Assembly: GCA_030765065.1 (NCBI GenBank)
Contig: CM060976.1
Location: 58,326,539 to 58,390,538, forward strand
Direction of reading: 5' to 3'
Length of the DNA: 64,000 bases
Source: Deroplatys truncata
Taxonomy: Eukaryota; Arthropoda; Insecta; Mantodea; Mantidae
The notes below the pieces were generated by a model. It saw only the letters and a program-made list of their open reading frames with translations. It was not told where the DNA came from and ran no database searches. How positions within the stretch are numbered: position 1 is the stretch's first letter; every line of letters starts with the position of its first letter. Both the position numbers and the translations under genes were made by a program. Positions 1-64,000 of the stretch are shown here, one piece after another.

Positions 1-828
1 AATAACAAATCGTAAACTTTAAGAAGACTCTTTGTATAAACCAGCTTTGAAACTATGCATGCAGTGTGATACCGGAATTATTAACTCGTATAAGTAATTT
101 TATACAGACATGATAGGGAAATAGATAAATAATTGCAATAAATAATTTCTATGTGTTGAATCAATTAATGATGGAAGAAGAAAGGGTTACAACTTTGTAA
201 GTGAATCAGGAAGTCAATAACAGGTACATTACGGATTCAGGAAAAGCAATTAGTTAAACATTTAGAGCAGCTAAGGTAATTAAGCGTTCCGGCGGACTTA
301 GGTCAACAAGAAGCTCATTAGCTCAAGATTCAGGTAGTTTGAGTTCAAGACGTTAAGAAACAAGAGATGTGTGAAACGTCGTGTAGGTCAGTTCGGAAAA
401 ATGAGAGAGAGAAGGAATTCTTAGAATTTGGTAATCAAAGAATAAAAGTTATATTTCAGATTGCAAGATTTGGTAACCTGTAATGTAGGAACTTTGGTGA
501 CGTAGTTCTAAAGTAAGTGGGAGTTAAGTTAATAAAAGAGCGTGTATTGCTAAAATTAGTGTGTTTCTTTCTTTTCTTTCGTGTACAGCCTTAGATGCTC
601 ACAGTCTTTTAGGGTGATCAGCAGTTCGTAGCGATGGGTTATCAGTTACTTAGCGGTTTTGCCAGTAAGCATTTTACTGACACGGCAATTTATGCTTCTA
701 GTTTCTTCATTCAATTGTTATAGTTTCGAATGTTACAATTCATAATCAGTTTCTTTCTTTATCTTCAGACGATCGGCAGCTCGCTTCAATAGCTTCAAGC
801 ATTAAATCACATTAAATTTCTCAGTTAA
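1..828. other. Unassigned AT-rich sequence
   Basis: I see no coding region, RNA gene or recognised repeat here. Short purine-rich runs occur near 400-420, but nothing with ends or symmetry. Confidence 0.4.
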
Positions 829-1740
829 TTACTTTCTCTACTACGTATAGTAAGTAGGGGAAGTATTGTATTCCACCCAAAACTTCGATACCGAAATTTC
901 ACCGGAAATAAATGTTTTGAGACCCCCTGAATCCAAAAAAAGCATTTTTGGAAAACATGTCCGTGTGTGTGTCTGTGTGTCTGTCTGTGTGTGTGTATGT
1001 CTGTGAACAGCATAACTCAGAAACGAACAGTCGGATAAACACCAAACTTGGTATTTAGGTTCAGTATCTTCCAAAGATGCGACACGAAGCTTTTCAAGAA
1101 AATCCCCCACCCCAGATTACCCTTTACATGGAAGATTTTTCGAAAATTTTAATTTTCTCAAAAATGGCTCTAACGATTTTGATTAAATATCATAGGTTTA
1201 GGATATTATGATGACAAATAAAATGTATATCTTGAATTTTCTGGGAATGTCTCCAAAAGTATTCTTCATTGTGAACGACTTTTGCATAACTGGTAAACCA
1301 TAAGAGATAGACAAAATTTTACTACACAAAAAATGTAGATCGCGTTAAAATACACGATTTATGTCATATACATTTTTTTTTGTTGAGTGAAACGTTTTCG
1401 AGATATTGCTTGTTATTCCCTTAAATTTTTCAATACTTATTTTCTCAAATGGGAATTCGTTATTCATTTTTTTTGTCTTGGATATACAAAGAGTATTAAT
1501 CTGTGGCAAAGGGAATGGTGCTACACCTATCAACCAGCTATTAAGAGATATGTATGTGCTTAAAGGCTACTGTATTTCTATATTGCCCTTGCAAATATAT
1601 ATTCCCCTTACATCTACAAGAAAATTAGCAATAAGACAGAGTCTGCAAATGTTTATCTCGATTAACATGAAGTAGATGGAGAATAAGCGTTTGTAAAAAT
1701 AGTTTGTACGAGAGTAGAGAAAGTCATGTGAGTGTAACAC
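829..1740 (+). mobile_element. Family R dispersed repeat, near-complete copy 1
   Basis: This is one of the best copies of the dominant repeat. It opens with TTACTTTCTCTACTACG and closes with GTAGAGAAAGTCATGTG followed by AGTGTAACAC, so the ends form a short inverted repeat (CTTTCTCTAC / GTAGAGAAAG). About 132 bp from the left end lies a GT-rich tract (962-1004). No transposase-like reading frame is present; open stretches on either strand are low-complexity or shared by all copies. The structure fits a non-autonomous DNA transposon of about 0.9 kb. The family identity is not known to me, and no target duplication was established. Confidence 0.7.
962..1004 (+). repeat. GT-rich imperfect microsatellite inside family R
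   Basis: An impure tract of GT repeats broken by CT and AT. It occupies the same position in the repeat as the purer GT tracts of the copies at 5.3 and 21.8 kb. Confidence 0.85.
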
Positions 1741-2389
1741 ATCAGATTTTTTAAACTAGTATTGTCCTTTCACACTACGCCCTATCATGGTACTACATTT
1801 AATATAACTGAATAATTTCCGTTACAACCGATATATAGAAAATATGTATGAGCTGAGCACTGTTATTCTTCATACATATTTCATAGATTTACTTCATAGG
1901 TGCATATTGATTTAAGCATATATTTTGTGTTTAAAGGTTTATTTTGTTCGTCAGGTCTAGTATTCCTCGAAATAAGTAGATACATATTGGTTTATTTTAT
2001 GTTTAACACGTTCCGCAACTCGTAGGCGAGTTTTCAATATAAGGTCATGCATAAACATACAAACATGCTATTGTTTGAACTTTGTCGCCATTGACAAGTG
2101 ACTGTATGGTACTGCATTTATACTATGTAGTATTTACTCCTAAATTAACAATCGAAAGTTTACATTTCATTGGTTAAGAGAATCTCTTATTCGACGACTA
2201 TATTTTTGGCTTTGAGTTTGCTTGTAGACTATAAGAAAATCTGTGTTTTCCGGGCAAAAATTTTGTTAAAACACTAACATGTATTTGTTAATTTACACCC
2301 GAATGAATTAAATCAATTTCAGTATTGTTTAAACTAAAACAATTAAATACCGTCTCTAATTCATTGTTCTAAATTTCCCATTCTTACAG
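1741..2389. other. Unassigned AT-rich sequence
   Basis: No supported feature seen between two family R copies. Confidence 0.4.
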
Positions 2390-3025
2390 AAAACATTCCA
2401 AACTTGGTGTTTAGGTTCGCGACTTTCAAAGAAGCCACACGAAAATCTTCCACCTCAAACTGTGATTTACATGGAAACATCTTTGTTTTATTATCTAAAA
2501 ATGACTAAGTATTTTGGTTAAAATTCCGTATATTAAAGATACTTTCATGACAGATAAGATATATACTTGCATTTTCTGGGAATATCCTGTAAAGTCCTCT
2601 GCATTCGGAAGGAATTTTGTATAATTTTATACAACTGATACACATTAAGAGATGGGCAGAAACGTACTACACAAAAAATTTAGAGATATTTGAAATAATT
2701 TATTTTAAACCACTTTTTTGTGGTATAATCCATTTCCGGTATACCCGTAAATATTTATTTAAATTGCTCAATACTTTGCATTTTATTTAAAGTCCCATTG
2801 CCATTAATTTTTTTCTCGTGATGTCATGGTAAGAGTATGGAATTTTGAAGACACAGAGCAGCTTTTAAACACCTGGCAATCGAATCTGTTCTCCCTAAAA
2901 CGAAATGTATAATGAAACTGTATGTACAATTGTTTATCTCGATTAACGTGGATACGCGTAGTTTGTAGAAGACATATAAAATAAACGATAATGGGTAGAG
3001 AAAGTCACTGAATTTAATATATCAG
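2390..3025 (+). mobile_element. Family R, diverged copy truncated on the left
   Basis: Homology to copy 1 begins in the segment just after the GT tract (ACCAAACTTGGT-like part, here CCAAACTTGGTGTTTAGG) and runs to the right end GTAGAGAAAGTCACTG. The first ~170 bp, including the microsatellite, are missing. The middle has the alternative module with TTTTTCTCGTGATG also seen in copies at 9, 55 and 62.5 kb. Confidence 0.6.
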
Positions 3026-3104
3026 AGTTTTCCAAGTAGCAAGTCGCTATTGGTTTCTTTTTTCTCCCGTTGTAATACAAAGAGCATACCTGCAACAAAA
3101 ATGT

Positions 3105-3215
3105 AAAATGTCTAATGAAAGTTTATTTCGAATAACAGCAAATAGATGGAAGAATAAGCATTTGTAAGAATATTTTCTAGAAGCGTGAGTGCAGAAAGTC
3201 ACGTGAATGCAATAC
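3105..3215 (+). mobile_element. Family R right-end fragment
   Basis: Only the last ~110 bp of the repeat are present: AGTTTATTTCGAATAAC, GATGGAAGAATAAGC and AGAAAGTCACGTGAATGC are recognisable in the usual order. Confidence 0.5.
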
Positions 3216-3367
3216 ATAAGAATTTTAAGTTTTCTTTTTCATTTCTATAGTCCCCTTTAGCTGTTATGGTCATATCGGAGGCATTGAATGAAACATATGA
3301 TGGGGTTTTTACTCTTTGAACTTTAAGGCTAGGTTACTGTAGGTTTTCGCCATTTCTTCTTTAGCTT

Positions 3368-3524
3368 AGTTTTACATGCACATTCTCTCTCACATCCACA
3401 CTTCTGGAGTTTATGGAGGATAGAGAATAATTCTAAGTAAGGAAATATTCCCACCCTCCTGGGAATCGAACCCAGGACCTCCGGGTATTAAGCCAGCTCG
3501 CTTACCACTCGACCACGAAGGCAG
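3368..3524 (-). mobile_element. tRNA-derived SINE, head type 1
   Basis: Read on the minus strand, the element starts with a tRNA-like head whose A box resembles GTGGTCGAGTGGTAAG and whose B box is GGGTTCGATTCCC. A body follows with AATTATTCTCTATCCTCC and GTGTGGATG. The acceptor arms do not pair, so this is not a functional tRNA gene. The body is shared with the SINE at 3832-3991, whose head is different. It is expected to be transcribed by RNA polymerase III and mobilised by LINE machinery, as known for SINEs. Confidence 0.65.
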
Positions 3525-3831
3525 TCTCATTTTCACTTTCTCTACCGCGTGGCCTAGCCGCGCCGTATTTCAAGTGTGCAGATATCGGTTCATACGTTAA
3601 AACAGTTGTAAAACTCAACGGGGCAATTCCCAGTAAACACAGTCAGTGGGGAAGTGGCGAATTAGCGTGAGTGAGCTTCGTACTTTTTTTTTACATTTAT
3701 ACACCGCATTTAACCTCAATGTTGTTATCGGCAGCTTTCTTTTGGAATATATTATTGGGTATTGGCAATTCTGTTAACTCGCATGCGCTTGTCTTTAGGT
3801 TTCTAATAAGCTTTGGGCTTTAATCATTAGA

Positions 3832-3991
3832 TCACAAACACATACACACCATTCATCCACACTGCCAGACTCTGGAGAGGATAAGAAATAATCTTGGCTA
3901 GAGAAAAATTCTCACCCTTAGACAGGAATCGAGCACAGGACCCGTCGCATAGCAGGCAAGTGCTCTACCGACTTAGCTAAGGGGCTAGCCG
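3832..3991 (-). mobile_element. tRNA-derived SINE, head type 2 with the same body
   Basis: Minus-strand head begins CCCCTTAGCTAAGTCGGTAG (A box) and has CTGTGCTCGATTCCTGT where the B box should be. The body then repeats the sequence pattern of the neighbouring SINE (TTATTTCTTATCCTC, TCCAGA, GTGTGGATG). The different head on a common body suggests two subfamilies or head exchange. It lies 300 bp from, and in the same orientation as, the other copy. Confidence 0.6.
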
Positions 3992-4594
3992 AGCTTCGTT
4001 CTACTCCTCTTGCTTATCAGCAAAGAAGATGAACGGATCGAGGTCATTGAACAGCACTTCCCATGTTTGAACTAGAGTATACATTTTACGTGATGATAGA
4101 CCGAAAAGTCTTAAAATATTTTCTACTTTAGTTACACAGGCTTTATTTTCGAGGGAATAAACTCAGTTTTTAGATTCACAAATAATTAAAATATATTTTA
4201 TTTTACCTATCCGTATCCGTCCATAGCTATTCTTTAAATTGTGTTTACGCTGTTCTTGTCCGACATTGCAGACTCTAAGCAACAAGCATGAGAGCACGCA
4301 GTATTTCACTACTATCTTTTCGCTTACGATTATAAATGTTAATGTTAATATTGTAATTAGTATTATCTAACGGTCTGGTAACTGACTTCGCTCATTGAAT
4401 AGGTGTTCGAAATTTTGTCCCTGTAGATTGATACGAAGGTCAAACCGTTTCCCTGTATTCATATGAACGTTTCTGAGAACCGCTGGTGTAGTAGTAATAG
4501 TGGGGTTTTAGTGCACTAATACGCCAGGTCCCCAATGACCTGCTTTTACTTGGAAATTGCCTCGTTGAGCTCTTTTAACGCACCTGGTATAAGA

Positions 4595-5150
4595 CAGAGA
4601 GGGTTATACATTCCACCCAAAAATTCGATACGAGGTTTCAGCAAAAAATACCTGTTTTAAGGCTCCACCAATAAAAAGAGTGTTTTTAGAAAAAGGTCCG
4701 TCAACTGTGAACATCATAACCTAAAAACGAAACGTCGGATAAATACCAAACTTGTTATTTGAGCTATTAATTTCCAACGATGCACAAAGATTTAAAAAAA
4801 TGCCTCCAGCCCAGCTACCTTTAACATGGAATATTTTTCGAAATTTGTTATTCTTTAAAAAATGGTTGTGACGATTTGGATTGAAATACCATATATTAAA
4901 GAGATTTCTATGTAAATAAATGTATATCTCAAATTTTCTCAAAATAGTCTGAGAAGTTCTCTTCATTCGGATGAAGATTTGTATAACCTCGTACAACTGG
5001 TAAAAAGTTGAGCGATAGACAAAAACGTACATATACAAAAAAATGTGGATTTCTTTAAACCACACAATTTTTGCAAATAACTTTCCTGTAGAATAAGCCA
5101 TTACCAAGGTATCCGTTATTAATGGTTCGATTTGTTTAATACTTTATCAT
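4595..5150 (+). mobile_element. Family R, partial copy without GT tract
   Basis: Recognisable from ATTCCACCCAAAAATTCGAT through the GTCCGTCAACTGTGAACA segment, where the GT tract is absent, to the AACCATTTCCGAGATAT-like segment near 5110. It is directly followed by a complete copy in the same orientation. The missing GT tract indicates either loss or an ancestral state without the microsatellite. Confidence 0.55.
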
Positions 5151-5180
5151 TCCTTTCAAGTCACGTTGATTTTCAATTTT

Positions 5181-5309
5181 TTACTTTCTCTACTACGTAT
5201 AGTAAGTTGGGGAAGTATTGTATTCCACCCAAAAATTTGATATCGAGAGTTCACCAGAAACATATGCTTTGAGACCCCCTGAATCCAAAAAAGCATTTTT
5301 GGAAACATG

Positions 5310-5356
<47 letters not shown>

Positions 5357-6153
5357 CTGTGCCTGTGCCTGTGAACAGCATAACTCAGAAACGAACAGTT
5401 GGATAAATACCAAACTTGGTATTTAGGTTCAGTACCTTCCAGAGATGCGACACGAAGGTTTTCAAGAAAATCCCTTCACCCCAGATTACCCTTTACATGG
5501 AACATTCTTCGAAAATTTTAATTTTCTCAACAATGGCTCAAACGATTTTGATTAAAATACCATATGTTTAAGATATTTTCATGACAAATAAAATGTATAT
5601 CTTGAATTTTCTGGGAATGTCTCCAAAAGTATTCTTCATTGTGAACGACTTTTGCATAACTGGTAAACCATAAGAGATAGACAGAATTTTATTACACAAA
5701 AAATGTAGATTGCGTTAAAATACACAATTTATGTCATATACATTTTTTTTGTTGAGTGAACTATTTTCGAGATATTGCTTGTTATTCCCGTAAATTCTTC
5801 AATAATTTTCTAAATGGGAATTCGTTATTCATTTTTTTTTTTGTCTTGGATATGCAAAGAGTATTAATCTGTGGCAAAGAGAATGGTGCTACACCTAGCA
5901 ACCAGCTATTAAGAGATATGTCTATGCTTATACGCTACTGTATTTCTATACTGCCCTTGCAAATACAAAACAAGGGGAATATAGTACACCTTAAGCGATA
6001 GTCAAATATTTTTAGAACTGGTCGCTATGTGTAAAATGTAATTTTCTTTGCATGTCAAATTAGCGTTTCTGCAAATGTTTATCTCGATTAATATGAAATA
6101 GATGGAGAATAAGAGTTTGTACAAGAGTAAAGAAAGTCATGTGAGTGTAACAC
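5181..6153 (+). mobile_element. Family R, near-complete copy with pure GT tract
   Basis: Starts TTACTTTCTCTACTACG and ends AGAAAGTCATGTGAGTGT. It is ~98% similar by eye to copy 1 over much of its length. Near its right end (about 5970-6060) a segment reads as the reverse complement of the corresponding module of other copies (AAGCGATAGTCAAATATTTT against AAAATATTTGACTATCGCTT), so this copy carries an internal inversion or inverted duplication. Confidence 0.7.
5313..5355 (+). repeat. (GT)n microsatellite in family R
   Basis: About 21 uninterrupted GT units followed by CCTGTGCCTGTG. Position 132 bp from the repeat's left end, as in other copies. Confidence 0.95.
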
Positions 6154-6169
6154 ATCAGATCTTTTTCTC

Positions 6170-6365
6170 ACGATTGCATGGAAATAGTTTGGAATTTTAA
6201 GGATAGCATATAGCGTCCGTTCTTAAACATTTATCGCTGATCCCTTTGTATCTATAACGAAATGTGTAATGTAGCTATTTCACTAAACGTTTGCTTCAGT
6301 AAGAGTAGTTTTTATACCCTTAAATAAACGATTGAGGGTATAGAAAATCATGTGAATGTATCAAA
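6170..6365 (+). mobile_element. Family R (alternative-module) right-end fragment
   Basis: Begins TTTTTCTCACGATTGCATGG and ends near GTATAGAAAATCATGTGAA. It lies immediately after the previous copy, as if one repeat right end followed another. Confidence 0.5.
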
Positions 6366-6374
6366 TCAATGTTT

Positions 6375-6534
6375 ACTATTGTTTTAGACATAAGATGGAA
6401 GTGGTCGTGGGTATTAAATTTCCAACCCGGTATTTACCTTGCTGACTAAGGGAAAGAAAAGAAGAAAAAGTCAAATTGGCCGGCCCACGGTATTTGAACT
6501 CGACACCTCCAGAATGCGGGCCACAAATGTTTCC
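6375..6534 (-). mobile_element. tRNA-like SINE, family S3
   Basis: On the minus strand a B-box-like GAGTTCAAATACC precedes a body reading AAGGTAAATACCGGGTTGG and a tail ending TTATGTCTAAAACAAT. The same body and tail occur at 27340-27500, which defines a family. The A box is weak. Confidence 0.5.
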
Positions 6535-6600
6535 CTTTGTACTGTAACCAAATGTGTAACAGCTATTTAAGCAGAGGTTTATCTCGATTAAAATGAAATA
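6535..6600 (+). mobile_element. Family R short fragment
   Basis: Contains TTCCCTTTGTAC, AAATGTGTAA and GGTTTATCTCGATTAA in the family R order. Confidence 0.35.
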
Positions 6601-6603
6601 GAT

Positions 6604-6837
6604 AAAAAATCTGATGTGTTACACTCACATGACATTCTCTACACTTGTACAAACTATTCTTACAAACGATTATTCTCCATATGCTTCATGTTAATCGAGA
6701 TATTGAGATGTCAATCTTATTGCTAATTTTCTTGTAGATGCAAGGAGAATTGGTAGGCTTTAAGCGATAGTAAATATTTTAAGAGCTGGTTGCTATGTGG
6801 AGTATTCCATTCTCTTTGCATTACCAGGACAAAAAGC
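6604..6837 (-). mobile_element. Family R right half, inverted
   Basis: Minus strand reads from TTTTTGTCCTGGTAATGCAA through GCAACCAGCTCTTAAAATAT to the right end AGAGAATGTCATGTGAGTGT. It is closest to the copy at 21.7 kb. Homology stops abruptly at 6837, where unrelated sequence with an open frame begins. Confidence 0.6.
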
Positions 6838-7071
6838 TATAGATTTTAACTGTGCAGTAAACACACCGTAGTGACAGCACTGGAAAAATGTTTTTAACAC
6901 ACTGCCTAAATCCCCTGGTATGATCCCTTGTAATGCAAAATTATTTGTTACTGCATTGCAGATTACTTTTACATCATCAATTACAATATCCTGCAGCCAA
7001 ACCTCATCAGCGCACAAGTAAGGCGGATATGGCATAACACCATCATAATTTGAAAATGATTTTAAGTGCAA
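6793..7071 (-). CDS. Unrecognised 92-codon open frame, partly outside the repeat
   Basis: The frame starts with an ATG at 7071 and encodes 92 residues. The first ~78 are outside any repeat I recognise and are of normal composition (DVKVICNAVTNNFALQG, PGDLGSVLKTFFQCCHYGVF), while the last ~14 residues are encoded by family R. It could be a relic of an exon or of an autonomous element, or chance. I do not recognise a family and assign no function. Confidence 0.15.
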   Translation of the reverse strand: MHLKSFSNYDGVMPYPPYLCADEVWLQDIVIDDVKVICNAVTNNFALQGIIPGDLGSVLKTFFQCCHYGVFTAQLKSIAFCPGNAKRMEYST

Positions 7072-7555
7072 ATCATTGCTTAAATGAAGAATTTTATCAA
7101 TTCTTCAGAACTCCAACCATCAATATTTATTACAGTTGAAAAACACAACGCCAGCACCGAGTTGCTTGTGCACTGTGTGGTTTTAACCTCACCAAATATG
7201 TCGTTATTTTAGCTCAAGGTACCACCAATCACTATGGAAGCTTTCACGGAAAACAACATCTTAACATTAAAATTAAAACTGGTTCGTTTCTTACTAGGCA
7301 TTATGAAAAGTCTTAAATAAGAGAAACACCAAGAAAATGGTACTATAACAAATAATATATGTAAGAATAAAATGATACAACCCTTAAACCGTGGAAACAA
7401 GAAATAAAAACTAAAATAGGAACATTTAAAATGCTAACGAACAATAAGATATGAATTAATAAAATGAAACGATCTTACGAAATTGGTCCAAATCAGCAAT
7501 CCTTTGAAGCACAAGCCGATAGAAGATTCACAAAATCATAGCAGTCCTTTATTTC
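7072..7555. other. Unassigned sequence between two inverted family R pieces
   Basis: AT-rich; no RNA gene or known repeat seen. Confidence 0.4.
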
Positions 7556-8333
7556 ACAGTATAAAAAATATTTGACTATCGCTTAAGCCTATTTTGTTCC
7601 CCTTGTTTTGTATTTGCAAGGGCAATATAGAAATACAGTAACCTTTAAGCATATAAATATTTCTTAATAGCTGATTGCTATGTGCAGCGCCATTCTCTTT
7701 GCCACAGATTAATACTCTTTGTACATCCAAGACAAAAAATGAATAACGAATTGCCATTTGAGAAAAAGTATAAGTATTCGAAAATTTAAGGGAATAACAA
7801 GCAATATCTTGAAAATGGTTCACTCCAAAAAATGTATATTACATAAATTGTGTATTTTAACGCGATCTACATATTTTGTGTAGTAAAATTTTGTCTATCT
7901 CTTATGGTTTACCAGTTATGCAAAAGTCCTTCACAACGAGGAATGCTTTTGGAGACATTTCCAAAAAATTCGTGATATACATTTCAATTTGTCATAATAA
8001 TGTCTTAAACATATGATATTTTAATCAGAATCGAATTAAAATTTTCGAAAAATGTTCCATGTGAAAAGTAATCTGGGGTGGGGGATTTTCTTGAAAAACT
8101 TCGTGTCGCATCTCTGGAAGATACTGAACCCAAATACCAAGTTTGGTATTTATCCAACTGTTCGTTTCTGAGTTATGCTGTTCAAAGACACACACGGACA
8201 TGTTTGCAAAAATGTTTTTTTTTTTTTGATTCAGGGAGTCTCAAAACGTATATTTCCGTTGAAATCTCGGTATCGAATTTTTGGGTGGAATACAATACTT
8301 CCCCTACTTAGTATATGTAGTAGAGAAAGTAAA
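7556..8333 (-). mobile_element. Family R, inverted copy lacking its right end
   Basis: The minus strand begins at the left inverted repeat (TTACTTTCTCTAC, 8321-8333) and runs through the short CGTGTGTGTC tract into the module that in the 5.2-kb copy is also inverted (TTGCAAATACAAAACAAGG). It lacks the last ~150 bp. The GT tract is minimal here. Confidence 0.65.
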
Positions 8334-8393
8334 AATTAGCTTTCGTAGGAATACGAGGTAGATAAAGTTATGTGAATAACACGTTAGATTTTA
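8334..8393 (+). mobile_element. Family R right-end fragment
   Basis: AGCTTTCGTAGGAATACGAG followed by GTAGATAAAGTTATGTGAAT resembles the family R right terminus. Confidence 0.35.
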
Positions 8394-8957
8394 CGTATTG
8401 TACCTATCTATTGCAGGTAAACCGAGTTTACTTATAAAATACCATAAAGGATACCGCACGCTCAAGATCCTGATGCATCGTAGCGTGGGCGGCATCTTTA
8501 GCAAAGTACCTGTGTGATCTCATCAAGGAGACATTGCCAGAAAGCGTACATTCGGCCAATCTCGCTCCAGTACATTTGAATGAGGGCAAGCGTAAAACGC
8601 TTTGGAATGGAAGGGAGAGATCATTAGCCGAGTCCGTGTGAGAGAGAGCGGCGCCATTAGGAAATGAGCGTCTTGCTGCCGTGACTGACGCACTCAGTAT
8701 GGCAACGTCTAGAATTACATTCCTAGATGACAGCAAAGGTCTAACGGTAAACATTCTTTTGAGTTGTTTATATGTGGAATCGTGTATCACAGACTTCAGC
8801 CCGACAGCTGGTTATGATCCTAGGGGCGGCTAGTAGAAGGGTTAAATATAGTTTGTTGGTGGAACTTTCCAACGAATCCCACTGCTATCCTTCTCTACTG
8901 TTTGTTCTTCTTTCAGATTTACTTTTGACATGCAGAAGCCAACAGAAAAAAGATCTG
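8394..8957. other. Unassigned, GC-richer segment
   Basis: About 8440-8760 is more GC-rich than its surroundings and is open on the minus strand for 120 codons (8428-8790), but the predicted protein matches nothing I know and lacks a clear domain. It may be part of an unrecognised repeat. Confidence 0.3.
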
Positions 8958-9783
8958 AAGTGTTACATTCTCTACCTTCTATCGTTTATTAGTGGGTATA
9001 CAAACTAGTCTTACTAAAGGTTATTTTTATATCTACTTCATTTTAAGCCAAATAAACATTAACAGAAATGGTTTTATTACACACTTCGTTATAGATAAAA
9101 AAAGAACAGCGATAGTTAAGTGTTTAAGAACTAGACGCTATACGCTGAGCTTAAAGTTTCATACTGTTTCAATGGAATCTCGAGAAACAACTGAATGTTG
9201 ACAGGACGTTAAAAGAATAGCTAAGTATAGAACAATTGTACCATTAATAACGGATATATCGTAAATGGCTGATGCTACAAAAACCGTTATTTGAGTTATA
9301 AAGAGATCTACATTCTCCATCGCTTAAGGTTTACCAATTATACAAGCATGTACAAAATTTCTTCCGAAATAAGAGGATTTCAAAGGCTATTCCCAAAAAA
9401 ATTTGAGATAAACATTTTATTTTTCATGAAAAAATCTTTAATAATGGTATTCAAATCAAAACTGTTACAGAAATTTTTATAACATAAAAAATTACCAAAA
9501 ATGTGCCAGGTAAAGGTAATTTGGAGTAGAAGATACTTTTGAATATCTTCGTGTCGAATCTTTGGAAGGTACTGAGCTTAAACACCCAATTTGGTGTTCA
9601 TCCAACTTTTCGTTTTTGATGAATGCTGTTCAAAGAAATACGAACGGTTCTGTTTCTAAAAATATTGTTTTTTTTATATTTAGAGTCCTCAAAACATGTA
9701 TTTCTGGTGAAATATCGGCATGGAATTTTTGGATGGAATGCAATACCTTCTTTACCTACTAGGTACATGGTAGAAAAAGTAAT
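8958..9783 (-). mobile_element. Family R, inverted copy with alternative module
   Basis: Bounded by GTGTTACATTCTCTACC on the left and GGTAGAAAAAGTAA on the right, that is the two family termini in reverse. It contains the module CAGTTGTTTCTCGAGATTCC (minus strand) that replaces the ATGCAAAGAG module of other copies. The GT tract is absent. Confidence 0.65.
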
Positions 9784-9894
9784 AAGTAACTGAATGTTTT
9801 GATAATTAGCAGATCCCGGATTCTTATGACGTCATATTTTAGTTGTTGCATCATAGGGATTGCCAACGTGTTTATAGATCCTTATCATGGTCCC

Positions 9895-10330
9895 AGATTA
9901 TGAAAATACATATTATGACTTTATTCAGTTTTCCAACTGTCACTACTCGAAGTTCTCAATGTCAGTTCACTGTTATAATCTTGTTCAACTTCACTGGTGC
10001 TTCACTTATTTCACTCTATCTTCACTAATGTGAACTAGTTCAATTTCCCCTATCGTTTCATTTAGTTTTCATTCACTTCAATTTTTTCGTGGAGTAACGA
10101 AATACCTACGACATAGCCTCTTCTTCCGGACGCTGTTTCACTGGGAAGGAAAAACGAGACTTCTCCAATATCCCCCGGAAACAGTAGTATTCACTGCGCA
10201 TCACGCATTTGTCACAAACTTGCTAGGAGAACCGATTTTTTCGTCCCACTCTCCCACTCACCAACCGCGTGAACACTCGCTTATATAGCCAATGGAATCT
10301 TAATCAGTGGAAGCATAAAGGACCGAATGG
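9895..10330. repeat. LTR-like repeat L2, uninterrupted copy
   Basis: Segments such as CAGTTTTCCAACTGTC, CACTAATGTGAACTAGTTCA, GAAACAGTAGTATTCACTGC and GAACACTCGCTTATATAGCC occur in the same order in two pieces at 57190-57340 and 61793-62040. The repeat may be an LTR or another retroelement end, since it contains TATATAG, but its own termini and orientation are not clear. Confidence 0.45.
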
Positions 10331-11580
10331 CTTGCTCTGCCTGGGTTTCGAAAGACCCTCCGTCATACGCAGCTTTATTTTTACCTTTGCTTAATCATTT
10401 ATTCCTTATCGCTGATTTCTCTCGTGTTTTGTCATTCCGACTTGTCTAGTAACACAGATTACTTATAAAACATGTTCTAGAGATTGACATGCTATTTAAT
10501 ACTCATAAAATACTTTAAATGCGTTCTAGATTCATAAGGCATATTAATTTTATAGCATATATCTATAGAATTCATCCTAAAATATAGATCTACATATGCT
10601 GATATTTTCAAAATCAAAGAAACGCGGGTGTTTCTTAACCATACCCATCTACACGCCCCTTCTGAGTTGTCTCAATAGTTTCTCCGAAACAAATATGGCA
10701 CTAAAATAATCATGGTGACCTGTATCTCCCTTAACTTCTTTGATGGTAAAACATATGCTAAAACAGACAAGTTAAAATTACTACTAGACTTGTAAAAATT
10801 AGGTAGAATAATACCAGATAGCAGCAGTGCGATATATAAATCACTGACGACCCTTGAATAGCCAAAGAGTTAATTGACTAATTGGATGAATATTAACAAC
10901 TTATGATTAATATATTTTATCATCTACTGTCTATTGGGCTACAGACGTGCACTCCGTCATAGACGTAAATAAGTTCAGTGATCTGCATTCCACTCTATCG
11001 ACCCTTAAAATTACAAGCCTAATGATTATACACTCAGGATTTTAACACCTACCAATTATTACCCTAAACAATACTTACGCCTTCGGAAACTTATTTAATA
11101 TTGTATTTGGAGGCAGTTATGTTGGATTCGGAGCACGTTTTGAAATGCTGCACATAAAGGGAATTTTCTGCTAAAATGTGTATTTAGCTATATTATTCAT
11201 ATTACCAAAAATATTTGTCACTCGTTTTTAAATAGTTTTCATTTATTCGTAGCTGCAAAAGAGACAATTGCTGGTACTTACGCACGCTAACACTCAATGA
11301 ATGATGGTTGGCCTTCCATTCAGTTTCTTCTTAAGAAAAGAACCGAATAAAACTGGTAATGAGCTTTCCTAACGCTGCCTTTAAATACTGTGGGTTTCTT
11401 GAACACTACTAATGGAAACAAGGCAGTTGCTTAATGATAAATACGGGTACACTTTTCCTTCCTCTTGAAAGGCATATGAAACCAAAACATGAGAAAGTGC
11501 TTAATGCTGTGGCATGAAGCTTGAAGTGAACAATTATCTACAATATGAACCAGCCATCAGCTCCTCCCATTTTTTCTTAT
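10331..11580. other. Unassigned AT-rich sequence
   Basis: Nothing recognisable on either strand; only short chance open frames. Confidence 0.4.
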
Positions 11581-12869
11581 TTCTCTACTGCTTGCCTTTA
11601 TGTGTAGGTATTACTGTATTACATAAAAGAATTCCATGTCGAGATTTCATCGGAAATACATGTTTTGAGGCCCTCTGAATTGAAAAGAGAATATTTAGAA
11701 AAACGTTTGTGTGAGTGAACAGTATAACTCAAAAGCAATATCTCGGATAAACACTGAGCTTGGTTCAGGATCTCCCAGGAATACATCACGAAAAATCTTC
11801 CCACACTCCAAACTACCCTTCATATGAACGAGCGAAATGGCCGAGGCGGCCACGTTAGTGACTCGCATTCGGAAGGTCCGGGGATCGATATCCGGCGACC
11901 GTCTACTTTGGCCCAAGGGTTTTTCGAAGTTTCCCCGGATCGACAGGTGAATGCTGGGGTGGTTTTTCTTCTACACCACTCTGTTCCCCCTCATTTATTG
12001 TACCCATAATTTTCCTTATCATCTGTTTCAGGGTTGTAGGACCGGGCGACAGTCTTCGGCGGGTTGTGGCTGGGCGGTGGCTTTATTCGTGCGGTACTGC
12101 TCAGTTAGGTCTCTCCGGGGACTCTGGAGCTTGTTGGCTGGTGAGAGGGGGACCGGAGAGCGTCGGGTGCGTTCTATGTGGAAACGTTACGGAACCCATC
12201 CAGGCTTGTGCCCATTGGCATCGGATCTGGTCGCCCTTCATTCCTCCCAGGGATGTTGAAAGCAAAAAACGCCCTTTACAACCTACTTGGGGTGCTCCCC
12301 CTGGTTTCGGGGGCCCCTTCGTGATGGGTACCTTTACCTTTACCCTTCATATGGAAAAAATATCCATATTTTTTTAAAAATGGCTATAACGATTTTTATT
12401 AAAATACAGTATGTTTTAAGATATTTACAAATAAAATGTATACCTTGAATTTACTGGGTGTAGCCTGTGAAGTCCTCTTCATTGTCAATGAATTTCTGGT
12501 AAACCGTAAATAGTACTATAAAAATGTAGATCTGGTTAGAGCACACCATTTATATCAAATACATTTTTTATTGCCTTCACCATATGAGATATTCTTAGTA
12601 ATTGGTTTGATTTCCAAATATGTTACACGTTTTCCAACTGCAAATCGCTATTTGCTTTTTTTTCTCTCGTGCAAGAGAGTGGAGTTTCAAAGCCATCGCT
12701 TAACAATTGGCTATCGCTTTAATTTATGCTGCTTATACCTACATCGCAATGTGTAAAAGTGTAATGAAGATTTAACTGTAATAGCAAGAAGTGGATAAAA
12801 GAATACACTTGTGTAGAAATAATTTGTAGCAGAATGGGTAGAGAAATGCATGTGAATGTAACGCATCAG
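11581..12869 (+). mobile_element. Family R copy interrupted by a SINE
   Basis: The left part (11581-11826) starts TATTTCTCTACTG and runs to the TACCCTTCATATG segment. The right part resumes at 12341 with the same 13 bases and continues to GTAGAGAAATGCATGTGAAT. Removing the insert and one duplicate leaves a normal copy. The GT tract is reduced to GTTTGTGTGAGTGAAC. Confidence 0.7.
11814..12353 (+). mobile_element. SINE family S1 (514 bp) with 13-bp target duplication
   Basis: The insert at 11827-12340 is flanked by TACCCTTCATATG on both sides (11814-11826 and 12341-12353). The head is tRNA-like: GCGAAATGGCCGAGGCGGCC with a B-box-like GGGGATCGATATCC. The body contains CTCAGTTAGGTCTCTCC and CCCAGGGATG, and the 3' end is GTACC/TTTACC repeats. 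The duplication length and simple-repeat tail are typical of target-primed reverse transcription. Two further copies lie inverted at 25.4-25.9 and 19.9-20.3 kb. Open frames inside it are incidental. Confidence 0.8.
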
Positions 12870-12969
12870 ATTTTTTTTTCTGTTTATGAAAACTAATAAT
12901 GTATGTCTTCGAGTTTGAAGAAATAGATGTATGCATAAGATGTCAGTGGATACCACCGCAATGTATTTA

Positions 12970-13766
12970 TTACATTCTCTACTACATGTAGTGAGTACGG
13001 GAAGTATTGCATTCCACCCAAAAATTTTATAGTGATGTTTCACCGGAAATACTTGTTTTGAGACCCCCTGAATCCAAATAAAATATTTCTGGAAACTTGT
13101 CCATGTGTGTGTGTCTGTGGTCGTTGAACAGCATAACTCAGAAATAAAAAATCTATTAATACCAAAATTGGTATATAGGTTTAATATTTTCCAAAGACAC
13201 GACAGGAAGATTTTGAGAAAATCTTCACACCCAACCTACCCTTTACATGGAACATTTTTCGAAAATTTTGATTTTTTTAAAAATGGCTCTTAACGATTTT
13301 GATTAAAATATCATATGTTTAAGATTTTTTTTGGAAAAAGGAAATGTTCATCTTGAATTCTCTGGGAATGTCTTTTGCATAATTGGTAAACCGTAAGAGA
13401 TAGACAAAATGTTACTACACAAAAAATGTAGATCTCGTTAAAACAGACGATTTATGTCATATACATTTTTTTGAGTGGACTATTTCCGAGATATTCCTTA
13501 ATATTTATTTGAATTTTCCAATATTTATACTTTTACTTTTTTATGACCTGGAAATGCAAAGAGAATGGAATGTTCCTTGGAGCAACCAGCTCTTAAAAGA
13601 TTTGACTATCGCTTAAGCCTACCATATTCCCCTTGTACCTACAAGAAAATTGGCAATAAGATACTTTTTCTGCAAATGTTTATCTGATTAACATGAAGTA
13701 GATGCAGAATAAGTGTTTGTAAAAATAGTCTTACAATAGTAGAGAAAGTCACGTGAGTGCAATTCA
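12970..13766 (+). mobile_element. Family R, near-complete copy
   Basis: Starts TTACATTCTCTACTACATG and ends AGAGAAAGTCACGTGAGTGC, only ~100 bp after the previous copy and in the same orientation. The GT tract is short (CATGTGTGTGTGTC, around 13103). The right half contains GCAACCAGCTCTTAAAAG and TTTGACTATCGCTTAAGC in the uninverted arrangement. Confidence 0.7.
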
Positions 13767-16700
13767 TAAGGATTTTATTTATTTATTTAGTCTATTTTTG
13801 TTCAGTTCTAAAGAAACTCTCTTCTGCGGTGTTGTCGAAGCGTCCAATTTGATAACCCAGCGATGTAGAATGCTATCCCTTTACTAAATAAAGTCAAGGG
13901 AAGGGAAATTAAAACTGAAATATTAAACATAACACTGATTATACTCCCTTGGGAATCAAAGCTCAGCCGGTGCCATTTTTACCACCCACCTTAATTCGTA
14001 TAGTCCTCTTATGTAACCCATCATTTAATTTAGTCCCAGGGCTGTATTTTTTGTGCTCGTTGTATGCTGTCTGTTTCCGAAACTTAAAAGCATCTACGCG
14101 AAAGAGAATGGTAACAAGTCAGAGGTAGTGTAATTAATGGCGCACTCTGTTTTATTGGCCTTTATCCAAGGTAATAATTTGGTGCTCGGATTTAGTTTAT
14201 TGTTGCGACCCTCTCCTGATGATAAAGATAATTTCAACGCAAAATATAGGGGTGGTAAATAAACCCGCACATCATTCTTATTCTGTTCCTTTGATGATAT
14301 TTTTATTTGCAAATACTAAATAACGATTGAAGATCACGCGGAAAAAATATCAAAGTCCGCTTTTTATAGAAATTAGCTTGGTAGTGCCATCTCAAGATTA
14401 TCTCAGGTAGGTATTATGTGCGAAAAACCAACCCGGTCAAAACTATAGCTTTTTAAAATATCGTACTGTATGAAACAACTATCAAAGTCCTATAGGTTGC
14501 ACTACTTTCAAGAAACAGCGATCAGAATTTAGTTGGTTTCTTAAATAACTATTTTCTGAATATGCACAGGTCTAGCAAAATGGTAACATGTACTTGTGTT
14601 GTTTTATTTATTTTTCTTTCTTTTTCATTTTTTCCCGAACACATTATTTATGTGCTAGTCTAATTTTCCTTGGTTTTTTTATGGGATTTGCAGAGTTAAA
14701 CAGTGAAAATTCTTAGAAAGTGATACAAATAGCGTCTCCAAAGAAGAGAAAAATGTTAGATCAAATCAGTGCCATTAAGAAAGAGAACCACCATTTCTAT
14801 TCTATTGGCAATGAATGTTTCCTGTATCTCAATCCAAGTACTTAGACTTACAATGTCTGACCAAGTGTGGAGAACCAATGAACCAGAACTTATTATAAGT
14901 AGGCTAGGAACTTGGGGCCCGGTGTGACGTGCGGTCAACTGAGGCTACAGGTATAACGTAAATAAAACTAACACAACGTACAATCAGTGACAGTGCCTCT
15001 GTGTTGGTAGGAGGTGTTTGTTGACATTGAGTACCGGTCGCTTAGGCTCACAGGGTCCCAACTTAAGCGTTAGTTATAAGGAGTGGTAGAAAGTGCTGCA
15101 GATCTGGATTTTGCATAAATGCAAATGGGGTTAAATTCTATGAACAGTACACTATACAACACTTTGCCATATTTTTTCAGGTTTCTTTCCATTGGCTCAG
15201 AACTATTATAGACAGTTACTAGTGGCAGAAGTGGTGATATATATGCAGCTTGTGTTAATGTGTATAGGATTAGGTTCTAAAAATATAACACTATAATGCT
15301 TGGAGTTTTAGGAGTTTAAATATTTTTTTCATAGTTCTTAGCTTTCTAAAGTTATTAACTGTCTCTACTGAGGCATTGAATGATGGAAGTCAATAGTATT
15401 TTATTGTCTACTCCTTTATATGTTGAAATAATAATTATTTGTTGTCCTAGTATACAAATTTTTAAACTTTGAATGTGATTTTGATCGTGCAATGCAATTT
15501 CATGTATAATTCGATGTCATAACACACATTTGCAATTAAATATGAGTCAGTTACACTTCTAAGTATATTTTCGTTTTAGATTTTTAAGTTTGTCAATAAT
15601 ATAATAAATAAATCACAATAGATACAAATTTATTTATTAAAATGCTCTTTTCAAACTTCGAATGACTGTAACCATAATGTGCACACTATTACTTTGATCG
15701 TTTTCCCCATGTAGTCTTCAAATTCTTTCAAAAATTTTAGCGTCATTTATTTTGCGACTCTGCCATTTTATGAAATTTATAAGTTGGTGTAGATCACGAA
15801 TAAATAAATTGGTAACACGAATAGAAGCATTAAAAGAAGTGCATGACAAGTTTTAAGTTTCTCTTAACCTATGTTGTTTAATCTTCAATTATACCGTACT
15901 CTACATAATTTTGTCGTCGCCAACATGGCCCTTTTGTCAGTGCTATCGCTTCTTCCGCTGTGTGCCTGCTCAAATCCTGGCGCTACATTGAGATTTCCCG
16001 CTCATAGGTTTACTTAGTTATCCGGCTAGTGTGCAAAAGGGTCGTGACTTTTCCTTTCTTCCGACCAAAATGCTTCGCCATGCCTCGGTAAGCTACTCGA
16101 TGATACGGACGGTTTTTTACCAAAGCAAGTTGCAGCAAGTGTTACAATAAAGTATTTTTATTTTGGCCAATGCAATTGTACCATAAATATTGCAGTGGTA
16201 ACTTAGGAAATATTTTAATATTTCCTATATGAAACTGATACGACACTTCATACCAAAGCCTGCTTCTTAATTTCTGTGAGAGAAGTCATGTGAAATAAAT
16301 GATCATATCAAAAAAGTGAAAGAAAGTTGTTAATTGTGGGAAAATCACACAACTTTCCCTACCCACTATTGATTTAATTGTCTATTCTGCATGTTATGTA
16401 TTCAAAAGCCTTTTTAGACTAAAAGCAATGCTTTAAACTCTCATACTATAAATTGAAGATTATAACACTCAGTGGTATAAAATTGTTATAACACTGCACT
16501 GTTACCGCCCTTGTTTCTAGCGATGAAAATTCTATGTATATTAAGCGGAGGCCTTTATTGATTAATGTAATGGCGCTTTATTTGAATGACTCGAAAATGA
16601 ATTCGGCGGAACCAGAAGAAATTTGCAAGTCGCGGAGGGGGTAATCTTGAAATTGTTACCACTGAAGTCGACGAAACAAAACGCAATTTCTGTAAGATAT

Positions 16701-17754
16701 TTATTCAATACTGCAGGTAAAGAGATATCCATTTTACTTTCTATTTATAAAATAAAAAATGAGAAAGGCGAGTAATTTATCTTCCTTCCTTCCTTTCTTT
16801 TTGGGGACTACAACCTTCTTAATATTATAGAATGTCATATTGTGTAAGTGATCATGATACCAGAACTGGTGCCGTGAGGGTCAAAACAACAACGAAGGCC
16901 AAACAACGGCAGAGTAAAACTCGCCATTGCCCATGTCCGAATGTATACTGCTACATATTCATAGCTACACTGCTATGTATACTGCTATTTCCATAGATAT
17001 TTCAGCTGGATGCTTCATAATTTAATATTTAACGCTGTCTAAAATGGTGCACGTGGACACATCTTAAGTTGTTTTTTAGACAGCATGCCCTAAAAGTAGA
17101 ACTTCTAACACAGAGGCACACGAGCTAAAAGCTTTAGCTTACCACACTAGTGTGATAATCTCAGTGTGATAAACTTTGGTTTTAAGTCCAATCACATGAC
17201 AATTACCCATTGTATTTGCACATTTTAATAACTCGCCTTGGTTTCATTAGGGTTTACTTTTCATTATGTCTTCTTACCTGATCAATTTCTAATGACGCCC
17301 AAATTCACAATACAAATCGTCATACTTCAATTAATCGAAATTTGTTGTAGAGTTATTCTATACGTTATACGTAAACCGTATAAGTTACGTTAACGCCGCC
17401 TTTGAAAACGTTATTCTTTTATTGTAACCTACATAGATATTAAAAGGCGGAAATTATGAACTCGGAAGAAACTGAAATGAAAGTGAAATTACAGAAGTAG
17501 CAGAAAGAGTAACACTAGAAGTACTTACCCCCCCAAAAAATACAGAAAGCAATGTGATATAGCATTCAATCGCTTAATTGTCTGGTGTAAGGCAAAACAT
17601 GGTAAAAATAATTTCATTGAAAAACACTGCTAGCGAATCAACAAAACATAAAAATCTGACATCTCGCTTTGTAACGTCGTTTCTCTTGCTTCAAGAACGC
17701 GTTCTAAACGTCATATTTGTTAGTTTCAGGAATTAATGTAATGTTATTGATGTT
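13767..17754. other. Unassigned sequence, no repeat recognised
   Basis: Nearly 4 kb of AT-rich sequence in which I find no coding exon, RNA gene or repeat shared with the rest of the window. A denser GC patch near 15.9-16.1 kb (ATGGCCCTTTTGTCAGTGC) has no convincing reading frame. Confidence 0.4.
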
Positions 17755-17917
17755 AAAAGTGGTTTTATTTTGCTCGTAAGATCGCGAAACTCGTCCTACG
17801 GCCTTCGTTTCGCAGACATTCCTACTCGCAAAATAAAACCTTACTTTTACTCGTATCATAGTTTACTATTGTTTTGCTCATAGGATTACAACGTCCAAAA
17901 TAAAACTCCACTTTTGT
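17755..17917. repeat. Short hairpin-forming element with three related arms
   Basis: AAGTGGTTTTATTTTGCTCG on the left has two reverse-complement partners: ACTCGCAAAATAAAACC at about 17825-17845 and CAAAATAAAACTCCACTTTT at about 17892-17912. The outer pair spans ~160 bp, the inner one ~95 bp. This resembles a small foldback or MITE-like element. Confidence 0.45.
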
Positions 17918-18214
17918 CACTTCTTTCATAAATGACTATTCTGCTATCCACTTTCTGTTATACTTCTAAATGCCTGCAGAAACGGATCTAATACACATTT
18001 TCTAGTAGTTACACAAGAGGCTACTGATAACTATATTTACCTGCCTTGAAACTCTACACTTTTTACAAAAGCAGAAATAAAAGAATAGCACTTCCAATGA
18101 ATTGATTAAAATACTGGAAATTTCAAATAAACAGCAAACATTTTGCAAAGGGCTAATGCCACATGTAAATATTTTACCCAATTGTGTGTTTCAGCGAGTT
18201 TTATTTTTCTTTAG
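17918..18214. other. Unassigned AT-rich sequence
   Basis: Nothing recognised. Confidence 0.4.
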
Positions 18215-18310
18215 GTAAACTTTGGTCTATTTCTTATGATTTATAAGTTATACAGGATCTAATCACAATGAAGAGCACTTCGTAGACTATTTATGGAACA
18301 TTCAAGCATG
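18215..18310 (-). mobile_element. Family R internal fragment, inverted
   Basis: TTGGTCTATTTCTTATGATT followed by ACAATGAAGAGCACTTC matches the internal segment preceding the right third of family R, diverged. Confidence 0.4.
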
Positions 18311-18963
18311 TAACTGTAACTCTAGAAGCCGAATTAGCGGAGAGAAAATTCATATCTTTAATATGGAGAAAGATCAAACGGCATTAAAATTTATGTGCAA
18401 TACGCTCTCTGGCATTTGTAAGGATTTTTATTTTAACTTGTTTCACAATTTATCTGAAAATGGACCGACTTTTGAACTTTTTATGATACGGTGATTTTAT
18501 AAGCATTAAATAAAACAAATATTTTGGCATAATACATGAAGTCGCAGTGAAAATGCGTGTTTTTATCGAGGATAAAAATGTAATATCTGGAATTTTGATG
18601 TTCGTACTGAACTTTTGTCATTAATGCTTCAGTTTTTGAAACTGAAAATATATTGCTACTGTGGTTTAAATAATATCGGTAAGATTGTCAGGTATTATGT
18701 AAAAATTACTCTACGGAGTGCACATAACACATTTTTTAAGACAGCACTCAAACAGTCGAAAGTTAGTGTAATTTTAAAAAATTAATAAACTAATAAGGTG
18801 CTAAATCTGGAAAAAGGACACATAGTCTTAATCTTGTTATAGTTTGCTCTTTCATCTTAAAAAATGCTAGCCTTTTTCCCCGTTGATTTGGATGATAGAC
18901 TAATTAAATTGGAAACACCTTCTGGTGCCTTTAACAAGATCTTTTATCAGTTTTAAAAAATAT
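18311..18963. other. Unassigned AT-rich sequence
   Basis: Nothing recognised. Confidence 0.4.
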
Positions 18964-19649
18964 GTGTTGCATTCACCTAACTTTCTTTAGACCTGTCGTT
19001 TATTAGTGGGTATACAGATTCTTCTTAGGAAAATTCATTTCTTATTTACTTAATTCTAATCGAGATAAACGGTTTGAGAACTAGCTATACATTATACATT
19101 TCGTTATAAATAAAAATACTGGTAGTCAAACGCTATACGCTGATCTCAAAATTTCATACTGTTTCCATGCAATCGCGGGAAACAACCGAATGTTGAAAGG
19201 ACCTTAAAGAATGACCAAGAAATGAACAATTCACATGTTTAATAAGGGATATCTCAGAAATGGCTTATGCACAAAAAAAACTTATTTGAAATACATTGGT
19301 GTCTTAAAGAGATCTGCATTCTTGTGTAGTGCCTTTTCGTCTACCGCATAATGTTTACCAGCTATACAAGATTATACAAAATTCCTTCCGAATGAAGAGG
19401 ACTTCAGAATCCCAGAAAATTCAAAATGTACATTTTATTTTTCATGTAAATATATTTAGTGTATGATATTTGAATCAAAATCGTTAAAGCCATTTTTAAA
19501 ACATCAACATTTTCAAAAAATGTTCCATGCAAAGGGTAGTTGAGGTGGGGGGATTTTCTTGAAAATCTTCGTGTCGCATCTGTGGAAGGTACGAACCTAA
19601 ATAACAAGTGGACTATTTATCTGTTCAATATCTGTTCACAGACTCATAG

Positions 19650-19680
<31 letters not shown>

Positions 19681-19765
19681 CACGGATCTTTTTTCTATAA
19701 ATACGATTTTTTGGATTCAGGAAGCGGTGAAATCTCGGTATTGGATTTTTGGGTACATGGATTTT
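18964..19765 (-). mobile_element. Family R, inverted copy with CA tract
   Basis: Starts at the right terminus in reverse (GTGTTGCATTCACC...CTTTCTTTAGACC) and proceeds through the alternative module (GAAACAACCGAATGTTG) and the internal AGATCTGCATTC segment to the start-side ATCTCGGTATTGGATTTTTGG. The extreme left terminus is lost near 19765. Confidence 0.6.
19651..19678 (+). repeat. (CA)n microsatellite in inverted family R copy
   Basis: Fourteen CA units; the reverse-orientation counterpart of the GT tracts in other copies. Confidence 0.95.
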
Positions 19766-19904
19766 GAAACTAAAAATAAAATTTAACATAAACATTTGCA
19801 TTTAAGGGTAGGGGAATACTTTCGAATACATCCTGAAGTCCTTACACGTTGCCTCATGAAAGTATGAACTTTGATATTACTTCCAATAATTTGGATTTTC
19901 TCAA

Positions 19905-20345
19905 ACTTCACCCCTGGGAGGAAGGGATGAAGGAGAAACTCGAATGGCGACCAGACCCGGACGATGATGAGCGCTAGCAAAGGCGGAAATGCTAACTATT
20001 CCAGAATGACGCTAATCTTAACGCCGGCGCCATCAACTCAGGGGTTCCGGAAATGAGCCCCACAGGAAGATGTACCAGGCCGCTATTCAAGCGCCAGGTA
20101 GAAATCCCTAACAACTTTTACCGTCCAACCGCAATGCACAAATCAATGTCGTCTGGTCCTTAAATCCTGAAACAGATGAAAAGAAATGACGGGGACAGGA
20201 AATTCGTGGTAGAAGAGAAAACAAACCAGAATTCACCTACCGATCTGGGAAAACCAGTAAAAAAAACAAGGTCTGAGTCACCGGCCCGCCGGGAATCAAA
20301 TCCGGAGCAACCCGAATGTGAGCCTAACATGTCACCGCGAAACCA
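19905..20345 (-). mobile_element. SINE family S1, diverged inverted copy
   Basis: Minus strand shows the B-box-like GGATTTGATTCCCGGC, then CAGATCGGTAGGTGAATTC, CATCTGTTTCAGGA and the 3' segment GGTCTGGTCGCCATTC and TTCCTCCCAGGGG, in the order of the 11.8-kb SINE. More decayed than the other two copies; no target duplication found. The 129-codon open frame on the opposite strand is incidental. Confidence 0.55.
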
Positions 20346-21682
20346 ATACGCTCGGCAAAGTTTGGTATTAGTCCGACTTCTAGTTTTTGAGTTGCGTTAT
20401 TCAGAAAAAGGCGCGCGCGCGGCATCAATTTCTGAATATGCTTTGTTATTATCATCATTATTGTTTACGAGCATTCAGTGGACCTCAGAACATGGTAGAG
20501 AAGGTAGTTGTCTGCCAGTTATAGCTACGAGATATGAACTAAAAGCCGAAATCGTGCAACAGTGATGACACTACTCGATGTAAACACACCCCTGTCTGCG
20601 TGGAAACAAACTGTACAAATCTCTTGCAGGATTCATTCTTCTCTCGCCCTCCTAACGTGAGCAGGGTTGTCCAATTCAGTGAATTAAAGGTGTCGTTTTA
20701 TTTAGTACAAATAAATAAATAAATAAATAAAATCTGTAATACTCATCCCGGCACCTTGTTACCTAAACCGGGACGTGTATTAACAAATTGTGAGTTTATT
20801 AATACAATACACTTACATTATCATTGCACAGATAATTAACTATAACTAATAAGAATAAAGGAAATACAAAAAAAAAGTAATAGTAAAAGTGAGTAAAATA
20901 TTTTTTTTAAAATTTGCATCCACTAGTTCAAAATAAACATACAAAAATTGCATTTCCACTGGTAGCCAACTAACTAACTAAACCATCTAAATAAATTCTA
21001 ACTAAACAACTAAATATACGTCAGAAACCGACAACTTAGGTACTGGTATCCAGCACCTCCAATACAAAACTAACACTACAATAAACAAATAATTCATAAT
21101 AATTCATTTATGGCTAAACGTTTTTGTGCTTGTCTACTTTAATTGTTTTAGACATTTAAATTTATTTTCTTTTATTTCTTTTGAGGTGTTTATATAATTA
21201 TATATCCTAATTGGTTAAATGTTGATTTACAATCGACTCACTCTTTTACCCTAACTTCTTAACACTAAAATATATCCTAAATTCGCAATTATTACATTTA
21301 CACTCCACTTCCATGTCACTTCAGTATTCTAATAATCATTTACATTGATATCATATTAACAATTTCACAATACACTTAACTGTCACATCTATTAATATCC
21401 ACCAAAACTATTCTTCATGCTGGCAATAACTCCCACTTATACTGCTTCCTTGTAACCAACGATCTCCTCCCTTTCTTCTTCAGTGCACCATACTTCCCCT
21501 CGCACCATTCACCAGCTACCGCGTCCTTTGCTATTAGTCATCCATCCCATCCGGACATCCCGCTTCTCCTCCTTCCATAATATACTGCTTTATTTATGTA
21601 TTTATTTACGTCTAGTAGTTGTAACAGTCAATAAGCTGAATTTTGTTGTTATATTATCATCATATAACTGCGAAAGTTGTTT
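20346..21682. other. Unassigned sequence with short AAAT tract
   Basis: Contains an (AAAT)n run at about 20707-20731 and otherwise AT-rich sequence without features I can support. Confidence 0.4.
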
Positions 21683-21811
21683 TTACTTTCTCTACTACGT
21701 ATAGAAGTAGGGGGAGTATTGCATTCCATTCAAAAATTCGATACCGAGATTTCACCTGAAATACATGTCTTGAAACTCCCTAAATCCAAAAAAAGCATTT
21801 TTGGAAACATG

Positions 21812-21849
<38 letters not shown>

Positions 21850-22541
21850 TGTCCCTCTGTGAACAGCACAACTCAGAAACGAACAGTCGGATAAACACCA
21901 AACTTGGTATTTAGGTTCAGTATCTTCCAGAGATGCGACACGAAGGTTTTCAAGAAAATCCCCCCACCCTAGATTACCCTTTACATGGAACATTTTTCGA
22001 AAACTTTAATTTTCTCAAAAAAGACTAACAAACTTTGATTAAAGTATCACATATTTAAGATACTTTCATGACAAATGAAATCTATATCTTGAATTTTCTG
22101 GGAATGTTTCCGAAAGTATTCTTCATTTTGAACGACTTTTGCATAACTGTTAAACCATAAGAGATAGACAAAATTTTACTACACAAAAAATATGTATTGC
22201 GTCAAAATAGACAATTTATGTCATATACACTTTTTGTTGTTGAGTGAACCATTTTCGAGATATTGCTTGTTATTCCCTTAAATTTTCCAATAGTTATACT
22301 TTTTCTCAAATTTGTTATTCATTTATTTTTGTCCTCGTAATGAAAAGAGAATACTCCACATAGCAACCAGCTCTTAAAATATTTGACTATCGCTTATAGC
22401 CTACCAATTCCCCTTGCATCTACAAGAAAATTAGCAATAAGGTTAACATCTCGATATCTCGATTAACATGAATCATACGGAGAATAAGCGTTTGTAAAAA
22501 TAGTTTGTACAAGGGTAGAGAAAGTCATGTGAGTGTAACAC
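21683..22541 (+). mobile_element. Family R, near-complete copy
   Basis: Starts TTACTTTCTCTACTACG and ends GTAGAGAAAGTCATGTGAGT. The right half is in the uninverted arrangement (GCAACCAGCTCTTAAAATAT, TTTGACTATCGCTTATAG), so with copy 1 and the 5.2-kb copy it documents both arrangements. No coding capacity. Confidence 0.75.
21815..21848 (+). repeat. (GT)n microsatellite in family R
   Basis: About 17 GT units, 132 bp from the repeat's left end. Confidence 0.95.
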
Positions 22542-25366
22542 ATCAGATTTGTTTAAAGTGTCATTGTATTGTCCATTAGTTATTAGTAATATTGTTTAAG
22601 TTTGTTATTCTTCATATAGCATTAGTAATTTTTTGCTGCAATACTTTGTAGTCTTGTCATGTAATCCATAGGGTCATTATTTCAATATGTATTGATATGT
22701 GCTAGATCTTAATTTCTTCCCCTTTATATCTCTCCCTTCTTCTTTCTTCCTCTCCTTCCCTCCCTATTTTTGCTACTCCATATCTTCTTTCTTCTTCTCG
22801 TTCACTTATTCTTCCATCCTCTTCCCCATCTCTCTCTCTTCTTTCTTCTCCTAACCTTCTCTTTTCTTCACTATTAAATCTCCTTATGTAAATTATTCTC
22901 TCTTCTGTTCACTTAACTGTTTCCTTTTTATTTATTCTTATAACAATAAGAGTAAATAAAATACTACAAATAACGTTATTTGGTATAAATGGTTATCTTG
23001 GTGCTCTATTTCTGAAAGCTGATGTTAAAACTGAGAGGTAAGCTTTTATTTGAAATTGCAAGTTAGAATTGCAGTGTGTTAGAATTTATTAACAATGATT
23101 TAAGTACGATATCTTAGTGTTGCAGTTTAATCAAGATGACGTTTTGTGTATGTGTCGTGTACTCAGTAGGTAAATGGCATAAAGCTTTGACTGGATAAGG
23201 AATCAAATACCATTCAATATTTAGCATTCATACTCAGTTTCGAAATGTTGCTTTTAAAACACGGTTAAAGGTTTGCTTAATTTACTAATTTTATTAAAAT
23301 TACAATTTCAAATTGTACCATTTGTTCCTTCCAAACTGATCCTTAGAACCTTAGTTCGTATTTATGAAGTGCTTGGAAAACACAAATCTGGCTTTGATAA
23401 CAAAAATAACTGAAATGAAACCCTAATTGTGAAGAAACTATAGTAACGCAAACTGCACTGCAGTAGTGCTAGGACATCGGACCAGAACCTGAGGGGCAAC
23501 ACAATATCTTTTCTGTGTGCACTGTGATATTGGTTTTAAGGTCACATGGAGCCGACACCTATTGACCAACTCTTGGGATCAAGACATTATTTTCTCGGCG
23601 GCTGCAATATCGGGGGATCAACTTTATTGTGCCCGTTCAGAAGCAAAAAGGAAAAAGAAGCGGGAGAGAAATAAACCACCACATTTCAACACCAAAAATG
23701 AAAGATGTGTCCACTTTTAGTAGAAATTAACTACAAGACGAGGTACTTTAAAGTTGAACAATAAAAAGCGTCATATTAAAAGGACTTTCCTTAGTTATGA
23801 GTATGAGACTTCAAAGGGAGGCAGTTCCTTACATATTGGTGTTACAGCATTAAATATTCGAAGGGAATTGACAAAAATTGACATTTTGCATTGTTTTTCA
23901 TAATCTTCTGGACGTAGGAAGTGTGCTATTGACACATTCTGTATCTTGTTGTCGAAAACTATAAACTGATGACAAAGAGTTTAACTTCACTTTAGTTTTT
24001 CCTCTTGTTTGAAGAAAAGCAGAGTAAATATTCACAAATTTTGGAGAGTCAATCAGAGAGTGAGTTACAATGCGAGTTGCAGTCCTTATTTCGCCATATC
24101 TGTTCTAAAGATCGCAAGAAGTCTTAGCGTTCATTATGTCCGTGCAGTTCTAATATGACAGATAAGAAATGACGTCTGTATATAATTTTCGTCCCTCTAC
24201 CATCTAAACCTTGCCAGGGATTAATTCAGCAGCTGAATTTTCTATACATTCGGTTTCAGCGTCAGTTTTAGCTTCTCATTTGTGAATCTTGCGTGTAAAA
24301 CATTATTTCTGACTTCGAGAACACTAGTCTGAGTATTCAGGAGAGAATAGTTATAAAACCCATAAATCCAAAACTCTGCTTTATATCGAAAAGACTGTTT
24401 GGAATTGTTTACTCATTTTGAAAGAATGTATGATGAAAATCTATAACTAAGTGAACAAGAATTGCAACACGAAGATAAGTTATGAAATTTTAAAACAAAA
24501 TAAAAAATTGAGTTTTTTAGCTTTAGATAGGTAGCAATCAATCGGAATTTGTAACTGGTTTTGTTCAAAAACGGCCATTTGCTTGAGAAAAAGTGGTGTA
24601 AATGTAGTATTTTAAATAAAAACTAGACAATTCTACAGGATTGGTGTCACAGAAGAAAACTAATCGAGATGGAGTTCACCCTACTTCTAGTCGGTACAGC
24701 AGCCATCTGGTTCACCTTCAGTAGTTATAAAAATTACCACCTGATGTCCTTCCAAGCGTCCACATGGGTTAGATATATTTGGTATCGAGAAACGAGTGTC
24801 AGTCGACTTCCAAAAATCCTGCAGAAGATGAGACCTTGAAGTCTCGAAACGATCGTCCAGAATTTTTACCATCATGATGTAAGTGAAGCCTTTTAATATC
24901 ATACGACTCATTTATTTTACCGATATTTAATCCTAATTCTACAAATTTAAATGACTTTGCTATTATCAATTTAAAAATATCCGTTGTTTTATTATCCAGT
25001 ATTTCGTGTTTTTCCGTTTCCAAATCAGTGTGTCAAATTGAACTTATCCGTTCAGTTACTTTGTGTACTCCAGCACCAACATATGAATACATATTGATAA
25101 ATCTACTATGAGAATTAGTTTGCATAAGCCTTTTTCTTCCCTATTGCATTATTTCACGCTTCTATACCAATTTTAAAATTTGAACATTACTCTATTATTT
25201 ACCGTAATTGATTTACTTAGAGATATTTCTTTTCATAATGCTACTAAACTTCCGAGTCCCATACTCAGCAATGCGTTGAAATACGAGTAGTCGAAACAAC
25301 GGCACCACTGCACGAAAAGGACAAGATTGCCAACATGTATTGAGCAATGCTCAACTGCAATGAGCA
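22542..25366. other. Unassigned sequence with a pyrimidine-rich tract
   Basis: About 22728-22870 is almost purely C and T on the plus strand (runs such as TCTCCCTTCTTCTTTCTTCC). The rest shows only chance open frames. Near 24830 GAAGATGAGACCTTGAAGTC and TCGAAACG resemble a LINE 3' end motif, too little to call. Confidence 0.4.
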
Positions 25367-25948
25367 TCTCGTCAAGTGCGTATCACGTAGGGCCCCAGGA
25401 ACCGGGGCAGAGCACCGTACGAAGGTCAGTCGGCCAATTGTGCTTCCAACGTGACCCCTGGGAGTGAAGAATGAGGGACGACCCTACGGTCGACCAGATC
25501 CGGATGCCGACGGGCTCAAGTATGTACGGGTCTCTAATGTTACCAGATAGAACGCTTTCGACGCCGCACGATCCCTGTCCACAAGCCATCAACCTCCGGG
25601 GTCAGCAGAGCGGAGCCCCACGCTGAGGAGAGACCTAACTGAGCGGTACCGAAGCGATGCCAGGGAAGAAACCTTTACAGAGCGCAAGCCACCTCCCAGC
25701 CGCAACCCGCCGAACACCGTCGCCTGGTTCTACAACCGTGAAACATATGGCAAGGAAGATGATGGGTACAGGAAGTGAGAGGAAGGAGAGTCGTGGTGAA
25801 ATGAACCACCCCAGCATTCACCTGGCGACCCGGGGAAACCTCGAAAAACCTATGGGCCAGAGTGGGCGGTCGCCGGGGCCGATCCTGGAACCTCCCGAAC
25901 GCTGGCCACAGACGTAACCGCCTGAGACATCCCGCTCAGTAATGAGCA
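25359..25948 (-). mobile_element. SINE family S1, inverted copy with 8-bp target duplication
   Basis: The element (25367-25940) is flanked by AATGAGCA at 25359-25366 and 25941-25948. On the minus strand the head runs GATGTCTCAGGCGG, a B-box-like segment GGATCGGCCCCGGCG follows, then GGTGAATGCTGGGGTGG, CTCAGTTAGGTCTCTCC and the 3' part GGATCTGGTCGACC and CTCCCAGGGGTC. It aligns over its length with the 11.8-kb copy but lacks the TTTACC tail. Confidence 0.75.
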
Positions 25949-25991
25949 CGTGAAACATCTGACTGCGTTCATGTGAACATGATATGCAGTA

Positions 25992-26313
25992 CAATATTTA
26001 ACCTGACGTTCTCCGTGGTGTAGTGGCTACCTGCTAGCCTCTAGTTTCCGAAGTCGCGGGTTCAAACCCGGCGGAGGGTGATGGATTTTTTCGGGCGTAA
26101 AAATCCTTAGCATGACTTCCTTCGGAAGGGAATTAAAGCCGGTGGTCCCGTGTCGTAGATTTGCGGCACGTAAAAGAACCTCAAGCCTGATAGAGACCTC
26201 TGAGCAAAATTCCTGTTCTTTCACGCGCAATATAGAATAGGACGCTAAGAACCATGGTAGTTAAAGAGCGCCCATAAATAAAACTCATTTTAATTTAATT
26301 CCAATATTTAACC
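25992..26313 (+). mobile_element. tRNA-derived SINE family S2, full-length, 12-bp target duplication
   Basis: The element (26004-26301) is flanked by CAATATTTAACC at 25992-26003 and 26302-26313. The head has an A box (CGTGGTGTAGTGGCTACC) and a textbook B box (GCGGGTTCAAACCCGGC). The body includes TTTTTTCGGGCGTAAAAATC, TCGTAGATTTGCGGCACG and AAAGAACCTCA, and the tail is AATAAAACTC. A second copy lies at 55.2 kb. The internal RNA polymerase III promoter looks well conserved. Confidence 0.85.
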
Positions 26314-27339
26314 AATATATAAAGTATTTCAACACATGAGTAATAGGAAACAAAATATTGTACGTAGCTCAGGGAAGTGTTTTTTCAGGACTCGTTTCCA
26401 TATTCCGGCCTCAGTTCAGCTTCTTACTCGTCCTGAAAAAACCCATTTTGCTCCACAGTTATCTAAATAACTACTTCTTTTTTAATTTTACCGAAAATTC
26501 AGCAAGTACCTGAGTTCTTATATTAAATTTATACCAGAAAAGTTATGTTATGCAATAAAGTCTTTGCTAATTTCTACCAAGCATTTTCACTCTTTACGTT
26601 TTGATCTCAAAGCTAACGCTGGAGCGGTAACATAGTAACTACTCCAACACGTTGCTTTCAGCGGGACCCGAGAAATTTGGGCACACGACCAGTAATAAAA
26701 CGGTACTTCTATGCGCTCTACAGTTTTGCATTTTACCCGACGAGTAAAGATGTTGGGGCGACAACCTAATTTAGACTATCGAGCAGAATTGCTTTTACTG
26801 TTATTAGTATTACGTCCTTTTGTGCTACGTGCGTTTGTTTGATAGAAATTCCCTTCTGAACACGATATTTTCTGTTCATGGGAGATGGTAGAAATAATAA
26901 ACTATAATTGTATTTCTTTTATACACGGCTGAGTGCATGGAGTCGTGACGATGTAATAAGCAATGGTTTATGTTGGTACGGAAATACTATACCGCCTCTG
27001 CCACACCCAGCCCCCACCCCTTACCTAGTTTTAGCACCTCACTTAGTGTTTGTCTTATTCCCTCCTTTTCCTTCGCTCCTGAGCCTGAAACCGGCCTGTA
27101 TTCCTACGTTAATGTGTAAGTGCTAGACGTCTGACATCAAACCAATACGAGACGGACTCATCTAGGGACTGGTGTGGACCGTGTTGCAAAGTCTGCCTTA
27201 CAGCTTCGTCACGTATTCACAGAGATCTTAGTGCTAAGAAACTATACAGATGGCATTACGGTGCCGTCCAGCTTGCCTAGTTTCATTAATTATGGACAGA
27301 TGGCAGAGGATTTGCTTTTACGTCTATTTTTATTTTTAA
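26314..27339. other. Unassigned, with a 12-bp perfect palindrome
   Basis: TTTTTTCAGGAC near 26382 pairs with GTCCTGAAAAAA near 26429, enclosing a ~36-bp loop. The rest, including the C-rich stretch at 26990-27080, has no supported feature. Confidence 0.4.
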
Positions 27340-27500
27340 TATTGTTTTAGACTTAAGGTGGAATCTTGGATGGTGGTATGAAATATACAATCCCGTATTT
27401 ACCTTGGCGATTGAGGGAAATCACGAAAGGGATTTGAGCCAGGCATCTCTCGAAAGCGGGTCACAGACGTTACCGTACGAGTCATCCGCTCGGTATTAGC
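27340..27500 (-). mobile_element. tRNA-like SINE, family S3
   Basis: Minus strand has GTACGGTAACGTCTGTG, a B-box-like GGCTCAAATCC, the body AAGGTAAATACGGGATTG and the tail TTAAGTCTAAAACAAT. Same family as 6375-6534. Confidence 0.5.
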
Positions 27501-27558
27501 TTTTTCTATAATAATTTGTAGAAAAATAATGACAATTATATGCAATTATAACAGATTT

Positions 27559-28075
27559 TTACTTTCTCTACTATTTATGTAGTAAGCCGAGGAAATATTA
27601 CATTACACCCAAAATACGATAACGAGATTTCAGCGGTAATACAGTTTTGAAGATCCCGAAATTAAAAAGAATCATTTTTAGAAAAGGGTCCGTGTATGCT
27701 CTTGCACTTGCGCGAGCGTGCGGGACTGTCAATGAACAGCATATCCAAAAACGAAAGGTACGTTAAATATCGAAGTTGGTATTTAGGTTCATATCCTTCA
27801 ATGATGCAACACGAAGATTTTCAAGAAAATTCCCCACCTCAGGTATACTATTTCTCAAACGGGAAGGTGTTATTCGTTTTTGTATATCCTTGACATGCAA
27901 AGAAAATGGAAATCTGCATATAGCAATCACTACCATATTCCCCTGCACCTAAAAGAAAGTTAGCAATAAGGTAGTTTCTGCAAATGTTTATCTCGATTAA
28001 CATGACGTAGATGGAGAATAAGCGTTTGTAAGAATAATTTGTTTAAGAGTAGGGAAAGTCACGTGAATGTAACAC
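27559..28075 (+). mobile_element. Family R, internally deleted copy
   Basis: Both termini are present (TTACTTTCTCTACTA and GTAGGGAAAGTCACGTGAAT) but ~350 bp of the centre, from the CCTTTACATGGAAC segment onwards, is missing, so the copy is only ~517 bp. The GT tract is replaced by GTGTATGCTCTTGCAC. Confidence 0.65.
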
Positions 28076-28492
28076 ATATTTTTTATCCACCAATCATACT
28101 CGGGTGGTGGTTTGCCCGAGAGGCTTACTTCGGAATTTATTTTGTCGCTTCATTAGGATGCACGTTTTGACATTAAAGTAATTGAAACACTTACTTGTTG
28201 CATTGCTAAATGCTTCTTTAAATGGGGATGAACTACCGGTTTCGCTTAAATGGCAACCGGCCGACTGCCCCTCATTACATCCATGTAGCGGCGGAGCCCG
28301 CCATTTATCCCCTAGGTTAGGTTTCGTAAGCTTTCCTGTGACTTACAATTACATTCAATGCAGGATATTAGATGTACCAATAAGCAAATTTTACGAGGGA
28401 ATTGCGAGGTTTTGTGGTACAAGGGTCACAATAAGCTTTTCTCTATGTTCACAGGAATACAAGTGGTTTATTTAATTATTTCTTGTGTATAG
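28076..28492. other. Unassigned sequence
   Basis: Moderately GC-rich around 28240-28330; no supported feature. Confidence 0.4.
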
Positions 28493-29226
28493 TACAGTGC
28501 CTTCGACTGTGTCAAGATCCCGGATCGCCGAATACTGCTCCGCACAGAGTTTACTACACTGCGAGGTTTTTCGTTCCGTAGCTCTCGCGTTACTTGCCCA
28601 CGAGTGTTAGTAACTTATATGTAATGAGTACTAACCTTTTTATAAGTGTTGTTGAAAGTGGTGTCCATTTGCGTGAATACATTCCGGACATTGTCGGATG
28701 ACATTACCATTTACACGCATAATCTTGTCTAGTGTTCACAATTTCTTCTTTTATATTGTTCTTAAGTTCGTCTTTGGTGTGGAGATTGTTCCTATAAACT
28801 TTATTTTTTAGCGTTTCGCGACCCCGTTATTCTCAATTTATTAACCAAACATCTCACAGTGTCTCTACCCGAAACTGGATAACCAGGAAATTGCTGCTGA
28901 AGTTGTCTACACACCTGTCTACAAGATTCAGTATTCATGTATGTATCGTACATAAAATACGCTGATTTAGCGTGAATTTGTTGGCAAGCATTTCCGTGTA
29001 CTAATAAGAGAATAACATTCCTAGGGAAATCACAAGAACGCACGTATTGTCGAAACACTTCACAACACAAAGACAAAGCAACGTCTGAGACAGCTCACAG
29101 CTAATAAACGTACCTTTGACATGTCCTACGTTGCTTCTGCGCAGTGGCATAAGACCGAGTCACTGCCGTTTCGGCCGATACGCACATAAGGCGGCTGTGG
29201 CCTTGTTGTAACACGAGGGCACTGTA
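28493..29226 (-). mobile_element. Tc1/mariner-like deletion derivative with TA duplication
   Basis: Terminal inverted repeats CAGTGCCTTCG (from 28495) and CGAGGGCACTG (to 29224) are bracketed by TA on both sides, as expected for Tc1/mariner/IS630 insertions. The 730-bp element contains only the N-terminal, DNA-binding part of a transposase on the minus strand; the DDE catalytic part is missing. It therefore cannot transpose by itself but could be moved in trans by a full-length relative. Confidence 0.7.
28801..29076 (-). pseudogene. N-terminal remnant of a DUF4817-type transposase
   Basis: The 91-residue frame contains a helix-turn-helix-like segment: DTYMNTESCRQVCRQLQQQF followed by FPGYPVSGRDTVRCLVNKL and the GS ending typical of the start of IS630/Tc1-type proteins in arthropods (tyrosine, spaced helices, YP..P.S..TV..L). 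This matches the layout of the DUF4817 domain at 51879-52082. Catalytic motifs are absent, and beyond 28801 the frame closes. I infer a deletion derivative rather than an independent gene; expression is unlikely. Confidence 0.5.
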
Positions 29227-29444
29227 TTTAGTATTAAGCATTTATTGGAGAAAAAACTGCACACGTCTATTCCTATCCAAAGGGTTATTCTGTGAAACAC
29301 CTACAAAGTTAATTTTGTTAAGGTTAAAATATCGTGAATGAATACAAAGAAAATGCAGCTAAACAAAATACAAAGTGTTCCCCATTATTATCTCATCAAA
29401 TATATTGAATTGCGCTCCGCCAATATCCTAGAATTGATTTGGGG
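29227..29444. other. Unassigned sequence
   Basis: Short gap without recognised feature. Confidence 0.3.
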
Positions 29445-29692
29445 GGCAGGGAGCTTGACGTTTAACGTCCTTGAACTTGGTAGGTCATATCAGACGATGA
29501 ATGAACGAGATGATGCTCAAATGAGCCCGGTGTCCATAGAGCTTAAACTTATCCGACATTCATCTCTTCAGGATATGGGAAAATCCCGACAAAAAAAAAA
29601 AACTTATCTGGGTACCTCACCCTAACCGAGATTCGATTATGGGACCTCCAGAATGTGAGGCAGGCAAGCTACCACCACATCACAAAGGCGAA
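29445..29692 (-). mobile_element. tRNA-derived SINE, family S4
   Basis: On the minus strand a head with GTGATGTGGTGGTAGCTTGC (A box) and TAATCGAATCTCGGTTAGGG (B-box region) is followed by a body with GGGACATTC-like and GACCTACCAAGTTCAAGG sequences. A body fragment of the same family lies at 49150-49240, and a related head at 50300-50412. The A12 run at 29590 is internal. Confidence 0.55.
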
Positions 29693-31450
29693 CTTGAATT
29701 CATCTTCCGTGTTACTTTTATATGATATCATGCAAAATCCTTTATGATGTTTAATCTAATGTATTGCAACTGTCAAATATTTGTTGCTTTTAAGACAATT
29801 ATTAATTTTACATATTTGTAAAATATTTACGCACCATTTGGCCATAACTGACATACCATAGGTTGAGAACTCCTACCCCAAATAATGTTAACGATGTGAA
29901 ACAATTTGAGTATGTTGCACTAGCTGTTATTAAAGAAATGTGTTCAATAATTCGTTTCTATGAAAGCCTGGCACCTGTTGAACGCACTAATATTATCTCT
30001 TCTAATTTTTTCTCTGCTAGAACTGTTATATCCTGTTTCTTTTTATGTTACATGCATACAATCATTACATTTTGCTAACGACCTAACGTTGACACCAGAG
30101 AATTTCTGTATAAATTCTAACAACAGTCCCCATGCGACTCTATTCGAGAAAAACCTAACAAAATAAACATATGCCCCTATGTAGATACCCAATGTCAAAC
30201 AGTAAACAAATCAACAGAACAGCTCAAGTAATGTTTTTCCTACTATAAACATTTGCTGACTGCAAATGGTATTTCTCTCTGCGGGCACGTGAGTTAGGCT
30301 ACCCCAGAGGAACGCATTAAACCCGATTCTTGTTATACCTCAGATCCGGTATTCACGTCATTCAAGATAAATATGGAATTTATTCCTAGAGAACTGGAAG
30401 CGAATATAAAGCTGCATCTTAAGGTCTACAAAGTTCAATGAATACTTCCTCAATAATCTTCTTTCTGTACTTTGGATTAGATTCCGGTTTTCGCTGATGA
30501 CGTTAGGACGTAACTCCTTCCAAGAAAGAATATTTGATTAAACTCTCATACATTGGAGGTCTTCTTTAAAAAAACTGAATAATCATAGCAAAAACTTCAC
30601 AAATTATTTTGTTATCTGCAGTTATTTGCCTCTTTGAAGATAATTTTTTCCTAATCTGCAGAAAACAAAAATAGGAAAGGAATAATTTAGATGTTAGGCC
30701 TAATTTACGAATTCAATTATGTGAACTCCGTTTAATTACTTAATCCTGAATTAATCCTGAAGTAGAAATGTTTGCTTCTGTAACAAATAATATGGTAATA
30801 TGATTTGGAGGTTTGAGTAGCACAATATGTTTTAAGAGAGGTTTATATATTCGCTTTTAGTAATTTTACATTTTAAGAAACAATTTACTAAAGAGTTTAA
30901 ATGAGTAGGCAAATGGTTTGCAATGTAATAAAATAACACAGAACTTAATAAATCCAAATTATATCGAAAAACTTACTTTGCTCCAGGAACAGACTATTTC
31001 CAAACAACATTTTCTGTTTGATACACCAACTACACCGAAATATAATGGTGGCCGACTAAAAATGATGAAAGATATCTGCCTACAAGATATCCCAGATGTA
31101 AAATAGTGAATTTCAGGTTTGACTGAATAATTTCAGTTTTAACCTTTTAAAAAAAGTTTTCATTTGCTTCAAAGCATATTTATGTGTACATTTATGTACG
31201 TAAATGTAGGCCCTTTCACCTATATCGTAATATTGCTTTTTCCTCCGTAAGGTTTTCACCTTCAGGTAACTAACCTCTAACTCAACCCCCCAGGTTATTT
31301 TCTACCTCAGTTCTCTATGTTACTGGGCTGAGCAACAATTCAGGGCCGCAAAAAAATATCCAACGAACGATGTTATAATTGATGTGAAATTGAAGTAGCT
31401 ACGGATACCGCCTCTATGAAACAGTTTCACTACTATTGGTACACAAGGAA
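29693..31450. other. Unassigned AT-rich sequence
   Basis: No coding exon, RNA or repeat that I can support. Confidence 0.4.
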
Positions 31451-31675
31451 AGGCTAAACCAATTACAACACAATTTGGCCTTCTAGAGGAAGATGGAAGA
31501 GGAGGGATGAAAAACTACTTGCACATGTTTTTAAACTGGACGACAAGCTACAACATTTGAATGACATCTTTCATCGTCGATATAGAGGTGAAGATTAGCG
31601 CTATTATCGAATGGCAATAATCAAACCGATATTAAGAAAACAAGGGTGTGATATGAAAATTGAAGTAGATTTGCA

Positions 31676-31698
31676 GCCCCACGTATAGAAAGCCAATT
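31676..31698 (-). other. Primer-binding-site-like motif next to LTR
   Basis: Minus strand reads AATTGGCTTTC then TATACGTGGGGC, similar to the primer-binding site and its two echoes in the 57-62 kb element. It lies ~55 bp outside the LTR at 31752-32458. Confidence 0.4.
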
Positions 31699-31751
31699 TG
31701 AAGTAGTTGTAATTTGAAGTTAATGTATTGCTGCTGTTGGAGAGCTAAACT

Positions 31752-32458
31752 TGAAGTTGTTAGACCACGCACGTTACAAAGTTTACGGTGGTGTTCGCCC
31801 CACGTTAACTTTCCCGCAGTCCTCGCCCCACATTTAAAAAAATCAACTTTGTATTTTAATGTTTATTTAAATATTATAAATGTATGTTTGCCTTGGCTGC
31901 GTCAGTAGTAATTTGCAGAAACACGTATCTTTTAGCAGCGGTTGGTGCGGTTAAAGAATGAAGGCTTACACAAATTATAATTTTTTACTTCACTCCTATT
32001 ATTATTCCTTCACACGATAAACTAACACTTTACTGATGTATGCTACTGCAGAGCTGTGAGATTATTGTTACTTGTACGTTTTAACACGTTTACCTTTTAT
32101 TATTCACGCTGTAATGAATATTTTAGGTCTCACGCTGAATACGTGTCTAACTGTTTGGGGACGCTGCCTAGTAGCGTCTGCCGTCTAGCTCTTAAATTTA
32201 TATATTTCCACTATTTCAATTTCTGATTGGCTAATCCTACTCCAATAGAATACTTTTATTTAACTTAAGCTCTTTCTAGTTGTTGATTGGCTATTTATTA
32301 AAAATGTTTTAAATATTACATTATAGTTCCAAGAATTACTAGTAGCATTATTAAACTTTCTAATTTATTGTTGTCTCAAGTTACCTCATTGTTAGCCACT
32401 TTCGGCTTCTATTCTCACAGCTCCTAATTGTTGAATTACATAATACATTCACATAACA
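31752..32458 (-). mobile_element. Solo LTR of family L1, copy A
   Basis: The minus strand begins TGTTATGTGAATG and ends CAACTTCA. It aligns over its length with 56339-57072, which is in the opposite orientation: shared segments include TAGAAGCCGAAAGTGGC, TCCTACTCCAATAGAATAC (opposite strand) and GCCTTGGCTGCGTCAG (opposite strand). No coding sequence of a retrotransposon adjoins it that I can identify, so I call it a solo LTR. The ~700-bp length and TG...CA ends are as usual for LTRs. Confidence 0.65.
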
Positions 32459-33328
32459 TTATTATACACGTACATAAGAATACAATGGATGTTACATACG
32501 CTTTATATATTATTTATACACATATTGGTTTAAGGTGGGCTGTTATTATATTTTATATTATGTAATCAGACTGATATTACTTAAGTGTTAAAAATACTGC
32601 CACAAAATGCAAGGTTTAAGTTGTTATGTTACCTTTCGGCAGTTCGGCCATATTTTGTGGGAGGTAACGCATCCTGCCAATCCAGTGACTAGAATTATGC
32701 TCGAAAAACAGAGCAGATCACACTGGCTGAGGGAGGGGTAGTTTCTGAGTATCAACAAAATGGGTACGTTCTATTACGCGTCACATTCTATGCACGTCAA
32801 TATACTCGTACACAAATGCCTGTAAAATAACTGACTTTCCAATAAACGCTGGTTTCGGGTAATCTTTCAGCTGTGATCACAGTCCTGTAATTACTCGCTA
32901 CAGGATCAGGGAATTCTGTACATACAATCATAGAGACATGGTGCTTGGGCACAGGAAGTTCTTGGGAAGCCCTTTGTGAATCTGCTTGCCTCTCCTCTTC
33001 TCTTTAATTGATTCACGCCATGCTCCAATCAACTTGAAACAGTACCTGTTATTCTCCACAGAGTTAGTCATCAAAACTCAGCTACGATGCAATTCTGCCC
33101 ATGACCGTACGAACATTTGATTGTTGGCAGCATATTCAACTGGAGAACAATCCCAACACTTGCAAAGCTTTGAGAGAAGCCACCCGCCCGTATTGACCCA
33201 TGTGCTTGTAGTTTACTCACCTTATAGGTGGGCATTCCTGATCAAGTTTGGCACGTACTGTATCTACCTATTCGGTTAGTGGAATACACTACTTGATGAA
33301 ATGTAATGCAACAAAAGGTTTCCAGTTT
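32459..33328. other. Unassigned sequence
   Basis: No supported feature. Confidence 0.4.
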
Positions 33329-34162
33329 TTACTTTCTCTAGGTGCTTACAGTAAGTAGAAAATGTATTGAAGGTATTCTAGCCAAAAATTCCATGAAGAT
33401 ATTTCACCGGAAGTACACGTTTCAGGTCATGTGATTAAAAAAGTATTTCTAATAAAGGTTCCGCTCGCGCGTGTAATGGTGTCTGTAAACAGCATAACTT
33501 AAAAGCGAAAACTTGGCTAAATACCGAACTTGGTACTTTAAGTTCAGCATCTTCTAAGGATACGACACAAAGATTTTTTAGGAAATCTCCCCACCTCACT
33601 TTCCTTTACATGGGAAAGTTTCAAATGTTTTATTTTCTCAAAAATGGCTGTAATGATTTAGATTATTATTCCATATGTTTAAGATATTTTCATGAAAAAT
33701 TAAATGTATACTATGGATTTTCTAGGAACAGCTTCTGAAGTCCTCTTTATTCTGAATGAGGTTTACGTAATTTATAAACCTTAAAGAGACAAAATGTTAC
33801 TGTACCAAAGGTGTAGATCTTGTTAAAGCACACAATTTATGTTCTATAATTTATTGTGTGATTAACCATTTCCGAGATAGTCCTTATTATTGGTTTAATT
33901 TTCAAATAATTGACTTTTCTCAAATGCGAAGCCATTATTCGTATTTCTCTCGTGGTCATGCTAAGCTCAAAAAATTTCAAAGCCATCACATAGCGATATG
34001 ATCTTTAAAAATTTGGTTATCCCTTTACCTTCTGAGTGGTGCAACCAAATGAATAAATGTGAATTCAAAGTTTATCTGGATTAACAAGTTGCAGGTAGAA
34101 CAAAGTTTGTAAGAATAGTTTGTAGACGAGTGAGTAGAAAAGTGTGTGAATATAACGCATCA
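33329..34162 (+). mobile_element. Family R, diverged near-complete copy
   Basis: Starts TTACTTTCTCTAGG and runs through ATTCCATGAAGATATTTCAC, CCTCACTTTCCTTTACATGG and AACCATTTCCGAGATAG to a right end with GAGTGAGTAGAAAAG. Diverged from the 5.2-kb copy and with almost no GT tract (GCGCGCGTGTAATGGTG), hence probably an older insertion. Confidence 0.65.
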
Positions 34163-34537
34163 TATTTTTATTTAAGATTGGAGCACCTAATTCATAGCTT
34201 CTTAAAAATAACATTTTTCTAATATCCCCAGCTGTGAAGGTCATGCAGTTAAGTTTTCTGCTTGGATGTCTTTCACATCTATAGAGATGAATGCTGGTGA
34301 GTGCGTCGTCCAAAGAGCTGAATTGTCTTTTCAAGATAAAGGAAAATCTCAAACGCTAGTCAATAAAGGGAATGCAGTTATTCTTCTTATACTGCTTAAG
34401 TGCTCACAGAATACTGCCTAAACGTTACTAGCACGAGACCCAACAGTACTATGTCGTATTAAACGGCATACACCACCATTTTAGGAAATTTGTAATCATG
34501 GAATGGACCCAACACCAAATCAAATCAAAAGTCGTAC

Positions 34538-35000
34538 GTAATTCACGTAGATTCCAAAGCAGCCTTATATGCTCTTGCAAACAAAAGAATAACTGACCCA
34601 ATTGCAACCCTCATCAGAAAGAACGTCATAATCCTCAGGAAGGAAATCCATATCACACTTCACTGGGTCAGGGGACATACAGGAATCTGAGGAAATGAGA
34701 GAGCTGACTATCTGGTCAACACAGCAAGAGCCACTATTGACTATAGCTCCATCCCTCTGTCTCGAGAAAACGAACTGCTGCTAAACCCCTATATAAATAT
34801 TTGGATCGCGACATATGTCAGCCTAGAAGTAGCATACCAAACAAAACTATTTATCCCACCATCCACATAGACTCTCAATATCTAGGGTCCAATTACATGC
34901 ACAATTCTTGACAAATCATGATGGTTTTATTTCATATCTCTACAGGATAAAGAAAGCAACATCATCCCTATGTAACTGTCCGGAAATTCCGTCATAGCTT
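34538..35000 (+). pseudogene. RNase H / C-terminal fragment of a LINE ORF2
   Basis: The translation shows RNase H motifs in order: VIHVDSKAALYALAN (aspartate-serine with following alanines), then HITLHWVRGHTGI, a TGA stop at 34688-34690 in the same frame, then GNERADYLVNTAR. This is the ribonuclease H signature found in I-, R1- and Jockey-related non-LTR elements and related retroelements. About 180 bp further, after frameshifts, LTNHDGFISYLYRIKKA and SSLCNCPE resemble the cysteine-bearing tail of such ORF2 proteins. No reverse transcriptase or endonuclease is visible upstream, where family R ends at about 34162. The copy is 5'-truncated and dead. Confidence 0.75.
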
Positions 35001-36185
35001 GCCATCTGATGGCAGAATACTCAGTATTGTAGCGAGCCATAGAGAGGTTCAAATAGAAAACCGAAATTTGGGATAGTATTGGGGGTGTTTTGGAAGATGA
35101 TGAAATATAGGAAGCCGGCTTTTTAGTACACGAGGTAGCACCATCAGCGGGTCAAAAAGTATTTATTGGCCACAGATTTAGGCCACACACGCACTCGACT
35201 CTCACACATTCTCGATGGACTTTCTAACAGCGAAGCTACGGTCGCCAAGGGTACTACACCCGACATAACTTAGTTAACGTTTATTTTGTGAACCTTAAGA
35301 CATAGCAGGGGGTCCAGGTAAGATGTGCTAGTTTTAATTTCCTTCTTGTACTACCACTACTATCCCTCTAACCATGTAAATTGCTTATAAATATAGTTAG
35401 TTTTTATACAGCTCCGGGTTATCATTTAATGCCTCATTTCCCTAGGGATTGTAAATGTTTCTGGCAAATAAAAAAAGAAGTATTATGATGTTCTCTGGAA
35501 TGACAATAGCGTAATCACTGTGCAAATAAGCAATTAATGTTTGTCCAGTTTTGTGAGCAACAAAATGTTATACACAGCAATATCTAACAGAAAGTCATAT
35601 TTCCAGTTCCTTAATGACTTAACGGGTTACGCTGGGTATAACTGACATGAAGGTTCATTCTTTAACCATTATTTCTACCATGAATTAGCTTATTGAGAAA
35701 AAGAAATTTTGCATTCAGTGAATGATTCGTTAAACTAAAACATTGTTATTAACATATTTGACTATTTTTAATATTGAAAGTTTCATTAAATATGCTTATA
35801 GTTTATTATGTTACAAATCATTAGTATTGCTCGTTTGCTCATTTATTGAACTAAAATATTTTTCGTATTGCTGTCCTTATTTTATAATATTTTTATAGCA
35901 AATCAATTCACTAATGTTATAATTTGTTCTACAAATTCAAAACTAGTTATTTTTAATAGTTCTACTGGTCACAGTGAATGTATCTGTTTCTATCCGTCAC
36001 AGTTGCTTACTTCCTGAACTATACCAGTAACTCACCTTCAGATAAATTCCATAAACTCATCTCCACCAAGAAAATTACTATTATCAAGGAAATAACACAC
36101 ACTGTACTTCTGATCTAGAGTAAACACCACCATAAAACTAAACCCTTACTGGCACTGGCTTATATGAATCAATTTATATAACAAC
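35001..36185. other. Unassigned sequence, possibly LINE 3' region at its start
   Basis: The first ~300 bp may be the 3' untranslated part of the LINE fragment. I see nothing supportable in the AT-rich remainder. Confidence 0.35.
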
Positions 36186-36655
36186 AGGTACAAACTTTAA
36201 TTATTTAGGATACGATGTGAGCTATAATTATGATCAAGATTTGGATATGAAATTAATGAGATATCACATGATGTGTGGAACAATAAGCAAAAGTTTTGAA
36301 CTTACACGGAAAGACACAGTTGAAATTGTACAAAGTAATGGCTGTGCCGACCCCTTTATATGGGAGTGAATCGTGGATTCACAAGAAAAAAGACAAAAAC
36401 CGCATCCAAGTAGCAGAGATGAAACCCTTACGAGCTGTTAGAGGTTGTGCCTGAAGGGACAGAATAAAAATGAACAAGTAAGAGATGAATTGGATGTTTA
36501 TGCAATACATGATAAGGTTTTACACTATAGAGAAAATTGGAGAGCACGTCTGCAACGAATGGAAGAACTCGTATCCCGAAAATGGCCTTGAAACATCGAC
36601 CCTCAGGGAGAAAGAATGTAGGATGACCCAGACAGAGATGAGCATACTTGCAAGA
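36186..36655 (+). pseudogene. 3' end of an RTE-like LINE reverse transcriptase
   Basis: In three frames that must be joined by at least two shifts, the sequence reads as the carboxy end of a LINE protein: FNYLGYDVSYNYDQDLDMKL, then the LYGSESW and KKKDKNRIQVAEM segments (tyrosine-glycine-serine and the ALKK...EM motif), then EQVRDELDVYAIHDKV and YRENWRARLQRME. These correspond to the region just after the reverse transcriptase catalytic core in RTE/related elements common in insects, ending in an Arg/Gly/Pro-rich tail. Only ~150 residues survive; the catalytic core and endonuclease are absent, consistent with 5' truncation. The clade call is from memory of motif order and is uncertain. Confidence 0.65.
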
Positions 36656-38361
36656 AGGAAGAAGGAGCATTTATATCACAAATAAAGACTCTAAAGCAAG
36701 AAGGTTACAACTCAGCATACAAATAACAAAATCAGTTCTTTATCTGACTTGGATTAATAAGATGGACAAAATATGTCCACCATACTTATATTTTGAATAC
36801 AAGTTATATGATAAATTATATATAGTCGTACCTATATATGTCCTATTATGATAATTGCAAAAATAGCAGGAGGATGAAAAGAAAGACCTTTCTCGTTGCA
36901 TAAATGATATACAATATAAAAGTGTTGGACAATTTTTCACAAATGTTGGTAAACAAAATCACAGGTCTTCAGATAGCATGGCTGAAATACGTAATTCATT
37001 CATCGGATAGCAGTTATTGTCTGCGACTTATTACCTTGAGTTAGATCAGCATGTAAGCAAGCATGCCTACCTACCTAACCTACCTACACTCGTATACTCT
37101 CGGGTTATTTATGTTACATTTAATGTTTAACACTGACATTATTTGTAGTCGATCACTTTTAACTATATATTGGCAGTTTTAATCTCAAATCGTCCGAAAA
37201 AGAGGAAAAATCGACTTTCCAGTTTTTAAACGAAACCAAACCTTTTGTATTTGGAGACAACCTGATAAATTGTTTCATGCAGAGACATAAAATGCAGAGC
37301 ATCATAGTCTTGATATTAAAATCTTTAAAATCTACTGAACTTCCTAAAATTCTCATCTTCAGACCATTATTGCTCAGAAAATTTAAATCGAAGTTTATTT
37401 TCATTCTTAAATATTTAATCTCATATTCATGTGTAAACAAGTCCTTGCAACTTTTATTTAAGTGAAAAAATTTCCGTTTTTTTTCTAATTTAGACGCCTT
37501 TGGACTACAAAATAATTAGTATACTACATATCGATAAATTCTGTAATTTGAATACAGCTAAACATGTCTTTTATTATAGTGGCGTCTGATAAGAATTCAT
37601 AGTATACAAATAAGTAGCGTATTTTACATGCGGAAGGAAGTAAACATGTGGCCGGGGTGACTTTTGCAGGTTTGTTACTCAAATGAAGGTCAAGCAAGCT
37701 GCTGTGCGTAAGAAAACAGAGTTTGCTATGCAGTCAATGATACTGTTGAGTCCCTCGCAGATTCACATTACTATATAAAGAAGCGTAACACAGTATCGAT
37801 AAACTACTGATACCAGCATTTGTTTTGTAATTCTATCACTTCTTGGAGATATTTAAGGAATAAGGCTATTGTGGCAGCTTTTGGCTTGGAAACGGGAACG
37901 CAGGAATGTACCGACGTATTACACTACCTTGAGGCTTACCTTAATAACATATTTCGAATTAAAAAAGAATGAATAGCTTATTGCGCTTACCTCACAAGAT
38001 TTCTCATTTTTAAACTTGCTGGCACACGGTGAAACCGTTCGTGGTGCGACACCTTTGAAGGCGTACCCTTTGCTTCAAATTTTTATGCTGCTTTCTCGAA
38101 GCTGTATCAAATTAGATGATGATTAATGCTACTTGCTTTGTTGTCGAGTTTTATTATGTCATCATCTCCTTGCTCCTTCTGCGTTGACTGGTCCGCCAGC
38201 TACTTCAGTGGTATAGCTATGAGTCCTTTGTCTCAGGATATGCGTGAGTGTAGTGCGAAAGGATAACAGCAGTCTAGTTAGCTTATAAATTTTAATGTCT
38301 ACACAAATATACAGCTTGATGGGTCTCGCCGACTGTTGAATTAAAATATCAATTGCTTCTA

Positions 38362-38395
<34 letters not shown>

Positions 38396-40119
38396 GAAGG
38401 AAGCTTAGTGGTCGTAAGTCGCAGAAACGTTACTCGGAAAGATTTCTCACAACAGCCGCTAAATCTTTATAACACTAGAGCGTTCAAAGGCGGTACGCCA
38501 ACCAAAGATCACGCGAGAAATCACAAGTTTTAGTAAGTAAGTAAGTCTGATGTAGAATGCATGGTCTTTTCTTAACTTAAGCTCCGGCTACCTACAGTTA
38601 CCCCTACCAATGTTCCTACATATACGGTCCATCCTAAAACTCTAAGTATGCGGATCTGACAATGTTTCAGTGCGGTACCTCTTCGAATCTAAAAATTTCA
38701 TTCCCTTTCTAATTTACAGAATTCCTACCTACGTGACTTTGCAAACATACTGAAATCGCCTCTTAACTGCATTCCAGAAACCTTTGTGCTAACACGTTCG
38801 CTACTCGGCTGTTACTAATGCTTTTCATTAACATAATCCGCTAATGACCTTTTTCTTCGGACAAATCTTTCAACTCAGCCTTATTACATTATAAATTGAT
38901 TAAATATATAGAAATTACTTATTGCAATTATTTCTCTACCTTACCATAATTTGTGTATTTAGTAATTTATATCCTCCTGTCGATAATTACGTAGCAATGG
39001 AAAGACTAAAGAGAATGGAAGTTAACATGAAATGCTTGTTTCTATTGTGTCACTTTGCTGAATCAGCCTGCCTTTGTTCAATAAAGTTTTTTGCATCAAA
39101 TATCCATTGCTTCCATGTGCTGCTGCAGAGCACCTGGCAAAATCCTGTATACATCAGGAAATAAAGACTACGTTTATTCGTATTTTTTTATCACTACGAA
39201 CATCCTAAATATACCTGTTTGCCAAAAGTACCAGCTTCTATCAGTAATATTAGAGTTATTCTAAGTCGAATATTTTAATTTTATAAAATTCCAAAGAAAC
39301 TTAAAATAAATAAAAGTTTTGGACCAGATTCTGTGAATATTAAAAAATAATCATTATATGGTGTAACAAAAGAACAACGTATTTACAAAATGAGACCATT
39401 CAATGTTCTGAAATATAAGGTTCCAAACCTCTGAACATTTAAAACGACACGAAAGAATAAATGTGCTAAATGAATCGTTCACTAACGCGATAAATCTTGT
39501 GTTTAGTATTTTATAAATATGCATTTCTTAGCAATCTTTATAATAGGAGAATTGAAACAAAAATGCAGTTTCATTTCACATGGAATGTCGCACATACAGC
39601 TTAACCAGTTGAGCCATGCCCTCATCTTAGGTTTGGGCTGCCTTGCTAGGATACATTGGACTAAAAGGGACCTTAAGTTTAGAGCTAAACTCCCAAAGCA
39701 AAGTTTTCTCAAGGAAGATGCTTATTATAATAAGAACTTATCTACAAAGTTTTGAAAACTGGTTTATCTATATTTTTGAAACCATAAGAAGGCATACACT
39801 TTAGCAACCAACCAGATTGTAAATGAAAGCACCTTCTCAGCCGAGAAGGAACAAAATCCTTACATAATACACTTTGATCATCCAGCCGAGGAAGTGTAAC
39901 AATTAGTTTATAAAAGGTGTGAAGCATAATTTTTTAGAATACAGGACTACTCAACACAAAGAAGCTTCCAATGTTAGAGTCCCTTTAGAAGAAAGCACTT
40001 TAACTAAATATAATATTCAACTTTAGAACAGGATTAAGTTATTCAACTACGTCTATATGGATAAATGTTTAGGAATTTGAACGTAAAAATCTGATAGTTT
40101 AACTACAATTTTAATATAA
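36656..40119. other. Unassigned AT-rich sequence with ATA microsatellite
   Basis: Holds an (ATA)n run at 38363-38394 and otherwise nothing I recognise on either strand; open frames of 60-93 codons have biased composition and no domain. Confidence 0.4.
38363..38394 (+). repeat. (ATA)n microsatellite
   Basis: About ten trinucleotide units. Confidence 0.9.
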
Positions 40120-41415
40120 TACGAGGACGGATCGAAAAGTAAAGCACAATAATTTTTTCTGCCTTGGAATTGCAGCAGGAATGTTGCAATTTCACACAGA
40201 TATAGTTTGAAGTTTTCAATAAAAAGAGTAATTTTTATTTCATGTGCAACTCTAGCGAGAGAAGCATGAACTATGCAAATATGGCACGCATGTTACTGTC
40301 GTCAACGTGTGAAGAGAAAAGGGCCAAAGGGCACAAACCGAGTGATATTCACAAGGAAAACCGTGGCTTATATGGGGATGATTGTATGGACCGTAGCAAC
40401 GTCTCCAGGAGTTGTGTATTCTTCCTAGAGGGCCGTGTGAACCTTAGTGATTCGCCACGTTCTGGGAGGCCGATAACAGCTGCCACACCACAGAATGTCA
40501 AAGGCATTGAGGCGGCAAATTTTAACGATCGGCGTGTGCAACTGCGAAACTTGTAACAGCTCAACATTTCCTATGGCGCAGTCTACGATATTGTTCATGG
40601 CACGTTGAAATTTCGTAAAGTTCGCTGGGTGTCTAAGAACCTGGCAGACAATCACAAGGACCAGTGAATGATGACGAGCTTGGATCACCTAGCGCGGTAC
40701 ACCGCAGAAGAGGATGACCTTCTGAAAGGAATTGTCACCGTCGATGAGTCGTGGGCATACCACTACACGTCCGAAACCCAGTAGGCAAGCGTGGAGTGGA
40801 AACATGTTGGTTCCCCAGTGAAGAATAAATTCAAAGTGACTCAATCTGCTAGAAAAGTACTTGTGACGGTGTTCTGGGATATGCATGGTTTTGTATTGGT
40901 GGACTTTGCTGATCACGGGACCACTGTGAATGCTGCGGTCTACATGAAAGCTTTGGTGAAGTTGCATCATGCCCTTCGTGACAAACGCCACAACATGAAT
41001 GCTGATGATGTCAAACTTCATGATAATGCTCACCCCCACATTGCTGTTGTTGTTCGTCAGAAAATCACCAAATTTGCTTGGGAGGTGCTCCAGCATCCAC
41101 CATACAGTCCGGACTTTGCACCGTCGAACTTTCATCTCTTTGGTCCCATGAAGAAATTCCTGGCCAGCCAACGCTTTGCGTCAGATGTGGAAGTGAAATC
41201 AGCAGTCCGCAGATGGCTATACATCAAGGAGACGGACTTCTACGAACAGGGTATATTGAAACTGGTATAACGATGGGAGAAATGTGTTTAGAAACTTGGT
41301 GACTATTTCAAAAAGTAGGTAAAAGTTGTAAGTTCATTTGTGGTTTTTTTTGTTTTAACCTTTAAACTTTTTTGAAAAAAAATTATTGTGCTTTACTTTT
41401 CGATCCGCCCTCGTA
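40120..41415 (+). mobile_element. mariner-type DNA transposon with TA duplication
   Basis: The element (40122-41413, 1,292 bp) has terminal inverted repeats of about 36 bp, beginning CGAGGACGGATCGAAAAGTA on the left and CGAGGGCGGATCGAAAAGTA on the right, that differ at one position in the first 36. TA at 40120-40121 and 41414-41415 is the target duplication. The single transposase gene fills the interior. Length, repeat size and target are all as known for mariner elements. The intact ends mean it could still be mobilised in trans. Confidence 0.92.
40242..41270 (+). pseudogene. mariner transposase, inactivated by stops and a catalytic substitution
   Basis: One frame of 343 codons covers the whole protein, the usual length for mariner transposases (~345), without any frameshift. 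It is broken by three stops: TAA 40554-40556, TGA 40665-40667 and TAG 40782-40784. N-terminal DNA-binding features precede GRVNLSDSPRSGRP, the linker region. Catalytic motifs: VTVDESWAYHY (first Asp present), LHDNAHPH (second Asp present), and HPPYSPDFAPSNFHLF, where the third catalytic Asp expected 34 residues after the second is Asn. The carboxy end FYEQGILKLV is typical. The start is the ATG at 40242. A DD34D enzyme with Asn at that place is expected to be inactive even without the stops. Confidence 0.9.
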
Positions 41416-42627
41416 ATAAAAATAACGATAAAAGACACCTTTTTTTTACATGTTGTTTTGTTGTAGACAAGGTTTGGGACGACATCAAGTGCCCACCTTC
41501 ATTGTGTAATGTGTAGGATATCTGACTAATTATCAGGTTAATATAATTTATGTGATTTAGCTGTTGTTACTAATGGGTACTTTCTGTAATTGGAAGGGAT
41601 AAATGCGTGGTAAGCTTCATTTAATGGTTCGTTTATCCCAATTATTACATTCATCCTCTCTATTGCCTAAGATGTTATAAAACATGCTGAACACTTAAAG
41701 ATAATAAAATATTCCATTAAAGTTATAAATAAAAGATTTGCTCATCTGAAAGATAAGTAAAATTTACTTAAATTTTTTCTCTAAACTTATGTTTCAGCCT
41801 TCATCTAGAAAACAAGGTGTGATTCATTTGAAATCTTCAGGTTAAAAATAATACACTTTTAGGGTTGGAGGTACACGTTCTATATAAAATGTTATGGTGA
41901 AAAAATTCAAATATCTGAGAGCAAAGATCTAAAAGTAAGCTGTTATGTAACACTTTGACGAAAATCCTGCAGCGAAGATACAAAGGATAAGAAAAAGTAA
42001 TCCAATCACAAAGCCCTTCTACGAAGCCAAAACTTAGGCGTGAAATTCGCATGTAAGGCGCTCCCTGCAAGATTTCAAAACATTTTTTGATAAAGATTAC
42101 AAGCACGAACAAGGTACGTGCCATGTTTGGTATTCAAGCCCGGCTTGACACGCTACGATGACCACAGCAAGCGCAAGAAGTCTTCCGAGGTGTCGCTCTC
42201 CTAATCGAGTTCTCCGGACTGGACGGAAACGTGACGCCGGAATACAAACACGACGTCCTGTTGCTACAAGAAAGTGCAAGTTCCTGAGCCTCGAAACGGA
42301 GTTAGGTTCTATATCACGCACCATTTGACGAGGCCATGGAACCACCTTGGTGTGCGTGAGCTGGCTTCTGGTCCCTTGGCTTATAAAATATTCAAATCCG
42401 TCACTTCACTTCCGGAGTGACGAAAATATTTAGCTCCCAGGTGCTTTCAGACACCTGCTGAGTAGCTAATACATAACACTTTTTACATCTTAGTAGTTGG
42501 ATTATAATCTATTATGCGGCTCATTACAAAGTAGTGTTGAGACGATATCACTATTTCTCGATAATCGATACTCGCTACTCACTTTATAAAAATAGTAAAC
42601 GCGATAGCTGTTCACTGAATTATGTTA

Positions 42628-42628
<1 letters not shown>
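41416..42628. other. Unassigned sequence with a GC-richer island
   Basis: About 42100-42420 is GC-richer and contains short self-complementary segments (CACTTCACTTCCGGAGTGACG, CAGGTGCTTTCAGACACCTG). It may be a retroelement end or SINE, but I could not place it in a family. Confidence 0.35.

Positions 42629-42660
<32 letters not shown>
42629..42660 (+). repeat. (TTA)n microsatellite
   Basis: About ten units; the leucine-rich open frame over it is an artefact. Confidence 0.9.
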
Positions 42661-42662
<2 letters not shown>

Positions 42663-42802
42663 TTTCTGTGTATTAATGCATGTAACCAATTTTGATTTCA
42701 ATACTAATTTCGAAATTGGTTTGTCATTCTGCAGTTCGCAGCAATATTTTTATCTTCATAATGCCACAGGTTGTATATCCTCTATTGTTAGCCAAGGCTT
42801 AT

Positions 42803-42841
42803 ACTACTACTACTAATAATAATAATAATAATAATAATAAA
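42803..42841 (+). repeat. (ACT)n/(AAT)n microsatellite
   Basis: A compound trinucleotide tract 140 bp downstream of the TTA tract. Confidence 0.9.
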
Positions 42842-44102
42842 AATATCTTTGCTTCCCTTTTTATCTAACTATATTTTGTGCTAAAAACTTTGTTTCAAGG
42901 GATTTTCTATCCATAGTAAAACAAATACTACAACTCTTCCTCATTTGCAATCTTGAACATATAAACTAATATATATTTTAATGAAACTCAACTAAAAATA
43001 ATGTGTGTATTGCACCATTCCACCACTACTCACAACTTCCAGATAACATATGTATTTTTTCATCCGGTAATACGTAATTAGCCAATTAACACTCGGAAGC
43101 AAAGTAAGTTTATGGATTAAACCTCTCTACTACCCACCCTCATACATTAGTATATACATACGTAATATAAATGTTTGACTTGCGTAAACACAAACCAACT
43201 GACTGAAGGAAATGACAAATATTTCCGTTCGCTGTATTACCTCATATCTTTAGTTCTGATTTGGTTCTGCTGAATTTACAGATTTTGGTTACCGGAGCAG
43301 GTAAATGCAATGGCTGAGAGTGAGTCACCAAGCCAGGCTATTGCAGAAACATGGCTGAGTGTGTCAGCTAAATCAGCTTCATTCGCAACTCAGTTAACGC
43401 TGCATATTACATGAGTACCTCTATTCCTTCCCCATTGTTTTGTATATTTTCATTTAGACACAAGAATCTAAATGTTGCGTTCATTCAGCCACAAGAAACG
43501 CAGTCAAAGTCAATCAAGAACTAGAATCCAGCAACTCTTTTGGGGACATGTGCGACGCAGTAATGTGAAGTCTGGGTCCTTTCATTCCTTAGCTAGCACA
43601 AAGTTAAACGCAAAAACTTTCAATAATGCAAAACTTAACAATTCGAAAGTATCGAAAAACTATCAAAGGTTTATCTCAAAGTATTACTTGGATGTTACAG
43701 AGTATCGAGAGTATCGACGGTATCGAGGTCCCATCCTATTGCAAAACACGGAATTTCGAATCCAAAATCTTAGAGCGGCAACTAGTATATATATATCACA
43801 GCTTTGATATTTGAATCTGCTCCCATAAGACATCAAGAGGAGAAGGGAGTATTGTAGGTAGTATGTCGAGCCCCCCAGCAGTTCCTTATATCGGCCCTAT
43901 TGGTCTTAAGATGTTGAGTGTAATTCGTAACAAATCTCTCACCATGAGACCCATCATCGTTTCTAGCGCTCCCTAAGTGGCCTAACACCTTCGGGGTTAC
44001 CTCATTTCACCAAACGATGGCTGGACATATTTATGAGGTGGAGGCATGCAGCGGGTGGAATCCGTTGCCTCCGATGTTAGAGTAATGAGGATAGTGGTGG
44101 AA
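42842..44102. other. Unassigned sequence
   Basis: No supported feature. The part from 43850 onwards is GC-richer and may belong to the same retroelement as the frame that follows. Confidence 0.35.
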
Positions 44103-44105
44103 TGA

Positions 44106-44561
44106 GAGGAACAGGCGCAGTGCCCACTATACCCGCGCAACCGTCGACAGCCAGCAACGCCTTCAGCAAGACACCACAATAAAACTTCAGCTCCAGAGCG
44201 GAACACCACTATCTCAACGGTATCACCAGCACCTTCGTCCGGAGCGGCGTCGCGGGAAGCCACTCAGGACTTCTACGTGGAGTTCCTAATCTTCGGTGCC
44301 CGTTTAGCCACCCTGAAAGAAGCCATCACACACATCACCGAGAAGCTGCAAGACCTAGAGGATCTCAAGAACAACATAGAACTTCACCACCAGACCATTG
44401 TCACAGACCTTCCAGCACGACTGGAAACAGTGAACAACTGTCTCCGGGCCATAGAGTCACTGACAGTTACCTTCACCAACAGACCACAGACGACCAGTCA
44501 TTCCATTGAAGTTCGCAGACGACGGCTACAGGACATAAAAGCCAGAAGCAACATCTCCTAA
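44106..44561 (+). CDS. Coiled-coil open frame, possible retroelement ORF1/gag remnant
   Basis: The frame is open from 44106 without an ATG at its beginning; the stretch from GTG 44277 is the part with regular structure. The first ~55 residues are proline-, arginine- and serine-rich. The next ~60 form a likely coiled coil with heptad spacing (LATLKEAITHITEKLQDLED, then NNIELHHQ and LPARLETVNNCLRAIESL). The protein ends RRRRLQDIKARSN. This layout (basic disordered start, coiled coil) is seen in ORF1 or gag proteins of retroelements, but I recognise no RRM, zinc knuckle or capsid motif. Codon use is more GC-rich than the flanks. A host gene exon cannot be excluded. Confidence 0.35.
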   Translation, partial: EEQAQCPLYPRNRRQPATPSARHHNKTSAPERNTTISTVSPAPSSGAASREATQDFYVEFLIFGARLATLKEAITHITEKLQDLEDLKNNIELHHQTIVTDLPARLETVNNCLRAIESLTVTFTNRPQTTSHSIEVRRRRLQDIKARSNIS

Positions 44562-44769
44562 TCCTACACCTAAAACCATCAAAGCTAACTCATTTAATTT
44601 GCCTTCTAAAACCTCGCCATATCCACTAGTGTTGCAGCCATGAAACCTGGTTGCACCCTAGTTACTACATTCACCCGCTCCCACTCGTAGGGCGGCAGCC
44701 AACAGCTTTCACGTACTAAAGCGGGTGCTATGTGGGACCGCACAACCTTTACGCTATTCCATTCTTTCT

Positions 44770-45015
44770 CCTACTATCCATTTTCCTTCCGGTGGAGGAG
44801 TTTTAGTGGGTATGCCGACGCTTGGTGAGTCTCACACTCTCAGTCCTGACTCCCATCGGGACTGAGTTTGGTGACTAAATCATTTTCTCCTCCACTCCAA
44901 AAAAAAAGGTAAAGCGTGGATTGTGCCGACTTAAAATCGCCACTCCACCCGGGAATCGATCTCCGGACGCTCAGTACGAGAGCGGGAAACTAATCCACTG
45001 CACTCCCCCAGCGCC
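44770..45015 (-). mobile_element. tRNA-like SINE candidate
   Basis: On the minus strand AGTGCAGTGGATTAGTTTC (A-box-like) and GGAGATCGATTCCCGGG (B-box-like) are spaced as in tRNA-derived SINEs. A body with AGTCGGCACAATCCACG, a T-rich stretch and GACTGAGAGTGTGAGACTC follows. Only one copy is seen in the window and the end is uncertain. Confidence 0.4.
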
Positions 45016-45914
45016 CTATGAGGCACATCGTATGATGATATAATTGGTATACTATTTTGTTTGAAAGCTGCAGTAAGCCATTTACAAGACATTCAGTAAC
45101 CGACCTTTTCTTCAACGCACCAATAAGCGTCTAAATCACCATCATATTTAAATATAACTGGACCAAAATATTTCGTTTGTGGGCGCTCATCTTTCTCTTA
45201 ATCTTAATACTAATTTTACCATTTTTTGTTCAGAAAGAGATACTCTGTTATTCTTTGGCTTTTGTTTCTAGCCATCATGTCTGGGATTTAAGGGATCTCT
45301 TTTTACTCTCCAACTTATGTATTAGTTTATATCATTTCAAGTCAAAAGTGGCATTAATTACAGAACAATAGTTTTAAACTGTGTTATTGTAGCATATTCT
45401 ATATTCCCATTAATATGTAATCCCCTGATGTCGCAACACTAAATAAAGAATTAGGGAATAATTCCACGGAAAATATTAACTTTAGCACATACGTTTGAGT
45501 TCAGAAATTGAAAGATTGACTTTGCAAGAATAATTAAGACAGGTTTCAAATTTCGTTGCTGTGAAAAAAGTATCAATTCCTATAAAATAAATCAAATGTT
45601 TAAGAAAGAAGGCGTTTCTGGTTTCCTAAGCTTAAACATGGTTTAAAACCTAGATTGTAATGTTACACTTGGCGTTAAGTTTCAGGTGCATTATGTGACA
45701 TTAACGATGCGGTAACATCATTATTATGCATATTTTAGAAAATAATCCTAAAATTCATAACTTTTTGGAGGCTCCCCATATAGTATAATATTTCTTAAAT
45801 TTCCGTATATAAAATTTCAGCTCTGTAGGTTCGGCAATTTGAATACAATCAATATGTTTTAAGAATTTCTCCATTTAAACATTCCTTATTTGTACTTCCT
45901 CTAGTAATATTTTC
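45016..45914. other. Unassigned AT-rich sequence
   Basis: No supported feature. Confidence 0.4.
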
Positions 45915-46415
45915 AAGAAATTCTCTCGTCACAAACTAACCTTTACATGAAAGTTTTTCTTATTTTTGATATTCTAAAAATAGGGTTCTATGATTTTGAT
46001 TAAAATATCATATGTTTAAGACATATGTATGAAAAATGCAATGTATATATTAAATTTCTTGGGGAATAGCCTGTGAACCCTTGTTCACTTTGAATGACCT
46101 TTATATAACTGGTAAATCGTAAACTTACTGGCAAATCTTACTATACAAAAAAGTAGATCTTGTTAAAGCACGCAATTTAGTACAAGCATATTTCCTTCTT
46201 TGGAGTTAACCATTTCGAGACATTCGTTGTTGCTGGTTTATATTTTCATATACGTATACTTTTCTGAAATGGAAAGTCGTTATTCATTTTATTCTTATCA
46301 TGTAAAGAGCATGGAATTTTAAAGCATACATTTCACATATCGGCATGCTCCTTAAAAATTTTACCATCGCTTTACCTACTGTATAGGTGACGCAGAAATG
46401 AAATGATTTGAAAGC
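45915..46415 (+). mobile_element. Family R internal segment, diverged
   Basis: From ACCTTTACATGAAAG through TTAAAATATCATATGTTTAA and AACCATTTCGAGACATTC to the GCATGCTCCTTAAAAATTTT part of the right half. Both terminal inverted repeats are lost. Confidence 0.55.
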
Positions 46416-47085
46416 GACATATGAAGTTAAACTCATATAAAAGCAAATCAGAATTGTAATTCAAGGAGATACGCAACGCTTGATATATTTATAAGTTATA
46501 CGTTATTGTATTAAAATTTTTAAATTGTGAATTATAGGAAGTGTTGTGTTAAAAGATTTGAAATACTGTCAAAAGTTTTATGTTATAAATTCATTTTTTC
46601 TATGAAAAAATAATTAGAAGACAATTAATGGCGATAAAAAGGAAAATACGTTATGTTAAACGAACGAAAACGAAGCCTTTATAGAAAGAAGTGCATAAAA
46701 AGTTCAAACAGGCATTTAAAAGAAACGTTTAAAATATAAATTTATGAAATAAGGAATTAATACTGTTAATCGTTACTTGTATTTAGTTTAAAAATGTTCA
46801 GTGCAAATAATTTGTGAAGGAGTTAAATATTTATTTCGCTAAACATAGAAATCAAATGTAAAAGTAAATAATTTCAATTTTTTAGATACTCTTGCAAAAA
46901 TTTTCAAGGTGAGTGACATATAGGATAGCTCAATGAAATTAAATTTTATTTATAATTGTTAATATATCGCCGAATATAAATCAAAGAATATTGTCATCAA
47001 CATTAGTGATATAAAATGAACTCTTGTAGCGTGTATGTGTGTGCATTGTCGCGCCGGACACATTATTGCTTTGTAGCAAAGACAT
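46416..47085. other. Unassigned AT-rich sequence
   Basis: No supported feature. Confidence 0.4.
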
Positions 47086-47513
47086 TGTTAGGTATAATTA
47101 TTTCGGTTGGGATTTGAATTTTGTCCGACGCGAGATCTTTCCCCACCGCCCGGCCAGAGGTATAGGGAGGAGAGGGGGAAGCAAGCGTTCTGGTCTGGTC
47201 TAGTAGCTGGTCTAGTGTGTGGCATGGAAGCGTGTGTGAATGTGACCTCGTGTGTGTAACATCTCCTTCCAATGTATTTCTTTTAATCTTTTGTGAACGA
47301 TGTAAAGACACCAAGTTTAATATTTAATAAACCACAGGTAATGTAAAAAAACCGTGTATTTTTGTAATAATTATCCCATGCCTGCTCTAAAATGTGCAGT
47401 TGAGATTCTGATCCTCTCGTTGCCATTGATGTTGCGTCCCCCAATGTTTATGCTGGGGTAAGTAAATTTAATATCTAGCTGAAAATCCTTTGGCCTCACC
47501 CCGGTATATAACA
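47086..47513 (+). mobile_element. Candidate solo LTR (single copy in window)
   Basis: A 428-bp block begins TGTTAGGTATA and ends GGTATATAACA, giving TG...CA ends with a short inverted repeat. It contains a GC-rich block (CCACCGCCCGGCCAGAGG) and an AATAAA at 47326. No second copy and no exact flanking duplication is visible (GACAT before, ATATT after). Confidence 0.3.
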
Positions 47514-47984
47514 ATATTGAGCTTAAAATTGGAGTAAGTAAAATAGGAAACAGAAAAAGGTAATTATTATACTAGTAAAACGTCACATTTCTTTAAAAAA
47601 ATAAATAAACAGTTTTATGTTAAACTGAATAATTGACATAGTAATTTATTGCCTTGGCTTCTTAAAACACGAAAGAAAACCCTTACTAGGTTAAAGGAAT
47701 TTCATGATCACCGATGAGCTGATACGTACTTCAAAAACATATAACTATCCGGACAAATATCATAATATTAAAGTAAAGCTTCCACTGAAACATTATAACG
47801 TAACGACAGCTAGAAAGAAACAACAATCACTAAAGTTGTACACGGCCAAAACATGCAACCAGGAATTTTAAATAAGGTAAATACAAGTTGCAGAACACGA
47901 GGAGAAAAGATCTAGGACCAGAGACGAACCAAGGCAACGGAAGAGCAGTCAATTATTTTCTCCTTCACGTACAAGGAAGTGTCT

Positions 47985-48090
47985 AAATGTATGATGAAAG
48001 TTTATCCTGATTAACAAGAATTAGAAGAATAACCGTTTATAGGAAAAGTTTGTAAAAGAGTGAATAGGTAATGCAATACATCAGAATTTT
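47985..48090 (+). mobile_element. Family R right-end fragment
   Basis: GATGAAAGTTTATCCTGATT, AACCGTTTATAGG and GAGTGAATAGGTAATGCAAT follow the family R order. The right terminus is degraded. Confidence 0.35.
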
Positions 48091-49149
48091 TAATCAAATG
48101 CCAATCAAATTATTCCTAAAAATCATATGCAAGAATGCAAGTTCTTGAGTATATTAGTTTGTCTAAAAATATTACATTTTACCAGTTTATCCAAATAAAT
48201 TACCCTTGATTTTATAGCAGTTTTGAAACAGATTTAAAAGTATATATATATGTAAAAGTGCACCACGGTTTCCTTGTTTATTTTCGTATTTTAAAGTCAT
48301 ATTTGAAACTGAGGCTTTCCAATGTTTAAATTATTTTATATAAATATGTTTTCTTTCTCGTTCACTAATTACATATTTTTGTATAATGCAGAAAGGAAGT
48401 TGTATGGATGTCCACAGTTGAACTGGTACCTTTATATGTTAGAATGGATGCGTATTATAGAAGCTTTTCCCACCTTAAACACCATATTCGTCGTAAAGGT
48501 TACTTAATAACATATATGTATCACTGCATCACTCCATCTTGCATGTTAGTGTAAAACACACTTTAGACTGTAGACAGCTAAAAGAAATTGAAGAGATGTT
48601 TCCTTCTCTCTTTTGTGGAATCAACATGTATCAGATAATGAATTTTCCCAGAATCCCGAATGTTTTAGAATACTACATTTAGCAACCTCGAACTGACCTG
48701 TGTCACGCTCCATGTAATTAAGGTGGCGGTAGATAACAGTGCTACCTTGCATCGAGGTCAGAGAGCGCAGCGTAACAAATTCAACTACGAAGCCATTCGC
48801 GTATTGGAAAAACTTAGAAATTATTTTCAGGCTCGAGATGTAACAAGGAATTACATATTTAAATATAAGGTTTTATTCAACTCAGAAACGGGAAACGTGA
48901 AGGGATACAGCAGAACAGAGAACCGAACCACCCAAACATTCCCGGTGTAAAAAATTGTGCTCTGCTTAGGAACATCTGGGAACGAACTCCATACTAATTT
49001 TTTTTACAAACATAGCATAAATGTGATAAAAATAAATGAACTTAACGTGACTGACATCTGCAATATTACAGTGCTAGGGATTTTGAACTACTGAATACTT
49101 TAAAGTTTTAATTCTTCTTTCCGCATAAAGAGTTTATTAATCCGGAACT
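48091..49149. other. Unassigned sequence
   Basis: No supported feature; a 75-codon frame at 48723-48950 is not recognised. Confidence 0.35.
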
Positions 49150-49240
49150 TTGAATTTTTTCAGTTTAACGTCTTGATCGGGTAGATCATATCGGGCGTGA
49201 ATGGACGAAATAGTTGAAATGAGGCTCAAATGGACATATA
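49150..49240 (+). mobile_element. SINE S4 body fragment
   Basis: TTTAACGTCTTGATCGGGTA and GATCATATCGGGCGTGAATG match the body of 29445-29692 on the same strand reading. Confidence 0.45.
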
Positions 49241-50299
49241 AACATTCATATAAACATGTTGAACGGTAGTCATAGGAATATGTTACACATTCATTCAATA
49301 GTCCTACAGTCCATTTCAGGGTTGTATTCGGTTCTGCGTTTCTTTATAATGATATTCACAGTTGATGTAAACATGTAGTGTTTATGTGGTCGAAAATCCA
49401 ATTTTATCCATAAAGGTTACTGTTAAACAATCAATGAAGTTTAAGACGAAGCTATTTCACGGAAGCAACTATAATTATTGCTTTCCCAACTGGTATTAAA
49501 ATTGTCAGTTGCCTTGCAACAATATATAGTACAAAAATAATTTACAGTTAAGCGTCTTTATTACACACTACACAATTATTAGTTTCAGGATTTATTCATA
49601 ATGTGTATCATGATTGTGCTGAGTTAGGTTATGTTCTGCGCTGAGAAATAGCTATAATTTTCGAATGTGTTTAAAATAGCAGTTTGGCTTTAATTGTATC
49701 TAGTTGAGTGTATGGATAATTAATAAATTCATACAACATCCAAAAAAGTTATTCAGATTTTGTAAAAAATTATTCTACTCCGATTTATCGCACACTTTGT
49801 GCAATTAAGTCTGTAAAATTCACATATGGTATTATAACCAAATTAACCATTTTTATTTATTTGTGCTCATTTTCTTTGTGTAAGCAAAATTATACAGTGA
49901 TATTAATTTTAATACCTGACATTTATTTCAATATGTAATTAACCTAGGGTAAAAATAAGTGAAAACGTATGAAAATTAGTGATGTAATTAGCGAAGTTGG
50001 CAACATTACGACAGCCACAGTGTAAATTCCTTCCCCCCTGAAAATGAAGCTAATATATTTGCTCATTCCTTCATAGCTATAATTGTATTTATTCTATGGA
50101 TATCGGAGACAGGTGAATATATTCCAGCATACCATATTAATCTGTGCTATGGGTCATATTATCGATAGGTTGGGTAGCTATCAGTAGGCAGTACAATGAA
50201 GCATCGAATGCTCACAGAAAACACCAAATAATTCGGTTTTGGGGATTGTCGAATAATTCGAAAGTTTTCATTCGGATTGCCTAACACTAGTTACACGAC
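49241..50299. other. Unassigned AT-rich sequence
   Basis: No supported feature. Confidence 0.4.
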
Positions 50300-50412
50300 A
50301 TTCGCCTTGTCATGATAAGGGAAAGCCTTATACAGATAACTCAACCTAACCGAGGTTAGAACTCGAGACTCCTTGTAGACGACACAGTACGCCCACGCCA
50401 CAGAGGCGGATG
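50300..50412 (-). mobile_element. tRNA-like SINE head
   Basis: Minus strand reads CTCTGTGGCGTGGGCGTACT, then a B-box-like GAGTTCTAACCTC followed by GGTTAGGTTGAG, as in the S4 SINE at 29.5 kb. It is a fragment. Confidence 0.45.
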
Positions 50413-50477
50413 GATTTATTTTGTTTCACAGTATACGTATGGAGTCGAGATTTTTTGAGCCATTCATGATTAAATAT

Positions 50478-50605
50478 ATGAGAAGCCGTGGACCAGTGGT
50501 TATACCGCTCGCCTCCCAACAAGGGTTCGTTCCCAGGGAAAAGCATGTGAGATTTGTGGTGAAAAAACGCGTCTGGGTGGGTATGGAAAGAGGATATACC
50601 ACACA
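50478..50605 (+). mobile_element. tRNA-like SINE head, different type
   Basis: GCCGTGGACCAGTGGTTATA (A box) and AAGGGTTCGTTCCCAGGG (B box) are correctly spaced, followed by a short body with GTCTGGGTGGG. The element stops at an AC/AT-rich stretch where the next transposon begins. Confidence 0.5.
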
Positions 50606-50616
50606 CACAATATATA

Positions 50617-52481
50617 CACAGGGTGAATCACCTAAAACTTGCACCGCAAATATTTCGGAAATGGAAAGTGCTATTGATGTGCAGTTTTTACAGAATTGAT
50701 TGGTAGTCAGAGGCTCGTACATTTAGTCTATAAACAGATTTTAATAATACTGAGAAAGTGCATATTTTGGGCAAACACACAATGTTTTAAACGAAACAAT
50801 ACCTAGTTACATAACAGAATAAAGGTAGGGCAAATTAGAATGTCAGTGACGTTTGTTGCAAGATTCTAGTGCGGTTTACGAGAAATCTTATTTTGAAACT
50901 TTTAAGCACCGACACTTGTACAACCTGTGGCCGCATAAACTGTAGAAAAACAAAAGGAAATTGCAATACTTCTATGGATTCTTAAAGGTAAAGGGAATAT
51001 AACCCTTCAAAGGTTGAATTCAAAATAACCACCGGCAGCTTCAATATACGCTTCCAATCTGCTATGGAAAGACTGCTACACACGTTCTAGAATTTCAGCG
51101 GAAATTTTAGAGCAGGCAGCAGTAATACGTCCTTTCATATCGCCTGGTGTAGTTGGTACATCCTTGAAGATAGTGTCTTTCAGCCTTACCAAAGAAAAAA
51201 TCTAAAGGTGTCAGATCCGGTGAACGGACCGGCCAAGGTACAGGTCCTCTTCGTCCAATTCAACGATTTGGAAACAATCCGTTAAGACAAGCTGTAGTAC
51301 TTCGCGCACTATGGGATGGACAGCCATGATGATGGTACCACAGGTTCCTCCTAGTCTGCAAAGGAACGTCTTCTAGCATCTGTAGCAGATGGTCTGTCAG
51401 GAGGCTACGAGACTTGTGCGAGTTCATTGTTCCTTCTATGAACAAAGGTCCTGTGAGCTGATGGTTCACTATCCCACACCACACGTTTAAACTGTATGGA
51501 CGTTGACGTTCCACCTCACGAAGCTAACGGGGCTTGTCAACAAACCAATAGTGCATGTTTCCTCGGATTACCTAGTCATGATTACTAAATGTTGCCTCAT
51601 CACTAAACTAGATACATGATGAATCTGGAGTATCATGCCTAAATGATAAAAGTTAACACGATTCTCAAAATCGTTTTTATTCAGCTCTTAATGGAGAGAG
51701 ATGTAATAGGGATGGAAGCTATGTCGATGGAGAATGAGCAGTACACTTGCCTGACTTATGCCGCTTCCACGTGCGTTTGTGCGGGAACTAATTTGCGGAT
51801 CTACTGCATCGGCAGCCAAAACATTAATTTTTACCGCTTCTTCAGTCACTTGTTTGTTTCTGTTACGTTTTCTAGGTGTTACAGTACCCTTTCACGTAAT
51901 TGGTTGAAGAGGTTGATAAATAATTGCCGAGATGGTTGACGTCTATTGGGATACGCTTCCGCATTCACAGTACAGGAATGAACTGCGTTCTTCCTACACT
52001 CTCCATACACCATGAGTATGTCGGCTTTTTCTGCACTAGTAAACCCTATCTTCCATTCACGACTTACTGCTTGAACTGTCACAAACTAACTGACCAGAAA
52101 GTCGCAATGCAATCAATGAACAGAAAACATAATGCAAACATAACATCGTACCTAGCAACTAAGCAGGTTGAAGGGAACAAACAATAGTCTGGTGTTTTAA
52201 AAATACGATTTCTCGTAAACCACTTGCACTGGAATCCTACAACAAAGACGATTGCCATTCTTATTTATTCTAGCTTTATTCTGTTGATAGAAGTAGGTAT
52301 TGTTTCATTTAAGAAAGTTGTATGTTTGCTCAAAAAACACACTTACTCAGTATTATCAAAAGGCTAAATGGGCTAAACGTACGAGCTCCTGACTATCAAT
52401 CAATGCTGTGAAAACTGCACATCAATAGCACTTTTCATTTCGAAACATTTGTGGTGAAAGTTTTGGGTGATTCACCCTGTA
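50617..52481 (-). mobile_element. Tc1/mariner-superfamily element with ~280-bp inverted repeats
   Basis: The left end (CACAGGGTGAATCACC..., about 50617-50894) and the right end (about 52199-52479, ...GGTGATTCACCCTG) are reverse complements over roughly 280 bp, with numerous substitutions. Between them on the minus strand lie remnants of one transposase. TA follows the right end and lies just before the left end (50615-50616). The right TA is the first dinucleotide of a TATG microsatellite. Length ~1.86 kb. Long inverted repeats of this kind are unlike classical mariner but known in several Tc1-like groups. Confidence 0.8.
51010..52085 (-). pseudogene. DUF4817 + DDE transposase, decayed
   Basis: Read on the minus strand from 52082, the N-terminal part has GFTSAEKADILMVYGECRKN and YPNRRQPSRQLFINLFNQLR, the DUF4817 helix-turn-helix layout of arthropod transposases. 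After frame changes FSDEATFSNHD appears near 51610-51580, carrying the first catalytic Asp. At 51514-51260 the core continues with VWCGIVNHQLTGPLFIEG and the segment HHGCPSHSARS, where the usual second Asp (DGAPAH-type motif) is His. GPVPWPVRSPDLTPLDFFF follows with the third catalytic Asp region. At least two frameshifts and several stops break it, so the enzyme is not functional. Likely a dead member of a family that could mobilise the 28.5-kb derivative's relatives. Confidence 0.75.
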
Positions 52482-52592
52482 TGTATGTATGTATGTATGT
52501 ATGTATGTATGTATGTATGTATGTATGTATGTATGTATGTATGTATGTATGTATGTATGTATGTATGTATGTATGTATGTATGTATGTATGT
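52480..52592 (+). repeat. (TATG)n microsatellite, ~28 units
   Basis: About 112 bp of almost perfect tetranucleotide repeat starting at the exact edge of the preceding transposon. Open frames of repeating Tyr-Ile-His-Thr or Val-Cys-Met-Tyr over it are artefacts. Confidence 0.97.
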
Positions 52593-53259
52593 GTATATAT
52601 AAACCAATATCAAACAAGAATTGTGCATAATAATATAATTCAGCAAGACAGTGTTAGAATATTTAGCAACCAAGAATGGTACAAATTCAGATAGTAACTT
52701 AGATAAATAAGGAACGGGCAAGCTAGCTAATTCCAGGAAAAAGATAATTCTAGGTAGAGCCCACCTTTCACCAAGCTAATGAGAAAGGAACTGGAAGCAA
52801 TAAGGAGAAATAGAAAGAGACAGATATAGAAAGGAAAGAGACGGTGATATTGAATCTGCTTCCGGGTGCATCACTGGGACGCGTATGCGAAAAATTTTGG
52901 AGCAGAATATTTTCATACATAATAAGTAAACGTAGTCTGAGGACCAATTAGAAATGCAGTTACGTTTTGAGACGCGAAGGTGAGCGTCACCAAGTTTGGG
53001 TATAACAAGGAGAAGAAAGTCCCAGATTTTCACTCTCTTATAGAATCTCGTTGACACACAGTGATACTCTATGGACGACAAATGCACCTGTGTGCATATG
53101 GGCGTGAAGCGTGTGCATTTAGATGAGGCTCCTAATTTATTATTAGGGTGGGAGTTGTTACAATGGGAAAAGCTAACCGCTCATAAGTATTTATGTGATA
53201 ATAAACCACATCTATGAGGGGTATTTTAATTTTCCTCACCTACGAAAACCCTGAGACTA
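52593..53259. other. Unassigned sequence
   Basis: No supported feature; purine-rich stretch at 52790-52850. Confidence 0.4.
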
Positions 53260-53640
53260 GTGAAATTCGATAAATTTATTAGGAATGGAGAAATCAGTAG
53301 CTGCGGAACAGCAATAGCCGGAGATCAGAACACTGCAGCAGAGGTAATCTACCAGGAACAACGTTTTCCGCTACAGTTTTCTCCGCGTTCTCGGGTTTTA
53401 CCTCGCCATTCATCATTCCACCGGTGCTCCATCTTCACCTTTACTGTCATTCATCCCTCGCATCTCATCTATCATCTCCTTCGTCGGGCGTCGGGCTAAT
53501 CCCCCGACACCCTGGTTGTTACTCCTTGATCCATAGATCCTCAGATCTTCGACAGGCAACTGACCACAGACATTGGCTTGTAACTCCTGGGTGGGGGGAT
53601 ATAAGTCCTATGATGGGAGGGTAATGAGAGATTGTTTAGC
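53260..53640. repeat. Possible SINE S1 relative or other GC-rich repeat
   Basis: CATCTCATCTATCATCTCC, CCCCCGACACCCTGG and TAACTCCTGGGTGGGGGG recall the S1 SINE body loosely. GC content is higher than in the flanks. I cannot align it convincingly. Confidence 0.25.
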
Positions 53641-54519
53641 TTTGCTTTGCTTTTTCGCATGATTAAACATGTGGACAATTGCTTAATTTCCATCTAATTT
53701 CAAATTGGCATTAACACTTATAAAGTAATAACTTAATAAGTATTTGTAAATGAGACCGACTCTTGACCATCCCAGGATTGAACTCCAGGGCCTTTCTCCT
53801 AGAGGAGGATAAGAGATTTTAACACTGAACATTTCTGAGAAATCATATTCTCTATAGTATGAATGTTAAAATGTATTCGATAGTTTACTACACCATTGTA
53901 TGAAGTGAAATTTAGTTTAAATCAGCAATATGGTATGATATATGAAGTACCGGAAATACATTTGAATTGCTTGTTACTTGATTAACATTGCAATTTCTGC
54001 TCTGCATTCACAGTAATTTGACATCATAGGCAGAAGCACTCCACCCATCCCTACACCTTCTCTCAATTTCCGACCTCAGATTAGGTTGTTTGTGGAATGT
54101 CACAACTACGCATTAATTGGAATAGAAATTCTGTGTTGACCGGAGGCACATCCAGCTACGGTGTTATTGAACATGCATCCTAAGGGGTTTTCCATTACTT
54201 CCGGAGGAATACAGGCTTTGGAAATACGACCAACCGGAAAGTTTCATCAAAGTTGGTCTGTTCAGCCCCGATTATATGGTCCAACTCAACGCTAAATCCC
54301 CGATGATAAATCCCTTTTGAACTGCGAATATATGTTCAATTCTAGATACCACCACATTAAGAATCCCATTTTGAAACCAACAATTTTGATTTAGAGGTTT
54401 GTAATATTTGTTACAGAAGAAGAGATGAACACGTCACATCCCGGGTTATTAGTGTTATAACTAAAATCCCTGATACTTTTCAGAAAAAAGGTCATTACTT
54501 TATGAAATATTAATCTTTT
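53641..54519. other. Unassigned sequence
   Basis: No supported feature. Confidence 0.4.
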
Positions 54520-55585
54520 ATTTGCTCTACCATGTACATAGTAAGTAGAGAAGGTATTGCATTCCACCCAAAATTTCGATACCGAGATTTTACCGGAAAT
54601 ACATGTTTTGAGGACCCCCGAATCCAAAAGCATTTTTTAGAAAAAGGTCCGTGTGTGTGTTTGTGAACAACATAACTAAAAAACGAAAATTTGGATAAAC
54701 ACAAGACTTGGTATTTAGATTCAGTGCGTTCTGAAGATGCAACAAGAAGATTCTTAAGAAAATTCTCTCACATTAAACTACACTTTAAATGAAAGATTTT
54801 TTGAAATATTTGATTTTTTAAAAAACAACTAACTATTTTAATTAAAATATTATATATTAATGAAAGTTGCATCACATGCAAACTTTATATCTTGAATTTT
54901 TTGGGAATAACCTTTGAAGCCCTCTTCATTCGGAGGAATTTTATATAAACTTCGATAACTAGTAAACGTTAAGTGATAGAATAAGACGCACTACACAAGA
55001 AATGTAGATCTCTTTAAAACACACAATCTATTTCAAATAAACTTTATTGTGGCATCAGCCATTTCCGAGATATCTGGTATAACGGTTCGAATTCTTCATT
55101 ACTCGATCATTCTTTAAAGTCCTGTCAACATTCAGTTGTTTCTCGCGATTGCATTGAAAATAGTATGGCGAGTTTTTAAACCCGGCGGAGGGTGGTGGAT
55201 TTTTTCGGGAGTAAAAATCTTTAGTATGGCTTCCTTCGAAAGGGAAGTAAAGCTGGTGGTCCATTGTCGTAGATTTACGGCACGTAAAAGAACCTCACGC
55301 CTGATGGAGCTTCTGAGCAAAATTTACGGTCTTTCCCGTACAATATAGAATGGTACGTTAAGGACCATAGTAGTTAAAGAGTGTCCATAAATAAAACTCT
55401 TTTTGAGTTTTTAACCATTGGACTATCGCTGTTCCCTTTGTATCCATAACGAAAGGTGTAATGTAGCTATTTATGCAAAGGTTTATTTGAATTAAGATGA
55501 AGTAGATAGAAAAATAAGCTTTCGTAAGAATAGTTTGTATACCCAAATAAGCGATGGAGTGTAAATAAAGTAACGTGAATGTAAA
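54520..55585 (+). mobile_element. Family R (alternative module) copy interrupted by a SINE
   Basis: The left part starts near TTGCTCTACCATGTACATAG and includes the GTGTGTGTGTTTGTGAACAA stretch (54650-54670). The right module contains CAGTTGTTTCTCGCGATTGC, where the S2 SINE has inserted, then resumes with CCATTGGACTATCGCTG and ends GTAAATAAAGTAACGTGAAT. Confidence 0.7.
55170..55414 (+). mobile_element. SINE S2, 5'-truncated, with 10-bp target duplication
   Basis: GAGTTTTTAA occurs at 55170-55179 and 55405-55414. The insert starts inside the B box (ACCCGGCGGAGGG) and continues through TTTTTTCGGGAGTAAAAATC, TCGTAGATTTACGGCACG and AATAAAACTC, matching the full-length copy at 26.0 kb. The missing head is typical 5' truncation during reverse transcription. 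Confidence 0.85.
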
Positions 55586-56113
55586 AAATAAGACTTTTGT
55601 TTTTAAATTGTAAAATTTTAAGTCGCTTGATAGTAGAACTCGTACAAGATACACGACTTAAATATAATGCTCTTACGCAATAATATCAGTTTAGCACAAT
55701 GCCTTTTGCAGAGCTATAAAAAACTTCAAATGTGCTGAACAGGGAAGAAGAGATTTGGAAGACTATATATTAAAGGAAGGTTCTACATGGTGTACTGAAT
55801 AAAATACTGGCGTACCACTTTTTCCTCTCAATATGTTGTACAATTATTTTATGCCAGAATTTAGGCAACTCTCTTGTTTCCTGACACCTTTTAATATCAG
55901 AACGCGCTTAAAGCTATGCTCAGTTTAAAAGAAACTAACCAGTGTTTCCTCTGCATTTTTATTGTGTAAAATCCACAGGTATTATACAATTTCCAATTGA
56001 AGTCCTGCACAACTTAATTTTCGTTATATAGTATATTTGGCAGTGGTAGAGCCTTAACCTTCTTTATGTCCGTTTTAAAATGGCCACGTTTATTAGCGTC
56101 CGTGTGTGTGTTT

Positions 56114-56161
<48 letters not shown>

Positions 56162-56338
56162 GGAAACCACTCGTCACATTTTGATAATTCTTTCACCATT
56201 GGAAGCCGCTGTTCTTCATTTGAGGCAGTATTTTTAACACCTAAATGATTCAAGTCTAATTATATAATATAAAATATAATAAAATATATGTAACAGTCAT
56301 TGTGGTAATGTTTATATTATAGTATACATGTACAACAA
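55586..56338. other. Unassigned sequence with GA microsatellite
   Basis: Contains an (AG)n run at 56115-56159 of about 22 units; otherwise nothing recognised. Confidence 0.45.
56115..56159 (+). repeat. (AG)n microsatellite
   Basis: About 22 units, flanked by GTGTGTGTGTTTGAGAC. Confidence 0.95.
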
Positions 56339-57072
56339 TGTTATGAGAGTGTATTAGTTAATTTAACAATATAGGAGCTGTGATAATAGAAGCCGAAAGT
56401 TGCTAAAAATGAGGTAAAAATGAGGTAACCTTGAGACAATAGTGAATTGGAAAGTTTAATGATGCTACTAGCAATTCCTGGAAACATTAATGTAATATTT
56501 TTAAAACAGCTTATAAATAGTCAATCAACAACCAGAAGGACTAAAAGTTAAATAAAAGTATTCTACTGGAGTAGGATTAGCCAATCAGAGACTTGAAATA
56601 GATGAAATTTGCAAATTCAGGCGGTAGAAGTCAGTCCTAGTAGACAGGTCACAACTGGAACTATACGCGTTCACAAGCAGTTAAAATACGTATCCAGTGT
56701 GAGACATATAAAATACATTACGGTGCGATTATTATAAAGTTGACATGTTAAAAAGTTCAAGTAATTAATAAATGATCTCACAGCTCTCTAATAAGTGAAG
56801 TGTTATTTAATATGGATTAATAAATGGAGTGAAGTAAAAATTGTAATTTGTGTAAGCCTGCATTCTTTAGCCGCATCACAACCTGCAAAGAGATACATGT
56901 TTCTACAAATTAATACTGACGCAGCCGAGGCAAACCTAAATATATATAATAATTAAAGTAAACATTCGGGCGAAGGCCAACGGAAAGTAAACTTGGGGGA
57001 AGACCACCGGAAAGTGAACGTTGGGGCGAAGGCTACCGGAAACTTTCTACTAAACGTGGGGCAGTTACTTCA
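56339..57072 (+). mobile_element. Solo LTR of family L1, copy B
   Basis: Begins TGTTATGAGAGTG and ends GTTACTTCA; aligns to 31752-32458 in inverse orientation along its whole length. The last ~110 bp contain three ~29-bp imperfect tandem units (GGGCGAAGGCCAACGGAAAG, GGGGGAAGACCACCGGAAAG, GGGGCGAAGGCTACCGGAAA) that the other copy lacks in that form. Immediately beyond the end lies TTTGGCTCCCCAACAGTTG, a primer-binding-site-like sequence, with no internal region after it. Confidence 0.65.
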
Positions 57073-57189
57073 TCAAGTTTGGCTCCCCAACAGTTGAACT
57101 ACAATACAACTCCTCCTAAAATAAACCATCTTCACCTCCCAGCCATAAACTATAAGCCCGCTTGTAATTTCGACCATAATGTCTAAAAT

Positions 57190-57340
57190 ATTGTGACTAT
57201 GTTCAGTTTTTCAACTTATCTAGTTCAGCTTCTCTTGGAGTTCACTTCGTTCACACTATCGCTTCACTAAGGTGAACTAATTCAAATCCGTCACCTCACT
57301 CCATTCGCGACGTAGTCTCTTCACGCCTCAGGGTTCTCTT
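57190..57340. repeat. LTR-like repeat L2, left piece
   Basis: TCAGTTTTTCAACTTATC, TTCACTAAGGTGAACTAATTC and GCGACGTAGTCTCTTC match the copy at 9895-10330 in order, up to the insertion point of the LTR retrotransposon. Confidence 0.5.
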
Positions 57341-58361
57341 TGAAGTAGAATATTTGTTAGCCCCACGTTTGGAAGCCAATTTGAAGTATGGTATATTTGT
57401 AGGTAGTTGGAAAATGCTTCATGTTTATCTGCACCACGTATGGACGCCAATTTGTCGCGGTCACTTCGTGTTATCTTATTTCTGAGGGCCTATTATTGTT
57501 TTACTACTTTGAATGTTGGGTTCATTGTCCTCCGGCTAGCTATTATTATTATTCAGTCGAGCATATCTCTTGATCAAGGTGTGTAAACGGAAAGGATTTG
57601 TTACTGAAAGATGACACTGATAAAAGAATTTGTTTTTACACTTTTATTGTCGTCACACATTATTCAATTTCACATATTGATTCTTGATACACGCCAGACT
57701 GAAACTGTTATATTTTCTAATATCACTATAATCACTTATTTGCTGCACATTACTAATTCGCGTATTTCATATTTATAACTAACTTTACGACGCGAGAGAT
57801 TCTGTAGAATTGCGTAACGTGTACTTTAAGTATGTTTCCGTTGAACTATGCAACGTGTAACCCGCGAACGATTCTGATGAACTAAGCGACGTTTAACTTC
57901 TGAATGATTCTGTTGGACTCAGCGACGTGTAATGCGTGGATGATTCTGTTGAACTGGACAATATTTGCCTCTGGCTTTAGCTTTTTATACTCCCACACTC
58001 TAATATGCCTAAACATTACAACAGAGCTGCTATTGGTTAATAAAACGCGCCAACATTAGCGTCTATTTTTATATCCAATAAAAAATTATGAAAACATATG
58101 CTCTAAGGAAGAAATTCCCGCCATTTCTAAGAAAAGCGCGCCAATCTGACGTCATTTGCTTGTCTCTAATAATTGATAAACAACTCACCCCCTCGCTCAT
58201 TGTTACCCGCTTTTATTGTCAGTTTCAGTGAGGCCGTGTAAACTTATTTCCTAACAATGCTTATAATTAACAAACATCTCAAATCAATGTCATACAATAA
58301 TGCTTATTTACACTACAATCACTCTGGCATTTACATTGTTGTGATACAAATTACTGCCACA
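57341..58361 (-). repeat. 3' LTR of element L3 (1,021 bp)
   Basis: Contains five imperfect ~36-bp tandem units at about 57790-57965 built around GATTCTGTTGAACT and GCGACGTGTAA. The other LTR has one unit less. It also holds two primer-binding-site-like motifs near its inner-strand end at 57360-57381 and 57431-57452. Confidence 0.85.
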
Positions 58362-58375
58362 TATGCCCCACTAGA
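58362..58375 (-). other. Polypurine tract of element L3
   Basis: Minus strand CTAGTGGGGCATA directly precedes the 3' LTR's TGTGG. G-rich, as needed for plus-strand priming, though short and interrupted. Confidence 0.5.
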
Positions 58376-59023
58376 AACATAATTATAAATATTTACAACT
58401 TGTTTGGAAATTTTATAATTGGGTTTTTAGTCTCCTGAATCTTGGAACACACGGTATTTATCACTTGCACTTAACACTGCACACGCATTTAACACACGTC
58501 CTACATTTTGCCTTTTTCTCGCCAGTATTCACTGGCTCTGGTCTAATGTGTTTATATACATACATCTAACATTACAATTTTTATAGCAAATACTGTACCC
58601 TGAACTATTAGTTACAAAATGTTTATACTTTCTTAGATTATTAACAGAATTTTATACACTCAAGATTTTTAACCTGGTTCATCTTGTAATTATTGAACAT
58701 ATATACTAAAATATTCATCCTCTACACAAATATATTTACATCTCTTAAATCTAGACACAATTTCACATTTTCTGTGTGCTACATAAGTGTTTTGTTTTAA
58801 TTATCTTACCCTTTTTATTGTTTTGTGCTTTATATTCACAATACTATTTGAATTATATCTACGTACTTTTACTTTAATATGACATTAAGTTTTCATTATT
58901 ACATGTTTCATTTCAAATGCTGTTACAGTTTACTAAGAAAAGGTTCTTTTTCCCTTTTAAAGATTTATTTTTATCCAGAATTTACTTCTCCTTTCTCATG
59001 ACATATATACATAGATAACCCTC
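58376..59023. other. Non-coding interior of element L3
   Basis: AT-rich, with no open frame over 60 codons and no pol motif; this is where pol would be expected. Confidence 0.6.
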
Positions 59024-60448
59024 TTACATTCCAATAGTTTTGTTCTGCAGTTCAGATTTAACTATCCAGAATTTGCTTGCTTTTTTTTTAGCGGTCATTT
59101 CTATTCCCTTTCCGGGATCGAATTGTCTATGGCTAAGCATTACTCGTAGCTGTATCGTAACATTCCAAAATCTGTTCATAAATAGCCTCTTTAAGGATTC
59201 ATATAAAATTTCACCCCATGATACCATTTGAAACCAATCTAAAGTTTTCTGGTCCAAACATATTTTGACAACTATCATTTTCAATGCTTCCGGTATCTTT
59301 TTAATTTGAAAATACTCTGACAAGTCTGCAAAAAACTGTACTGGATTGGAGTTTTCATTAAATTTTGGAAGTGGAAAATCACTTAAGATATGATTATAGT
59401 TTTGAATGTCCCTTACTCCCATATTTAAATTCTCTAGTGTTACTTGTGCACTCTGAGTTTAAGCATGAGCTATAGATGAAGCCACCGCATCACTCACATT
59501 ATTAGTCATACCTGAGGAACTACCTCTATCATTATTCTGTACATCAGATACATTAATATCATATATATTGACCCTTGAATTCAATTCTAACCTATTTATA
59601 GTGCCTTGCAGATTTTCTATTGGCTGTTCCAATTTTTTATTGTTCTCATTTTGAACAGCTTGGTGCTTGTTAATTTCAGAAGTTAGTTTTTGATTCAAAT
59701 CTATAGACAAAAATTTAACTTCTTCGGACAACTTATTTCTTTGTGATTCCGACTCCTGAACTTCAGATATCTCCCCTCTGAAACTAACTTGCACCTGAAT
59801 TAAATCTGCATTCATCTCTCTTAGCTCACTTGAAATGCTACTCATTCGACTTCCTAACTCTGTACATTTTACACTAACATGTTCAAACTTGGTATCAACC
59901 TCACTTTTTTGGTTAGATATTTCCCTGCTCATGTCTGACATTTTCTTTGAAACTTTCCCTATCTCATTTGCTATCATTTCCTGATTTTCATTTCTCATTC
60001 TTATTATACTGCTTTCTAGCTCCATAAATTTCTTTTCAATTTCTTCCCTGTTTTGTTCTAAGCTCTTACGAATATCTTCCCTTAAGTCCTTATTATTCTT
60101 TTTCATATTCTGCGTTAGTTTTTCTTCTAAGCTCCTACCAATATCTTCCATGTTTTGATTTAATTTTTGCTCTAATTTCTCATTATTCTTCTCATTATTC
60201 TTGTTTAATGTTTCACCAAAATTTCTCAAAATTTCCATCATCATACTAGCATCAAAATTAACATTTCCTGCTATTCTATTATGACTTTCTTCACTAATAT
60301 TTCCTCCTTCAAATCCTACATTGTTTGAGCTATTTTCTGTAACCTGTATTGAATTACAGCTAACTGTTACATTATGCCCTTCCATAAATATTTCTTCAGT
60401 ATTATTAGTGGACATTGTTTTCTTAATCCTACCACTTCTTAATAACAT
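59024..60448 (-). pseudogene. gag of element L3, split by one in-frame stop
   Basis: Starts with ATG at 60448 (MLLRSGRIKK, a common gag start in insect Ty3/gypsy-like elements). Residues ~70-290 are rich in Glu, Lys, Asn and Gln with strong heptads, for example SLEEKLTQNMKKNNKDLRED, and predict a long coiled coil. A TAA at 59459-59461 ends the first 329 residues. The same frame continues without a shift for 145 codons to 59024; it includes FPLPKFNENSNPVQFFADLS and a RLFMNRFW segment, the pattern of the retrotransposon gag/capsid domain. No CCHC zinc knuckle follows. Either the stop is a single inactivating mutation or two proteins are made; I favour the mutation. Confidence 0.75.
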
Positions 60449-60788
60449 TTAAATTTTCACAATTTTTTTTAGGATAAAAAAAAATTTACAAATTTCTAAC
60501 CTTTCTGATGCTATCTGATGATGTTGCTTTGATGTCCAGATTCCTGCCCCTCTCTCCTAGATGTATATGACGCCTCTGCGTCGTACTACGATGGATCTGC
60601 GTCGTTTTGCTGTATTTGTTGTCGTAGTTGAATTTCCCTGTTGCCTTCTATTCTCATAATTACGATGTCCACTCATCCGCTTCGTCGGTTGTTCTTGTGG
60701 TTTTTTCTGGAATCTGCGTCTTGTAGTTAATTTCACTGCTCTATTCGCTCCACGTCGTGGTTCCTTCGTCCCTTCCTGGTTATTTCGC

Positions 60789-60809
60789 TCCACGTTCTGG
60801 GTGCCAATT
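60789..60809 (-). other. Primer-binding site of element L3
   Basis: Minus strand AATTGGCACCCAGAACGTGG begins right after the LTR end. The plus strand reads as a tRNA 3' end finishing in ...GGGTGCCA. The tRNA species was not determined. Confidence 0.7.
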
Positions 60810-61792
60810 TGAAGTAGAATATTTGTTAGCCCCACGTTTGGAAGCCAATTTGAAGTATGGTATATTTGTAGGTAGTTGGAAAATGCTTCATGTTTATCTG
60901 CACCACGTATGAAAGCCAATTTGTCGCGGTCACTTCGTGTTATCTTATTTCTGAGGGCCTATTACTGTTTTACTACTTTGAATGTTGGGTTCATTGTCCT
61001 CCGGCTAGCTATTATTATTATTCAGTCGAGCATATCTCTTGATCAAGGTGTATAAACGGAAAGGATTTGTTACTGAAAGATGACACTGATAAAAGAATTT
61101 GTTTTTACACTTTTATTGTCGTCACACATTATTCAATTTCACATATTGATTCTTGATACACGCCAGACTGAAACTGTTATATTTTCTAATATCACTATAA
61201 TCACTTATTTGCTGCACATTACTAATTCGCGTATTTCACATTTATAACTAACTTTACGACGCGAGAGATTCTGTAGAATTGCGTAACGTGTACTTTAAGT
61301 ATGCTTCCGTTGAACTACGCAACGTGTAACCCGCGAACGATTCTGATGAACTAAGCGACGTTTAACTTCTGAATGATTCTGTTGAACTGGACAATATTTG
61401 CCTCTGGATTTAGCTTTTTATACTCCCACACCCTAATATGCATAAACATTATAACAGAGCTGCTATTGGTTAATAAAACGCGCCAACATTAGCGTCTATT
61501 TTTGTATCCTATCAAAAATTACGAAAACATATGCTCTAAAAAAAATTCCCGCCATTTCTAAGAAAAGCGCGCCAATCTGACGTCATTTGCTTGTCTCTAA
61601 TAATTGATAAACAACTCACCCCCTCGCTCATTGTTACCCGCTCTTATTGTCAGTTTCAGTGAGGCCGTGTAAACCTATTTCCTAACAATGCTTATAATTA
61701 ACAAACATCTCAAATCACTGTCATACAATAATGCTTATTTACACTACAATCACTCTGGCATTTACATTGTTGTGATACAAATTACTGCCACA
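60810..61792 (-). repeat. 5' LTR of element L3 (983 bp)
   Basis: Same as the 3' LTR except for about 20 substitutions and one missing 36-bp tandem unit. It contains the motifs at 60829-60850 and 60900-60921 that resemble the primer-binding site. On the minus strand TTTTTATACTC-like sequence (61415-61430 region, AAAAAGCTAAATCC opposite) could serve as promoter, but this is a guess. Confidence 0.85.
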
Positions 61793-62260
61793 ACTTCATT
61801 CGTGAATCGAACACTAGATCTCCACAACCCGTCCTCCGCAGTAGTACTCGCCGCATATCATGACAGCCGGCACCATCTCCTTCGGAGAATCGCTCTGATG
61901 TCGCACGGGAGCTCACCCGCCTGCTCCCTCACTCACTAACTGATCGACTTGACTCACTCTGTCACCACTGACACACTCCCGCGAGAGCGCTCGCTTGTGT
62001 AGTCAGTGGAAGGTTCTCGAACGTCCAAGAACGATTTCGACACACTTTCTGAAGGAGAGGGATATAAGGATTCCAGAAGGTTCTAGTTATCTGCTGATAA
62101 CGAGCACGGTGTTTATGATCGCGAGCGACCGCTATCGTTGTTTACTCCGACCTCCCGGTGCCGCCCTTCCCATTACCTTGGACCATAGGTGCTACATCAC
62201 AATATTAATCAGGATTTTCAGAGCCTCAACACTAGAATATGAACATTTTGGAGACATGGT
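61793..62260. repeat. LTR-like repeat L2, right piece
   Basis: CCGCAGTAGTACTCGCCGC, GAGAATCGCTCTGATGTCG and GAGCGCTCGCTTGTGTAGTC correspond, diverged, to the second half of the 9895-10330 repeat. It continues GC-rich to ~62180. With 57190-57340 it forms one repeat split by element L3. Confidence 0.45.
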
Positions 62261-62514
62261 ATACTCTCATAAGCAACTTTGGCTTTTCTTTTAGAATTCA
62301 TGAATTAGAACATTTTCGTTGTAGTTATTATTATTATTATAATTATTATTATTACAAATAAAATTCATGTACAAAACTGTGATGGGTTCCAATGGCTCTC
62401 TTACTCTACTAAAAATTACTCACAAAAGCTCATTTCTCTATCTGTTTCTTGTTAATAGGGTTAGACTTTCAATACGCATTTCGTTGTAGGTAAGAAGAAG
62501 GATACACTAGCTGA
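62261..62514. other. Unassigned with TTA/ATT microsatellite
   Basis: An interrupted (TTA)n run lies at about 62325-62354; nothing else recognised. Confidence 0.5.
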
Positions 62515-62770
62515 AGTCCGGTCAATATTCAGTTGTTTCTCGCAATTGCATGGAAACAGAATATAATTATAAGGCCAGAATATAAAACCAAGCTCTTAAA
62601 CATTTGACCTTCGCGTTCCCGTTATATCAAACGAAATGTGAAATGTAGGTATTTCTGCATTTAATTTCTAGATTACAATAAAGCACATAGAAAACAAGTT
62701 TTTGTAAGAATAGTTAGTATGCCTACTAATAAATGAAAGGGTTGAGAATCTCACGTGAATGTAATATATT
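62515..62770 (+). mobile_element. Family R alternative-module right half
   Basis: Begins GTCCGGTCAATATTCAGTTG and TTTCTCGCAATTGCATGG, ends GAGAATCTCACGTGAATGTA. Same module as at 55.1 and 9.2 kb. Confidence 0.55.
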
Positions 62771-64000
62771 GAGATTTTTTCTAGTTCTTGTTTTTAAAAT
62801 GATTTAATTAATGAAATTATTCCTTGAGAAATACACAAACTTCATTTATTTACCTTTTCAGTTTTTGTTAACAAGCTGATGAATACTGAGCAGAAGCGGC
62901 AGAACTATACACATCATCTCGTATTTTCACACGTTGTTTTAAGTGTGTATGTTCGATCATATAATTATATTGTAATTACACCTCTGGTAGCTACACTTTA
63001 ATGAACCTCTTTAAAATGCAGCTGTTCATCAAAGAGCGTTAATTACAAATAATCTTCCGATAAATTCCATTTGTTATCTGTTTTTCAATGTCTAGCTTTT
63101 TAAGGTTGTAGCGTAAATGTAACAGTTTAATTAAGGTCATTATTTCTGGGGAAAAATCAAACTATTGCCTGTGCACATCTCAGTAGCATACCAGCTGTTG
63201 CCATCAAGTATGCATGGCCAAAAAGGTAAGAAATTTATGAATATGTGTAGAGAAGTCGGCCACGATATGGGTGCGTTCTGTAAGAAGGGGAACCTAACAG
63301 TTACGAAACAAATGAGCTGGAAATTGTAGCTGCAATCAGGCAAAGTAAACATCCTCAGTTCCAAGTTGCATTTACTAATGAGTCTTTGGCGTGCAAATGT
63401 AGTACTGTTTTCATTGTGCAACTGTACATTCCCATTACGCTTGCCTATCATTCCCCTCGGAACGCAAACCTTGCGACGTTACACATTATCAACTGGCTAG
63501 TGGATGGGGAGTCCTTTCAAGCAAGTAGGGGTTTAGCTACTGGAAGGAGGTAATGTTTACTTGGTCTGAGTCAAGTGATGAGTAAAGAAGCAGGATAGAG
63601 GAAAACTGCTGACTGCTTTCTATTGTCGGTGACAGCGAGGCAGGAGTTCAGCATACTGTGTACCCCTCCCACCAGCTAAAGCTTCAGCTGAGAGATAGGG
63701 CTTCCCACGCCACTAGCTAAAACGTCACTGAACAGATAGTACGCAACCTGCCTATAGTGATAATCAAGACACATGTATAGAAATTATGATACGAGCAACA
63801 GCGAGTATTGTAACCATACTGGTGTCTTAATTACCTCCATTATAGGCTCTTAGTCCAAATTACTATTTAATGCGCTTAAAGGATATTATATAGATAGATA
63901 AACAATGGTAATGTTACTTCTGGTGTTGTCTTATAAATGTCCTCTTTAATTTATATGAACATTTTAAAATTGGGTCTTATATACCTGAATTCTGCAACTC
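62771..64000. other. Unassigned sequence to window end
   Basis: No gene or repeat supported. A 103-codon frame at 63140-63451 (minus) is not recognised. Confidence 0.4.

Follow-up and report, generated by a model that had tools for sequence, protein, structure and literature searches.

Results

An LTR element on the minus strand

The window, that is, the whole stretch of 64,000 nucleotides that was analysed, contains an element at 57341-61792 whose outer parts are as follows.

57341-61792, minus strand: LTR element, whole; two direct repeats and a 2448-bp interior
60810-61792, minus strand: 5' LTR, 983 bp, starting with TGTGGCAG and ending with ACTTCA (minus strand)
57341-58361, minus strand: 3' LTR, 1021 bp
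57832-57955, minus strand: array of 36-bp tandem units in the 3' LTR, 3.4 copies
61311-61388: the same array in the 5' LTR, 2.2 copies
58362-58372, minus strand: weak polypurine-tract-like stretch, AGTGGGGCATA, adjoining the 3' LTR, found by eye
57337-57340: left flank, TCTT; with the right flank it may form a 4-bp target-site duplication in which one base differs
61793-61796: right flank, ACTT; the other half of that possible duplication

The long direct repeats have TG...CA termini, as LTR retrotransposons do. Their alignment showed 98.07% identity over 983 aligned bases, with 19 substitutions (13 transitions and 6 transversions), a K2P distance of 0.0196 and gaps of 2 bp and 36 bp, the latter sitting within the tandem array of 36-bp units, and the two complete, ~98% identical LTRs described in the earlier note were thereby confirmed. 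Both LTRs carry TATAAA and, further on, AATAAA on the minus strand, with other copies of both short motifs also present. The element is oriented along the minus strand, hence the repeat at 60810-61792 is the 5' LTR. The position of 59.0 kb previously given for the 3' LTR is instead the end of the gag-like frame described below, the 3' LTR beginning at 58361. The flanks, TCTT and ACTT, agree at three of four bases; for comparison, an exact AAAT duplication borders a solo LTR at 31661-32604. A polypurine tract had also been claimed, and the stretch AGTGGGGCATA does lie ahead of the 3' LTR, but it is weak, with a purine run of at most four when read by eye on the minus strand.

A Lys-type primer site and its copies inside the LTR

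The boundary between the 5' LTR and the interior holds a primer binding site, and related modules lie within the LTRs themselves.

60787-60806, minus strand: primer binding site, adjoining the 5' LTR; tRNA-Lys-like with an insertion, fit 26/36
60810-60851, minus strand: module B, primer-site-like, ending at the 5' LTR terminus; also in the 3' LTR at 57341-57382
60900-60923, minus strand: module A, primer-site-like, deeper in the 5' LTR; fit 22, inside the simulated range
~57431-57454, minus strand: counterpart of module A in the 3' LTR, fit 28

Fits were scored against the tRNA-Lys primer-site sequence. The top four fits in the window all fell within the element; three of them, inside the ends of the LTRs, scored 28 each, and the site proper scored 26. 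The maxima of 10 Markov-simulated windows ranged from 20 to 24, and the 26/36 of the site proper exceeded every one of them, which bears out the earlier report of a primer site and places it, as a Lys-type site, beside the 5' LTR; the fit is imperfect there and lower than that of copies within the LTR. Not every copy rose above the simulated range, the scores being 22 for module A of the 5' LTR, 23 for a module in the solo LTR and 24 for an unrelated place at 44677.

The primer-site region is present three times, as module A and module B, both inside the LTR, and as the site proper (anchors 60919, 60848 and 60807, respectively). When these and the solo LTR module were compared in six pairs, the observed score of each pair was reached by none of 2000 base-shuffled controls, the weakest pair being the site proper and the solo LTR module, which scored 36 where the shuffles reached up to 35. 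A module pattern ending in ACTTCA matched three times in the window, each time ending at an LTR terminus (31661, 57341 and 60810), and a second module pattern matched four times, with no match to either in 100 shuffles, chance figures that are flattering since both patterns were composed after these sequences had been viewed. Folding of the U5/primer-site region revealed no RNA structure beyond that of shuffled sequences (z 1.29; 181 of 200 folded equally well or better).

The end of U5 is set by the position of the primer, so the last reverse transcription of the element should have begun at the third site. Had priming taken place at module A or module B on earlier occasions, the LTRs would have come out ~112 or ~41 bases shorter, respectively. 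The stacked modules, present at one locus plus one solo LTR, are the most interesting feature found here.

Another LTR family in the window shares the LTR ends

Two further LTR copies belong to a different family.

31661-32604, minus strand: solo LTR of another family, 944 bp, with an exact 4-bp target-site duplication, AAAT
56219-57106, plus strand: LTR copy akin to the solo LTR (72%); it lies to the left of the element, on the opposite strand

The last ~67 bases are common to the solo LTR and the element LTR (80.6%, E 4.8e-07), and the first ~20 bases of the solo LTR match the element LTR position for position, a match of 21 bases at only E 0.33. With these common ends removed, no other significant similarity was detected between the two LTRs. 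The sharing of a U5 end with another LTR family in the window makes a helper that recognises such ends plausible.

In the U5 of the solo LTR there are another two primer-site fragments of the AACGTGGGGCGAA type. The copy at 56219-57106 carries a 29-bp tandem array close to its end and is, by eye, without the last module of the solo LTR.

Elsewhere in the window, a mariner-type transposase remnant was identified at 40785-41267 (Pfam Transposase_1, E 3.5e-16), and a frame at 28804-29094 matched the DUF4817 helix-turn-helix above the cut-off (E 1.1e-05). A repeat at 62514-62795 has many diverged copies in the window on both strands (e.g. 8962-9207, 18955-19202 and 55406-55621), and a perfect (TGTA) tandem array of ~29 copies occupies 52478-52592. 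ARAGORN predicted one tRNA-like gene with an undetermined anticodon (3450-3524, minus strand), and Rfam gave no match at gathering score within the window.

A broken gag-like frame in the interior

The 2448-bp interior comprises a leader of 361 bp, a frame running from 60448 to 59024 and a 662-bp tail.

59462-60448, minus strand: gag-like frame, piece 1; 329 codons, coiled-coil-like, N-terminus MLLRSGR
59459-59461, minus strand: in-frame TAA stop, splitting the gag-like frame into 329 + 144 codons
59024-59458, minus strand: gag-like frame, piece 2; 144 codons + stop, judged to be the N-terminal part of a capsid that is incomplete
58362-59023, minus strand: tail from the gag frame to the 3' LTR, 662 bp, 28% GC, no trace of pol found

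Piece 1 was longer than the longest frame in all 500 simulated interiors (maximum 218, mean of the longest 99), which argues that it is a real coding remnant, and the length of piece 2 was only mildly unusual, 7 of 500 simulated versions of that region reaching 144 codons. One stretch of piece 2 is what we take, by its motif, to be the N-terminal region of a Ty3/Gypsy capsid, and the frame presumably ends at the point where roughly half of the capsid is expected. From this motif and the position of the frame we infer that 60448-59024 is gag, and that it ends mid-capsid and without a nucleocapsid.

Database searches returned no gag family match to the frame in Pfam, NCBIfam or PDB sequences, and no gag or capsid match to piece 2 in Pfam, PDB sequences or a PDB fold search. 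The single-sequence fold model of the 144-aa piece was of low confidence (mean pLDDT 45.5), and the PDB fold search with it yielded 19 matches at E ≤ 10, of which not one reached E 0.001 or was informative. The similarities of piece 1 were those of coiled coils in general, namely to Pfam Apolipoprotein (E 0.00011 and 22.4 bits, where the cut-off is 90), to the PDB entry for apolipoprotein A-I (E 0.00039) and to SMC models. Such generic similarities, together with the lack of a gag family match, would also be expected if the long frame were not gag at all and represented an accessory or captured coiled-coil gene between two LTRs, but the frame directly follows the leader, and its order of parts, with a coiled coil at the N-terminus and a capsid-like motif after it, fits Gypsy gags, so that we regard a captured gene as very improbable.

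Taking the frame as gag, the 1.4-kb gag frame of the earlier note survives as a long coding remnant but not as an uninterrupted one, given the TAA at 59459-59461 between the 329 and 144 codons. The accompanying suggestion that the element might supply its own capsid is not supported, given this in-frame stop, the judged end of the frame within the capsid and the lack of a nucleocapsid. We read what remains of the frame as a relic rather than a working capsid gene.

Two other candidates in the interior were dropped: an Arg-rich leader frame of 133 codons at 60560-60958, whose length was reached in 23 of 1000 simulations and is thus weak, and an 11-base repeat by the gag end (58973 and 59064), considered as a deletion footprint and set aside because both of its copies are still there.

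No trace of pol found in the tail

A Pfam scan of 58362-59060 covered stop-to-stop pieces of at least 25 aa and found reverse transcriptase, integrase and protease absent from all 18 pieces; the sole match among them was unrelated (E 2.4). The 662-bp tail and these 18 pieces agree with the previous statement that the interior has neither room for nor trace of pol. Since an LTR-gag-LTR arrangement without pol is real at this locus, transposition in such a form would need reverse transcriptase and integrase from outside, as had also been proposed.

Searches outside the window

Relatives of the element were also sought in viral contigs and prokaryote genomes, collections in which insect repeats are not expected. 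The gag pieces gave 6 and 1 pattern-matching stretches in the viral contigs, and piece 2 gave 36 in the prokaryote genomes, none of which was confirmed. Three viral contigs that matched the LTR-end pattern (L001, L002 and L003) were judged to be chance matches, as they are dense in long frames and showed nothing in common with the element by tblastx at E 0.01.

Discussion

Nature of the element

We consider it reasonably probable that a Ty3/Gypsy-type LTR retrotransposon, perhaps or probably an Osvaldo-like one, gave rise to the element by internal deletion, leaving a non-autonomous copy. The Osvaldo-like lineage is proposed on the grounds of LTR length and the Lys primer site, pol being absent from the copy. 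The single copy seen would derive from a larger element. It would retain the cis-acting parts, namely the LTR promoter, the poly(A) signal, the Lys-type primer site, the weak polypurine tract and the LTR ends, and would have lost the remaining capsid, the nucleocapsid and all of pol. Had the deletion preceded insertion, the helper would have been an autonomous relative whose LTR ends and primer site were the same, supplying the enzymes and probably the capsid too; had it followed insertion, the copy would never have moved in such a form.

The LTR identity says nothing on when the deletion occurred and gives no choice between these two orders. The second order, a sub-case of the deleted-copy reading in which a complete copy was inserted and later lost its middle in a one-off event, is compatible with that identity, and the 2% LTR divergence, the broken frame and the imperfect flanks all mark a decayed copy; against it, no remnant of pol was found in the 662-bp tail and nothing positive bears on the order of events, and we think it fairly unlikely.

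The LTR-gag-LTR layout and the 98% identical LTRs would suit a gag-only, TR-GAG-like family, in which many copies inherit this structure, supply Gag and borrow pol from a relative, the stop seen here having been acquired after insertion. A lone stop among ~474 codons could reflect recent decay, and a TR-GAG of Arabidopsis, AT5TE33540, has transposed according to the excerpted text of its report (PMC8704663). That element, however, is described there with a full-length GAG of 562 aa, whereas the present frame looks cut mid-capsid and lacks a nucleocapsid; there is also no Pfam gag domain, and a single copy was seen. A family of this kind is therefore unlikely in our estimation, and the internally deleted copy remains the preferred reading.

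A broader and distinctly improbable proposal would place the element in an animal family of gag-bearing, pol-less LTR elements whose LTRs grow stepwise: with LTR-end and tRNA-Lys modules in tandem, reverse transcription could start at site 1, 2 or 3, downstream priming would absorb the upstream site into U5, and LTR families with nothing else in common could, through the module ends that they share, be mobilised by a single helper integrase. The stacked modules would offer a testable route for the growth of LTRs and for the acquisition of common ends by different families.

Comparison with known systems

Among the literature matches listed, whose titles and abstract beginnings were available, none presented a natural stack of primer sites inside an LTR, which does not prove absence; a second primer site in a designed vector is a different matter (PMC5542766, in excerpt). 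Oddities related to the stacked LTR end are already in print. In the excerpts of a mosquito study, three Osvaldo elements have an unusually conserved stretch of 29-30 bases spanning the LTR/primer-site boundary, and at that boundary one element has 26 bases of its LTR duplicated, together with a tRNA dimer (PMC3286476). The same excerpts list 11 Osvaldo-like elements of Culex with LTRs of 997-2055 bp and a tRNA-Lys primer site (PMC3286476). The element described here resembles them in its LTRs of ~1 kb, its tRNA-Lys primer site and the odd conservation over the LTR/primer-site boundary, with one of its LTRs (983 and 1021 bp) slightly below the 997-2055 bp range and a Lys-type site that is imperfect. 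The mosquito Osvaldo elements, in contrast, were classified by pol, which the present element lacks (PMC3286476, as excerpted).

Other non-autonomous LTR elements of insects include those of Culex (PMC3286476) and PbTRIM of an ant (PMC3532108). The Culex group is described as having no coding sequences (PMC3286476). TRIMs are small, whereas a gag-like frame remains in the element here. Another parallel is CM-gag of Culex pipiens, reported from an insect as a reiterated transposable-like element containing only gag, a likeness that goes by the title alone as cited in PMC3286476. That title weakens, without settling, the earlier suggestion that such an element in an animal would be new.

The earlier note was right that gag-only LTR elements are known in plants, where the excerpted literature treats TR-GAG elements, with two LTRs and a single GAG frame, as an established class (PMC9784723; PMC8704663). 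Like them, the present element has two LTRs around one GAG-type frame with no pol in between, and TR-GAGs are described in these excerpts as depending on a partner element. Unlike them, and unlike the full-length GAG of the transposing Arabidopsis copy, its frame is not intact, being broken by the TAA at 59459-59461, without a Pfam gag match and apparently truncated, and it comes, to judge by the kind of repeats in the window, from an insect, with one copy seen. One defective, pol-less LTR copy is ordinary, and a single broken copy is of little consequence. Should such copies form a family, they would provide a clear example, in animals, of LTR elements that retain gag and borrow their pol.
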